Assembly (NCBI RefSeq): GCF_016808095.1
Contig: NC_068971.1
Location: forward strand, 22,866,501 to 22,930,500
DNA length: 64,000 nt
Direction of reading: 5' to 3'
From: Vigna angularis
Taxonomy: Eukaryota > Streptophyta > Magnoliopsida > Fabales > Fabaceae
This document shows, one piece after another, positions 1-64,000 of this stretch. A model generated the notes under the pieces. The model was given only the letters and a program-made list of their open reading frames with translations. It was not told where the DNA came from and did not search any database. How positions within the stretch are numbered: position 1 is the first letter of the stretch; every line of letters starts with the position of its first letter. Both the position numbers and the translations under genes were made by a program.

Positions 1-924
1 CAGCAGATAATTTTCATCATCCAACCTCCATGGTGCATACTATCCCGAGGATCCCTCTGGGTTTTTACACCAATCATCAAAACCGCTAGAATAGTGAAAA
101 ACAGAAAATTCCCCAAGCTAACCCGCAAAACTGCATCCGTTTCAAACCATTCTCTGCTAGGAGTGTGGCTGAAGTGATTAATCCCTGCGGTATTAAAAAC
201 AGCATTAATAACAACGATGTCACCTACACATCTCATAAACTTCAGTCATCCATCAATATACTCTCATTATCAAAACCAAAATTAACATACACATCCTTGG
301 AGAAAAAATATGATAATTCAGCGTGACTTAGCCCCCAACCAAAAATTAGGTTCAAAACTAATTCGAGGCCCCACTAGATTGCAAGGCCCTAATTATGGCT
401 TAATATGCAACAACACTTCAGTTCAGAAAAGAAAATTATGCACTTGTACTACATAGGATATCCGGAATTACGTAACAAACCAATTTTTTACTGAAAAAAA
501 ATAAACACAATAGCCAGGCCTATATGCTAGATAAATAAGACCCCAGGGGCATCCTTTCAATCAACAGCTTGTTACTTTCAAGACCAAATTAATTTTGTTT
601 CGAACCTCAAAATAGTTAAAAACACAATGGGACATGGATTGCATACAGAAAACTAAAAAATCGCAGAGAAAATTAACGACTGAGAAAGAAGATGAAATCA
701 ATGATTATAGGGTAAATAAAAGGGGGGAAGGGATGGTTACATGGAAGAGACTCCATGAGAGGAGCCGCGACCTCGCGGAGGATCCAAGCCACGATGAGGG
801 AGAAGGCGAAGAGGCCGCAGTAAGCGATCCGCGCGGAACGACGGCTGATTCCCGAAACGACGGTCCTGCACGCGTCGCATGCGCACGCCGCGCAGCATGA
901 CGCAAGGCAAGAAGCTGCCCACAT
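1..924 (-). CDS. SERINC/TMS-type membrane protein, 5' exons only (partial gene)
   Basis: Two exons are visible on the minus strand. Exon 1 (924 to 741) starts at ATG 922-924 and encodes a Cys-rich start (MWAASCLASCCAACACDACR) followed by a hydrophobic segment (YCGLFAFSLIVAWIL). It ends at a GT donor read at 740-739. Exon 2 begins at 184 after an AG acceptor and reads through the left edge, with EWFETDAVLRVSLGNFLFF, an IGVK motif and HHGGWMMKIIC. Both blocks match, from memory, the N-terminus of plant SERINC/TDE1 (serine incorporator) proteins, which are polytopic membrane proteins of about 400 residues with roughly ten or eleven membrane segments. Known members are proposed to act in serine-derived lipid metabolism; their function in plants is poorly defined. 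The splice joins in frame (CCA T|GG ATT). The rest of the gene lies outside the window. The upstream (right) side to about 1085 is a plausible 5' UTR and contains a CTTCTT-rich run. Confidence 0.9.
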
Positions 925-1099
925 CGATATCGATCCTCTTCTTCTTCTTCTTCGGAAATCGAATTAGGGTTTCACGAGCGAGAATTGGTTCAAGTACGAG
1001 CTTTGGTGAGAGGTGTTAGGAATCGAATTTGGTTAGGGGGCACACGAAAACGAGTGAAGAGAACGAACAGAAAGAAAAAGAAAAAACTATGAAGAAAAT

Positions 1100-2491
1100 T
1101 TGGTAATTACGCGTGACTTGACCTTTTCACCCCTTTTATGACGCGTTGTGTCATATCATATATCTTTAGGGGCATGATAACAATATATCTCTTTATTTAA
1201 TATATTAAAATAATTATTATTTTTAACATTTTAAATGTTATTTTTGAAGAGGACTGTTTAACAGAAATATATTTAGTGATATTCTTATAACTTTTTATCT
1301 TCTTTGATCTTAATTTTATATTTTTAGTTATTTTTTCATGATTTTTACAGGAGTATTTCACTTTATGATAAGCATTTAGTTTTACTTTTTTTCTTTTTTT
1401 TTCTTACAATATATTTTTAAATTTAATTCACAGTTCATTTAATTGAGCAACTAGTCCAAAAAGAAGACCCCATCAAAAACGACTTCAACCTATTATTAGG
1501 TTTGGCCAGTATAATTAGACATACATTATGTATTTAATTTCAAAAAATTATTTATTTAAAAAATATTCGATTTGCAACTTTAAAGAAAATATTTATTTAA
1601 AAAATGTAAGATTGAAGATGTAATTAAATCAAAAAAGACTTTATGCAAACCATTGACAAAATATTTATTATTATCCACCTCTCAAATTTTTAATCAACAA
1701 AAATAATCAATAACTTCGTTAGAAGTATATAGGCAAATAAGTTTGATGTCGAACTATGTCACAAATTAATATAGTATATAAATTTTTTATTTCTTTTTTG
1801 TGAAGATATAAATAAAAGTTATATTTATTTAAAACAAAAAATAGAATAATAATAACAATAAATTATTTTATTTATTAAAAAATTAATGAATACAATCGAA
1901 CATAATCTTTGTCTTATAATAAACTTGGATATTTTGATGACTTAATTTTTCAATCTATTACTTTTATTTTTTAAGGGGAGAATAAAAAATTATAAGAGTT
2001 TGAGAATTTTTGCATCCAGGACAATTTATACAAACGTTGATAATAATAGATATTTATTTCACCTTTTAAAAAATTTAAATTTTAGAAAAAATAATCAAAT
2101 TGAAAAAAAAAATAGATAAACCAAACACGCGTTAGAACATTTTGCAAAAAGGTTATTTTCACCTAAATAGATTTCCTATTTGACTAATGTGTTATGAAGG
2201 AAAAAACAAAAACTGTTTTTTAAGTATTCAACTATAAAAATATTAAACACACTTCCTACCTACATTATGTTAAAAATGATATATTTTAACAATCAAAAGT
2301 TAATTTAACTTCATCTAGATCTTAATTGTAGATGATAAAATACCTGCAATTTAAATATAATAATATCACAAAATAGATAAGTTATCTACTTTTAATCATA
2401 ACGATATAAACAAGTGTTTAGATTTTAAATATATCTATCTAGAAAAATAATTATATCATTTTTAACTCGAATATGCTTTAAAATAAATAAC

Positions 2492-2494
<3 letters not shown>
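1100..2494. other. AT-rich intergenic DNA
   Basis: This lies between the divergent SERINC gene (minus) and the CAF1-like gene (plus). It is extremely AT-rich with many short poly-A/T runs. No long reading frame, RNA gene or clear repeat boundary was seen. It would hold the promoters of both flanking genes, but no site could be singled out. Confidence 0.6.

Positions 2495-2534
<40 letters not shown>
2495..2534. repeat. (TA)n microsatellite
   Basis: An uninterrupted TA dinucleotide run of about 38 bases lies upstream of the CAF1-like gene. Confidence 0.95.
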
Positions 2535-2537
<3 letters not shown>

Positions 2538-2901
2538 AAAAGATAATTTTTTTGTAAATACATGTCAAATAAAATTATAGTTTATCATATAAAATTCAAC
2601 CGAACAAGTCTAATCTGTTTTAAAATATCACCAACTCTAAAATATAAAATATAATCTCATTTTTATTGTATTTAATAAAAATATTAAATATATTTTATAT
2701 TATATAAAGAATATCTTTTAGAGAAGATAAAACAAGTTTATCATAAATTTATTTATACAAATTATTTTTATCTTATCTTTTTATCTTTTTTTAATTAGAA
2801 TATGATTTTTGTTTTTATAATCCATCACTATAAAAGTATATAGTTGTAGCTTTGCATTATTATTTTTATTTTTGGAGAGAGATAAGAATAGAGATATTAA
2901 G

Positions 2902-3720
2902 ATGGTCATCCTTTCTAGTCCTGTGATGACACGATCAGTGTGGTCGTATAATCTTGAAACGGAGTTTGAGTTGATTCATAAGATGATTAGATTCTTCTCT
3001 TTCATCTCTATGGACACCGAGTTTCCTGGTGTCATCTTCCAGTCGGATTCCATACTTCGACAACCACAAAATAATTACACTGTGATGAAGGCTAATGTGG
3101 ACAATATGCATCTCCTTCAAGTCGGCCTAACCCTTTCAGACTGTCATGGCAACCTACCAACCTTTGGAACCTCCAATCGCTTCATTTGGGAATTCAACTT
3201 TTGTGAGTTCGACGTCACGTGTCATCCCCATGCTCCCCACTCCATTGCCTTCCTCCAACGTCACGGCATGAATTTTCACAAGAATCGAGTTATTGGAGTT
3301 AGCATTATGCGATTTACTGAGCTCATGATGCTTTCAGGACTTGTTTGCAACAATTATACTCATTGGATTACTTTTCATGGTGCTTATGATTTTTCCTACA
3401 TGATAAAGGTATTGAGCCACCGTTTTCTACACATGCAACCTCTTCTACCTCCTAACTTGAGTGACTTTCTACAACTCGTTAAATTCTTCTTTGGAAAAGA
3501 AGTATACGATGTTAAACACCTCATCAGATTTTGTCCAAACCTTTACGGCGGTTTAGATAGAGTTAGTGAGTCATTAGGTTTGGACAATAGTGCTAGAAAA
3601 AGTCATCATGCAGGATCCGATAGTTTAGTTACTCTACATGTTTTTAATGAGATTAAACAACGCTATTTTCATACCCAAAATGACTTGAAAAAACATGCAG
3701 GTTTTATCTATGGTTTATAA
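2902..3720 (+). CDS. CAF1-type poly(A)-specific ribonuclease (CCR4-associated factor 1 homologue)
   Basis: This is a single uninterrupted frame of 272 residues from the ATG at 2902. An in-frame extension upstream has only a TTG, so 2902 is the preferred start. The order of motifs is that of plant CAF1 deadenylases of the DEDD nuclease superfamily. SVWSYNLETEF is near the N-terminus. MDTEFPGV supplies Asp38 and Glu40, FHGAYDFSY supplies Asp163, and HHAGSDSLVT supplies His235/236 and Asp240, so all four acidic metal ligands are present. Length and lack of introns match the usual plant family, about 270-290 residues. The predicted role is shortening mRNA poly(A) tails within the CCR4-NOT complex in the cytoplasm; plant members are often stress-induced. 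The protein is somewhat divergent in its middle part, so it could be a lineage-specific paralogue. No regulatory site could be identified in the AT-rich upstream region. Confidence 0.9.
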   Translation: MVILSSPVMTRSVWSYNLETEFELIHKMIRFFSFISMDTEFPGVIFQSDSILRQPQNNYTVMKANVDNMHLLQVGLTLSDCHGNLPTFGTSNRFIWEFNFCEFDVTCHPHAPHSIAFLQRHGMNFHKNRVIGVSIMRFTELMMLSGLVCNNYTHWITFHGAYDFSYMIKVLSHRFLHMQPLLPPNLSDFLQLVKFFFGKEVYDVKHLIRFCPNLYGGLDRVSESLGLDNSARKSHHAGSDSLVTLHVFNEIKQRYFHTQNDLKKHAGFIYGL

Positions 3721-5721
3721 ATATTCTGATTTTCCTGTTTTAAAATGATTGTATTTGTTTTGCCTTTATTATTTTCCTTACCATAGTAAAAATGTATAAA
3801 TTTGATTTAATTTAAATCATCTTATGTGTATTTTTTTTAGCCTCATATTTCTTATTTAATAATAATTTATATAATTATATAATTATATAAAAGGAATTTA
3901 TGTTTTCTTTTGTATATATATCTTTTAATTTAAATTTTTAATAAGTAATTTTTATAATTTAAAATAATTATGTTATCAATTTTATTTTTAAATGATTATT
4001 TTTTAAAATTTAAGTATTTTTTTCATTTGATCTCATTTTCTCACAATTATCATTTACCCAAACATTAGTTTCTTCCTTACAAAAAAAAAATAAAAATATT
4101 TGTATTCATTAAAAAAACTCAAATAATTTTAAATATATTTAGTTAGTTCGTCTTCCATTAAAAAATTAATTGATGAATAATTATAAGTATATAGTTTAAT
4201 ATTTTTTTCAATAAATATTATACTTGTTAATGATAAATTTAATTTTATTTCATATATTAATTTATTCAAATTATAATATCATCATCATTTATTAATATAC
4301 TATATATTGTAGATATTAAATATGTATGTTTACCCTAATAGTTCCTAAGAGTTCTTATATACCGGGTTATATATACATATATTCTAATACTTTTAAAGGA
4401 ATGTGACGAGTATAAAATTTTTTCTCAAAATATTTTCAAAAAAAAAAATTCAAATAATCAAAACTTTATTCAATTATAATGCGGGAGCGAAATCATAATT
4501 ATAAACATCGTCTATACAAAATAAAAAAAATCATAATATCACTTTTACATTAAAATACTAAGTCTGAAAACTTTTAAACTATGAAAATTAAATAATTAAC
4601 CTCGAACTTAAATGTCCCAACTCTCGTCAGCTACTTTGAACTGGTCGTATCTGTAACATCATCTATTTTCGAACAAGTACGATCATCGTAAGTGAAAACC
4701 ATAATCATAAACATGCAAGGGTGAGCAACCAGAAATTTCATAACATATAACATAATATATATTCATTTTAAATACAAAAAAAGATAAACTATATACTCAT
4801 ATCCCATCACAGCCTTAACATCATAGTCAAACCGTTCATAACCAACGTCGTTTCCTTGCATTTTGTCGGTACAACATGTTCTCAATAACAGGTCGATTTG
4901 AGTCGTCTTCCATCATAATTTCAAACCAATCTCCATGACTTCTCAAGGACTAACAAGTAAAAACACTTATACTACGTGCACCAATGCATTATACTCAGCA
5001 CGAGCCGAAGTCATTGGACGAGACATCTAACTCTCTCGAGTCCTCACGCAAGAGGAACGGTGACACTGAAATCTATGTCTCTACACGAGACTCCAACATC
5101 CTTAACAAAGCACGGTAAGAAAAGCTCACACGACCAACATCAATACAAGGAATAACATAGTTTCATATTTACATCACAAGTCAAAACATAGCCCCATTAC
5201 ATGTGTCAACCAACCAAGCACAAAATCCATCTCCATTACTTAATATCAAGAAGGCAAGAAAACTCAAGTGGACCCCATGTGGCCCACTAATACTCAACCA
5301 ACATACAAATTGCCACATAGATAAACCATCTTATATATAACTTTCTAGGACAGTTACTCCTCCACCACCACATGTTGTTCCCTACATCTCCCCAACTTTT
5401 CTTATTTCCAAAATTGACCTTATTTAAATATTTATTTTTTCCTTTTACCTATTTTAATCTAAAACCCTAATCTGATCCTACTTCCTTTCACTTTTCACTG
5501 TCGCAACCTCACACCTCCACACTATAGAAACTTCTCTTCTTCCTTTCCTCTCCTCCTATTACTTCTCTTATTTGTGATTTTCGTTTCCTCCTCCATTTCC
5601 TATGCTTCCATTGTCACTAAGTTGGCTCTAGAGGTGGTTGGCTCGTGAAGAAGAGTGTGGTTCATGGTTGATTTCATCCCTAGAAATGTTATTATCTACG
5701 CGTTGCTGTTTGTTTAACGTA
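3721..5721. other. Intergenic DNA, in part repeat-like
   Basis: 3721-4400 is AT-rich with nothing recognisable. From about 4400 to 5350 the composition is less AT-biased and looks like old repeat sequence, but no termini, duplications or coding motifs were found, so it is left unclassified. 5460-5640 is pyrimidine-rich and has no convincing coding region. Confidence 0.4.
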
Positions 5722-5867
5722 GAAGAAGTCAAACGCGAAGGCCTGAACAGATATGGGAGATTCGTTGGGCCTTCAACGAATTTTGATTTCCGTCAACAGA
5801 TGTCAAGATCCGTTGAAGGCCAAACGGATCTCACATATCCGTTCAGGCCTTCGCGTTTGGCTTCTTT
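5722..5867. repeat. 146-bp near-perfect foldback palindrome
   Basis: The left half (GAAGAAGTCAAACGCGAAGG onward) reappears reverse-complemented at the right end (CCTTCGCGTTTGGCTTCTT), and complementarity continues through the middle (CGTTGGGCCTTCAACG facing CGTTGAAGGCCAAACG). A transcript could fold into one long hairpin with few mismatches. It may be a small foldback transposon or a young hairpin small-RNA locus; the sequence does not decide. No flanking duplication was identified. Confidence 0.8.
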
Positions 5868-6006
5868 TATTATTTTTTTTTGTTTTAGTTTATTAATTAT
5901 ATTTTTTTTGTATAAATTTTTATTTGTAGTATATAACTTGCGATTTTGGGTTATTTATTAATTTAATTATAATTATTTAATTTGTTTAAAATTTGTTCTG
6001 TATAAA

Positions 6007-6125
6007 AAATCGTTGAAAGACCAAATGGATATAGGAGATGTGTTGGGCCTGCAACAGATCTTGATTTCCGTCAACGGATGTTAAGATTCGTTGAAGGCCA
6101 AACAAATCTCCCATATCTATTGATC
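6007..6125. repeat. Second, decayed copy of the foldback sequence
   Basis: About 140 bp downstream of the palindrome the same motifs recur in the same order: CGTTGAAAGACCAAATGG, GTGTTGGGCCTGCAAC, TTGATTTCCGTCAACGGATG and CGTTGAAGGCCAAACAAATC. This copy is less perfect and shorter, which suggests local duplication or a second insertion. Confidence 0.65.
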
Positions 6126-6781
6126 TGCATGGCAAAATGGGAATGAGGAGGTGCATGAAGCAACATGTGGTGGTGGAGAGAGTAACCCTCACTTTCTAGT
6201 GAAAAGAAACATAGAATAGCGATCACTACTCACCTCACGCAAGCCTAAGCAACCTAATGGTCTCTTTGTAAGATACCTTTGATTGAATGAAACAAGAGTG
6301 ATTTGCATTGATTTGCTTATCTTCTTTGAGATAGAATTTTATCTTCTAGTTGTATTTTGGGTCTTAACTTGTGAGAGCAAGTGACGATCTAACCTTGACA
6401 CTTATCTTGGATCATTTCAAGTGGTGTGTCTTTAAAATCCTAAGTTTTCCTGTCCTTTCTCTTTTCCATTTTAAATCTTTTTAATTCCATTGTTTCTTTG
6501 TCTTGTCTTAGAATTATTTCTTTCTAAACATGTTATTCCCTGTCACCACCTAACACCCCTGCCCATTTCTTTAAAACGTAGACTCCAACTTCCGCGAGAA
6601 GAGGGCACCACCTGGACTCTGATAATTACGCCATGCTCTAGAGTACTGAAGAGAGACTTCTACCATGCAAAATAGGATTATTGTACCACCATTCCCAAGA
6701 ATTAAAATTCTTCTCTTCATCCCTCATTGTGGGACCCATTCACATTCTAAACTTAAGAAACACCAATTCTTCTAAAACAAG
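6126..6781. other. Unassigned intergenic DNA
   Basis: No gene, RNA or element end was recognised. The sequence directly abutting the CACTA element ends in AAG, which is duplicated on the far side of that element. Confidence 0.4.
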
Positions 6782-7976
6782 CACTAGTACAATTAAAGGA
6801 AATGGCACCGGTTATTTTCGCTGATAGGCACCGGTTCCTGAACCGAGGCATATTCAGACGAGGTAAAAAGTGGTAAACTTTATGCCTCGGTTTTGGAACG
6901 AGACAAAAAATGGTACGATTCGGCCTCGGTTATCAGAACCGAGATTGTTCTTCTCCTTCTACTGCCTCGGTTGGAGGCTGAACCGAGGCAGTAGGGTCTT
7001 TTTTTTTCGTTATGATTTTCGTTATGAACTGGTTGCAGATCTGAGAACATTAGCCTACTTTGAAAATGATGGCAAATTAACACAGGAATTTAATTTTGGT
7101 GCCTCGGGCAAATTAACACAGGCAAATTAACACAGGCAAATTAACACAACAGGCAAATTAACACAGATTCGAAAAACCCCTGACCCTAATTTGACCCCAA
7201 TCTGACCCTAATCTCAGATTTGCACCACCACCATCAACATTAGAAAAACCCTAATCTGACCACCATCACCACCACTATCACCGCCGCCACCATTGACGCA
7301 CCACCACTGCTTGTTCTTCCCTCCAGAGGCGACGCACTCGCAGGAGATTTTGGAGACCGAGAGAGCGACGGAGCGAGCCATCGAGACCGAGGGGAGGGAG
7401 GCGAGAGCGACGGAGCGAGAGAGTGACGGAGGCGAGACCGAGGGTAGGGAGGCGAGAGCGAGGGGAGGCGACAGTGAGGGAGGCGAGACCGAGGGTAGGG
7501 AGGCGAGAGCGAGGGAGGCGAGACCAAGGGAGGCGAGACCGAGGGAGGCGAGAGCGAGGGAGGCGAGAGTGAGGGGAGGGAGGCGAGAGTGAGGGAGGCG
7601 AGAGTGAGGGATGCGGCTAGGTTTTCGTTGAATTTGGGGAAAATATTTGGGGAAATAAGAGGCTTATATGCCTCGGTCCTTCTTGGGCCTGAGGTAGTAG
7701 AGGCTTATACGCCTCGGTCCTTTCTACCAATCGATGCAGTATACCTCTTTCACCTCGGGTTTCTCTTAATCGCATCAGAAACCGTGTCAGAAACCACTAA
7801 TTAGGCACCGGTTGCTTTCACAACCGAAGTGGTAGCCCTTTTTGGCACCTGTCTAGTCTGAACCGAGGCCTATAAGGTCTCGTTAATTACAAAACTGCCA
7901 CAGTGTCTGAATAGACAGCGGTTTGGTGTAAACCGAGGTCTATTGTGCGAGTTTAAAAGCACATTTTGTACTAGTG
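6782..7976. mobile_element. Non-autonomous CACTA (En/Spm) element, 1,195 bp, TSD AAG
   Basis: The element starts CACTAGTACAA at 6782 and ends TTGTACTAGTG at 7976, a perfect inverted terminal pair. The 3 bp on each side are AAG (6779-6781 and 7977-7979), the duplication size of the CACTA superfamily. Both ends carry subterminal inverted motifs (CCTCGGTT / AACCGAGGC), as expected for transposase-binding repeats. The same motifs occur at the end of the decayed autonomous element at 22226, so this is probably a deletion derivative of that family. No transposase is encoded. The middle holds a short tandem motif (CAGGCAAATTAACACA, 7090-7165) and a purine-rich minisatellite. Confidence 0.92.
7375..7615. 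repeat. Purine-rich minisatellite inside the CACTA element
   Basis: About 240 bp of head-to-tail, imperfect copies of a 10-16 base unit built from GAGGCGAGAGCGAGGG. It creates a long charged reading frame of Arg/Glu repeats that has no sign of being a gene. Confidence 0.85.
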
Positions 7977-8764
7977 AAGACTTCCAACCAAAAAGAGTAG
8001 TGCCTTTGTGTGCCATTCCCCGTTGAATCAAGAGCTAAAACTTTGAGGTAAAGGTCATGGGACCCACACATCCTAGCCTACAAGAGCACCTACTTCTCTC
8101 TTGCCCCTAGGTTAGGGACGTAAACCTCATGCAGACTTACGCTTCCCTCCCCTTCGCTATCACCTAGACCCAAAAACTCCTAATACAAATAAGGTTTCAA
8201 CTCATAACCACTTCTCCCCTCCACTTCCCTAAGCACGACCAATTTCAACCTTTATCTATGCAACACTATTAGCCCGTAACCTCGGTTTAAAGATCTAGCA
8301 CACACATTCTCATATTCTCTCACAGCTTAACAACCTGTAACACCTTTATATTATCCTAACACTCTCTTCCCACTTACACTACTCCCTCTCCATCTCAATT
8401 CAACAAGTTACTCCCAACAATACTCACCCTCTTCTTCTCTTTCTCCTGCAATGCTTTTCCCTAGTTCAAGACTCCTACCCTTCCTCACTCACAACACCCT
8501 TTTTTACCACCCATACCACTCTTTTTCTTTTCTTTCACACTCCAAACTCCTTACCCCAACTCGAGACCAACCTCTGCCCTCACCTCCTCACTTCTCTTTT
8601 CTCACAACACTTACACACACAACCATCCACGACCACTTCCCTCATCCACAACCATCACTCCATACTACCATCTTCCCCACCACCCACCACCCACCACCCA
8701 CCACTCACCACTGCTTTATGAAACCCTTGGACATCCCCACTAATACCCATCATGTACACACACT
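7977..8764. other. Pyrimidine-rich unassigned DNA between the CACTA and hAT elements
   Basis: This sequence was split by the hAT insertion: it carries CACACACT just before 8765, and the same 8 bp follow 13992. It contains a short CCACCCACCACC repeat at 8672-8705. No coding signature was seen; the open frame at 8451-8804 is low-complexity and crosses the element boundary. Confidence 0.5.
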
Positions 8765-9570
8765 CAGGGCTGAGCACAGTCAACTAAAAAAACTTAAACT
8801 ATAGTTTATCTGTATTTTTTTAAACTTAAAAAACTTAAACTAATTTTACTAAAATTTAATTATACTTATTAGTAGTTCAGTTTAAAAATACTGAACTGTT
8901 TTTATTTTGAGTACAATTGATTGTGGTTAACTGTGGTTTCAATTTTCCCAAAATCACAATTTCTCAGTCAAAATTAGGTTTCCTTTTCCCTTTCTCCATC
9001 ACAGTTTTCTCCGCACCTCTCGTTACTTCTCGTTCGCCAAAGGCTCGCTCGCCGCCATTGAAGGTTCTCAAAGGTTCGCTGCCGTTGATGACTCGTTGTA
9101 GTCAAAGACTCGCCGTCGTCGAAGACTTGCCACTGTCGAAGGCTTTGCCGCACTCTGCCGTCATTGAACTGTTGTCGAAGACTCGCCCTCGTCAAAGGTG
9201 AGTTTACAAGGCTGCTGTGGACTTTTGGTGTGAACCCTAGTCGCATTGTTTGATGTGATTTTCAACATTTTTTTACCTTGGCATATTTGTGTCTTGTTTA
9301 GCTTTTGACAGATGGAATCCATGCTCTCCCAATATTTTTTTCTCTATGTTGATTGTTACCATCTGATTATTGATACTTACTTCTAAAGTCCTTTTGTGTT
9401 GAAATGATTTGCGAAATAACTGCATTTTACAAAGAATGCAGGATTCTTCACAAACATCTTCTTACTTGTATTTAGCTTGATTGCTAGGTATATGATTGTG
9501 GTATTTTATAGAAGGAATATATCTTTGGATTTCCTAAAGTAAAGACCATAATTCAGCAGCTTATATCTTT

Positions 9571-9703
9571 GGGTTCTTGACCCAACAATGTTCTGGTATG
9601 ACTGTTGTTATTTCAGCAATCTTGAATGGTGGAGGAGCACTCGGGTCAAAATCTTTGGGGTGCCATTTGCAGCATAGGCTAAAGGCTCTGTGTCTTTAAC
9701 CAT
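9571..9703 (-). pseudogene. Captured fragment of an omega-3 fatty acid desaturase gene (FAD3-like N-terminus)
   Basis: On the minus strand from an ATG at 9701-9703, the frame gives [14 protein letters not shown]. After a frame change it continues with [14 protein letters not shown] and a PEHCWVKNP block. These match, from memory, the extreme N-terminus of microsomal omega-3 desaturases (FAD3 family), which convert linoleate to linolenate in the ER. The histidine boxes and membrane region are absent, and similarity stops after the first ~45 residues. It therefore looks like a small piece of exon 1 picked up by the hAT element. It is not a functional gene. Confidence 0.72.
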
Positions 9704-9997
9704 TGCTGCTAGGTTCAGTGGTTCTCGAATTAAGGGATGTGTGGTGGGTGAATGGGGTAGTGGCTTTATGCTCTGTAGTCCAAAAAAACCAATAAGCATA
9801 AATCTTGGAAAAGTTTACTTATGGGGTAGTGCATTTTTATAACCGTAGTTGCATTTTAGTAAATATTTTAATTAGCTTCAAAATATAGTATTTTTATAGT
9901 TTAATATATTAAGAGCCTGAATAAAATTATTCTAAATAGTTGAAATTTGATTTAGTTCATACATTAAAAAAAATTATAAATTAAATTTCCAGGTTCT

Positions 9998-10061
<64 letters not shown>

Positions 10062-10070
10062 TGTGTGTAT
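9998..10070. repeat. Compound (TA)n(GT)n microsatellite in the hAT element
   Basis: A TATATA run passes directly into about 23 GT dinucleotides, a short interruption and a few more GT units. Confidence 0.95.
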
Positions 10071-11108
10071 TATGTGTACAGGATATGTACTGGAGGGCCA
10101 TATGAAAGGAGGCAGTGGATAAGGCGAGGTGAGAGAAATGTGGTGAGTAGATGGATAGCATATTTATATTTTATAAAACAGAGTGAATCCATTTTTTTTA
10201 GCAAAAGGTTTATTAATATTTTGATTATATTGGATGGCATGAATAAGGTTTATATTTTTGTGTGTTGTGTTTGATTGTCTAAGGACATCTGGAACTAAAG
10301 TGGTTAACGACTAGAAATTGATGAAGCATGGGGTGGTTAACTGTTGAGGAAGATTTGTGTTTTGATGAAATAATGATAAGATAAGAGAGAGTGATATAAT
10401 AAAGTATGTAATAATGAGTGAGGAGAGAAGAAGCGAAGATGTAAAAAATAAAATGGTTGCAAGAATAGAGGTGACGTAAGTGTAGATTGGCACTTGAGTG
10501 TCATGGCTCATTTCTTGCATTAGAAAAATGGGTAGGAAAAGGACAAAGAAGAGGAGCTCTGCTAGAATAGGAAGAGCAGGAAAATATTTTCACTCTGGGT
10601 GGAATATGTACTCTTTTGATGTAAAGCATAACATTGATTTCTTTTTGGAAATGATTTGGAAATTAAAAAAAATAGGAGAAAAGAAAAGAAGTTGTTAGCT
10701 GGTAATGGAAATTGCATGAAAGAAGAGGCATAATAGGTTGTGTTTTTTGTTAAGTTTGAATGGAGTTGAATTGAAGTGGATGACATAGGTGAAAATAGGT
10801 TCTCTTTTTTCTTAAGTAACCTCTTACCTTTCATCAATGTAGTGTGACATGATTTTTGAATTTTTTTTTAGAGTTTATCACAACACTTTCATCAATGTAA
10901 TAACGTGATTTCTGAATTTGTTTTCAGACCCTATATCATCATCGATCATTTAGATAAATTTGCCTTTTGTTTGATTGAACTCTTAATTAATGTAGTGACG
11001 TGAATGTCAGAAACGGTAGAAACCCTCACACCAAATACTTCTAGAATGGATCATTTACCTGCTTGTATCGATTCATCGTCAATTCAGAATAGTAAGGGTT
11101 GATCAGAT

Positions 11109-12027
11109 GTGTGGGGACATTTTACTAAACAAAAACCATATTTTGAGAAGAAGGCCAAATGCAATTATTGTGGTGATTTGATTAAATATTTGGCTGGAAC
11201 AAGTGGGATAAGGAATCATTTGGCGAGATGTAAAGAAAATCCTAATAGAGAAGCATTCAAAAGGCAAAAGCTTACATCATCAACTGTAGAAGTCAGTGTT
11301 AGCCCTTCACCAACTATTTCTAAATTTGACCAAAATGCATCTCGAATGAAGTTGGTGAAGATGTTTGTGAAGTCTAAGCTTCCTTTTCGATTTGTGGAAA
11401 ATGAGGACTTCTGTGACTTTGTATGGTCCTTGAAACCACGGTTTGAAGTCCCATCCCGCACTACATTGAGGCGTGAAATGTGGGAACTCTATGAAGAGGA
11501 AAAAACAAAGTTGAAAATGTTTCTACCTAAGAGCTACAGGACGTAGATTTGATTATATATCAGAGCTTGATAAATACTTGAGAGAGGATCCCTGAACCTT
11601 ATATGAAGTCAGTTGAGCTTGATATTTTACATTGGTGGAAAGTCAACTCGACTAGATTTCCTATCCTTGCGAACATGGCTCGAGAGGTGTTAGCCATTCC
11701 TATCTCTACCATAGCATCAGAGTGTGCATTCAGTATAGGAGGAAAAGTGGTTAGTCCTTATCGTAGTTGCCTAACGCCTAAAATAGTGGAAGTGCTTGTT
11801 TGCACACAAGATTGGTTAAAAGGAACACCTTTCTCTATACTTTTTGATGAGGATCCTAAAGAACTTGATAAATTTGAGCAAGGTGAGATTATATGACAAA
11901 TTTATATACTTTTTAATTTATATTTTAAGTGTTAAAAAATTATGAAATATTTTATTTTATTTTTGTAGAGATAACCTCTCAAGATGAAGTGGGACCTTCA
12001 AGTATTGCTATTAATTTGGGTGATTGA
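11109..12027 (+). pseudogene. hAT transposase remnant (BED finger + C-terminal dimerisation region, core deleted)
   Basis: 11109-11546 encodes a BED-type zinc finger (CNYCGDLI, then GIRNHLARC, giving the Cys2/His-Cys pattern), followed by a linker and a stop. After a short out-of-frame stretch, 11603-11882 encodes the hAT C-terminal region (LDILHWWKVN, FPILANMAREVLAIPIST, ASECAFSIGGKVVSPYRS), the conserved dimerisation part. A GT donor at 11883 and an AG acceptor at 11967-11968 join a last exon ending with TGA at 12025-12027. A normal hAT transposase is about 650-700 residues; the catalytic RNase H-like core between the two parts is missing here. The protein may still bind DNA but should not cut it. 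Confidence 0.87.
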
Positions 12028-12162
12028 AGTTTTGCCACAATTTGTTAGTTATCTAAAGTACATGTGCGTAAGACTATAACCTTAATGCTTTGTTTTTCAT
12101 GTTGTTTTTTCTTGGAAATAATACACAAATGCTCAATACTGTTTTTCAATGCTTTGCTACAG

Positions 12163-12335
12163 GATGATTCATACATTGAAAGCTACATAAGCACCATCGG
12201 AGTTGATTTTGTGAGACAATATAACACCTTTTTAACTTGTCATTTCAAACTGTTGCTCAATTGATAATTACATTTTACTTTGTGTAGAAAATTCGCACTG
12301 TTGAGTAGGATGGGAAGACAATTAAACTAAAGATT
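12163..12335 (+). pseudogene. Captured fragment of a RAB1/RABD-type small GTPase gene
   Basis: Two exon-like blocks separated by an intron with GTGAGA donor and TGTGTAG acceptor. 12163-12210 encodes DDSYIESYISTIGVDF and 12288-12335 encodes KIRTVE, a stop codon, then DGKTIKLKI. Together they match the switch I/effector region of Rab1 (plant RABD), a GTPase of ER-to-Golgi traffic. The stop (TAG at 12306-12308) replaces a Gln codon. Retention of an intron shows capture from genomic DNA, not from a processed transcript. The P-loop and the guanine-binding motifs are absent. Confidence 0.82.
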
Positions 12336-13280
12336 GTATGTATGTATCTGATTGGCTTGATGTTATTTTTCATAACAGAATTCCCTCAAAGCAGCTTCTC
12401 CTCTTGTTCCCTGCCTTTTCTAAAGATTGGGATTACCAAATATGCATAACAGTTGTATTACCAAATATGCCTCCACTTTGTTCCTTTATGTTTGACCTCT
12501 TTACCAAGCTTATAGTTCATTAATCTGGATGTTCTACAATTGTGTATAGTATATATACCATGTTTCTCCTTTTATGAAACCAAGTGGTTGGTATCTTTTG
12601 TCTTTAGTGGAATTAGGTTAAATGCATAAATAGAAGGAGGGGATAGAGGCATGGGCATTCTGTTTGGTCATCATTTGAGAACTAGGCTTTAGCTCTATTG
12701 TTGAAAGGGAAAATCCTTAGAAGGAGAATTTTTTCGTGGCTTCTTTGTTTATAATTCAATAAAGATTACTAAAGTTTGTTTTTCCATCTTTATATTTCTT
12801 TCTCTGAAAACTTAGAAGCCACTTCTAGGTTCCTTAACAATTGGAAAAGGGTTAGTGCAATTTTATTGTATCCTTTAACATCGGGAAAAGGTGATGGTGT
12901 TGTTTAAAGACTCAAGACAGTCATGCTTATTATTTGAGAAAGCCTTTCTCCCCTATTAGCACATGAGCACCTTATTAAGTTTGTAATGAAAATTTAGGCT
13001 AGTATATGCACATAATTGTGATGGTTATTTTGACTCCGCTTGTGGACTGAAGTCCAGGTTCATTGCTTCTAATCAAACGCCAAAATGATTCAATAACATT
13101 TTCAATTTAATTTTTTATTTTATATTTTTTAATTTCAGAGAGGGAACTTCTGTATTTATCTGCATCAGTCTCTGATGCAACACTCTGTTGTTTTCTTGCA
13201 TTATTTAGTATGTGATTAGTGGTATCCACAATTATTTTTTTTTTGGATAAATTATTTAAATTTTATGTTTATTTTAACAG

Positions 13281-13697
13281 AGCTATAAGAAAAATGAAGA
13301 GCAATTATGAGTCGTCTCTCTTGGCTGCTATAAGATTCTCTAGAGAAGAGAAGATTCCCTGTAAGTAATTTAACAATTATAACTGCTGAAAATTTATCTT
13401 GTTATTAACTTTCAAAAGTACTTCTCTTGTAGATCAGAACCTGTTATATTAGAGTTTCCAGAACTTAAAGGTCATGCACATCGTGATTATTGGTTAGCTA
13501 TCATCCAAGAGATTTTGTATGTTCACAAATTCATAAGCAAATATGGAATTAAAGGGATTGCACAGGATGAAGTGCTTTGGAAGGTTGTTTTAGGAATTTT
13601 GCGTTTACAAGCTATTCAGGATATTAGTTCCCCGATTTCTGTACAAAATGATGCTCTTCTCATGTTTAATTTACGAGATGAAGTGCAGTTTTATTAA
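13281..13697 (+). pseudogene. Captured fragment of a DUF639-family gene
   Basis: After an acceptor at about 13280 the sequence encodes AIRKMKSNYESSLLAAIRF and a GT donor. After a second acceptor near 13433 it encodes EPVILEFPELKGHAHRDYWL, then a frame rich in LGILRLQAIQDI ending at TAA 13695-13697. This resembles plant proteins of unknown function with a DUF639 domain (large, ~700 residues, with C-terminal membrane segments). Only a small central part is present. The flanking introns are retained, as in the neighbouring Rab fragment. Confidence 0.68.
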
Positions 13698-14091
13698 TGC
13701 AATTTTACTAGTTAGTGTTGTAGTTATTAGTGTTGTATAGTTAGTGTAGTTCTTGGTTAAAATTAGTATAATTCAGTTCAAAAATAGTATAGTTAGTAGT
13801 TTAGTTCAGTTTATATTGTAGTTTAGTACAATTTAGTATAGTTCAGTTCAGTACAGTTTAATAAAACAAAAAACAGTTCAGTTCAGTTTTTTTGAACTAT
13901 TTTTTAGTGCAGTTCAGTTTTTCTGAACTAGTTTTTAGTTCAATACAGTTTTTAGTAGTGCAGTGCAGTTTAGTTTGATTTGCCCACCCCTACACACACT
14001 CATCCTCCCATCATTTCTCCCTCTGCTCAATTTTTCCTCTCTTGAACAACAATTAGCTCACTCCCTGAATAATATCAACTATATTAACCTG

Positions 14092-14260
14092 TCATTCCTC
14101 TAATTTCTGACTCTCTACAAAGAGGTGCCAAGTCTCCTCATCAATGGTCTTATACTTTGCACATGGAGACTCATTTTTTTTGGGCTCCAAATACATATCT
14201 CGAGGTCAACTTAGTCTTAAAACCACGGAATTTCTCAGCAATAGATGATAAACACTTATG
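14092..14260 (-). pseudogene. CACTA ORF2-type fragment, separated from its upstream exon by nested solo LTRs
   Basis: The minus strand reads HKCLSSIAEKFRGFKTKLTS, then after a 1-bp frame change SPCAKYKTIDEETWHLFVES. This is the conserved tail of the second protein found in plant CACTA elements. The upstream part lies at 17210-17491, on the other side of a pair of nested LTRs, so both pieces belong to one element interrupted by the insertion. Confidence 0.65.
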
Positions 14261-14267
14261 TCTAAGT

Positions 14268-17101
14268 TGTTAAAATAGAATGGCTCAATTTCTCACACCA
14301 AGAGGGGGGTGAATTGGTGAGATGTAAAAGATAAAATCTTTTAAAATCCTTTTCACAAAAATGATGCTTTAATACTTTTCTTGAATCGCAAGGTAAAATA
14401 TTTTCAATGTAGTGGAAATTTAATCGAATAAGTGCAGAACGTAATTGATTGAATAAAGAGAGTAGGGATGAGAAAATTCAAACACTGTGTTTTTATACTG
14501 GTTCGGCCAAACCTACATCCAGTGTCCTTCCAACCACAGGAAGCCAATGCACTATAATGATCAAGGTTTTTACAACAAGGCTTTTATAGCGACCACACGT
14601 CAAAAATATAAAACACCTCTCTAACCCTCTAATCAAAATATAGGCAATGCACAACAAGACCAGCAACAAGAATCCCCTCTTCTGGTGTCTAAACCCTTTG
14701 AGACACTCAAAGTGAAGAACGCTACACGCTCTTCTTCCTGTAATCACAACAGGGAACTTCAAACCAATCTTCAAAAGATTGTAGAATCTGATCTCTCAAT
14801 GACACCCAAATGTGCAAGTTGATCAACCTTTGAAAAACACAACAATCTTGCTCTTCAAGAAATCACAAGTAGATGATCACTACGGTCACTCCTTTTTCTT
14901 GGAGCTTTTCTTTACTTTCTGTAAGATCACAACTTTATGCAAAAGATATGAAAATGTTAGAATAACAAAAGTTCTTACAGAAATCAAATATGCGTCAATT
15001 TATAGAATAACTCATCTTAGACGCATTTTAATCGACTTAGCTACTAATGCATTCGAATATAACAATTATGTTATAACAGTTAGCAACAATCACGATAATT
15101 AATTGAATGCGCAATTAATGCAGTCGACTAACATTTAATGCTTGGTCAACACAATCAAAAATATGACCATTAGACAGTTATGTCAAGCATTAACAATATT
15201 TCAAAACAATAACTAACTTAATCGAAAATAGCACACATGCAATCGATTATGCAACAGTGTTAAGCATAGTGTTGAGATTGTTGATAGGGGGAGCACTGGT
15301 TTAGCTAAACCCACAATCTCAGTAATATCTGAGTTTTTGATGATGACAACGCATAATTAATAACACATGTGTATTATGTGTTACATGTTCTATGCTTACA
15401 TGTTATATGCGTATATGAGAACATGATTGTGTTGTTGCTGTGTTGTTCATTGCATTTCATTGTGTTATATATGTGATTTTATACATGAATGCATGACATA
15501 TGTTTCTGGATGAGAAAAACCACAAGCACTAATGTTGAATTTTAATTGTGTGGCTAAACAACAGTTTTAAGTCGATTTCATTATGGGGTGAGTCGATTAA
15601 AACTCGTGTCTTTGCACAAACCTTTTTCAAAGTGTGCTATGAGATTTTTCAAAAAGAAAGTTTTTCAAAACTATGATTTACACTGTTACATAGTCGATTA
15701 TATGTGTGTTGCATTCGGCTAAGTATGTTACTGTTTTGAAATTCTGTTAATGCTTGATATAACAATCTCATGGTCATATTTTTAAATATGTTGACCAAGC
15801 ATTAAATGTCATTGGACTGCATTAATTGCGAATTTAATTAATTATTTTGACTGCTGCTAACTGCTATAACAAAATTGTTATATTCGACTGCATTAGTAGC
15901 TTAATCGATTAAAATGCGTCAGAGATGTGTTATACTATAAATTGACGCGAATTTGATTTCTCTAAGAACTTTTGAATCTAACAGTTTTTGCGATATTTTT
16001 CAGAAAGTGTTGTCTTGCAGAAAGAGGAAAAGAGCTCCAAGAATCAAGAAGTGACTGTGGTGATCATCTCCGTGTGATTTCTTGAAGAGCAAGTTTGTTG
16101 TGTATTCAAAGGACTGATCAATTATGCATATTTGGGTGTAACTATGAGATTAGAGGCTACAATCTTGTGAAGATTGGATTGAGGTTCCCTGTTGTGACTA
16201 CAGGAAGAAGAGCGTGTAGCTTTCTTGACTTTGAGAGGTGTCTCAATGGGTTTAGACAGCAGGAGAAGAGATTCTTGCTGCTGGTATAGTTATTGTACTG
16301 CCTATATTTGATTAGAGGGTTAGAGATATGTTTTATATTTTTTACGTGAGGTATCTATAAAAGCCTTGTTGTAAAAACCTTGATCATTATAGAACATTTG
16401 CTTCCCGTGGTTGGAAGGACACTGGATGTAGGCAGGTTGGCCAAACCAGTATAAAAAGCAGTGTTTGAATTTTCTGATCCCTACTCTTTTACTTTTAATC
16501 GACTTTACTCTGTACTTATTCGATTAAGTTTCCGCTCCATTAGAAAGTCTTTCACCTTGCGTTTCAAGAAAGCTTTAAGGGCATCGCCTTTTGCGAAAAA
16601 GATTTTAAAAGACTTTGTTTTTACGTTTCACCAATTCACCCCCTCTTGGTGTGAGAAATTGAGCCATTCTATTTTAACACATAGTTTTGAAAAACTTTCT
16701 CTTTGAAAACTCTCACAGCACACTTGAAAATAGTTTGTGGAAAGACAAGAGTTTTAATCGATTCATCCCATAATGAAGTCGACTTAAAACTTTTGTTTTG
16801 CCACATATTTAAAGTTCAACATAAGTGTTTGTGGTTTTCCTTTCAACATCATATGTCATGCATTCACACATAAAAACACATATGCAACACAGTGAAATGC
16901 AATGAACAACACAAACATGCTCTCATATATGCTTAAACAGATTTAACATAGTGATCAAAAGCATATAACATGTAAATATAGAACATGTAACAAACAATAT
17001 ACATGTGTTATTAATTATGTGTTGTCATCATCAAAAACTCAGATATTACTGAGATTGTGGGTTAAGCTAAACCTTTGCTCACCCTATCAACAAACTCAAC
17101 A
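14268..17101 (-). mobile_element. Outer solo LTR (minus orientation), TSD TAAGT, split by an inner solo LTR
   Basis: The left boundary is TGTTAAAATAGAATGG at 14268 and the right boundary is ...CAACAAACTCAACA at 17101. Both are flanked by TAAGT (14263-14267 and 17102-17106). Read on the minus strand it begins TGTTGAGTTTGTTGATAGGG and ends ATTTTAACA, a TG...CA LTR of about 1.4 kb once the inner insertion is removed. No internal retrotransposon domain is present, so it is a solo LTR left by recombination. The family is probably Ty1/copia, inferred from the similar LTR with polypurine tract at 62056. Confidence 0.9.
15270..16679 (+). mobile_element. Inner solo LTR (1,410 bp, plus orientation), TSD CATAG
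   Basis: Starts TGTTGAGATTGTTGATAGGG and ends CATTCTATTTTAACA. CATAG flanks it on both sides (15265-15269 and 16680-16684). It is the same family as the surrounding LTR but in the opposite orientation: its reverse complement aligns with 14268-15264 plus 16685-17101 over the whole length, including the ACTGGTTCGGCCAAACC-like block near 14500. A same-family insertion therefore landed inside an older solo LTR and was itself reduced to a solo LTR. Confidence 0.92.
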
Positions 17102-17209
17102 TAAGTGTTACGACATTTGGAATGTCAAATGTCGTCTGCAATAAACATAATAAAGTTGTATCAATACAAAATTATCAATATAAACAAACTATAATTCAAA
17201 TGATATTAA

Positions 17210-17491
17210 TTAACTTACCAATAAATCGTTCCATAAAATGTTCCGATCAACCTCGGACACATGGTCAAAAGATGAAGTAAGAATATTAATCCTATCATAC
17301 GCTAGTACTCCAAGGTATGATCTGAAGACATCTGCATTTGGACCAGATGCCACACCAGTGATCACATTAACATCCATAGGTGTCCTTTCACCACTATTTC
17401 TTCTGACCATCAGTTGTCTCAACTTAGTGGCTCGTCTAGTAGGTCTGGATGAGGGAGCCTCATCCCTTGATGAATGTGGGTGGTCAGCCAT
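17210..17491 (-). pseudogene. CACTA ORF2 exon (second transposon protein, N-terminal part)
   Basis: A 93-residue minus-strand frame encodes RPTRRATKLRQLMVRR, then GPNADVFRSYLGVLAYDRI. This matches the conserved start of the accessory protein in plant CACTA elements, thought to bind subterminal repeats. It ends near an expected splice donor close to the LTR insertion. The remainder is at 14092-14260. Confidence 0.7.
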
Positions 17492-17871
17492 ATATCTGTC
17501 AAAATAAATAACAACATGAAATATTAATAAAAGACTTATGTAATATCATATAATTTAACAAAACATGTAATAGGGGTCATATGAAATATTAATAAAAGAC
17601 TTATGTAATATTAATAAAAAACTTATACACAAATTTGAAATTCATACATAAAGATATGGATTGGTCATATGTATATTCCCTCATTATGATCTGATCGAAT
17701 TGCATGTACATTGTGAACTAGAGGCTGGTCATCCAAATTTGTCGTTATTTTAAATGATTGGTGTTCAACGATATGAATATTAATCAGATTGTCTTCATTA
17801 ACTTCAAATTGTTTTTTGCCTTAAAGAGCGACATACCAATGATCAGACGTAGGATCTTTGACATAAAAAAC

Positions 17872-18324
17872 CTAAGACGCTTGATGTACCATGATAAACG
17901 GTTTGTCTCGATAATCCACCTTTCGAAAATCAACTAGTGTCATACCCGATTTATCTATTTTCACACCACTTTTATTGTCAAACCACTTACATTTGAACAA
18001 TGGAACAAAAAACTTAGTGTAATCAACCTCCCATATCTCTTCTATTACACCATAATATCTCATTGATCCAAGTACAGGATTTTGATCTTTTGATGTGGAA
18101 AATTGGAGTGACTTAGCTTCTAGACTGGCTCCACTATTTTGTATTGTGCTTTTATCATCCAAAGTATTTGTATAGAATGTGAAATTATTGATTTCATAAC
18201 CTGTACAACATACGACATCAAACTTTAAACCATTTGCAAGCCACAACAAAGTCTGAGAAGAATGTGGCTCTTTGTCAACTTCAGATTTGAACCATGACAG
18301 AAATGTTCTATTATGCTCCATCAA
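17872..18324 (-). pseudogene. CACTA transposase C-terminal part (DUF4216)
   Basis: The 150-residue frame contains YYGVIEEIWEVDY, FKCKWFDN and LVDFRKVDYRDKPFIMVHQA, the signature of the DUF4216 domain that ends plant CACTA transposases. It lies downstream of the DUF4218 block in the same orientation and is separated from it by stops, so it belongs to the same decayed gene. Confidence 0.8.
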
Positions 18325-18496
18325 TTGTCATTTCTTTGATTGTCTTAGATTTTTATTCTTCATAATGGCTTTGTGTGCTTCCAAAAAAGGGATCACCTCA
18401 TATGTGTTGTTCAATATATAAAGATGTGCTTGCAACAATTATTCGCAGTTTTTCGTCACCACATTCACACCTCAGATGCTTTTACTTGTAGAATAT

Positions 18497-20677
18497 TTAT
18501 TCAACCATGATGTGCGAGGAACTCCTATTGGATTTGTTGAAGTCATGTAATCTGAAAAAAAACTCGATACTTTCTTCAGTAATATACTTTTCAATCATTG
18601 AACCTTCGGGACGATACAGATTTTTAACATACCCTTTCAAAATCTTCATATAACGCTCAATAGGATACATCAATCTTAAGTATACCAGTCCGCACAACTT
18701 GATTTCTATAACCAAATGAACAAGTAAATGTACCATGATGTCAAAAAAATATGGAGGGAAAACCATCTCTTGTTGACACAAGATGATAACAATTTCGACT
18801 CGAAGTTCATCTAACTTTGTAGGATTAATGGCTTTACTACAAATTAACGAGAAAAATGAACACAACCTGTTTATGGTCTGCCTAATATTTTTGAGCAAAA
18901 TTCCACGAATAGCCACCGATAACAATTGTTGTATTAAGACGTGACAATCGTGAGACTTCATGCCAACAAGCTTTAAGTCCTGCATCGACACTAAACTCTT
19001 CATATTTGAAGAGTATCTTTGTGGTACCTTGATATTCTTTAAACAAAGGCAAAAACTTATCTTCTCTTGTTTGGACATTGTGTAACATGCAATGGGCAAA
19101 TAAGTACGTTTACCAATCTCCCTGGGTGCCAAATCTTCTCGGATCTTTATGTCAACTAAATCCAAATGAGCATTCACTCCATCTTTTGTCTTTCCCTGAA
19201 TGTTGAGTAGTGTACCAATCAAGCTATCACACACATTCTTCTCTACAAGCATTACATCTATCTTTGACCAGTATGGAAGATCAAAGAATATTGATTTCTT
19301 CTTTCAAGGGGTGGTTACAGATGGCTTCTTGGAAGTTTACCCAAATACATGATGTATTTTATTAACTTTTTCAAGGATTTGAAGGCCATTAAGTGGATTT
19401 GGTGCTTCGTCCCTTTCTTGATATCCATTGAATGCTTTTTTTAACCTTCGATATGGATGATTACATTTTTAAAATCTCTGATGATGCAGATACACTGTCT
19501 TCCTTCCGTGTTTCAATTGCTGAGCTACAGTGTTTTCTTCACATATAGGACATGCTTTATGACCCTTGACACTGTATCTTGACAAATTACCATAAGCTGG
19601 AAAGTCATTAATGGTGCAAAATAACATTACATGCATCAGAAAAGTTTCAGAAGCGAAGGCATCAAATATTTCAACCCCATCAACCCACAACAACTTCATG
19701 TCTTTAACTAGTGGGCTTAGATACACATTTATGTCATTTCCAGACTGTTTTGCACCAGATATCATCATAGACAACATCATGTACTTCCTCTTCATGCATA
19801 ATGCAGGAGATAAGTTGTAAATTATCAAAATAACTGGCCAACAACTATGATTGGTACTTAAATTACCAAATGGGTTCATTCCATCAATGGCTAAACCAAG
19901 CCTAAGATTTCTACATTCTTGATCAAATTGGGGAAATTTATGATCAATATTTTTCCATTGCTTTGAATCAGTTGGATGACGAAGCAACCCGCCAATTTTT
20001 CTTTCATCTACAGCCATCTAAGGTTTTTTAACATCTTTTGGATTCGCAAACAAACGGTTAAGTCTGGGCACAATTGGAAGGTACTAAACTACTTTCAAAG
20101 CAGATCCATTTTTTTCTATCTAACGATTATCTTCACTATTATTTTTTGACTTGTATCGTGATAATCCACATTTTGGACACTTTCAAAAATTCAAACTCTT
20201 TCCTATCTAAAATGCAGTCATTGGGACAAGCATGTATCCTTCTATACTCTATAACAATCGAACAAAGAATTTTCTTCGCATCATAATTACGAGTGGGTAC
20301 TGTATTTTCATCTGACAGCATTTCATTCAACAACGTCAACAATTCTGTGACAATTGTATGACCTTAGTTGAACCGACATACAAAGATGTTTTCGCATCAG
20401 TCGACATCGTCTCATACACATGAGCTTTGGCAAAATTTTCTACGCTAACATCGTAGATCATGTCCTCTAATTTATCTTCATCTAGTCGATCTTCTTCCAT
20501 GGTGGAATCAATAACATTTTCAGTTTTGGAGACAGTCGGAAAATGTATTTCTTCGTCGTGCCATATCCATGTTGTATAGCATTGTAGGAAACTATCACAG
20601 ATAAAATGTTCCCTAATTTGGGTTGCATTCAACTTTCTCCAATTCCAACAATTCACAAAAGGACATATAAGTTTCAC
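18497..20677 (-). pseudogene. CACTA transposase (Transpos_assoc - Transposase_21 - DUF4218), multiply frameshifted
   Basis: Read from 20677 leftward, pieces in different frames give CPFVNCWNWRKLNATQIREH (Transpos_assoc-like) and a block with RIHACPNDCIL at 20342-20139. Next comes the Transposase_21 core (20017-19469: LRLGLAIDGMNPFGNLS, LWVDGVEIFDAF, GHKACPICEE), then a start of DUF4218 (18497-19252: VEKNVCDSLIGTLLNI, SHDCHVLIQQLL, YPIERYMKILKGYV). Intact TNP2-like proteins are about 1,000 residues. Here at least three frame changes or stops separate the blocks, and one His-Cys motif (CPICEE) survives. The gene cannot make a full transposase; it is the likely ancestor of the short CACTA derivatives nearby. 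Confidence 0.88.
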
Positions 20678-21459
20678 TTCACCATCACTTTTACCCTCAT
20701 TACATTAAGCAAATTGTAAAAGAGCTACCCCTCTCTCGTACTCAACACTAATGCGTGGTAAATTAATCCAATTTTGATCCGTACCTAAATATTCAAAAAA
20801 TTTCTACAAAATTACAATCATACAATTATACATATTCAACATTAAATCAATTCAATCATACAATCAATTCATTCATACAATCATACAATTAATAAGCATT
20901 CAAATGATCAATTCAAACATTCAATCACACATAATTACATATATTCAACATACAAAAACTTAAAAATTAACAAAAAAAAATTAATAAACAAAATAGGAAC
21001 CTGAGAGCGTGAAAAAAGAGACAACAATGAAGAAGAAACGACTACCTGCGTTTTGCAACGCAACAAAATCACAATACCTACACACAAATACAACAAAACG
21101 TACGTCTCATAATCCAAAATAATAAAAAACGCAACAAAATAATCAAAAAACGTATCTAGACAAACCAAAAACGCAAAAAAAATGAACAAACCACGATGAT
21201 GACGACGACACAATAATGCTTCAAAACTAATTTTGATCGGTGCAAATACTTCCAAAATGATCACGAAGGCCACGACAACAATAAAAATCAAGGATGACCA
21301 GTGGGAATGCAAAGAAAACGAGAGGCAAGGTGCGACGAAAGAGAGCTTTGCAGAGAGTTTTGAACAGTTTCACAAAGAAGACGAAATTGTTCACTCTTTG
21401 TAATATTTTTTTAACCTACTTAAACGTTACTAACTCAATTCATTAAATAATCGAAGCAA

Positions 21460-22226
21460 TAAGGGGTTATGGCCTCAGTTGTCCACCTAACCGAGGCCAA
21501 AAGTCATTTAAAACAAATTCAAATTAAATTCAAAATGACAATTTTGCAATATTCGATCAAACATTTTGCCTCGGTTTCGCGCCAAACCAAGGCCAAAATC
21601 CCAAAAATATATATTAAATATTTAAAATAAGTCAAAGGAGGTCATATCAGACTCTATGACATTGGTTCTGGTAGAACCAAGGCCAAATGTCTGACCCTTT
21701 GACTTCCGCTTTTATTGTAAGACTACAGATATGGCAATGTTAGAATTTGTAGGGGGATATGGCCTAGGTTGTAAGGGGAACCGAGGCCAAATGTCTAACC
21801 ATCTCACTTACTTTTTCTATTGATCAGACTGCAAATGTTGGTTGTTAGAGTTTTGTAGTGACCTACGACATCAGTTGTAAGGGCAACCGAGGCCAAATCT
21901 CCTGCATACATTAGCAAAACATTTGACCATTTCAACTGTCATCTTTCTGTCAAGGGTTATGGCCTCGGTTCTACGGGGAACTGAGGAAGAAAACCCTGTA
22001 CAGAGATTTCCATCAGACAGCTGACTGGATTGTTAATGTTTTGCAGAGATTTTTGGCTTCGGTTCTGCATACAACCGAGGCCATAGGGTCTATATTGCTT
22101 CGGTTCTAAGACAACTGAGGCCTATACTATCCCAAAAATTTCAAAAATGCCACCGTGTCATATTATGCTTCGGTTTCTACTGAACCGAAGCATAATAGGC
22201 GCGGTAATAAGTCCTTTTTACTAGTG
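21460..22226. repeat. CACTA subterminal inverted-repeat region
   Basis: At least eight paired motifs of the form GGCCTCGGTT ... AACCGAGGCC, in both orientations, lead up to the terminal CTAGTG. They are the presumed binding sites of the CACTA transposase or its accessory protein, by analogy with En/Spm. Confidence 0.8.
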
Positions 22227-22673
22227 TATCGAGGATTTTTGCAATCTAATCATCATATCGAAGGTTAAAAAACACATAAAATGGACATCAAGAGAATGAC
22301 AATGCATCAATTGTACTGATTAGCCTTTAAATTCATGAAAAAGTTAATAAAATACATAACGTATTTGGGAAAACATCCAAGAAGTCTTCTGCAACGAGCT
22401 TTTGGAAGAAAAAAAATCAATATTCTTTGATATTCTATATTGGTCAAAGTTAGAGGTTAGACATTGCATAGATGTAATGCACGTAGAGAAGAATGTGTGT
22501 GATAGCTTGATTGGTATACTACTAAACATTCAGGAAAACAAAAAAGATGAAGTAAATACTCGTTTGGATTTGGTTAAAATGAAGATCCAAGAAGCTTTGA
22601 CACCAAGGGAGGTTGGTAAGATTATTTATTTGGTCCTCGTATATTACACTATGTCAGGCATCATTGACGGCTA
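22227..22673 (+). pseudogene. Second CACTA transposase fragment, opposite strand
   Basis: Directly after the CACTA terminus, plus-strand sequence encodes LKKLIKYITYLGK-like residues and then VEKNVCDSLIGILLNIQ, LDLVKMKIQEALTPREVGK. This is the same stretch of transposase found on the minus strand at about 19400-19080. The copy is independent (many substitutions) and stops at 22673. Its first base abuts the other element's end, so the first element probably inserted into, or recombined with, another CACTA copy. Confidence 0.75.
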
Positions 22674-23424
22674 GTTGTGATTTCTTAACGAACAATATTA
22701 CTATGTGGTTTTTGTCCGTACTTAGTCTTCCCCAACCATCTCAAACAAGTAATATATTAGTAAGAACCTCAATGTTATCTCAATTTTAAGAACTTTCGTT
22801 GTTATATAAGTGTATCCTAAAACATGTCATTTTTCATAATTCAATTGCATGACATATGTTGTCGGGGAAATCAACTGTTAAGGCTAAAAACTTACATGAT
22901 TGTCTCTCAAGGTTTGGTATTTTGATATATAATTTTTTTATTCCAGTGATCTTCTTCAACTGTTTACAATTATGTTGGTATAGTGTAGTGTAATAGATTA
23001 ACCGACTCATATAAGTGGAGTTACTATGTAATATATTGAATGACAACCATTATTCATGTTCATATTACAAGTAGCTGAAAAATGGTAATAATTGCATTCA
23101 GTCAAATACTTTATAACTTTGGATTTTTATATATTAATTGATATCTTTTGTGCAAAAATTCAAGAATCCTACACCAATTCTCAATAATTTCATTCAATAT
23201 TTAAAAAAACATATGCAAAATATTTAATAGAAACGTAGAATCATATTTAATTTTTATAAAGATATGATAATTTATAAGATTTAGTAAGCGTTTAACACAT
23301 TTATAACTATCTAAATTCTAACTTATTTTTGTTTCTATTTTGGATTTCTTTGCGGGATTTTGTACAAGTTTAATAAGTAGAATGAAACAAAAAACAAAAA
23401 CAAAATTAAAAAAAAATGTTAATA
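22674..23424. other. AT-rich DNA, nothing recognised
   Basis: No frames, repeats or element ends were seen. The last three bases (ATA) are the target duplication of the next CACTA element. Confidence 0.5.
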
Positions 23425-24669
23425 CACTAGTGCAACGAAGGGCTATTGCTTCGGTTGTTTTGGGTTTATGACTGCGGTTCCTGAACCGAGGTATATACAG
23501 GCGAGGCAAAAAGGGGTAACCTTTTTGCCTCGGTTCTGAATCGAGGCAATATGTGTGAGTTTTTTGCCTCGGTTGGTTTCGAGCCGAGGTGGTAGATGCC
23601 TTTTTTTTATTTTATTTTTTTTTTCAGAAAATGGGGACTTTTTCTTTTCAAAATATTTTCTTTTTCTTTTTTATTTGGGACAATGGAGGCGGCGACGAAA
23701 CAACCAAAGGCGGCAACGAACGGCCAAAGGCGACGACAAACGGCTAAAGGCGATGATAAACGGCCGAAGACGGTGACGAACAGCCAGTGCCGACGACGTA
23801 CAACCAAAGGCGACAACGAACAACGTAGTTCGCGTGAGAGAAGTAGAGACAGTGGCGACGATCGGTGGTGGAGGCAGTGACGACGACCAATGGTGGAGGC
23901 AGCGGCAACGACCAACGGTGGAGGCAACAGTGACAACCAATGGTGGAGGCAACGACGACAACCGATGGTGGAGGCAGCTGCGACGACTGATGGTGGAGGC
24001 AGCGGCGACGGAGCGAGTTGAGGATGGTGAATCTGAGGTTAAGTTTGTTTGGTGGGAGTTAAGGATGGTGGTGGTGAGAAGGTTGTGGAAGGGGAGAATG
24101 AAAGGGGAGAATGAAAGGTCTGAAATTTTAAAATCGAAGAAGCTATTACCTCGGTTAAGTAGACAACCAAGGTAATAAGACTCTACTGCTTCGGTTCTAA
24201 AGACAACCGATGCCTAAACCTATCATAAAAAATTAAAAAAAAAATTATAAATGGCAAAAAAAAACTATAGGCATCGATTCGCGGTTAAACCGAGGCATTA
24301 AGGCCTTATGACATCGGTTCAAATGGAACCGAGACAGTAAAGGCTAACAAAATTGATTTGAAACGTTTAGATTTAGAGGTTGTTAGCTTTTGGCAGGACA
24401 TACTACCTCGGTTCTGCACAGAACCGAGGCAGTAAGCCTATTTTGAAAAAGTTGGCAGGTGAAAAAGCTAATTTGTAGAAGGAAAGTAGAGTTTGTTGCC
24501 TCGGTTGGTCAGAAAACCGAGACAGTATACCATTTAGGCATCGGTTCCAATTGAACCGAGACATATAGTTTTGCAAAAATTACAAAATTGCCACCTTATT
24601 TTGATACGCTTCGATTTCAAAAATCCGAAGCGTAATGTACGAGTTTAAAAACCTCTCTTTTTACTAGTG
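23425..24669. mobile_element. Non-autonomous CACTA element, 1,245 bp, TSD ATA
   Basis: Starts CACTAGTGCAACGAAGG and ends CTCTTTTTACTAGTG, flanked by ATA on both sides (23422-23424 and 24670-24672). The subterminal motifs (CCTCGGTT / AACCGAGG, and CTTCGG / CCGAAG near the ends) match the family at 6782 and 22226. The ends have the same layout as the 6782 element, including GAGTTTAAAA close to the right terminus. The interior encodes no transposase. Confidence 0.92.
23690..24012. repeat. Degenerate tandem repeats inside the CACTA element
   Basis: Two successive arrays: an 18-27 base unit based on CAACCAAAGGCGACGACGAA (23695-23825) and a ~24-30 base unit based on GGTGGAGGCAGCGGCGACGA (23865-24010). 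They produce long charged frames on both strands but no recognisable protein. The position mirrors the purine minisatellite in the 6782 element. Confidence 0.8.
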
Positions 24670-24672
24670 ATA

Positions 24673-26458
24673 TTAAGTTTCACAACCAAAATTAAAGCAA
24701 ATATGGATATTCGATTTTGATTCCTATCATAACCAAAGCTAAATACTCTTTAAAAAAGTATTTAAAATAAAAACATTAAACTTTAATTATAACCAAATTG
24801 AAACAGAAATAAATATTTAGTTTTGGTTCAAGTTGAAACCAAATATTCTAATAAAAAATTATTAAAAAAACAATATTAAACTTTAGTTACCTCTCTAATC
24901 AAAGCAAAAAAGATATTTACTAATAATCAAAGTCAAATAAACTTTCGAAAAAAAAAAGTATAATAAAAAAAAGTGGTGGAAATGTAAAGGGTTAGATATG
25001 ACCCAGTTTTTGTTGTTGGGTTTTTGTAAAATTATTTGTGCATAGACGTGAGGACTAGGTATGGTGATAATAAGTAGAGATGGGCAACGTGAGAAGACGA
25101 TATGGAAAATGATACGGATTCAATAATTGTGTGTGACAGCTGTTGGCAAGTATAGAGTTAAATGAATAAGAATGAATATGTTTAGTTTAGTTTAAAGAAG
25201 AGAGGTTTATTTTAATGGATTTCTTCTCCTCTCTCTTTTGAATTTCAGATCCATAACAACACTCCACAATCTCAGATTCATCTCAAACTCATCGTTTCTG
25301 CACACACTTTGCTCCTCTTCTTATGCTTCACCAAACCTACATAACCAACCCCTTCTCTTCTATGCTCTCTTTCACTTTTCACACTCAAGATGCTATGATC
25401 TCCATGCTTCACCTCTTCTCTGTGCAGTGCAGCGGTGATCCACAGGTAAATACCTTACTCAATGTTTCTTTCTACTCTTTCTATTAAATATATCTCTCAA
25501 CCACCATTTTTAGGCAATGTTTCATTTTCATACAAAATTTTTATTGAAAACAAAATAATAGTCTTACAATATAAATTTTAAATCTAATTTTATTTTATAA
25601 AATTAATTTTTAAGATAAATTTTACCCTCATTTATTTAATATAAGACATTAATGAATCAACTTCAACAGAGACCGCATCATAATTCTAATAAATAAATTT
25701 TTCTTACAGATTTTGGTTAACTCTCTTATGTAAAATTTAAATTTTATTCAATTTGATGAAATTCATTTGTAAAATAAAATTTGTATTTATTTATATATTA
25801 TTAATTTATTTTATTTTTAAATAAAATGGCATGTTCAATAAATAATATGTGTGTGAACAAAGAAAAATTACAGTTATGAGCAGCAAGCCTTTATTTACAG
25901 AACTGGAAATAATAGAAAGTATAAAATGTTGAAATAGTGGAGTTTGACAGTGAGAGAAGTTGAAGTAAATATTAGTAATATGGCAAAGAGCAAACAGAGA
26001 TAAGCATGCATTGATGACCATCATTCACTAACAAAGAACAAAAATCAACCATTCCATCTATTCTTTTTTCACTGAAATTGCTTCTCTAGTTTTTGTATTT
26101 TTATTGGGTTTGTACCCATCATGCGCCCAGATGCTGGCCCAGATGAATAATGTGAGTAGTTGGGAGTTGATATCAATTTGTTGATTCCTTACTTAATACA
26201 TTTTTCATGACGTAAAACATCACTCCACTTACTACAAAATGTCAAACTATTATACGATTTCTTAAGACACAATACTGCACAAAAATCTTTTTAAACAAGT
26301 TAAAGAAACTTTAAACTGATTTTTGAAACTATAGAAATAAGGGTATGAAAAATATTCAACTTTTTTAAATCGATTTAAAATGTCTACTTTTAATACTTAG
26401 TTTTGAAACTGGTTTAAAAAATTGTTTTGGGAATCAAAATTATATATATATATATATA
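24673..26458. other. Intergenic DNA
   Basis: AT-rich with a pyrimidine-rich stretch at 25225-25440 that has short open frames but no recognisable protein. A TA microsatellite lies at 26440-26460. Nothing else was identified. Confidence 0.45.
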
Positions 26459-26640
26459 TATGACCCAGACTATTTAAACCGGTTAGAAAAGTGAACTTTT
26501 TATATAAATGACCCATACTTTTTAAACTACTGGAAGGCTTTAACTGATTTAAAAAATGCATTATTTATATGACTCTGAGTTTTTAAATTGGTTGACACTT
26601 TAACCTGTTTAAAAAAATCCACTTTCTATACCTATTTGGA
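26459..26640. repeat. Three degenerate ~60-bp tandem units
   Basis: Units begin at TGACCCAGACTATTTAAACC, TGACCCATACTTTTTAAAC and TGACTCTGAGTTTTTAAATTG. Each is followed by a TTTAA-rich tail ending in TATATAAA, TTATTTATA or TTTCTATA. Confidence 0.6.
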
Positions 26641-26885
26641 GACGAATCAATATAAAAAATTACAAATTATTTTTAAATGACAGGTTGTATCTGTTCCCTA
26701 CCACATACAAACATGCATATAATTAATATAGTCTAGAATAGTCAAATTTATAACCTCCAAAACACCCAACCAAGATATATATATTCATTCAATGTTGTAA
26801 TAATTACATCAAAGCTAATACAATCTCAACCTCATAAAATCACCTAATATCATATATTATAGATACTTAAAAGGAACCAAACCCA

Positions 26886-27660
26886 CTATTCACAAACTTC
26901 CTTTAGGACATCTTGCTCCAATGGAGGCGTGTCACTGAAAATCTACACATTGAACAGTTTGAGTCAATTTATAGTGATAAATATTTGAAATGTTAGTTAT
27001 AAATTGTACATATTACCAAATCCCATGAGTCAACGATGTTTGTGGATATGATTTTCTACATGTGTCTCATCACAAAATATCCACACTTAAAACTTTTCGG
27101 TTAACATGAGCACAAGTTAAATTCATAGAATATTATAAACTTTATAATCGTATTTCTATAGTATGAAAGATTAACTACTTACAATTGGCTTAATGAACTG
27201 TAACTTATTTCTAAAGGTGATATGTGTTTCTTACAGCCTTGAATAAGGTTAAATCACTCTCTAAAAGTTAATTGTACATTGAAATTTGTGTCTAGTAGTA
27301 ATATTAAATTATATAACACAAAAATAAATTATAAAAAAACTTATGCTATTAGTGTACTTTTAATTGCCAAAGTGTTAGGTTTCTTGTGTAATGAACATAA
27401 GAGAAACACAAGAAAATGTTGAGGAGTAATTACTAGCAAATGTCAATGACCCCTAAAGATTCTAACAACATTAGGTACAATTAACATTTACATGAATATA
27501 ATATAATTTATAAAAAAAACATACTTACTATTGTACATAAGGTGCTAAGTAGACTTTTCTTTTCCATTTTCAAAGTCCTCTAATAGGTATTTTTTCACCT
27601 CTTCACCTTTATCCCAACTTTTTGAATGGTCACAGTGTCAATAAATCCATATATGTGATC
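26886..27660 (-). pseudogene. Ulp1-like cysteine protease remnant (CACTA-associated type)
   Basis: Short exon-like blocks lie in order on the minus strand. DHIYGFID and SHSKSWDKGEEVKKYLLEDF are at about 27660-27540. KCGYFVMRHM with the presumed catalytic Cys follows at 27088-27059, then NIVDSWDL and a GT donor. A last exon PPLEQDVLKEVCE ends with TAG at 26886-26888. This resembles the C48 (Ulp1) domain carried by some plant transposons, including the C-terminal PPL...V..E pattern. Frameshifts and a stop right after the catalytic region show that it is dead. The CACTA-like terminus at 28374 is oriented as its likely 5' end. Confidence 0.55.
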
Positions 27661-28019
27661 ATTCTTCCAATTAATGCATATATGATGTAAATATCTTAAA
27701 TATCAAAAATGAATAATGTTAGAATAACTTATTAAATATATTCAAACTTGATTAAAAAAAAGTAGAAACACATATATTCAAACGCGAGAGGAAGATGAGA
27801 ATTCTCCAGCCATAAACCCAACAACGTGACCACAACACGAGCAACGCCATTGTAGCACGAGAGCAACCGACGACAAGGGAACCGCGAGCAACGATGAAGG
27901 TTAGCGACAAACGAAATAACTGGCATGGGAAGTGCGGGATGCAAATAGAGGTGTAGGGTAGAGAAGAAAAAAGACGATATGAGAAGCACAAATAATAGTA
28001 AAGCATGAAAGGGCTGGGA

Positions 28020-28374
28020 AGAGGAGTATTAAACATTCTATACCAGTTATAGTGACTAATAAGTATAGAAAGTCTTATCCAATATTACAAAAGTGCCACC
28101 ACATTACTTTCTATACGGGTTCCGAGTCCAACAATATAGAAAAACTTTGTAATTTATTACAGTTTTGTCACTGTATCACTTTCTATACTGATTATGCGTT
28201 CAATCGTTGTAGAAAAAACTTTGTAATTTATTATAGTTTTATCACCATGCTACTTTCTATATTGGTTTTGGGTATAGAAAAACTTTTCATATTTACAAAA
28301 CCTTGCCAATTTCTATACCTAGTAAATTATAACCGATATAAAAACATGATATAAAATGACTTTTCTACACTAGT
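28020..28374. mobile_element. CACTA-type terminus with subterminal repeats (one end only)
   Basis: The sequence ends ...GACTTTTCTACACTAGTG at 28374. Over 350 bp it carries repeated motifs (ACTTTCTATAC, GTATAGAAAAACTTT, ACCAGTTATA / TATAACCG) spaced like CACTA subterminal repeats but of another family than the CCTCGGTT type. No matching left terminus was found, so the element is truncated. Confidence 0.5.
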
Positions 28375-30238
28375 GACATTTACAACTTTCAAGTGACTAT
28401 AGTGTCGTATTATTTCTAAGATTTTCTTACATGAGCTTTCTAGATGTTTGCATCAACTTTTATCAATTATGTTTACTTAATGTTTATATATTGATTCGCT
28501 TATAAGTCATAAACTTTGAAATTTTGCATTTGCATCAGAAAAAAAAGTATCCCTAGTAGAAACCAATAAAGCAAAGGAGAAGGTCTCAATTGTCAAGGGA
28601 GTATGGAAGTAGTTGTCTCTACGGCGACTGAAAATGCAATGCAAATTGCAGTACGTGTAGTGAAACGACAGTTTAGCTACTTTTTTAATTACAATGACAA
28701 ATTTGAAGAGGTCAAATCTAACATTGAGAGGTTGGATAATACTAGGAAAAGGATACATCAAGTTAATAATGCAGAAATGAATGCAGAAGAAATTGAAGAT
28801 GATGTTCAACATTGCTTAAAACAATTGGATAAGAAGATTGAAAAGTATAAACAATTTATTCACGATGAATATCATTCAAAGACAAGATGTTCCATTGGTT
28901 TCTTTCCAAATAACTTGTCGTTGAGGTATCGATTGGGCAGAAATGCTACAAAAATGGTAGAGGAAATGGAAGCAGAAGAACTTTGGAATAAAAAGTTTGA
29001 TGAAGTTTCCTATCGAGTACTCCCGTCCATTAATTCTGCTTTGACAAACACTAGTTATGAAAGCTTTGCATCAAGAGAAAAAACTATCAATGTGTGTATG
29101 CAAGCACTAGAAGACTCTACAATTAATATGATTGGCCTTTATGGTGTTGGTGGTGTGGGTAAGACCACTTTAGTCAAAGAAGTTGCTAAGAAAGCTCAAG
29201 AAAAGAAGTTGTTCAATGTGGTGGTTATGGAAAATATAACAAGAAATCCTAACATCATAAAAATTCAAGGACAAATAGCTGAGATGTTAGGAATGAGATT
29301 GGAAGAGGAAAGTGAGATTGTACGAGCAGATCGCATTCGAAAGAGATTAAAGAAAGAAAAGGAGAACACCCTTATAATTTTAGATGATTTATGGGATGGG
29401 TTGGACTTGAATAGATTGGGGATTCCAATCAGTGATGAAAATGATGGAAGCGAACAAGATGTCAATGATATATCTGATTCTAGTTACGATAAGATGGAAA
29501 AAGAAGAGTTATCTTCCGATTTCAATAACATGACAGAAGAAAATTTATCTGAAGATCACAAAAGATGCAAAATTCTTCTAACATCTAGAAGAAAACAAGT
29601 ATTGTGTAATCAAATGGATGTGAAGGAGAGATCAACTTTCTCTGTTGGAGTCCTTAATGAAACTGAGGGAAAGACTTTGCTTAAGAGATTGGCTGGAATA
29701 CACATCCAAAATTTAGTGTATGATGAGAAAGCCATTGAAATTGCAAGAATGTGTGATGGGTTGCCTATTGCATTGGTTTCCATAGAGAGGAAACTAAAGA
29801 ATAAAAGTTCCTTTGTATGGGAGGATGTCTATCAACAAATGAAAAAGAAAAGTTTTATGGAAGGGCAAGAACCTATTGAGTTCTCTATAAAGCTTAGTTA
29901 TGATCATCTAAAAAATGAGCAGCTTAAGTGTATTTTTTTACATTGTGCAAGAATGGGAAATGATGCTTTGGTTATGGACTTGGTGAAGTTTTGTATTGGT
30001 TTGGGTTTGATACAAGGAGTCCACACAATTGGAGAAGCGAGAAACAAAGTAAATATGTTGATAGAAGAGCTAAAAGAATCAAGTTTGCTGTTGGAAAGTT
30101 ACTCTAGCAACCGCTTTAACATGCACGACATTGTGCGTGATGTTGCTCTTTCAATATCATCCAAAGAAAAACAAATGTTCTTTATGAAAAATGGCATAAT
30201 CGATGAGTGGCCTCACAAAGATCAACTTGAGAGGTACA

Positions 30239-31261
30239 TGTCGGAACAATCGGTACCGGTATAGAGTTGCACAGCGGAATAAAATATTTAGAAAGCGTGT
30301 TACGGTCACAAATTAAGTTATGATGGTCTGTTTTAGAAAATCAATTTTCTTAGAGAAAATTTAACAAACACTTGATGTGCGTAAAACAGTAATGAGTGTA
30401 AGGAATAGAAAAATTGACACACTGAATTTTTATCCTGGTTCGATTCAAAAGAATCTACGTCCAGTTGTTAATCACTATAAAAAGTGATTAACGATTTCAC
30501 TAAAATCAGTTTCAACAAAGTACAATTAAGAGTGAATAAAAAGCATAAATATAAAACCTTCCTTCGACCAACGAAATGGAAGCAAGCAATCTACACTTTC
30601 CTTCTAATCCAGAACAGTGCAGAACAGTTCTTCCTTCGACCAACGAACCGGATGCCAACTCGAAGAGAATAACTCCGACCTTTGACTCACAAAGCGAGAG
30701 CTTCTCCTTTTCACGAGACTTGACAGTGCAATGAACTAGCTTATGGAACTTCCTCAGATAACACTGTATTCTCACAAGCTCAGTAAAAATTCTAGGAGTT
30801 TTGGAACTCACCTATATAGCCCACTAATCTAATTTCGCAAAGATGAATTATAACTGCCGCAGATAATCGATTATTGTTAGTGCTAATCGATTATTCAAGT
30901 CCGTTAGAGGGTTTTCAAAAAAGTGATAATCGATTATCCTGAGGAATAATTGATTATTTCAGTGACTTTGGCAGTTCTCATCAGAACTGTGATAATCGAT
31001 TATTTGGAGTAATAATCGATTATTCCAGTGCAACGAGGTTTTTTAGAATGGCTCAGGATAATCGATTATTGCTTCTAATAATCGATTAAATGCGTAGCAG
31101 TTCTAAGAATACGAATTTTTCTAAGTATTACATGTTTAAAGCTTTTCCTAATACATTTATGATCTACAAATTGCTTTTAAAACAACTATAACAATCTACA
31201 TCTTTCAGCATCATCAAAACTATTTATCTTCAAATTTACCAATGCTTCTTCATTGGTAACA
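30239..31261 (-). mobile_element. Solo LTR (1,023 bp) inserted in CNL exon 1, TSD GTACA
   Basis: Bounded by TGTCGGAACAATCGG and CATTGGTAACA, with GTACA on both sides (30234-30238 and 31262-31266). Removing it rejoins the frame as E-R-Y-T-A-I, the expected order for this receptor family. The minus orientation is inferred from the CTGGTTCGATTC block, which sits as in the minus-oriented LTR at 14268, and from TTTTGATGATG near its minus-strand start. It carries at least seven TAATCGATTA-type motifs between 30861 and 31090. No internal retrotransposon sequence is present. Confidence 0.92.
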
Positions 31262-33843
31262 GTACACTGCTATCTTTTTACACTATTGTTATATCAATGA
31301 TGATCTTCCTGGGAGTATATATTGTCCTAGACTTGAAGTCCTACATATTGACAATAAAGATCAGTTTTTGAAAATACCAGATGACTTTTTCAAAGACATG
31401 ATTGAACTCAGAGTCTTGATATTGACTGGTTTTAATTTTCCATGTTTACCTTCTTCAATTATATGCTTATCAAAACTAAGAATGCTTAGTTTGGAAAAGT
31501 GCACTCTGGGACAGAACTTGTCAATTATTGGAGAGTTAAAAAAACTACGAATTCTTACTCTTTCGGGGTCTAACATTGAAAGTTTGCCCTTTGAGTTTGG
31601 GCAACTAGATAAACTTCAACTTCTTGACTTAAGCAATTGCTCAAAATTAAGTGTCATACCTTCCAACGTCATATCAAGGATGAACATTTTGGAAGAATTT
31701 TATATGAGAGACACCTTGATTCTATGGGAGGCCAAGGAGATGATCCAAAATAAAAATGCTAGTCTTTCTGAGTTGAGGCACTTGAATCAGTTGCGAAACC
31801 TAGACTTACACATTCAGAATGTTGCTCATGTTCCACAAAACTTGTTTTTTGATAAGTTGGATAGCTACAAGATTATCATTGGTGAATTCAACATGCTCAT
31901 AGAGGGAGAATTCAAAATCCCTGACAAGTATGAAGTGGTGAAACTTCTGGTATTGAACCTAAAAGAAGGTATTGACATTCATTCTGAAACATGGGTTAAA
32001 ATGTTGTTCAAAAATGTTGAATATTTATTGTTGGGAGAACTCATTGATGTTCATGATGTTTTCTATGAGTTAAATGTTGAAGATTTCAAAAGTTGAAACA
32101 TTTATCCATTGTAAACAATATTGGCCTTCAATATATTATTAACTCAGTGGAACGACTCCACCCTTTATTAGCTTTTCCCAAATTGGAGTCGTTGTATCTT
32201 TACAAATTGTATAATTTGGAGAAACTATGTAACAATCAGCTTCTAGAGGCCTCTTTCTGCAGATTAAAAACCATCAAGATTAAATCATGTGACAAATTGG
32301 AAAGCCTTTTCACATTTTTCATGGTTGGACTCCTTACCATGCTTGAAAATATTGAAGTGTGTGATTGCGATTATTTGAAAGACATAGTTTCCATTGAAAG
32401 ACAACCCCATACTGACAGTGATGACAATATCGAGTTTCCTCAGTTACGAACTTTGACATTAAAATCCTTACCAGCATTTACTTCTTTGTATACCAATGAT
32501 AAGATTCCTTGTAGTGCACGATCACTGGAAGAAAAAGGGAGAAACAGGAACAGAGATATTATTGTTGAAGTTGAGCAAGATGGCACCAATTCTTGCCTTT
32601 CACTCTTCAATGAAAAGGTAATATAAAGCATTATCAAAAATATGTATATCCTCTAGAATCCTTTACAATCTTTAATTAAATTTGCATGTTATTCTTCATA
32701 ATCTTATTGTTTAGAAATTAATTATTCTTACAGATTTTGATTCCAAAACTAGAATCGTTGGAGTTATCCTCGGTCAACATCCAAAAGATATGGAGTGACA
32801 AATCTCAGCATTGTTTTCAAAATTTGCTGACGTTAAATGTGACAGATTGTGGTAATTTGAAATATTTATTGTCATTCTCCATGGCTGTAAGTTTGGAGAA
32901 TCTCCAAAGCCTTTCTGTAAGTGAATGTGAAATGATGGAGGATATATTTCGTCCAAAAGATGATGAGGTGTGTGGATTTATTCAGTATTTAGTTTGATTC
33001 ATATTATCATTTGTTGTAGAATTAATTGCATTAATTGTTGAGGTCTTTTAGTTGCTTATCTAACTAGTAATTTTTATTGTAGGGGAATATTGATTATGTT
33101 TTTCCTAAGTTAAAGAAAATGGAGATCACCTGCATGGAGAAACTCAATAGCATTTGGCAACCCCATATCGGTCTTCATTCCTTCAACAGTTTAGACTCTT
33201 TGATAATAAGAGAGTGTCACAAACTTGTAAAGATTTTTCCTAGTTTTATGGGGCAAAAATTTCAGAGTCTTCAAAGCTTGACCATTACAAATTGCAAGTT
33301 AGTGGAAAACATATTTGATTTTGAAATGATTCCACAAACTAGTGATATAAATGAAACACAATTGCATAAAATAGTTCTACAAAATCTGTCAAATTTAGTG
33401 AGCATATGGAAGGATGACACTTGTCAAATACTTAAATATAATAATCTGCAAAGCATAACAGTTGCTGGGAGTCCAAATTTAAATTATCTCTTTCCAGTTT
33501 CGATTACCAAGGACCTAGAAAATTTGGAATCTCTTGATGTAAGGAACTGTAGGGCGATGAAAGAGATTGTTGGTTGGGACAAAGGTACAAATGAAAATGT
33601 TATCACCTTTAAGTTTCCTCGTCTAAACTATGTATCATTACAATCATTATTTGAACTTATGAGTTTTTACGGGAGAGCTCATACTTTGGAATGGCCATCA
33701 TTGAAGAAATTGTTGATACTAAGATGTGGTAAGCTTGAAGGAATCAATACAGATATCTCAAACTCACAAGTGAAACCAATTGGTTTGGCTACAGAAAAGG
33801 TAATAGAAAAGATGAATTAAAAACCTCTCACTAAAGGATGTGA

Positions 33844-33845
<2 letters not shown>

Positions 33846-33928
<83 letters not shown>
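33846..33928. repeat. (AT)n microsatellite in CNL intron 3
   Basis: About 41 uninterrupted AT dinucleotides lie between exons 3 and 4. A run this long is likely to vary in length between accessions. Confidence 0.97.
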
Positions 33929-33930
<2 letters not shown>

Positions 33931-36900
33931 TCTTTTATGTATTGTAAAAAATAATTTATTCACGAAAATTTGGTTCCAAATATGCTTTGATAATGATAAT
34001 ATTTGTATTATATGTTTGTTAGGTGATATACAATTTGGAATTTATGGCAATGAGCTTCAGGGAAGTAGAGTGGTTGCAGAATTACATTATCAATGTTCAC
34101 AGAATGCAAAATCTACAATCAGTTGTGTTGCATGGGTTGAAGAACGTTGAAGTTCTCTTCTGGCTTTTGCATAGACTTCCCAATTTGAAAAGGTTAACAT
34201 TGGGGTTCTGTCACTTGAAAAGGATTTGGGCCCCTGCAAGTCTTATTTCACGTGAAAAAATTGGAGTTGTTATGCAACTTCAAGCGTTGGAACTAAAAAA
34301 CATTTGGCCTCTGGAGGAGATTGGCTTTGAGCATGAGGTGCTTCTTCAAAGGGTAGAACGCTTAATCATTCAATGCTGTACCAAATTGAAAATTTTGGCG
34401 TCATCCTCAGTATCTTTTAGTTACTTAACATATTTAGAAGTGGAAAATTGTATGTTGAGGAATTTGATGACATGCTCAACTGCTAAAACCTTGGTTCAAC
34501 TCAAAACGATGAAAGTAAGTTATTGTCCAATGATTGTGGAAATCATTTCAGAAAATGAAGGGGAAGAAATACAGGAAATTGAGTTTAAACTATTGAGATC
34601 CTTAGAATTGGTTTCTCTACAAAATCTCACAAGTTTCATGAATGTTGATAAGTGTGACTTAAAATTTCCTGTAATGGAAAATTTAGTAGTGAGTGAATGT
34701 CCTAAAATGACGAAATTCTCCAAAGTTCAAAGTGCTCCAAATCTACAAAAAGTACAAGTTGTAGCCACAGAAAAAGACAAATGGTATTGGGAAGGTGATT
34801 TAAATGCAACTCTGAAGAAACATTTCACACATCAGGTACGAATCATAATATTTATTTATGATTCCTAAACCATCAATATTTTTCATTTCATTTAAAACTT
34901 TGGCAACAAAGTATTCTACAATATAACTGTCATAGTTAGAAAACATATATAAATTGCACGCTGTAGCATTTGTGTAATATAATTTGAAGCAAAGCCTTTG
35001 TACAATATAAATGTCATAAGTTGATTTCTTCATTAATTTTTCTTGTACATACATACACTTGTAATGATGAGTTGTTTTGGCTTCTAAGGTGTCTTTTGAG
35101 TATTCAAAGCACATGAAGTTGAAGGATTATCCAGAGATGAAAGAAGTTTGTCAAGGAAAACCTGTTTTTCAAGATAATTTCTTTGGCAGTTTAAGAAAAT
35201 TGGAATTTGATGCAGCAAGTAAAAGAGAGATTGTACTTCCATCTTATGTGCTTCCTTACTTGAAGAACTTAGAAGAACTGAATATAGAGAGCTGTAAATC
35301 AGCACGAGTAATATTTGACATGGATGACTGTCAGATCAAGGAAACAGTCTTTCGTTTAAAAAAGCTTACTTTAAAAGACTTACCAAATATGAAATGGATA
35401 TGGAACAAAAACCCTGAAGGAATAGTCAGTTTTCCCAATTTGGAAGAAGTGTTTGTAAGTAGTTGTGGAACCTTGGTAACATTGTTCCCATCCACCCTTG
35501 CCAGAAATCTCAGTAAGCTTAAGGCACTTACAATACATAACTGTAGCAAGTTGGTAGAAATTGTTGAAAAGAAAGAGGAAATGGAAGATGAAATAACCGA
35601 AATTTTTGAATTTCCTTGTTTGTCGAAGTTGTTTCTTTGTAATTTGCCAATGCTTATTTGCTTTTATCCCAGACAACACCTTCTCAAATGCCCTATATTA
35701 GAAAGGTTGCATGTGGCATACTGTCGTAAGTTGAAGCTATTCACATCACAACCTCATCATAGTCTACCACATCCCATGTTCCTGATTGAAGAGGTGACAG
35801 AGCATTAGTAATTAATGTTTTCATTTCCTTTTTTTTCATAATTTTTCTCTTTCTAATTGAAATCACTTTATCTTGCTAGGTTGTTCCCAAACTGAAGGAA
35901 GTGATACTCAATGAGAAAAACATTACCTTGTTGAAAGATGGACATTCACGAGACCTCCTTCACAAACTAAATTATCTTGATCTAGTTTCTGAAGATTATG
36001 GAAATAAGAAAGATAGTTTACCTTTTGATTTCCTTCAAAAGGTACCCAATTTAGAATATCTTGTTGTGAGGCAATGTTTTGGTCTGAAGGAGATATTTCC
36101 CTCAAAAAAACTAGATGGTGATCATGATGGAATATTACTAGCTGGATTGAATAAATTAAGCCTAAATAAACTTCTTGAGTTGGAATCTATAGGGTTAGAT
36201 CACCCTTGGGTAAAGCCTTACACTGAAAAACTTCAAGGATTAGCAGTTATTAAGTGCCCTCGTTTAGAAAGATTAGTAAATTGTGTTACATCTTTCATCA
36301 ATTTGAAGCAGCTGATTGTGAAAAACTGTAAAAGAATGATGTATCTATTCACATTTTCAACAGCCAAAAGTTTGGGGAAGCTTGAGACTTTACGTATAGA
36401 GAATTGTGAGTCAATGAAAGAGATAATAGAAAAAGAAGATGAAAATGGTTATGATGAAATCATATTTGGACGGCTCACAAAACTATGGTTATATTCCCTA
36501 CCAAGACTAGTAAGCTTTTATTCAGGAAATGACATTTTGCAATTCTCATCTTTGCAAATAATGAGACTATTTAAATGTCCCAATATGAAAAGTTTCTCAC
36601 AAGGAAACACAAATGCGCCAATGTTTTATGGAATTAAATCTTCATCTGATTCTGATTTAACCTTCCATTCAGATCTCAACATGACAGTTGAAAGCTTGTT
36701 CCACGAGCAGGTAAGGAAATTATTGTGTCATTATTCCTATCCTTTTTTTTCTTCAATTTCTGTTAATTGATCGCATTCTAAAAAGTTCTTTTAATTATTA
36801 TTATTATTAAAAAAATGGGTATATTATTCATAATTTTTCACTAATACAAACAAAATTTTTATTTTACAATATATATAGATTAAAAGTAAGCTCACAGTTT

Positions 36901-38667
36901 AATTAAAAAACAATAGTAAAATGAATTTTAGCACGAAATTATTGTATATATGTAAATTAATTATGCATGAGGCTTGTCAATTCTGACATTCACTTTTTGT
37001 TTAAGGGTTTTTTCGAATATTCAAAGCAAATGATTCTATTGGATTATCTTGAGATGAGGGGATTTGGACCTGTGAAAGATGTTTTTCCACGCAAATTTTT
37101 TGGCAGTTTAAAGAAATTAGAAGTTGATGGAGCAAGTAAAGGAGATACTGTTATTCCATCTAATGTACTTTCTCACCTGAAGAGCTTGGAAGAATTGAAT
37201 GTGCATAGCTCTGATGAGGTGCAGGTAATATTTGGTATGGATCATAATAGCAGGGCCAAGAGTAAAGAAACAGTCTTTCACTTGAAAAAACTCAGTTTAA
37301 AAGACTTGTCAAATTTGAAATGTATATTGAACAAAAATCTCCAAGGAAGTGTCAGCTTTCCCAATTTGCAAGAACTGTTCGTTGATGGTTGTGGAAGTTT
37401 GGTAACATTGTTTGCGAGGAAGCTTCAGACACTTGAAATGCAGAAATCTGACAAGTTGGTAGAAATTGTTGGCAATGAAGATGCAACAACTGAAACATTA
37501 GTGTTTGAGTTCCCGTGTTTGTCTTCACTGACTCTTTATAACCTAACACATCTGAGTTGTTTTTATCCTGGAAAACACCATCTAGAATGTCCCCAGTTAG
37601 AAATCTTGCATGTGGCTTACTGTCCCAAGTTGAATCTGTTCACATCAAAAATTCATGATAGTCACAAAGAAACTGCTGTTGAGGCTCCAATAAACTGGCT
37701 ACAACAACCTCTATTCATGGTTGAAAAGGTGACAACATTAACTATATTCCTCCTTTTCATTGTATATTTCCCAATATTTGTGTTTGTTTGTTCCTTCTAA
37801 CTTCCACCGTGCGCTTTCTTTTGAATTGGTTTGGCTTGAATCTAGGTTGTTCCCAAACTTAGGGGTTTGACACTCAATGAGAAAAACATGATGTTGTTGA
37901 GCAATGAACATGTACCAGAAGTCAACCTTACCAAATTAAATCTTCTCCGACTATGCTTTGAGGATGATAAAAATGAGAAAGATACTTTGCCTTTTGAATT
38001 CATGAACAAGGTACTCAATTTAGAACATCTTCGAGTGCAGAGATGCTTTGGTGTCAAGGAGATATTTCCCTCTCAGAAATTGCAAGTTCATGATGGAATT
38101 CCTGCTTCATTGAATGGATTAACCCTGTTTGAACTAAATGAGCTTGAGTCAATAGGGTTTGAGCACCCATGGGTAAGTCCATACTCTGAAAAGCTTCAAA
38201 TATTAAGGGTTGTCAATTGTCCTCTGTTGCAAAAATTAGGGTGTCATGCAATGTCTTTCTTCAATCTGAAAGAGTTGTATGTGAAGGACTGTGATCGAAT
38301 GGAATATTTGTTCACATTTTCAACTGCAAAATGTTTGGTGCAACTTGAAACCCTAATTATAAAAAATTGTGAATCAATAAAAGAAATAGCAAATATAGAA
38401 GATGAAGATGGTTGTGACAAGATCATATTTGGAAAACTCACAACATTAAGGTTGTATTCCTTACCTCGACTACAAAGCTTTTTATCGGGGAATGTCACTC
38501 TGCAATTTTCATGTTTAAGAAACGCAACTGTAATTGATTGCCCCAATCTGAAAACTTTAGCTGAAAGAGTCCTAAATGTGCCTTAAGAATTTTGTCGATT
38601 CAAACATCATTGGAGGATTCCGATTTGTTCCTGCATAATGATCTTCCAGAGGTTGCTTCAAAGACAG

Positions 38668-39723
38668 GTGAGGAATTTATTATCTAAATTCAACTCTTTC
38701 ATATTTTTTAATATGTTAAATTTTAGTTTTAGTTTTATTTAATTTTTCGTCATCTTTTTTTTAACTATTTTAAAAGTTTGAATTTGTTTTATCAAATATT
38801 CAATTTTACATAGATTTATCAATTTTATTTTTACATTTAAAGTAACTAAACTTGGTGGTATTTAAAAAAAAAGTGTTATCTATGCATTCAAAATGCAGTA
38901 ATATAGAATACAGTAAACATATTCGAAATAAATAAAAAAACTTGATCAAAACTATAAACTTTATAAAATCCAGAAACTAAATCTTTACAAAATGGAAAAA
39001 AAATCGTGAATAAAAAATTAAATCAGAATTAAAAGTACAAATTAATCTTGTTTGTATATTTAAGTAAATTTATTATCTTCAAATGGGCATGTTGGTGATG
39101 GAATCGAAGCGTATTTTTGGAACAAGAGTTAATTTATGATTTTATATTAAGCAAGGATTTTAATATGGTTAAAATATTTTGCTTAAAATAATAATTAAAA
39201 ACGTATATTACACTCCTTTCCCCTCTCAAAAGTTTTGTTTTATTTTTATTTTTTAATTTTTGCCATATGAAACTCTAACATCCCAATTAAATTGGCAAAT
39301 TAATTTTGTTTATCAGCAAAAAGCATACTTGGAAGACTTGCCTCGTTCTACAAGCAAAGGAATAGGTTATGAAAAGAGTATTTGGAAAGAAGCAAAGGGT
39401 AAGGACCATCCGACAAACACCCTACAAGCATATCATAGTGTTGTTTGCTCCTCCACACTTCAACAGAACCAAAGATGCCAAACTCTGCACAAACTTCATC
39501 ACCACACATGTTCTTCAAGTTAATTATTTTTTCCACGTAGAGTTTCAAAAGTCTACATGCAATTGCTAGGTTTTTCCAAGCTTGTTGTAATCACATAAAA
39601 AGGAGGACACTACAGTGACAATTTCGCAACGAAATGTTTGGGAATTCACATGAACCTATTTGGATAACTAACATCTTCATTTCTTACTCATGTCTTTCCT
39701 AAGTTTCAGTATAAACTTTTTTC
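38668..39723. other. AT-rich DNA downstream of the CNL gene
   Basis: A GT donor at 38668 suggests that a further CNL exon once followed. No LRR-like exon is seen afterwards. An exon-like stretch at 39317-39405, after an AG, has no recognisable homology. Confidence 0.45.
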
Positions 39724-40228
39724 CACTACAAAGAGGTGTATTATCGGTGGAATATTATCGACAACCTTGGGTTCGTTGGTAATACATTGGTAAAATAAAT
39801 TACCGATAACTCGTGGTCGTCGATAATGTCTTCGATGAATTAAGACCAAAATTAAGATATTTTCAATCTCAAATTCATTTTGCACCAAAGAAAATCTTTC
39901 TCTCGTCTCTAAGTTGTCCACGAAAATGCCCTTCCTCCTTTGCACGAAACCCTTTCCCCATGAAACCCTTGTCCTTTGCATCAATCCTGAGCTCGAAACC
40001 GTTGGAGGAGTGCTTTGCAGTCATCCTTGTCGCGACTGCCGATGTGGTTTTGGGTTGTCTACATTCTCGTTCAATCACGACGTGGTGGGTAGGGAGGCTT
40101 CATTGGAGTTCAATCCTAGTGGAACGACGATTTGGTGGGTGGTGAAGGCTTCATGGTTCGTTGATGTTAGCGTGAGGAGGTGATAATGGTGAGGAAGGGC
40201 TCCCTGGTGCGTTCAGCGAGGTGGAGGT
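39724..40228. mobile_element. Possible truncated CACTA-like terminus
   Basis: CACTACAAAGAGG at 39724 is followed by inverted short motifs (TTATCGGTGG, TTACCGATAACT, CGTCGATAATG), a layout like CACTA subterminal repeats. The sequence is cut off on the right by the copia LTR. No other end or duplication was found, so this is tentative. Confidence 0.3.
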
Positions 40229-42294
40229 TGTTGGGATAAAGTTAAATTTTAGGGTTTTATTAATAATTTTGTTTAAATCTTATTTTATAAGTCTTTGGGT
40301 ATAGTAATATTTAGTTTGATTTGATAGAGATAAAATAGGGATACGTAGTTATGATTTTCGGTTTATCTAGGTACAATATTATTTTATGATAGATTAAACA
40401 TATTTTACTTTTAAGATAGTTGATATTTTATTTTTATTCCCCGTAATATTGTAAGTGTTACGGCTATTTAAAGCCTTTCAATTATCAATGAATAGCAAGA
40501 CTCAATTTCAGGAAAATAACAAAGTGCGTATATTGTGAGATTTTCCTATCAGTGGTATCAGAGCTTTATGCTTTGAGTACCGAGAGAGAAAGAGAGAGAG
40601 AGGAGAGAGTCAAACACCGTGAGAGAAAAAGTGAGTGCTTGAATTTTTTTTTGTGAGAGAAATGACAAAGGTAGTCAATGGGATGAGTGTGCCACAATTG
40701 TCAGAAAATACCAATTACGATAATTGGTCTTTGCAAATGAAGGTTCTTCTTGGATCCCAAGATGTATGGGACATAATGGAGGACGGGTACAATGAACCCG
40801 CAGATGATGAGCATCAGATAGTGAACCAGATTGCTGCATTGAAAAAGACACAAGTGAAAGACAGATCGAATTTGTACTTTCTGTATAATGCAATGGATGA
40901 ATCTGGATTCGAGAAAATAGCTAATGCAAAGTTAGCAAAAGAAGCATGGGAAATTCTGAAGGTGGCATACAAAGGAGATACCCGCGTGAAGCAGGTTCGA
41001 GTAAAAGCTCTCAGAAGAGAGTTTGAACATATGGAGATTGATGAAAATGAGGGAGTTGTCGAGTTTATAACTCGAGTGCAAAAGATGTCCAACCAACTCG
41101 AAATAAACGGAGAAGAGGTTCCTCCTAACCGGGTTGCGGAAAAGATCTTGAGAAATTTGACGGATGATTTTGAAAGTATCGTGGTCACTATTGAACATAC
41201 AAAGGATTTGTCAACTCTCACTGTGGAGGAGTTAGCTGGGTCATTAAAAGCCCACAAATTGAGGAAGAAAAAGAAAAAGAGGAAACCCGATGATCAAGCA
41301 CTATAGGTACAGTTTGAGTCGAATAAATCTCGGATTACTCAGAGCTGAGGTCCTGGCGGTAGATGGCGAGGAGAACGGGGACGAGGTGGACGTGGCCGAG
41401 GTAATTTTCGGAATGATAATGAAGAGCAAACCGGTCAACAGAATTGGTGTGACCGAGGACAAGGAAAAGGCTGAGGAGATCTGTTAGGAGTTGAGTGTTT
41501 TAAGTGTGGCAAGTATGGCCACTATGCAAACGAGTGTAAATCAAGCAAGTGCTACAACTGTGGCAAGGTTGGTCATATTGCAAAGTATTGCAAGACCGAG
41601 ACAAAGGGGGAGACAAATCTTGTTTCTGAATCTTGTTGATGGCAAAGAGCTCGGATGCAATGGACATAGAGAGCCCAATCCCAACAATGGGTGAAGTGAT
41701 CTTAGTAAAGGATGCAACAATTGTGGAGAAGGAAAACTTGGAGAAAGAACTCAAACAAAAAAATGAAGAGATTCAACGGATAGGGAGGCTTCTAGATGAA
41801 GCTAATGAAATTATGAATAAACAGGGGTTGAGCTTGAGAAGCTGAAGAAGGCGACTCTTGAAAGGAAGAGAAAACATCTAGTGTTCTTGAACCAGATAAA
41901 AATAGGGAAGAAGAAGATGAAGAAGAGATGAAGGCTGATGAGATTTCTACCAACTCGGTATGGTATCTAGATACTTGGGCAAGCAATCATATGTGTGGAA
42001 ACAAGAACTTCTTTTATAAACTCACCAAGGTGGAGGCCAAATTTATGTCTTTTGGAGATGACTCCAAGGTGGCCGTGAAAGGGCGTGGAACAATCCGACA
42101 TATGCAGAAGAATGGACGGGTTGGAGAGATTAGGGATGTTTACTATGTTCCGGAGCTGAAGAGCAATATTTTAAGCATGAGTCAGATAATTGAAAAAGGT
42201 AATTCAATTTTTATGAAAAATCAGGTAATGTATTTAAAGGATAAGCATGGTCGTCTAACAACCCAGGTAAAAGCAAAGAAGAACCGGTTGTATG
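40229..42294 (+). mobile_element. Truncated Ty1/copia retrotransposon (5' LTR, gag, protease region)
   Basis: The 5' LTR (40229-40551) begins TGTTGGGATAAAG and ends CCTATCA. After one base comes TGGTATCAGAGC (40553-40564), the primer-binding site complementary to initiator Met tRNA. Gag, zinc knuckles and the protease/pre-integrase start follow in order. The element stops at 42294, where a gypsy-like LTR begins; integrase, reverse transcriptase, RNase H and the 3' LTR were not found. Confidence 0.88.
40662..41306 (+). pseudogene. Copia gag (UBN2/retrotran_gag type)
   Basis: The frame from ATG 40662 contains NYDNWSLQMKVLLGSQDVWD, AWEILKVAYKGD, VRVKALRREFEHMEIDENEG and EELAGSLKAHKLRKKKKK, the classic copia capsid domain. 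The frame ends at 41304-41306. In another frame two CCHC knuckles follow (CFKCGKYGHYANEC at about 41496 and CYNCGKVGHIAKYC at about 41559), so a frameshift separates capsid from nucleocapsid. Its role in a live element is to form the virus-like particle. Confidence 0.88.
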
Positions 42295-42299
42295 TGTAA
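41928..42299 (+). pseudogene. Copia pol start: protease and pre-integrase region
   Basis: Contains VWYLDTWASNHMCGNK and later VPELKSNILSMSQIIEKG, the pattern of copia aspartic protease followed by the GAG-pre-integrase segment. The active-site triplet normally reads D-S/T-G; here it is D-T-W, so the protease would be inactive. Coding stops where the next LTR (TGTAAGACCCG) begins. Confidence 0.85.
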
Positions 42300-42496
42300 G
42301 ACCCGTAATAAATAAAATATTTATTGATTTTTAGTATTTTATTTATTAGTGTGATTTATACTATTACGTGATTTAACTCGGTGTGTTAGTGGTTGATGAA
42401 ATTGTGGTAGAGATCAATAGGGATCTATTTGAATTTAGTTTTATTATTAAATTTTCAGAAAACCTTATACAGTAATATATGTTATGGTTAAAAAAA
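42295..42496 (+). mobile_element. Start of a gypsy-like LTR, split by the MULE
   Basis: TGTAAGACCCG is a common LTR start of plant Ty3/gypsy (Tekay-like) elements. Removing the 14.4-kb MULE and one copy of its 9-bp duplication joins this to 56867 onward without a break. The LTR interrupts the copia element at 42294. Its right end could not be fixed. Confidence 0.55.
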
Positions 42497-43037
42497 GGAA
42501 AATGTTATCTTGACAACGGAATTTTGACAACAATCTAACAACGCCAGGTGTCGTCTTCCTATTGGCTGACTAAAGTGAAAGAAAATGAGGAAGAGGGTAT
42601 GAGGCGGAGGGGTATTTTTGGAAGAAGATTTGTAAATTTTGAGAAATGCGTTTGGCGGTTTAATTTTGGCATAACGTTCGCACCATTCCTTCTTCTCCTC
42701 TCTCCTCCATCTTAAACGTTCGTTCTCGTCTGTGTCTCTGTCCTCGCTCTCTCCTCCATCTTAAAAGTTCGTTGTTTTCTATGTCTTCGTACTCGGCTCC
42801 GTCCTCCATCTTGACCCTTTCTTATTCTCTCGCTTTGTGGTTGGAAGGCGGGTGCAGTTTTGTGTGTGGTTACTGCTGTGTGTGGTTACTTTTGTGTGCC
42901 GGCCGTGGACCATTGTCGTTGCTGTGGTAAGTTAAACTGGCCGAGCCCTCACATTCTGTTTTACATATCGTTTTTGCTGTTTCATTAACCTTAATGATAT
43001 AACGAGTGTGGATTGTTATTTTGTTAGGGAAGTTTCA

Positions 43038-45983
43038 ATGGAAGGGAAAAACCGAAGTGTAAGAAAAATTACAATTAATTTATTATAGATTATTTATTAT
43101 CGTATGAATTGTAGTTTTTAATCAAGTTATAATCATTTTTTTGTAGTGGCGGCTTCTTATCTCGATGGACTCATCGATCATTATTGAAATGAATCGTTTA
43201 CTACAAAAGTGTCATGTGGAGCGCATTAGGATGACTCCATTTATGTGGTGTTTGAATATTAATAACCCTGTGGAGGTGAATTTGAAATTAGTGAAGGTTA
43301 TGGTTTGTAGGTGGGCCGGACATGATAATAGTTTTAGAGTGAGTCAACAATTGGTGCCCTTTTCAGTTATTGATGTGTTAATGAGCCTATGTTTAGAAAG
43401 AGGTGGTTTAGAGATTCCGTTTGATGAAGTAGTTGTTGGAATGGTTGGTGAAATGTTCAAATAAAAAAGTATCAGTTTGAAGGATTTGACGGACATGTTT
43501 AATGTAATTGTGCATGATAATGACATTGATGTTGATGTAGTATGTAGGTTATATATATTAGTTTGTTTGGTTGTTTTTTATTTTCCTAGGAAATCAAGGC
43601 GTGTTTGTAACATGCCTTTTGTAGTGTTAGATGACTTAGACAGTTTGTGTCTATACGATTGGTGCACCGGTGTACATAATCATATTGTACAAAATTTAAA
43701 TAAATGTAAGAAGAAAATTATGACAAGAGATATCGCGCATTCACTCACTCTTAGTGGCAATGTGGCAGTGTTACAGGTAACATGATTTATAGTTGATTAT
43801 TTTGATGTAGTGAAGAACATTGTCAATTAGGTTTGATGAAATAATATTATGATATTGTAGGCTTGGGCGGTTGAAAGACTTTCTTTGCATGGTCATGCTT
43901 CACACAGGTTTTTCCCGCGCATAATGCGATGGTTCCCATATAAAGCAAGCACTGAAAAAATTGAACATATATTTAAGACCGGAGATGTAAGTGCTTTGAC
44001 TTTTGTGATTATTTATGTAAAAATTGATTGTCTTATTTGTGAAAATATGTTGTGTGATAATGGTGTAGTTAAATCTGGAGTGGTATGTAAGTAAGGAGGA
44101 TCGTCATCGGCCGGAAATCCGTGCAGCTTTCCACATGGATGAGGGAGGGATGAGTGAAGGATCCAGCACTAAAGGACCCAAGCTTGAGGAAGATGATGAC
44201 GAAAGCTCTGATGACGGCACATGGGAAGTAGGTGCCGAGGAGAGATTGAGGAAAAACAATGAAGGACTCAGAGCATTGAATGCCAAGATTGGAGTTCTTA
44301 CTAGGGAGTTAATTGAGATTTGTGAAACTCCAATCTTTACCGTAAAAGATGCATGTGGTAGTGATGAAGAAGTTGGTGGCGGAGTTGATGAAGCACCTGA
44401 AGTTGGGGGTGACCAAGAGCCTGAAGTTGGTGGTGATGGTAATTCAGTTGATGACCCTCTAGGTGCAGATACGGAAGCAAGAGGGGAGGATAAAACCTCA
44501 TATGAAGATGAGATAGTTTCAAGAAGTGATGAAAAAATTGTTTTTATTGAAATCGACGATGATGGTGATGAAGTCCAACCTGAGGTCGTCCCATTGGTTA
44601 TCCCCCCATTGCGCAATTTTGCTGGGGATCCAAGGACCACTGTTGATGTAGACCAATTGTATAGAGCAGTAAGCATCAGAGAGATCACTATATACAAGTA
44701 TTTGGTGTGAACTGTAGCTATGGTTGGCCAATCTGTTTTCAATGTGATTGACTAATATTTATATGTTTAGGGTTGTAAGCGAGATAATTGGGCAAACCTT
44801 GAGCACGACTTCATTTTACACTTTGGCCCCGATGAAATACGTTGATAACATGGTTAGTATTCTTACATTTCTTTGTGTTTGATGTTGTAGTTTATGTTAG
44901 TAAAGTGGAATTTTTTTATTGTGTAGGTGGTGTTATTTGCTTGTACCATGTTTATGTACTTTGAGAAAAGGTTGTGCGGTGTTGTTAAGAGGATTCATTT
45001 TAGTCCATTATACTCGGTAAATAAAATTTGATATTGTATTTTTGATTAAGATGAATAAAGTTTTTTTGATTGATTTTGGATTGATGATTTTGAAATTGTC
45101 CACAGCACAATATTCTTACAGATTATAGGAAACGTCCCCAAAATCGTCATGTATTCACGCTTCATAACTATCAGTTATCTGCGTTGCGATCATTTTGGAC
45201 TTGGAGACTTTGGCACAGCTGACTTTGTGAGTAACCTTTAATGTGCAATATTTATGTAGTTTTGGGTCGGAAATGTGTTATTGATATTTTTTTGACTGTT
45301 TGTAGTTGTTTATGCCATTTGTCCACGATGATCACTGGTGGTGTTATTCAGTGAAATTGAGTTCATTAGAGATATTTGTGATTGACTCATTGGGTAAGGG
45401 GATCAGAGACCGGAAAAGGATAGACACAGCTGTTGTAAGATTCTACACTTTTTATTGTTGATGACCCTGTGATTGTTAGATTACACTGTATTGTTGAAGC
45501 TTTTTTTGTAATTGTTTACTTCTAGGCTGAAAATATGGCACGGTTTTTTTGCCTATTGATGAATAGACCGGAAGGTAGTATTGCTCCTTTGACTGTTAAA
45601 CAAGCAAATATCTCATCCCAACCAAACCTGTAAGTTTTTTGAATTGTACTGCTGTACTATATTGTGTTGTGTTCAATAAATGTTTATCATTAATTTAATG
45701 TGGTGGCTATATTATTTAAGGCATGATTGTGGAGTGATAATGTTGAAAGCAATGGAAATTTGGGATGGAGATGACAAATACAACGGAAAAAGCATGCCTC
45801 AATATACAACCGTAAGTAGCAATTGTGTTTGTTAAGATTATCACATGTGTTGGTTTGTAATGGGGAAATTGTTGGTTTCAGGAGGACCTGCTTGGGATCA
45901 GAAAGAAGTATGTATGTGACTGGATCCTGGACAACGAGAACATAAGACGAATGGAAGCCATAGAGCTATATGACATTTTTTAG
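43038..45983 (+). pseudogene. Ulp1-like (C48) cysteine protease gene of the MULE, multi-exon, with two lesions
   Basis: Readable exons: 43038-43058, 43147-43776, 43861-43986, 44069 to about 44700 (acidic, coiled-coil-like), about 44780-44852, 44927-45016, 45106 to about 45233, 45306-45434, 45526-45629, 45721-45811 and 45882-45983. The N-terminal part resembles the DUF1985/plant-mobile-domain-like region of transposon Ulp1 genes. The C-terminal protease keeps HWWCYSV (His), FVIDS (Asp), SSQPN (Gln) and HDCGVIM (Cys), so the whole catalytic set is present. Ulp1 proteases remove SUMO from proteins; transposon-borne copies may act on host regulators, but this is unproven. Lesions: TAA at 43462-43464 inside exon 2 and an extra base in the T run near 45190, after which the frame reads GDFGTADF. 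These may be decay in this copy or assembly errors. The boundary near 44700-44780 is uncertain. Confidence 0.82.
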
Positions 45984-46345
45984 GATTGGTTACCCATGAA
46001 AAATTTGTTCTTGTAACACAACATGTTTATATATGTACATAATGGAAGTTGATAATGTAGACATTGTTTATGTAATAAGATTATTGGTTGGAATTTGAAT
46101 TCAATTTTTTTGACGTTGTGTTTGTTTTAATGAATAAATGTTTTATTGAAAAAATCAGGCACCTTTGTAATAAGTATTCGAATAGTAAGCGAAGGTTTAA
46201 TAAGTGAAATTAAGTGTGGTTATTGCAAGGGAGTTGACGAAGTTCTGAGTTCGGGTGGTGCAAAAAGGAAATTATAATCGTTTACAGTGGGTTAGTAAAG
46301 AGTTACGGGACAATACTGTGTGTTTTGTACACAAAAGAGGATGAT
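45984..46345. other. MULE spacer before the left repeat array
   Basis: Likely 3' UTR and terminator region of the Ulp1-like gene. A lone half-site TAATCGTTTACA at about 46276 resembles the arm of the array hairpins. Confidence 0.4.
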
Positions 46346-48143
46346 GTAATCGTTTACACCCCCCTTGTAAACGATTACGCGAGAGAAAATCCTGTTTTGT
46401 ACAGAAAGTTCACCTGAGGTAGTCAGTCAGGATAACGTGGGTGACCAGTGACCAAAGTAGTATTTTTCAGTGACATCTGCACATGTGTCTGTGAAGGTGG
46501 AGGTGCTTGAGTGTTGGTAGATGGTCGGGGGTGATGTTAGGTGACCCCAAGCAGTGTGGAAGAACCCAATCTGAGTGGGGGGAGCAATGTGTGCAAGGGT
46601 TGAGTGATGCTGCTCAAAATACACTGCTGTAATCGTTTACACCCCCCTTGTAAACGATTACCCGAGAGAAATTCCTGTTTTGTACATAAACTTCAACTGA
46701 GGTAGCCAGTCAGGATAACGTGGGTGACCAGTGACCAAAGCAGTATTTTTCAGTGACATCTGCACATGTGTCTGTGAAGGTGGAGGTGTTTGAGTGTTGG
46801 TAGATGGTCGGGGGTGATGTTAGGTGACCCCAAGCAGTGTGGAAGAACCCAATCTGAGTGGGGGGAGCAATGTGTGCAAGGGCTGAGTGATGCTGCTCAA
46901 AATACACTACTGTAATCGTTTACACCCCCCTTGTAAACGATTACGCGAGAGAAATTCCATATTTGTACAGAAACTTCAATTGAGGTAGCCAGTGAGGATA
47001 ACGTGGGTGACCATTGACCAAAGCAGTATTTTTCAGTGACATCTGCGCATGTGTCTGTGAAGGTGCAGGTGTTTGAGTGTTGGTAGATGGTGGGGGGTGA
47101 TGTATGGTGACCCCAAGCAGTGTGGTATAACCCAATCTGAGTTGGGGGAGCAATGTATGCAAGGGCTGAGTGATGCTGCTCAAAATACACTGCTATAATC
47201 GTTTACCTCACCCTTGTAAACGATTACGCGAGAGAAAATCCATATTTGTACAGAAAGTTCAACTGAGGTAGTCAGTGAGGATAACGTGGGTGACCAGTGA
47301 GCAAACCAGTATTTTTCAGTGACATCTACACATGTGTCTGTGAATGTGGAGGTGTTTGAGTGTTGGTAGATGGTGGGGGGTGATGTATGGTGACCCCAAG
47401 CAGTGTGGAAGAACCCAATCTGAGTGGGAGGAGCAATGTGTGCAAGGGCTGAGTGATGCTGCTCAAAATACACTGCTGTAATCGTTTACACCCCCCTTGT
47501 AAACGATTACCCGAGAGAAATTCCTGTTTTGTACAGAAACTTCAACTGAGGTAGCCAGTCAGGATAACGTGGGTGACTAGTGACCAAAGCAGTATTTTTC
47601 AGTGACATCTGCACATGTGTCTGTGAAGGTGGAGGTCTATGAGTGTTGGTAGATGGTGAGGGGTGATGTTAGGTGACCCCAAGCAGTGTGGAAGAACCCA
47701 ATCTGAGTAGGGGGAGCAATGTGTGCAAGGGCTGAGTGATGCTGCTCAAAATACACTGGTGTAATCGTTTACACCCCCCTTGTAAACGATTACGCGAGAG
47801 AAAATCCATATTTGTACTGAAAGTTCAACTGAGGTACTCAGTGAGGATAACGTGGGTGACCAGTGAGCAAACCAGTATTTTTCAGTGACATCTGCACATG
47901 TGTGTGTGAAGGTGGAGGTCTATGAGTGTTGGGAGATGATGGTGGGTGATGTTAGGTGACACCAAGCAGTGGGGAAGAACCCATTCTGAGTGGGGAAACA
48001 AGTTGGGGAAGGGCTGATTGATGCTGCTCAAAATACACTGGTGTAACCGTTTACACCCCACTTGTAAACGATTACGCGAGAGAAAATCCATATTTGTACA
48101 CAAAGGTCAACTCAGGTAGTCAGTCAGGATAACATGGGTGACC
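46346..48143. repeat. Left array: six 283-bp tandem repeats plus a partial, each with a perfect hairpin
   Basis: Hairpins of the form GTAATCGTTTACA - CCCCCCT - TGTAAACGATTAC start at 46346, 46629, 46912, 47195 (arm variant), 47478, 47761 and 48043, a near-constant 283-bp period. The ~250 bp between hairpins are highly similar in all units (GAGAGAAA, AGGATAACGTGGGTGACC, TTTTTCAGTGACATCTGCAC, GGTGACCCCAAGCAGTGTGG, GATGCTGCTCAAAATACACT). Long minus-strand frames run through the units, but each only restates the repeat. The array may be a transposase-binding or insulating region. Confidence 0.95.
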
Positions 48144-48341
48144 CCCAAGCATTTTATAACAGAATTAACTTCAAAACATTTGTATAACACAATCAACCAC
48201 ATCATAAAACAAGATTAATAGTTGTTAACGTACACATGATTCACAACAATAATACATTGCAGGTTTTGAATATTACAGTTATCCATTACATAGTTATAAT
48301 CGTCTTCAAATATTAATATGACAGTTATCCAAATCCCACTA

Positions 48342-49312
48342 CTAGTTGTCTGGTTGTTTGGACGTTGATGGTTGGTCAGTTGGAGGTACAAATTTGCGGA
48401 GGATGTCATCCACATTGAGTTTCTTCTCTGCCCACATAGGGAGTCGAATGACAGGTTTTGGGGTGTCCTTAACGAGGTCAATTGTTGGAGGACAAACATT
48501 AGCTGGAAAAACCTTCACTATAGAGCGATACGTAATATTGAGGTAGTAGTTTTGCGGACATGTAGCGAAAGGGTGGACCTAAATGTACACACCAAATTAG
48601 TGATAGGAACATTGAAAGACAAACAAGATAATTATGCAATTTAAGTACAAAATGGAAGGGTTACAAGATTCAGTAGCATAACAGAACCAACTCCGATATT
48701 GTCTGCAAATTGAGGATCTTCAAGAACTTTCTTGTGCAACGAAGCCTTCATCGTGGCAGTTGGGTCCTTCAAACATATAATAAGTTATGAATCTACCATA
48801 ACATGTACTGTTGTACAATACAGGAAAGGCAATAATACCTTAACAGTCAACTGCATATCTCCCAACCCATTTGGCTTGCACTCTTTCAATATGCAAGCAA
48901 CAAATGGAAGGACCTCTAGTGATTTTGCGTCTTGGAGGGAGTTGACGTTTTCGAATTTGCCATCCGTGACCAAACCTCCAATAACAAAAAATGAATGAAA
49001 ACAGATTAGAACTGGTGAAAGTAATAATTATGTTTGAACCGTGTATTTCATTGACTGTACCATACCGTGATGTTCAATAAACATCTGTGCCCATTTCCAA
49101 GCATTGGAGTTGAAATCTCGTTCATAAGTAGCCTGAGCAACATCAGCAGCAAATTCTTGTGTGGATTTGGGTTGTTCTGTTCCCGTTCTATTCAAGAAAG
49201 CTACTTGGATGTTACCTGCAGGACCAGGTATAAGCAATGCCGACGCATCGCATTTTTTCAAAAACGATTCAAGGACATCATCATCATAAACAAGGTCTTG
49301 CCATGCATCCAT
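48342..49312 (-). CDS. HROB-like (homologous recombination OB-fold, DUF4539-like) protein inside the MULE
   Basis: Four exons with good GT/AG borders on the minus strand: 49312-49066, 48975-48839, 48766-48665 and 48578-48342 (TAG). They total 723 nt, 240 residues, with no stop or frame change. Exon 1 has LLIPGPAGNIQVAFLN, the proline-glycine motif seen in HROB proteins. Exons 2-4 form an OB-fold-like stretch: FVACILKECKPNGLGDMQLT, DPTATMKASLHKKVLED, GVGSVMLLNL, then YYLNITYRSIVKVF. In animals HROB recruits the MCM8-MCM9 helicase for repair DNA synthesis in homologous recombination; plants have homologues of about 300 residues or more. This copy is shorter. The family call rests on remembered motif order, not a search. 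It is transcribed away from the FAR1-type gene, with a shared 600-bp spacer as likely promoter. Confidence 0.68.
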
Positions 49313-49915
49313 GATTAAGCTGAAATTTTCAGTCCAAATAGAAAGACCACGTTAAGAAGGCAAGATGTATGATGAGATGTTACTTCAAAGTAACTTGATG
49401 AAATGAAGTAGCATTAAATGTGGAGATATGTCTGATTTGATAGGAAATCTTTAAAAGTGAAAAGCATTGATTGTGGGTTAAGAGAGAGAGAAACTTTATG
49501 CTGACAAACATTGAATGCATGGTTTGCGTGGGTTACCAAATTAGTGCTTCAGCTGCCCAACCATCAACTTTCGCGTACCAAAGACGTACATCAACGTCCA
49601 AAGTTAACTTTTCCCTACATTAACCAACCACCTCCACAAAACTTACTTTCTTCTTCATTAAAGACAACGGATAGAGGCAGCTTGGGAAGTTTGGTGAGAA
49701 CCACAGAAGTTCATTTATGGTGGACGTAAATGTTGAAGAGGATGTTGGTTAGGAACATTTGACCTTCATTAAAGGGCACCACCATTCCAACACGGTACAT
49801 ATTACTTAAGTTTTTCCAAATGGGTTTATGTACATTTTATTTTTCACTAGACAGTGGTAAATTTCGTAAGTTTTATGACTGAAAACGATGTGCTTCATCT
49901 TTAAAGCTGGGTGTA
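49313..49915. other. Bidirectional spacer between HROB-like and transposase genes
   Basis: The only space upstream of both divergent genes; it should hold both promoters. No certain TATA box or binding site could be chosen. A hexamer-rich purine run (AGAGAGAGAGAAAC) is at about 49481. Confidence 0.4.
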
Positions 49916-52337
49916 ATGTCCAAGCACACAATGAATGTGGATGAAGCCAATGACTGTACTGACAATGTTGATGACCGTAATGAAAGTTTATTGGATATGG
50001 ACCCAACAGTGCAAATGTGTTTTGAATCAATGATTGAAGCTAGAACCTTTTACACAAACTACGCCATTAGATGTGGGTTTGTCGTGCGGACTAGAACTTC
50101 TAAAAAAGATAAAGACAACAACGTGTACTACTTGAGATTAGTTTGTTCAAGGGAAGGGAAATATGTGTCTTCCGTCAAACCTGTGGTCAAAACACTTCCA
50201 AGTCAAACTAACCAATGTCCTGCTGAGATAACCATTGCAAAGAAGGACGACAAGTGTTTTATAAGAACCGTTGTTCTGGACCACAACCATGATCTTTGCC
50301 CGAATAACTCCAACCTTTTTGCAGCGAATAGAAAGTTAAGCATGCAAGAAAAACACACGTTGGAGGTGAACCATGATGCTGGAGTTAGGTTAAATAAGAG
50401 TTTCCTTAGCATTGTCAACGATGCCGGGGGCTATGAAAACATGGACTTCGTCGAGCGGGACGCGAGAAACTACATTGTCCAACACAGAAGATCTTTATGT
50501 AAGGATGGTGATGGTCAGACACTCCTACGATACTTTTCTTCAATGAAAGATACAAATAACGAGTTCTTCTATGACATTACACTCGATGAAGGGAATAAAA
50601 TATGTAGTGTGTTTTGGGCTGATGCAAGAAGTCGTGCTGCATGTGAAGAATTTGGTGATGTTGTTTCGTTTGACACAACTTACTTAACAAATAAGTACGA
50701 CATGCCATTTGCACCTTTTGTGGGAGTTAACCATCATGGACACTCCATTTTACTTGGTTGTGGATTGTTGTCTTCGGAAGACACTGACTCATTTGTATGG
50801 TTGTTCCAATGTTGGCTTAGATGCATGCGTAATAAGAGTCCTGAAGGCATTATAACTGATCAATGCAGGGCAATGGCCAACGCTATTGAACAAGTGTTTC
50901 CTAATACGAGGCATAGGTGGTGTTTATGGCACATCCTGAAGAAGTTTCCTGAAAAATTCCACGACTATAGAAATAATGCCGCTATCAAAAGCGAACTACA
51001 TGCGCTTATATATGATTGTGGTTGTCCAACAGAATTTAAAAAGGGTTGGGAGGAACTACTTACAAAACATGGAATCCAGGAAAATGAATGGCTATGTAAT
51101 TTGTACCAAGAGAGACATAAATGGGTTCCGTGTTATTTGAAAAATAAATTTTGGGCAGGCATGTCTACCACTCAGATAAGTGAGGGAATAAATGCTTTTT
51201 TTGATGGATTTATTAATTCCACAACCACTCTTCAACAATTTGTGGTTCAATACGACAATGCTGTTAGAGTAAAGGCCCAAAAGGAAATAGAAGCGGACTT
51301 CTCGTCCATGAACACCACTATTGCATGTGGCTCTCAGTCACCGATTGAGAGACAATTTCAAGTTCAATACACACATGCAAAGTTTGAGGAGGTCCAAACA
51401 GAGTTCCGTTCAAGGATGAATTGTTTCATCAAAGACACCTTAAAGGACGACTTGTGGAACACTTACACTATAAAAGAGGAACGAATGTGGGAAGGTAATC
51501 CTTTACCTGATAAATTTTACAAAGTTCAATTTGATCCCCTCACACAGTCAACCACTTGCTCTTGCCAACTGTTTCAGTTTAGAGGAATTATATGTCGTCA
51601 TTCCCTATTGGTATTTGGTCAAGAAGATGTATACAGTGTTCCCTCAGAATACATTTTGCGGCGTTGGAGCAAAAATATCCGAAGAAGACACACACTAATA
51701 ACAACATCGTATAGTACTTCTAGTAATGACCCACGCATGCAAAGATACAAGATGTTGTGCAAACGTTTTTATGAAATTGCAGAAGTTGCGTGTGAGTCTG
51801 AGGTTGCTACTTCTGAATTGGAAAAAGAAATTCATTGTCTTGGTCAAAAATTTGGTTTCAGTTCATCGATGACAAATAACATCATCAGTCATGCAGGCCA
51901 ACTAAGATACGATACTGGTGCATGCACGTCAATTCCACATACTCCAGTTGGAACATCTGATGTGGTTGTTCACAGTCCTGCAACTGTTAAGCGAAAAGGA
52001 CGTCCACGCACAAACAGGTTGAAGTCCACCGTTGAGAAAAGAACCCAAAGAAGAAAGTCCGCTTCAGGCAGGAAGACTTCAACACCACCCACCCTTCATA
52101 TGGTGAGTCATTAATTACGTTCAAAATATTGATAAAATACTTTAAGTTGTATGAATATAGTTCTAATTAATAATTTTGTTTTTGCAGGAGACAAGGGCAT
52201 GTAATGTTTCTGAACGTGATGACCATGTTCAATTTCACGCGGACTCTATCCAACTATCACAAGATACCGAAATGGGTCATTTAGGATTTATGTCATTGTT
52301 GTTAGCTGTACATAACAATTTCGATAACATTAGTTGA
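49916..52337 (+). CDS. FAR1/FRS-type MULE transposase
   Basis: Exon 1 (49916-52102) runs open for 729 codons to a GT donor at 52103. Exon 2 (52188-52337) adds about 50 residues and ends with TGA. The FAR1 DNA-binding region is at about 35-130 (FESMIEARTFYTNYAIRCGF, CPAEITI, HNHDL). The MULE catalytic domain follows, with Asp253 (SFDTTYL), Asp315 (GIITDQ) and Glu423 (TTQISEGINAFF) as a plausible DDE set. A SWIM zinc finger holds Cys548, Cys550, Cys560 and His562 (CSC...CRH). The tail is basic with KRKGRPRTNR, an AT-hook or nuclear-signal-like motif. The length fits FAR1/Jittery-type transposases. All key residues are intact, so this is probably the active transposase of the element. FAR1/FHY3 host transcription factors derive from the same family; location inside clear MULE ends argues against a domesticated gene here. 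Confidence 0.9.
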
Positions 52338-52459
52338 TAAATACAACTTGTTCAATGTTTATTTGTGAATTTATTAAGTTTTTGTAATTCATAATGCTGG
52401 TGAATGAAATCCAAGTGTTCAATGTTTGGAAACATATAAAGACAGCAAGATACAGTACT

Positions 52460-52492
52460 GTAATCGATTACTACGCAGTCGTAATCGATTAC
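52460..52492. repeat. Hairpin with paired GTAATCGATTAC arms
   Basis: Two self-palindromic copies of GTAATCGATTAC (52460-52471 and 52481-52492) are separated by nine bases, about 160 bp upstream of the next gene. The core resembles the arms of the 283-bp repeat hairpins and the TAATCGATTA motifs of nearby LTRs. Confidence 0.85.
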
Positions 52493-52653
52493 ATAACCCT
52501 GGTGATAACACATAAGTATAAGTACCCATTTACATCACTACATACAGAACGTGTGTGAATTGAAATCGTGATTATAACCGCCCTAGCACGTCCTTCCTCC
52601 AATACTGTTACAAATCCTCAATACTGTGACTGCAAAACCCTAAACACAATTCA

Positions 52654-53833
52654 ATGGGTGATCGTGCAACCAAGAAACAAAAGGCATCTTCTTCCTTTGG
52701 TGGACGTCGACGCCGCTGCAGTCCTACCCCGTCACCATCGTCATTACCTTCAACTCCTACCAATGACCTCTTCTCGTCAGATGAGCAAAAGCACAAATAT
52801 GACTCCCATTTCGTCAATCGTGAAATCTTGGAAAGTAAGTATCTAGAGGATGGTTACTTTGAAGGAAAAAACTTTCAGTTCTATGACATCTTGGCCGAAG
52901 CTGGGCTAACTAAATTTGTCTTCAAGAAGACATTACCACCCAGAATAAGTGAGAGTGTTCTACAGCAACATGTTAATATCAGATACTGGGGTTATTCGAA
53001 GCGAGGTTAAAGGTGTCAAAATTAGGGTTAGCCCTAATCTTTTTCAACAACTGACTGATCTCCCCCCTGATGGTGTTTGTTATGAAGGAAGACTTGTAGA
53101 TGAGTGGAAAGAACAATACGATTCTGTTACTGCAAGGCAACTAGTGTGTAGAGATGATGCAGTCATACAATCCAGAATACTAGCTGGCCACATGAAGGTT
53201 CAACCAAGGATACTTCATTATGTTCTGACTCGAGTTTTAATTCCTCGTACAACCAATATTGGTCAGGCATCCGAAGAGGATATTATGCTCCTATGGGCAT
53301 TTTTAAATTCCATTCAAATTAATTGGGGACATCTTATTAGATATAAGATGAAAAGAGCGTTAAGGGAGAACGCAAAGTTGCCATATCCACATTTGATAAC
53401 CATCTTCATGGAACACTTTGAAGTGCCTACTAACACTGATCCCATTTCAGAAGTTAAGTTCAAGCAAAAAATGGGTAGTGAAGTTGTAGCATCATTTGGT
53501 TATGTGCAAAATGATGATGGAGAATGGGTTCCCAAAGCCAACGCCCCCCATCCCCCCGTACACCAAGGTCAACATCAACAGGGCTCAGATGATGAACAAG
53601 GCAGTTCATCTACAACACTAAATAATGTCATCAACCGCATAGAACAACTTCAGACCTTCGTTGGTACAAGATTTGATGCGTTTGAAACTCGATTCGATGC
53701 CTTTGAAAACAGATTTCAAAACATGGACATCGTCATCACTACAAGGTTTGATGCATTGCAATCGCGCGTTGGGAACATTGAAGAACAACTGCAACAGTTC
53801 AAAAGTGCTTCTCAAAACAATCCTAACACTTAG
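52654..53833 (+). pseudogene. Putative plant-transposon-protein gene (PF20167-like) with one frameshift
   Basis: The first frame (from ATG 52654) has a basic Ser/Pro-rich start and then DSHFVNREILESKYLEDGYF. The second frame (to TAA 53833) continues with VFYSNMLISDTGVIRSEVKG, LILAGHMKV-like text, YVLTRVLIPRTTNIGQASEE and YPHLITIFMEHFEVP, typical of the domain annotated as putative plant transposon protein. The change of frame falls near 52946-52950, where one base is lost or gained. The C-terminus has heptad-like repeats (TRFDAFETRFDAFENRF) suggesting a short coiled coil. Function is unknown; such genes recur in gag-like and MULE contexts. Confidence 0.65.
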
Positions 53834-54044
53834 AATTGGATGTTTAGGCTATATTTTCTGCATTCGAAAAAAACTATGTATCACAGTACCTATTTTCATA
53901 ATTTGAAGTCTTTAATTTAATGAAGTTCCTTATTGTCAATCTTCGTCATTTAATTTGTAATGTTTAATTTATCATAAAATATACAAATTGTCAGTAAAAC
54001 ATCAACAGCACTTACCAAATAATACCTCCCCATCCAAATACAGG

Positions 54045-54860
54045 TGCACTTCTGCCTGAAATGGTCACTAAAAAATACTGGTTTGCTCACTGGTCACCCA
54101 CGTTATCCTCACTGAGTACCTCAGTTGAAGTTTCTTTACAAAACATGAATTTCTCTCGGGTAATCGTTTACAAGGGGGTGTAAACGATTACAGCAGTGTA
54201 TTTTGAGCAGCATCACTCAGCCCTTGCACACATTGCTCCCCCCACTCAGATTGGGTTCTTCCCCACATCTTGGGGTCACCTAACATCACCCTCCACCATC
54301 TACCAACACTCAAACACCTCCACCTTCACAGACACATGTGCAGATGTCACTGAAAAATACTGGTTTGCTCACTGGTCACCCACGTTATCCTCACTGAGTA
54401 CCTCAGTTGAAGTTTCTGTACAAAACAGGAATTTCTCTCGGGTAATCGTTTACAAAGGGGGTGTAAACGATTACAGCAGTGTATTTTGAGCAGCATCACT
54501 CAGCCCTTGCACACATTGCTCCCCCCACTCAGATTGGGTTCTTCCACACTGCTTGGGGTCACCTACCATCACCCCCCACCATCTACCAACACTCAAACAC
54601 CTCCACCTTCATAGACACATGTGCAGAAGTCACTGAAAAATATTGGTTTGCTCACTGGTCACCCACGTTATCCTCACTGACTACCTCAGTTGAACTTTCT
54701 GTACAAAACAGGAATTTCTCTCGCGTAATCGTTTACAAGGGGGGTGTAAACAATTACAGCAATGTATTTTGAGCAGCATCACTCAACCCTTCCCCAACTT
54801 GTTTCCCCACTCAGAATGGGTTCTTCCCCACTGCTTGGGGTCACCTAACATCACCTACTA
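54045..54860. repeat. Right array: three copies of the 283-bp hairpin repeat, inverted
   Basis: Hairpins start at 54160, 54442 and 54725 with the same arms but a G-rich loop, and the whole sequence is the reverse complement of the left array (for example CCAAGCAGTG becomes CACTGCTTGG). Together the arrays flank the HROB-like, transposase and plant-transposon-protein genes as an internal inverted repeat. The third hairpin has one mismatch (AACAATTAC). Confidence 0.95.
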
Positions 54861-55050
54861 CACTGTAAGATCACTGAAACAACAATATATGGTATTGAAA
54901 GTACAAATATGTGACCAAACCAAAATATCAATTTTTGTTTCAGTGAACTATATCCATACAATACACTTTGTTTTCTTAATGTATTTACAATCATCAAATA
55001 CACATATCAATCCTTACACTTTGTTTACATTAATAAACTGAATACAAATA

Positions 55051-56566
55051 TCACTCATTTTTTATTCTAAGCACTACGGTTCCGGTGTATGGAGTCCTAA
55101 GTGCTCTTCCCTTGTAACGCCTGCGCGACCCAACCCTAACATACGTCTTCAAAGGTTGTTGATTTGTGTCAATGTCAGTTGGGGATACAAATCCAGTGTT
55201 CATGGATGATTCTGTACGAGGCACACTTTCTCCACCCTGATCTTTATTTTGTCGTTTTGCCTTCTCTTCAGCCAATTGTGCCTCCAAACCTACAACCCTC
55301 CTTTTAAGTTCTTCAATTAGATATTCGTGTTCCTGTAAGGCACGCATAAAACTTTCTCTTCGATTTCTTTTTTGTATCTTATTTGGTCTTGCTAGGCCAT
55401 CCTTCCTTGTTGGTGTTGGTCTGTATACCTTCTTATCCTTGGTTGAAGCAGCCACATCAACATCATCATCATCAACAACCTGAAATTTAACCATATATTT
55501 CACACTACACAACTTAACTCAATATATAAAAACATAACAAAACTTGAGATAACAAACGACATACTAAACCTGTTTCCATACAACGTTTTACGAATTTGTC
55601 TCCAACACTTCTATTCATCCAATGCAATATTCTTGGAAATTTATCAATTGGACCTTCGGGTGGAACAAAATGCTCAAAAAACCATACCTAACAAAAGTAA
55701 ATCATCTTAGATTGTTCTAAATCACAAAAGAATAAACAAACTATATACATATTACATCAACAACGAATAATTACCTGCAACATGTAAACACAACCATCCA
55801 CGTAAACGTTTGTTGTACCTTTGCCTTTCTTCAAGCCATCTGAAGCTTTGCACAAACTACGTAACAAAAAATGATAAACTAGACTACCCCAACAATAACT
55901 ACCCAAACCACTTAAGTTGTCAACAATATTAAACATTACGGGAAACACTTTTCCACTACGTTTTGGAAATAAAATCTCACATATTCCTACCAATAAGTAA
56001 AGGCTACAAAAATGAGAACAAGGGATTTTTTTCTTGTGTTTTCGCATTAGAAATTTGTATATCGAATTCAAATCCTTTGTTCCTTTCCCTAGGTATTTCA
56101 CACATTCAATGTTTCCCATTTCCTCCTTCAAGTTAATATTTACACCATCTGTACTCAATCCCAACCCTAAATAAAAATCATTTTCATTTATATTCACAAG
56201 TTTATTTCCAACAAAAAAACCACTACTCGAGTCGTCCCACTTACCCAATAACTCACTCAATATATTTCTACCTAGTTTAAGATTTACATTCAAATCTAAA
56301 AACCACGAAAACGGAGTCTTCGCAATCAATGACCGATGCTCCTCTGTCAAGCGTTCGTTCAAAGTACATATATACTTTGTCGAAAAAGAGTGACGAACGG
56401 TCAACTGCATCAACCAAAGTAAAATAAGCACAACTACTAAACCCAAAAACCAAAACAAAAGTAAACCAACCCGAAATCTAAACCCAAACCAAAATAACCA
56501 TGTAACGAAAGGGAACGACAAAGCACTTACCTTCGTCGTCGGACAATGGTCACCGGAACGTTCCAT
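55051..56566 (-). CDS. MULE gene paralogous to the N-terminal part of the Ulp1-like gene (no protease)
   Basis: Exon 1 is 56566-56531 (MERSGDHCPTTK, donor GTAAGT) and exon 2 is 56404-55775. Exon 3 is 55687 to about 55570, and a last exon carries VVDDDDVDVAAS, a basic stretch, a coiled-coil-like helix (FMRALQEHEYLIEELKRRV) and a stop at 55051. Exon 2 (TPFSWFLDLNVNLKLGRN, WDDSSSGFFVGNKLV) aligns with the first large exon of the left gene (TPFMWCLNINN...). The intron after a Leu-Gln pair (MLQ| and VLQ|) is shared, as is the following exon (FPRILHWMNR versus FPRIMRWFPY). It appears to be a divergent duplicate that lost the Ulp1 part. The join from exon 3 to the last exon does not keep phase as I read it, so an exon or base may be missing. 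Function unknown. Confidence 0.65.
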
Positions 56567-56866
56567 TGCGCGCTATAACATCAACCAAAAATACAACCTT
56601 TACGAAATGTAGGGAGCCACCGGCAACACCACGAACAACACACGGTTTCAGAGAAAGAAAACGAAGAAGACGCACCTAAACGTTCGTTCCAACCAAAACG
56701 GATAGGGGTATTTTCGGAATCCCACTTAATAATAAGTCACGTCCTTCCAGTAACACGGTTTTTAAAAAATAAAATTTTTCATTTTCAACCTATCACAATT
56801 CGACACGTGACGTTGTCAAAATTGTGTCAATATAGCGTTGTTAGAATAACGCGGTCCTTAAAAAAA

Positions 56867-58439
56867 ATGATAGGTCGTTATGGTGTTATGGGAAGTAAGA
56901 GAGAGAAAATATAAAACTGCTTTTTTTGGCACGTTGCAAAGGAAAGTGGTTTCTTTTTAACATATTATAACGGATTCAACTAGAAGGAATAAGGAAAGGT
57001 GGGTCTAAGTTAGGAGATATTTCTAGAGGGTTATAAAAGTTAGGTTAGAAGAGAAGGAGTAGGGGAGAAAACAAAAAGCCTAGTTGTATTCATCCTCTAA
57101 CAGACCGAGAGAGAATGTGAGGAAGGAAGAAAAGCTTACAGAGTCACTAGGAGGAACTACACCAGCAACTGTGGAGGGGCGTGCGTAAGCACCAGAAAAC
57201 GTTGCATTCAAGAACGCGGGCAATCTTTGGATACAAGTAAGGGGAGTGACTAGAATATATATGTGTTTGGATTGCATTATTATTCTCTTCTTGTTTCTCT
57301 TGCATTTTTTTTTTGTGGTTGAGAAAGGTGTGTCTCACTGAATATATGAGGATCTCGGGTTATGGTTACGTAAATGCGTGATTGTGTAGAAGGGTAATGT
57401 TGTTGTGTGCATGAGTGTGCTTAATGGAAATGACAGAAGAGTGAGGATTACATATGGGTGAGTGTTTTGTTGTAGTGGTAAAAGAGTAGATGGGAGAGAG
57501 AGGTTGCAAATTTTCCTTGATTACAGAAGTTGAAGAGGGAAGGTGAAGGTTAGAAAGTAGAAATGTTCATGCATGGTTTTTTTTCTACTTCCAGTGCGCT
57601 TCGTAAATTTTAATAAAGAAAGAAAAAGGTATTTTTCCTTATTCACGGGTTTATACGTTAATTGATAGAAAACTAGAAAGAAAGAAAATAAAATATAAAT
57701 GGATGATATGTGTATGTGCGTGAGTATATGTTTTTGGTTTTTTTTTATAAAGAAGGGAATTATGAATTTTGCTAAGAGGGGTTTCATATAAAGACGGGAA
57801 TTATGAATTTAGAATGGTTAGTAGCTTTTAGTGGGACCCGCGGGTTAATGAAAAATAAATTTAAGAAGAAAGAAGGAGAATAAGAGAGGGGTGCAGGGAC
57901 GTAGGTTTATTATAGAATGCTTTACTTGTTTATTGAGAGGAGTAATAGAAAAGGGATTATTTAATTTTAGATGGGTCCCACGGTGTAAGATAAAATGATT
58001 TAAACTTTAAGAAATGGTGTTGTATTAGGTAAGGGGGTGGAATTCCAAGATTCAATTCTAGGATTCAAGAAGATTAAAATGAAATGTTGGCATTTCGGTC
58101 TTCAAGGAAGTGGATGTCTTCTTGCGTTATTAATTAAAGGTGTTTTATTGGATTATTAATTGAAAAGTTTAGAGCAGAGGCCGACGTGTTGGGTTTTCAA
58201 GATTCTTGCACAAATAATAATAGTAAAAAGAGATTAATTAAGAGTGAGTTGTTTCAGGATAAGACTTTATTTATAATTGTGGTGAGTTATTTAAGATTGA
58301 TTGTTTCCGGATGTGAATTAATTATTATGTTATAAAGATCATTCAAAGTTTGTGAAAATATTTAAAAAACATTCGTTTTTAGTAATTACCAATTCACTCT
58401 CCCTCTTGGTGTTGAGAAACAAGACATTTCTTTTCTAAT
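56867..58439 (+). mobile_element. Continuation of the gypsy-like LTR and adjoining LTR remnants
   Basis: This sequence continues the LTR begun at 42295. It has no coding region. A polypyrimidine/LTR-end-like motif (TCACTCTCCCTCTTGGTGTTGAGA ... TTTTCTAATA, about 58391-58439) resembles the 3' ends of the copia-type LTRs at 16679 and 63403, so more than one element may be merged here. Confidence 0.4.
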
Positions 58440-58810
58440 AGACTGTATAGTCCTCTCAGTCTGTTTGAGGGTGATACGTTGAACTCATTCTCAACCTCGA
58501 ACCTAACGCCTCCTGCAACTTCTGCCAAAACCTCAAGGTAAACCTTGGATCCTGTTCCAACACAATACTATCAGGTACACCATGAAATCTTACAATTTCT
58601 CTAATGTACAACTCTGTTAACTTCTCCATTGACATCTTCTAATTGATTGACAAAAAGTGAACACTCTTCGTCAATCGATCAATTATCACCCAAATGGAAT
58701 CGTGACCCCTCGATGATCTCGGTAAGTGAGTAATGAAGTCCGTCGAGATGTTGTCCCACTTCCATTCGAAAATATCCAACTGCTACAACATTCTACCCGG
58801 CCTTTGATGT
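58440..58810 (-). pseudogene. Ty3/gypsy integrase core fragment
   Basis: The minus strand reads [57 protein letters not shown], then [20 protein letters not shown] and PQTD. This is the conserved centre of a gypsy integrase with the normal spacing. A stop follows LSIN, another follows PQTD, and the Asp of the second motif reads as Glu (VLEQDPRF), so it is dead. It abuts the LTR remnant on its left. Confidence 0.9.
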
Positions 58811-59031
58811 TCTATCCTCGACAAACCTCCGATAATAACTTTCCAAACCAATAAAACTTCTCACTTTGGTTACCAACGTAGGACACTCTCACTTCAACAC
58901 CGCCTCCACTTTAGTTAGGTAATATGAGATGTGTGCGTGTTTGTTTTACTTATAAAAAACTAACTTTATTGTAAGATTAAATTTCAACAACTTTTTATAA
59001 AAAAAAATAACAAATAATTTATTTATCAAAG

Positions 59032-59035
<4 letters not shown>

Positions 59036-59072
<37 letters not shown>
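59036..59072. repeat. (AT)n microsatellite
   Basis: About 18 AT units directly precede an LTR-like start. Confidence 0.95.
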
Positions 59073-59075
<3 letters not shown>

Positions 59076-60050
59076 AAGGACCTAGAAAATGGAGTATTAG
59101 AGTAGATAGGTGTATTAAAATAATGAGACAAACATTTTATTTTAAAATAATCTTATAATATAAAAAGAAATTTTTAAAGCTCGGTTCATTATCAAAATCA
59201 TCTCTATCTCTCTAGAACTCTATTCTCCTTGAGTTCTCTGACTTCTCTCTACCTTTTCTCACTATAGAGTTATTTGCTCAACGATCAGGGAGTGCCTAGA
59301 CAATCCTTGTGTCAAGGGCAACAATCTCTACCGATCAGTTTCTCGTTTTGAACCGGTAAGATTTGTTCCCCTTTTCTCGGTTTTCTATAATTATGTGGTT
59401 TCACAGAATTTCTGCTCCTGCATGTGTTTGGAGTTTCCTTCTCCAAATCTCTAGTTTCAATTGTATCTCTAAGATTTGTTTCTATCACCAATTGGTGATC
59501 TTTAGGTGTTTCTAGAGTTTCCTTGCGGTGCAAGGCACTATCGGTATAATCCTGTGAGCTGGACAGTAAATATCTTAGGTAAGGGAAGTTAGAAACGTCT
59601 TTAAATTATATTTAATTGTGTATCTTGTTGAGAATATAATTGTGAAATTGTTTGAGCTGAAATCATGTTTTAGGGTAAATAAATATGATGTAATTTGATT
59701 GTTTTGAGTATGGAATGATGAACTGAGATTTTGAACTGTATGATGTGATTATTGCTCTGTTATTGGATGTTTATAGTATTGGAAATCTGTAATTGTATGT
59801 TTGAATGGTGATAAATCTGATATAGGGCTGTACCTTGGTAAATTGAAGTGAGTTATTTTGATTTCATAGTTAATTTAGAGGAAGTGAGGTAGTGGAAATG
59901 AGAAATTGGAGTTGAGAGCTCATTGGGTCTGTTGGGACAGTTTATGTAAGTCAAATGTAACTTGTTTGAGTCATCAAAATGGTCTAAAACATGTTCAAAG
60001 TGGTAGATTGTGATTTGAGTCCCTAACTTGATGAATTTGATGTTCTAGAG
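59073..60050 (+). mobile_element. LTR-like sequence starting TGTAAGGACC
   Basis: TGTAAGGACCTAG after the microsatellite resembles gypsy LTR starts. The following kilobase is noncoding and T/G-rich. No right boundary or duplication could be fixed, because the AT repeat makes a matching 5-bp duplication uninformative. Confidence 0.4.
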
Positions 60051-60094
60051 TAGGAATTGATCCATAAACACTTTAGATCAAGCCAAGCATTAAG

Positions 60095-60412
60095 TGCATG
60101 ACCCCCTTAGTGGCCCAGTGGAAGGATCCGAAGGAGAAGATTAGAGCCCTAATAAAGAAATAAGATGAAGGTGAAGTTGTCAAGTCGGCTAATGCAAAAA
60201 GGATCGCTTGGTTTGTCTTCATAGGAGATGACCTATATGAAAGAGGGTTTTCCACCCCTTGTTTAAGTGTTTATCGGAGGAAGAGGTGCACTATGTGTGT
60301 TGAACAATGGTGTTTGCGGTCTTCATACCGGGTGACAAACACTTAAAGCAATGACATTGCAAGTTGGATACTATTAGCCGACAGTGGAAGAAGACTGCAG
60401 AGAAATCCCTTA
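60095..60412 (+). pseudogene. Ty3/gypsy (Tat-type) RNase H-integrase linker fragment
   Basis: The plus strand, with a few frame changes, reads PLVAQWKDPKEKIRALIKK, SANAKRIAWFVFIGDDLYER, GFSTP, FKCLSEEEVHYV, then VGYY, a stop (TAG for Trp), PTVEEDCR. The order matches the region just before the integrase zinc finger in Tat/Ogre-like elements. Confidence 0.75.
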
Positions 60413-61136
60413 GGTGAAAAAACCTAGGTTTTTTCACTGAGAACCAACCCCTTGGACACTTAATAAGCTAACTCGCATTAAGATCTACGGTTTAAGATAG
60501 CTAATAGCTCAAGTTTCATTCCTAGATACAAGTTCCATTAGATATCTTGTTTCAATTTATATTTCACTAGATTCTTTCGAAAACCTAAGCAACCACAAAT
60601 CAAGCTATCCATATCCCATTTCACGCAAGCATTAAGCAAAGAAACAAGAAATTAGCATTTAATGGAAGAGACATATATATAATTAAAACATTTACAAGAT
60701 ACACGAGAGTTCAATGGCTACAAAATGGAAGATGAAAGGAAAAGGAGACATAAGGAGGAAGAAGAGGATGTTCCCATAAGCCCCAAGAAGCCTCATTGAG
60801 CTCTAAATAGCATAGTTGTGCCTCCAAGCCACCAAAGATCCGGTTCCTTCGATAGAACTTCAATAAATAAGCTCATTTTGACACATCAGCATAGGTACCT
60901 CCCACACTAGGGCTTTGTTGTTCAACGCCAGCCTTCAGGATTGCCCTAAACGCTCTCTGTAATTGTGGCGCTCAACGACGGTAGGGAGCACTCGATGGTG
61001 GATGTTCCAAATGCTCTTTATAATAACTCCGCTCAAAACTAGGAGGTGACACTCAACACCACCTAAGCTTTTAAAACTCACTAGGAGGTGGATTACCAAG
61101 GTTTTTCACTTTGATATAGGGTAGTCAAGAAAATAG
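60413..61136. other. Unclassified repeat-like DNA
   Basis: Includes several variants of a GCTCAACGACGG / CACTCGATGG / CACTCAACACC motif (60920-61060). No coding region or termini were identified. Confidence 0.35.
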
Positions 61137-62055
61137 CTCACAATGTAATATCCATCTTGACATGAATGGATGAAATTTGAAATATCATTCTGAAATTGAT
61201 TAATTGTTCATTATCATTCATTGATCATGCATTGATACACAACTGCTGATTTTATCATGTTTATTGTGATACTAACATGTTACATTGTTAAGAAAGTTGT
61301 GGTTGCAGGTTACAATGTAATCATAACAAGTTGAAAGATAAAAAATTATGAATTTGATCATTACTGCAAATTTTAACAAATTAAACAGTTTTATAATCTG
61401 TTAAAAAATTCAAACTACAACTTTCTTAATCTGTTACATTATTAATGTAATTGATTAGGTCATCGAATATAGTTTTACACGCTTATAACTATTGTTTTGA
61501 GTTGCTAAACAACTTTTAACTAGTCTTATATACATGTTTGGCATAAAACATATATCTTATGTTGCATATTGCCAAATTCGTTTTGCAATCCTTCATATAT
61601 GCATCATTATGAAATGATAACTCTATTGCAGATGAGCTAACACATTTTATATATATTCTTCTGCATAATAGCTAATATCTTAATGTCATTACTATAATAA
61701 TACTTTGTGCTTTATCACAATTGCATACATTATCTTGAGTATTGAGAATTGCACATTATATCATATATTATATTCACTTGAATTCAATATAAATGCTCTT
61801 ATATGTATCTGTCATATACATTTGGTATATTGTCTCAAATTGATGAATTGAGCTCTGATGCATATTCTGGTATAGTGTTGCATCTCTTTATAATAGGGGA
61901 AGCATCATATTTTACATGGTCTGTAAGTATTTTTGATGTTCTTGAGCACATATTTATTCCATGTTACTTGTTTTGTCATTTTTTGCTAATGCCCAAAGGA
62001 GAAGAGTAACTAGAAAACATGGTTCTTGTTGTGCATCATCAAGAAAGGGGGAGAT
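61137..62055 (+). mobile_element. 3' internal region of a copia-type element with polypurine tract
   Basis: Noncoding AT-rich sequence ends in AAGAAAGGGGGAGA (about 62041-62054), a polypurine tract placed directly before an LTR start. This shows that the LTR to its right is a 3' LTR in plus orientation. No pol domains are visible, so the interior is deleted or too decayed. Confidence 0.6.
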
Positions 62056-63403
62056 TGTTGATAGGGGGAGCTATACCTACCCTATATATCTATGTTTTTG
62101 ATAATGAACAAAAGAATGATTTTATGGTTTCTTGCACAACAAATGGCATAATAATTGCTTTATCTTTATTGTGTTTGTGCTTGATGTATGAAATCATTAT
62201 TGGTACATGATTCATGTGTTAAACATATTGAATGTTTCATTTCTGGTAGAAATAATTGGTTAAGCAATGTATATAATCTGTTAGATTTCTCCATATATCA
62301 TTGTATGCTTAACAAGGGCAAACAGTTGTGTAGTAATCGATAACATAAGTTGTATAATCGATTAAAACAAGAGGCTATGCTAATATATGTTTGATAAGTT
62401 AATTGATCTGTTTGGAATGAAAATTGATTTAAAAATTTGCTTAAGTGTTGAACATAACCGTTTACATAAGTTTCATAATCGGTTAAATATGTTTCTCTTG
62501 TCAAAATCAATTTCATTTAAAGCCTTAATTGTTTTTAACAGTCATATGAATTTATTGTTAGCTTGTATGAATTGTTTAATCGATTGTATGTGTTGTATAA
62601 TCTGTTAAATCTAAACAGAGGAAAAATTGTTTAAACAGAAGGAAAAGCATAAAAGATTAGATTAATTTCGTAATCGATTAAATTGCGTCAGGATTCAAAA
62701 ATCCTATAAATAATTCTCTTGCACTCTGTTTCAAACTAATCTTTTGAGCTACCAATTTCATAACTAGCATTTTGATTGAGAATTGATTACAGAAGCATCC
62801 AAGAACAGTCTTGAAGAATCAAGGATCAAATTTGGGTTTATAAATCAAGATTCTATCAAGAAACTAGGTTGAACAATATTGATTCATTCTGCACTACTAG
62901 AGTGTACTTGGACTATCAGTTTCAACATTTGCAATCTGAGTATTGTGTTCTTGTGCTGTTGTGCCTGGGGCTGTGATTGTTCTTATTGAGAGTTGGGATT
63001 GCTCTCAAGGTGTAAAGAGAGTTGTGAGTGTTTTCTGTTTTTGGTAAGATTGTGAGGGTATTCACATCTTGTTACTATAGTGATTTTGAGTAAGGTGAGA
63101 ATTATATTGAGAGGGGATATCTCTATATTCTTGTAACTTTATCATTATAGTGGAATCCCTTCAACTCAGGTTGTTGAAGGAAGACTGGATTGGGCTTGGT
63201 CGAAACAGTATAAATTGCTTGAGTTAATCTTTCTCTATTCTTTCTCTTTTATTATTGATTCATCATACTTGCTCTATTGATTTCAAGAAAACCAAAGATT
63301 TTGTAAAGCTTTTGAAAAGAACAATTTTTAAAGCAAAATCGAATTCACAGCCCTTCCCCCTCTTGGTTTGAGATACAAGGTATCACTTTTCTAATAGACT
63401 TTC
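62056..63403 (+). mobile_element. Copia-type 3' LTR
   Basis: Starts TGTTGATAGGGGGAGC, like the LTRs at 15270 and (minus) 17101, and ends near TTTTCTAATA after CCCTTCCCCCTCTTGG. It contains several paired TAATCGATTA-like motifs between 62334 and 62690, and a TGGATTGGGCTTGGTCG region that parallels the GGTTGGCCAAACCAG block of the nested LTRs. No target duplication could be read. Confidence 0.65.
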
Positions 63404-63911
63404 TTGGAGGATTTCAAGCTTAATTGGTGATCAAGCAATCAAGAATTCATTCAAGATTAATTGTACTTCACTAGGACTTATACATCTGCACTACAGGAGT
63501 GTGTTCTAATTAGTTTATCTTTGATTCTACATTGTGTAGCACCTGCGCGAGTTAGGCCAAGTTAGAGATTGATGGTTTTCATCTCTTGTATTGGGTGAGA
63601 GTGAGTGTTTCCTCTCCTATTTGTGTTGTAATCTGATTTGAGGGTAGTAAGGATAACAAACGAGGGTTTCGTTGTATTCTCAAGTCAAAATTGATATAGT
63701 GGATTGTCTCTCAACTCAGGTTGTTGGGAGAAGACTATATGTAGGCTTGTTAGAAAATCTTTGTGTTTTTTTATCTGTCTTTCTTCTTTCTTTACTTAGT
63801 TGATTCATTTAATCCTTGGTTATTGATTTCAAGATTCAAGAACTCTTTAAAGATTTGAAAAAGATTTTTGAAAATGGTTTAAATCCAATCCCCCTCCCCC
63901 TCCTCATTTCC
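63404..63911 (+). mobile_element. Second, related LTR 3' fragment in tandem
   Basis: The order of motifs in 62790-63403 is repeated here in diverged form: CAAGAATTCATTCAAGATT, a CTGCACTAC-AG-AGTGT block, CTCAACTCAGGTTGTTG-GAGAAGACT and a CCCCCTCCCCCTC run before CATTTCC. This is a truncated LTR of the same or a sister family next to the first. Confidence 0.55.
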
Positions 63912-64000
63912 CTTAATTCTATATCGTCTAACATGTTATTTACAAGAAGCATCTGATCAATAAGAAAAGCCTACTTGAACCTGTTGTGACAATATGATTA

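Follow-up and report, generated by a model that had tools for sequence, protein, structure and literature searches.

The element described here, a member of a mobile family of Mutator-like elements (MULEs), lies in a window (the whole stretch of DNA analysed, 64,000 nucleotides) of the Vigna angularis genome and has its ends at 42497 and 56857. Its parts run in the order PMD plus ULP1 gene, array, HROB-like gene, FAR1-type transposase, Transposase_32 gene, inverted array and second PMD gene, and the features are as follows.

42488..42496, no strand: left 9-bp target-site duplication TTAAAAAAA, from sequence comparison of both ends
42497..42700, + strand: left terminal region, first bases GGAAAATG, from genome matches starting at base 1
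43165..45993, + strand: outer gene 1, PMD, tail and ULP1/C48 peptidase domain, multi-exon, damaged; exon borders by eye
46275..48143, + strand: left array of six to seven 283-bp units, with GTAATCGTTTAC-N9-GTAAACGATTAC or near variants
48345..49312, - strand: HROB-like OB-fold gene (PF15072), four exons, from a Pfam profile match
49919..52337, + strand: FAR1/MULE/SWIM transposase, exon 1 to 52102 and second exon 52188-52337, junction by eye
52460..52492, + strand: isolated two-arm site GTAATCGATTAC-N9-GTAATCGATTAC, between the transposase and Transposase_32 genes
52654..53833, + strand: Transposase_32 (PF20167) gene, from a Pfam domain search
54064..54881, - strand: right array of about three 283-bp units, opposite in direction to the left array
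55051..56566, - strand: outer gene 2, PMD with variable tail, from the open reading frame and a Pfam domain search
56650..56857, - strand: right terminal region, the right 408 bp having 55 matches in the genome
56858..56866, no strand: right 9-bp target-site duplication TTAAAAAAA, from sequence comparison of both ends

A MULE-type transposase domain and a target duplication of about 9 bp place the element in the MULE superfamily. Perfect 9-bp duplications, differing in sequence, flank all 12 end-to-end copies (the window copy and 11 others) and show that the family is mobile from end to end. In eight copies the duplications are at the ends given by the matches, and in the other four the right ends were shifted by 5, 5, 8 and 73 bases, guided by the duplication. 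The window duplication TTAAAAAAA is of low complexity. The ends are supported apart from it, as the left 404 bp has 49 genome matches, 41 of which start precisely at element base 1, and the 11 other copies have duplications of their own. The terminal inverted repeat (TIR) is imperfect, with a local score of 70; 300 random window pairs averaged 34, and two of these scored higher. With that qualification, the near-symmetric MULE with inverted ends and a perfect 9-bp duplication reported in a preliminary description is confirmed.

The two outer genes face inward and their N-terminal domains are paralogous, with about 25% identity over about 206 residues, as had been described, but the name DUF1985 given to them must be replaced by PMD, the Pfam match. 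The right gene scores 35.6 bits for PMD and the left gene 34.5, just under the cut-off of 34.9, and DUF1985 was unreported for either at E<=1. In deeper relatives a weak DUF1985 lies beneath the PMD, with E of 0.003 and 0.056, below the cut-off. That PMD matches sit around the cut-off, with DUF1985 weak and in deeper relatives only, speaks against a VANC-like reading of these proteins. The C48/ULP1 domain (PF02902) of the left gene scores 27.4 bits against a cut-off of 20.7, and the Pfam domain search did not find it in the right gene. Its H, D and C residues, which we take to be the catalytic triad, are all present in the window copy, and over the 12 copies H is kept in 11 and D and C in all. 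The left gene is damaged in the window copy, with an in-frame stop at 43462-43464 and a frame break near 45195 (by eye). The structure model of the PMD has a pLDDT of 36.7 and is uninformative.

In the core, the transposase exceeds the Pfam cut-offs for its MULE (PF10551, E 4e-36, 124 bits), FAR1 (48 bits) and SWIM domains, and so does the PF20167 gene for its own domain, although in the window copy this gene is damaged by a shift of reading frame near 52949. The HROB-like gene was correctly named, with 70.3 bits for PF15072 against a cut-off of 30.8.

Between homologous ends with their own duplications, the left PMD-ULP1 gene and the right PMD gene are present in 12 of 12 copies, some truncated, the HROB-like gene in 11, some partial, and the transposase and Transposase_32 genes in 10 each. 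Median dN/dS (NG86, over all pairs with dS above 0.05) is 0.37 for the transposase, 0.38 for ULP1, 0.41 for the left and 0.44 for the right PMD, 0.48 for HROB, 0.50 for both the left tail and Transposase_32, and 0.90 for the right tail. For four pairs picked to span two clades the ranges are 0.27-0.37 for the transposase, 0.27-0.34 for ULP1, 0.16-0.27 for the right and 0.29-0.87 for the left PMD, 0.38-0.48 for HROB and 0.34-0.58 for Transposase_32. Transposase_32 gives about 1.1 in two pairs, and most copies have stops. The out-of-frame control is clean (0.93 or more) for the transposase and Transposase_32. It is less clean for ULP1, where two of eight values are 0.42 and 0.50, and for HROB, one shifted frame of which gives 0.57-0.70; the case for HROB therefore leans more on conservation over lineages. 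The set thus recurs between the same ends, with a median dN/dS of 0.37-0.50 for all but the right tail. We find neither a lack of other copies with the same gene set between the same ends nor cargo that is neutral in all copies, dN/dS being below 1 for most parts, and the main inference of the preliminary description, that this is a large self-contained MULE lineage whose cargo may be maintained and not captured at random, therefore holds. A Pack-MULE, carrying captured fragments and no transposase, was considered and rejected, as 10 of the 12 copies have the transposase, accompanied by the same cargo.

With regard to known systems, the VANDAL elements (VANDAL21/Hiun and VANDAL6, with VANA, VANB and VANC) resemble this family in having a MULE transposase with accessory genes, 9-bp duplications with degenerate or no TIRs (weak in adzuki), non-coding tandem arrays of short motifs that differ between lineages, and an accessory protein made of a conserved domain and a variable part. 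They differ in that the adzuki accessory domain is PMD by Pfam and not the DUF1985 of VANC, so that neither window outer gene is a DUF1985-bearing VANC at E<=1, and in that the adzuki transposase has an N-terminal FAR1 domain, a pair of inverted arrays encloses an invertible core, HROB-like and Transposase_32 genes are present, and anti-silencing would be assigned by analogy. In the table within the available part of PMC6446971, the VANDAL group has "PMD and/or DUF in half the members". The FAR1 domain points to the Jittery group (group 36) as given there, rather than to VANDAL; these elements share the N-terminal FAR1 domain and SWIM finger, but the table gives them one ORF and no PMD whereas the adzuki element has five genes. 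Kaonashi/KIU non-TIR MULEs of Arabidopsis, with similar elements in melon, grapevine and rice, also have weak TIRs and join a mobile-element domain to ULP1/C48, as in the adzuki left outer gene. The accessible portion of PMC13317346 places ULP1-bearing VANC/KIU in eudicots and makes no mention of an HROB gene, inverted arrays or core inversion. MULEs with ULP1 and anti-silencing genes being known, the lineage does have precedents. The flipping core and the HROB partnership had gone unnoticed in the preliminary description.

The 283-bp hairpin array and its inverted counterpart, already recognised in the preliminary description, lie at about 46.3-48.14 kb and 54.06-54.88 kb and match each other as inverted arms, the longest 636 nt at 93%. 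The units contain a two-arm near-palindrome, a 33-bp site with two 12-bp arms and a 9-bp spacer, the arm centres being 21 bp (about two DNA turns) apart. In copy C11_12.9 the right array is absent.

The core between the arrays is found in both orientations. Among the 10 copies with a transposase it has the window orientation in six and the opposite in four. In the three trees, built from the left flank (12 rows), the right flank (11) and the core (10), starred branches each time force at least four changes. A single clade of the opposite-orientation copies is rejected on all three (AU p 1.8e-62, 4.3e-6 and 3.2e-4). The closest pair of opposite orientation, C2_16.60 and C7_34.47, is 1.2-1.6% apart. 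The HROB-side and Transposase_32-side gaps move with the core, being 197/205 in C1 (window orientation) and 200/205 in C9 (opposite), and 288/202 in C2 (window) and 285/202 in C7 (opposite). As the edges of core and flanks are conserved in both orientations, the breakpoints are placed inside the arrays, and on these sequences the core, with its HROB-like, transposase and Transposase_32 genes, appears to have been turned repeatedly, most likely by homologous recombination between the arrays. No flipped core was seen at the 21 scorable loci of the deeper transposase lineages (28 loci, 50-72% identity), all having the window orientation, and two deeper elements that we read have no inverted arrays, their longest inverted match being 51 nt at 76%. 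Plastid inverted repeats, herpesvirus isomers and the 2-micron plasmid all have a segment between inverted repeats in both orientations. Those are resident genomes or plasmids, whereas the adzuki case is inside a chromosomal DNA transposon, and natural flips there would show recombination between its inverted arrays.

Our preferred reading, to which we give a probability of about 60%, is a MULE family with recurring cargo, in which the core flips via the inverted arrays and the arrays are candidate binding sites for anti-silencing PMD and PMD-ULP1 proteins. A dimer of a PMD protein would bind the 33-bp site, much as VANC binds the motif arrays of VANDAL elements, and through the arrays the two proteins would counter host silencing of the element. 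The same arrays, being inverted around the core, would allow it to invert, either through host recombination or when the gap left by excision is repaired. The HROB-like protein may owe its retention to the help it gives host repair synthesis of the MCM8-9 type in refilling the excision gap, and flips might be promoted as a by-product. We infer both the binding role of the arrays and the role of HROB. Anti-silencing MULEs are a leading case of transposons using sequence-specific proteins against DNA methylation, and this family adds a version based on PMD and PMD-ULP1 proteins, for which there is a clear candidate binding site (two 12-bp arms, 9-bp spacer). A tighter version, in which anti-silencing arrays double as inverted recombination targets in an element with its own HROB-type factor, so that excision repair both regenerates the element and flips the core, seems to us doubtful. 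If true, flips may switch the outer gene and array that the divergent core promoters face.

The alternative that survives best, and which has a real though lesser chance of being right, is that the core turns during transposition and not in the resting element, gap repair off the sister element after excision switching between the inverted arrays and so giving flips, core losses and changes in array length. It fits C9_13.36, which has no core and abutting arrays, C10_13.2, in which the transposase and Transposase_32 genes are gone from between the arrays, and arrays that, in the nine copies measured, are between 420 and 3533 bp long, with an interruption in the longest. An element-borne HROB-like gene would also suit repair synthesis, HROB and MCM8-9 acting on branched DNA according to the available text of PMC11055865. 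However, these sequence signs equally fit plain inverted-repeat recombination in a resting copy. For the preferred reading, unit similarity is a weakness, as it gives no clear sign that the arrays exchange sequence. Only in the window copy (0.90 against 0.83) and in C9_13.36 (0.93 against 0.89) does the identity between a copy's left and right units clearly surpass that to the closest other copy, and in four of the 11 copies having both arrays it clearly falls below.

A reading of the arrays as passive satellites that bind nothing, with some other task for the PMD and ULP1 genes and a palindrome that merely seeds repeat amplification, is in our view unlikely. Palindromic units could drive their own amplification, most of the 1172 two-arm sites across the genome (reversed control, 0) are outside the 12 copies, and the constant 9-bp spacer, found in 95 of 97 arm pairs with 43 different spacer sequences, is owed in part to the shared ancestry of tandem units. 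Against this, 254 of the 258 exact arms in the 12 copies are outside gene spans, and the layout is repeated with different arms at the isolated site, whose GTAATCGATTAC type makes up nine of these arm pairs. Exact arms number 0 in 49.7 kb of window flank and 0 in 34 kb of the two deeper elements. The arms are also more conserved (0.97 and 0.94) than the unit mean of 0.86 over 144 units; among 13-bp windows the second ranks at the 92nd percentile, which is not extreme. In a relative at 61% identity the corresponding place is taken by another array, of 224 bp, and published VANC systems have lineage-specific non-coding motif arrays, VANC binding short motifs in tandem repeats and removing methylation (PMC5735166).

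That the HROB-like gene is a captured host fragment and mere hitch-hiker is improbable. Pieces of host genes are frequent in MULEs (PMC6446971, in the part available), five of the 11 copies having the gene show stops among aligned codons, and the four-pair dN/dS is just moderately low, but presence in 11 of 12 copies argues otherwise, as does the same divergent place in the two elements read with transposases 51-61% identical, where the first exon is 47-59% identical. More widely, an HROB match lies in divergent orientation within 3.5 kb at 48 of the 61 transposase loci, including ones whose transposase is as little as 51% identical. Of 71 places found with the first exon, 47 have a scored transposase in that position, where 0.02 would be expected. 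HROB is thus, as judged from sequence, an old partner of the transposase across lineages, which would bear on how MULE excision gaps are refilled. It is not bound to flipping itself, as it is also in lineages never seen flipped. For the Vigna relative P0009 an OB fold is predicted (mean pLDDT 63, with residues 91-190 at 78-89), and the model matches the OB folds of RPA, Teb1, SSB and POT1, with low whole-chain TM-scores.

Inverted repeats are a classic source of assembly errors, and the copies, trees, flips and dN/dS values all come from one adzuki assembly, in which inverted arrays of 0.4-3.5 kb might let the core be joined either way, but this is the least probable account of the flips, as all four opposite-orientation copies have perfect target duplications, one of them (C11_19.8) has a left array of just 420 bp, and units within an array differ by about 6-15% and are therefore not interchangeable to an assembler. 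The recurring flips bear on pangenome work, where inversion calls within such elements may be real. Also against assembly error, in a wider scan of loci at which both outer genes were seen, their orientation was concordant at 26 of 27 (17 window, 9 opposite), and at the one discordant locus the PMD gene is 16.6 kb off and adjoins another element.

The element lies at positions 42497-56857 of the window (14,361 bp) and is flanked by two copies of TTAAAAAAA. From left to right it consists of:

left end
(+) PMD and ULP1 gene, the left outer gene (PMD-L/ULP1)
(+) 283-bp array
(-) HROB-like gene
(+) transposase gene
(+) Transposase_32 gene
(-) 283-bp array
(-) PMD gene, the right outer gene (PMD-R)
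right end

We refer to the three genes between the arrays as the core. In the adzuki bean assembly (G000, 448 Mb in 33 contigs, the window being C2:22866501-22930500) the left end used as a query (404 bp) has 49 matches, of which 41 start at its first base, and the right end (408 bp) has 55. Twelve copies, including that in the window, were read end to end and make up the set used here, and at least eight further end pairs exist among the end matches. All 12 have perfect 9-bp duplications, the sequence being different each time, in eight at the ends given by the matches; in the other four the duplication guided a shift of the right end, by 5, 5, 8 and 73 bases. The element belongs to a mobile family. 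A copy at C5:10499378 (left end 97%) was excluded from the set as only its left part was located in 20 kb, and a neighbouring element at locus L015 was left out of the counts. By eye there is a Copia-like gag-pol fragment at window 41862-42299 (+), immediately upstream of the insertion site.

MULEs as such are a known kind, and so are their ULP1 and PMD cargo and their motif arrays. Both outer genes are present in all 12 copies, truncated in some, as is the left array (12/12), with the right array in 11. The HROB-like gene is in 11 copies and the transposase and Transposase_32 genes are in ten each, several being partial, and copy C10_13.2 retains a piece of HROB. In C9_13.36 (G000 C9:13356999-13364976; 7,978 bp with a perfect duplication) the whole core is missing and the two arrays abut, and this is possibly a non-autonomous form.

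Table. NG86 dN/dS for each part: median of all pairs with dS >0.05; range for four hand-picked pairs spanning two clades; shifted-frame control. Tails are the parts that follow the PMD domain in the outer genes, in the left gene ahead of the ULP1 domain.
Transposase: 0.37; 0.27-0.37; at least 0.93
ULP1: 0.38; 0.27-0.34; minimum 0.42
PMD-L: 0.41; 0.29-0.87; at least 0.83
PMD-R: 0.44; 0.16-0.27 (below the all-pairs median); at least 0.91 where defined
HROB: 0.48; 0.38-0.48; minimum 0.57
Left tail: 0.50; 0.41-0.52; minimum 0.66
Transposase_32: 0.50; 0.34-0.58; at least 0.93
Right tail: 0.90; 0.47-1.27; minimum 0.53

The preliminary description proposed that the cargo may be maintained and not captured at random, and the analysis bears this out: the same cargo recurs, both in copies that share their ends and in old lineages, and the medians are 0.37-0.50 for all parts except the right tail. 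Single-pair maxima are 1.1, and 1.55 for the right tail. Most copies have stop codons, as expected for old insertions. The window copy carries damage in its left and Transposase_32 genes, and the aligned codons of its transposase and HROB-like genes are free of stops.

The HROB-like gene matches PF15072 (70 bits), and our searches of the open-licence literature turned up no MULE described as carrying HROB. P0009, a Vigna protein 69% identical to its product, has a predicted OB fold (mean pLDDT 63, with 78-89 over residues 91-190), and the model matches RPA, Teb1, SSB and POT1 at E about 1e-3 or better. The HROB alignment had no match at E<=1 when the PDB was searched by sequence. Scoring covered 150 of 260 HROB candidates, 61 of 483 transposase candidates, and 150 of 650 and 150 of 619 in two further candidate sets, and the pairing and orientation counts refer to scored, listed matches only. 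On that basis 48 of 61 loci have an HROB match in divergent orientation no more than 3.5 kb from the start of the transposase, one of the 48 being a later exon. By transposase identity the pairing is 29/33 at 73% or more, 10/17 at 60-72% and 9/11 at 50-59% among the matches listed. Counted the other way, 47 of the 71 HROB first-exon places among those listed have a transposase alongside, against 0.02 expected. In a protein collection there are 48 HROB-like relatives, and all 47 of those named are from Vigna, the search reaching only proteins with short exact words in common. These sequence comparisons point to a long-standing partnership of transposase and HROB-like gene. The gene could instead be a captured fragment of a host gene that hitch-hikes with the element; the low shifted-frame control for HROB has raised our estimate of this, and with the pairing as it stands we think it unlikely.

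The core is found in both orientations. In six of the ten transposase-bearing copies it lies as in the window (W: the window copy, C1_32.48, C2_16.60, C6_5.55, C6_23.10 and C11_12.9) and in four it is flipped (F: C9_14.33, C11_19.8, C5_5.03 and C7_34.47). Trees were built for the core and for each flank; in none of them do the F copies form one clade, and the starred branches give at least four changes of orientation; the rows for C9_14.33, C6_5.55 and C6_23.10 exclude nested inserts, C10_13.2 is absent from the core tree and C11_12.9 from the right-flank tree. The gaps on the HROB and Transposase_32 sides are 197/205 (C1, W) as against 200/205 (C9, F), and 288/202 (C2, W) as against 285/202 (C7, F). 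Core edges thus move with the core and flank edges stay with the flanks, which places the breakpoints inside the arrays. We found no report of inversion of a MULE core in the open-licence literature.

In a wider scan against both outer genes there were 33 transposase loci of at least 73% identity among the matches listed. The two sides agree at 26 (17 W and 9 F), six could be scored from one side only (4 W and 2 F; five on PMD-R alone, 3 W and 2 F, and one on ULP1 alone, W), and one is discordant, its PMD gene being 16.6 kb away and adjoining another element. At nine loci in the scan an outer gene is more than 15 kb off and nested or neighbouring elements may intervene, and two loci at C9:10.55 Mb resemble a duplication and are counted twice. 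At 50-72% identity 21 of the 28 loci listed are scorable and all 21 are W. On PMD-R alone F accounts for 9 of 24 loci in the higher group versus 0 of 21 in the lower (Fisher p 0.002, relatedness ignored), with the split at 73% chosen after the table was seen and the lowest F locus at 78%. At G000 C8:19518893-19537658 two adjacent elements within 20 kb are both F by the nearer outer gene.

The flips could be errors of assembly, which we consider quite improbable. Left and right arrays of one copy have an identity of 0.84-0.93; the window copy and C9_13.36 are the only two in which this clearly exceeds the identity to the nearest other copy. The closest relative of the 144 array units is in the same array for 92, the opposite array for 23 and another copy for 29. 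Unit similarity gives no clear sign that a copy's two arrays exchange sequence. This weak signal, together with the HROB frame control, led us to rate the main explanation lower, and both assembly error and a hitch-hiking HROB higher. We rule out that a smaller element inserted repeatedly into a larger one, as core and flank edges keep the spacing of their subfamily in both orientations.

In the deeper lineages a relative with 61% transposase identity shares the plan PMD/ULP1, HROB, transposase, PMD, and in that lineage an ORF without a Pfam match above cut-off occupies the Transposase_32 place (locus L037:6036-6428). In a 51% relative a PMD/ULP1 gene was looked for in the 8 kb adjoining HROB and not found. 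Inverted arrays are absent from the two deeper elements read; in one of the two a 224-bp array stands alone between ULP1 and HROB. Chance gene capture of the Pack-MULE type is ruled out by the recurrence of the cargo.

The consensus array unit contains GTAATCGTTTAC-N9-GTAAACGATTAC. Of 258 exact arms in the 12 copies, 254 are outside gene spans, taken to include left-gene introns (101 kb outside and 89 kb inside), and there are none in 49.7 kb of window flank or in 34 kb of the two deeper elements. A 9-bp spacer separates the arms in 95 of the 97 neighbouring pairs, and an 8-bp spacer in the other two; there are 43 spacer sequences, and nine of the 97 pairs have GTAATCGATTAC arms. Arm conservation is 0.97 and 0.94 compared with 0.86 overall (144 units), the 99th and 92nd percentiles of 13-bp windows. 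Shared descent accounts for part of the spacer constancy, and a site away from the arrays, at 52460-52492, speaks for something beyond it. The genome has 1172 exact two-arm sites with 3-14 spacer bases permitted (reversed control 0), and those among the matches listed, all on C1, span 33 bp. This is far more than 12 copies explain, so there are probably many truncated or non-autonomous relatives. The sole literature match to the 14-mer TGTAATCGATTACA concerns Staphylococcus. Window 30864-31091 holds a second, different short array (period near 66 bp), with the two-arm layout of the 283-bp units and different arms, paired ATAATCGATTAT about 8-9 bp apart.

Our main explanation, to which we give a probability of about 0.6, joins recurring cargo, a core turned by array recombination and arrays that serve as anti-silencing binding sites. 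According to PMC5735166 and PMC10398659, VANC proteins bind short motifs in VANDAL tandem repeats and strip methylation there, and a review (PMC13317346) has ULP1-bearing VANC genes (KIU) acting likewise, with ULP1 strongly conserved in eudicots. A table in PMC6446971 shows PMD genes adjoining plant MULE transposases, often antisense, with no PMD entry for the FAR1-type group, and neither HROB nor OB-fold occurs in that paper. By analogy PMD and PMD-ULP1 proteins would bind the two-arm site as a dimer, the arm centres being 21 bp or two turns apart, and would keep the element open. With two arrays in inverted order the core could turn round, either through in-place recombination or through a change of template during gap repair. 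HROB is a partner of the MCM8-9 helicase at branched DNA (PMC11055865), and the relative carried by the element is likely kept for excision-gap repair. Its role would not be specific to flipping, as W-only lineages carry it too.

The predicted PMD structure is uninformative (pLDDT 36.7). By eye the right-hand PMD tails (window 55051-55518 (-), L037:7350-7841 and L038:6617-7225, the last two in deeper relatives) vary but have in common a basic stretch, then (S/T)P(Y/W)T close to the end. The elements concerned have a PMD identity of only 33-44%, and the shared feature is a candidate DNA-contact or nuclear signal.
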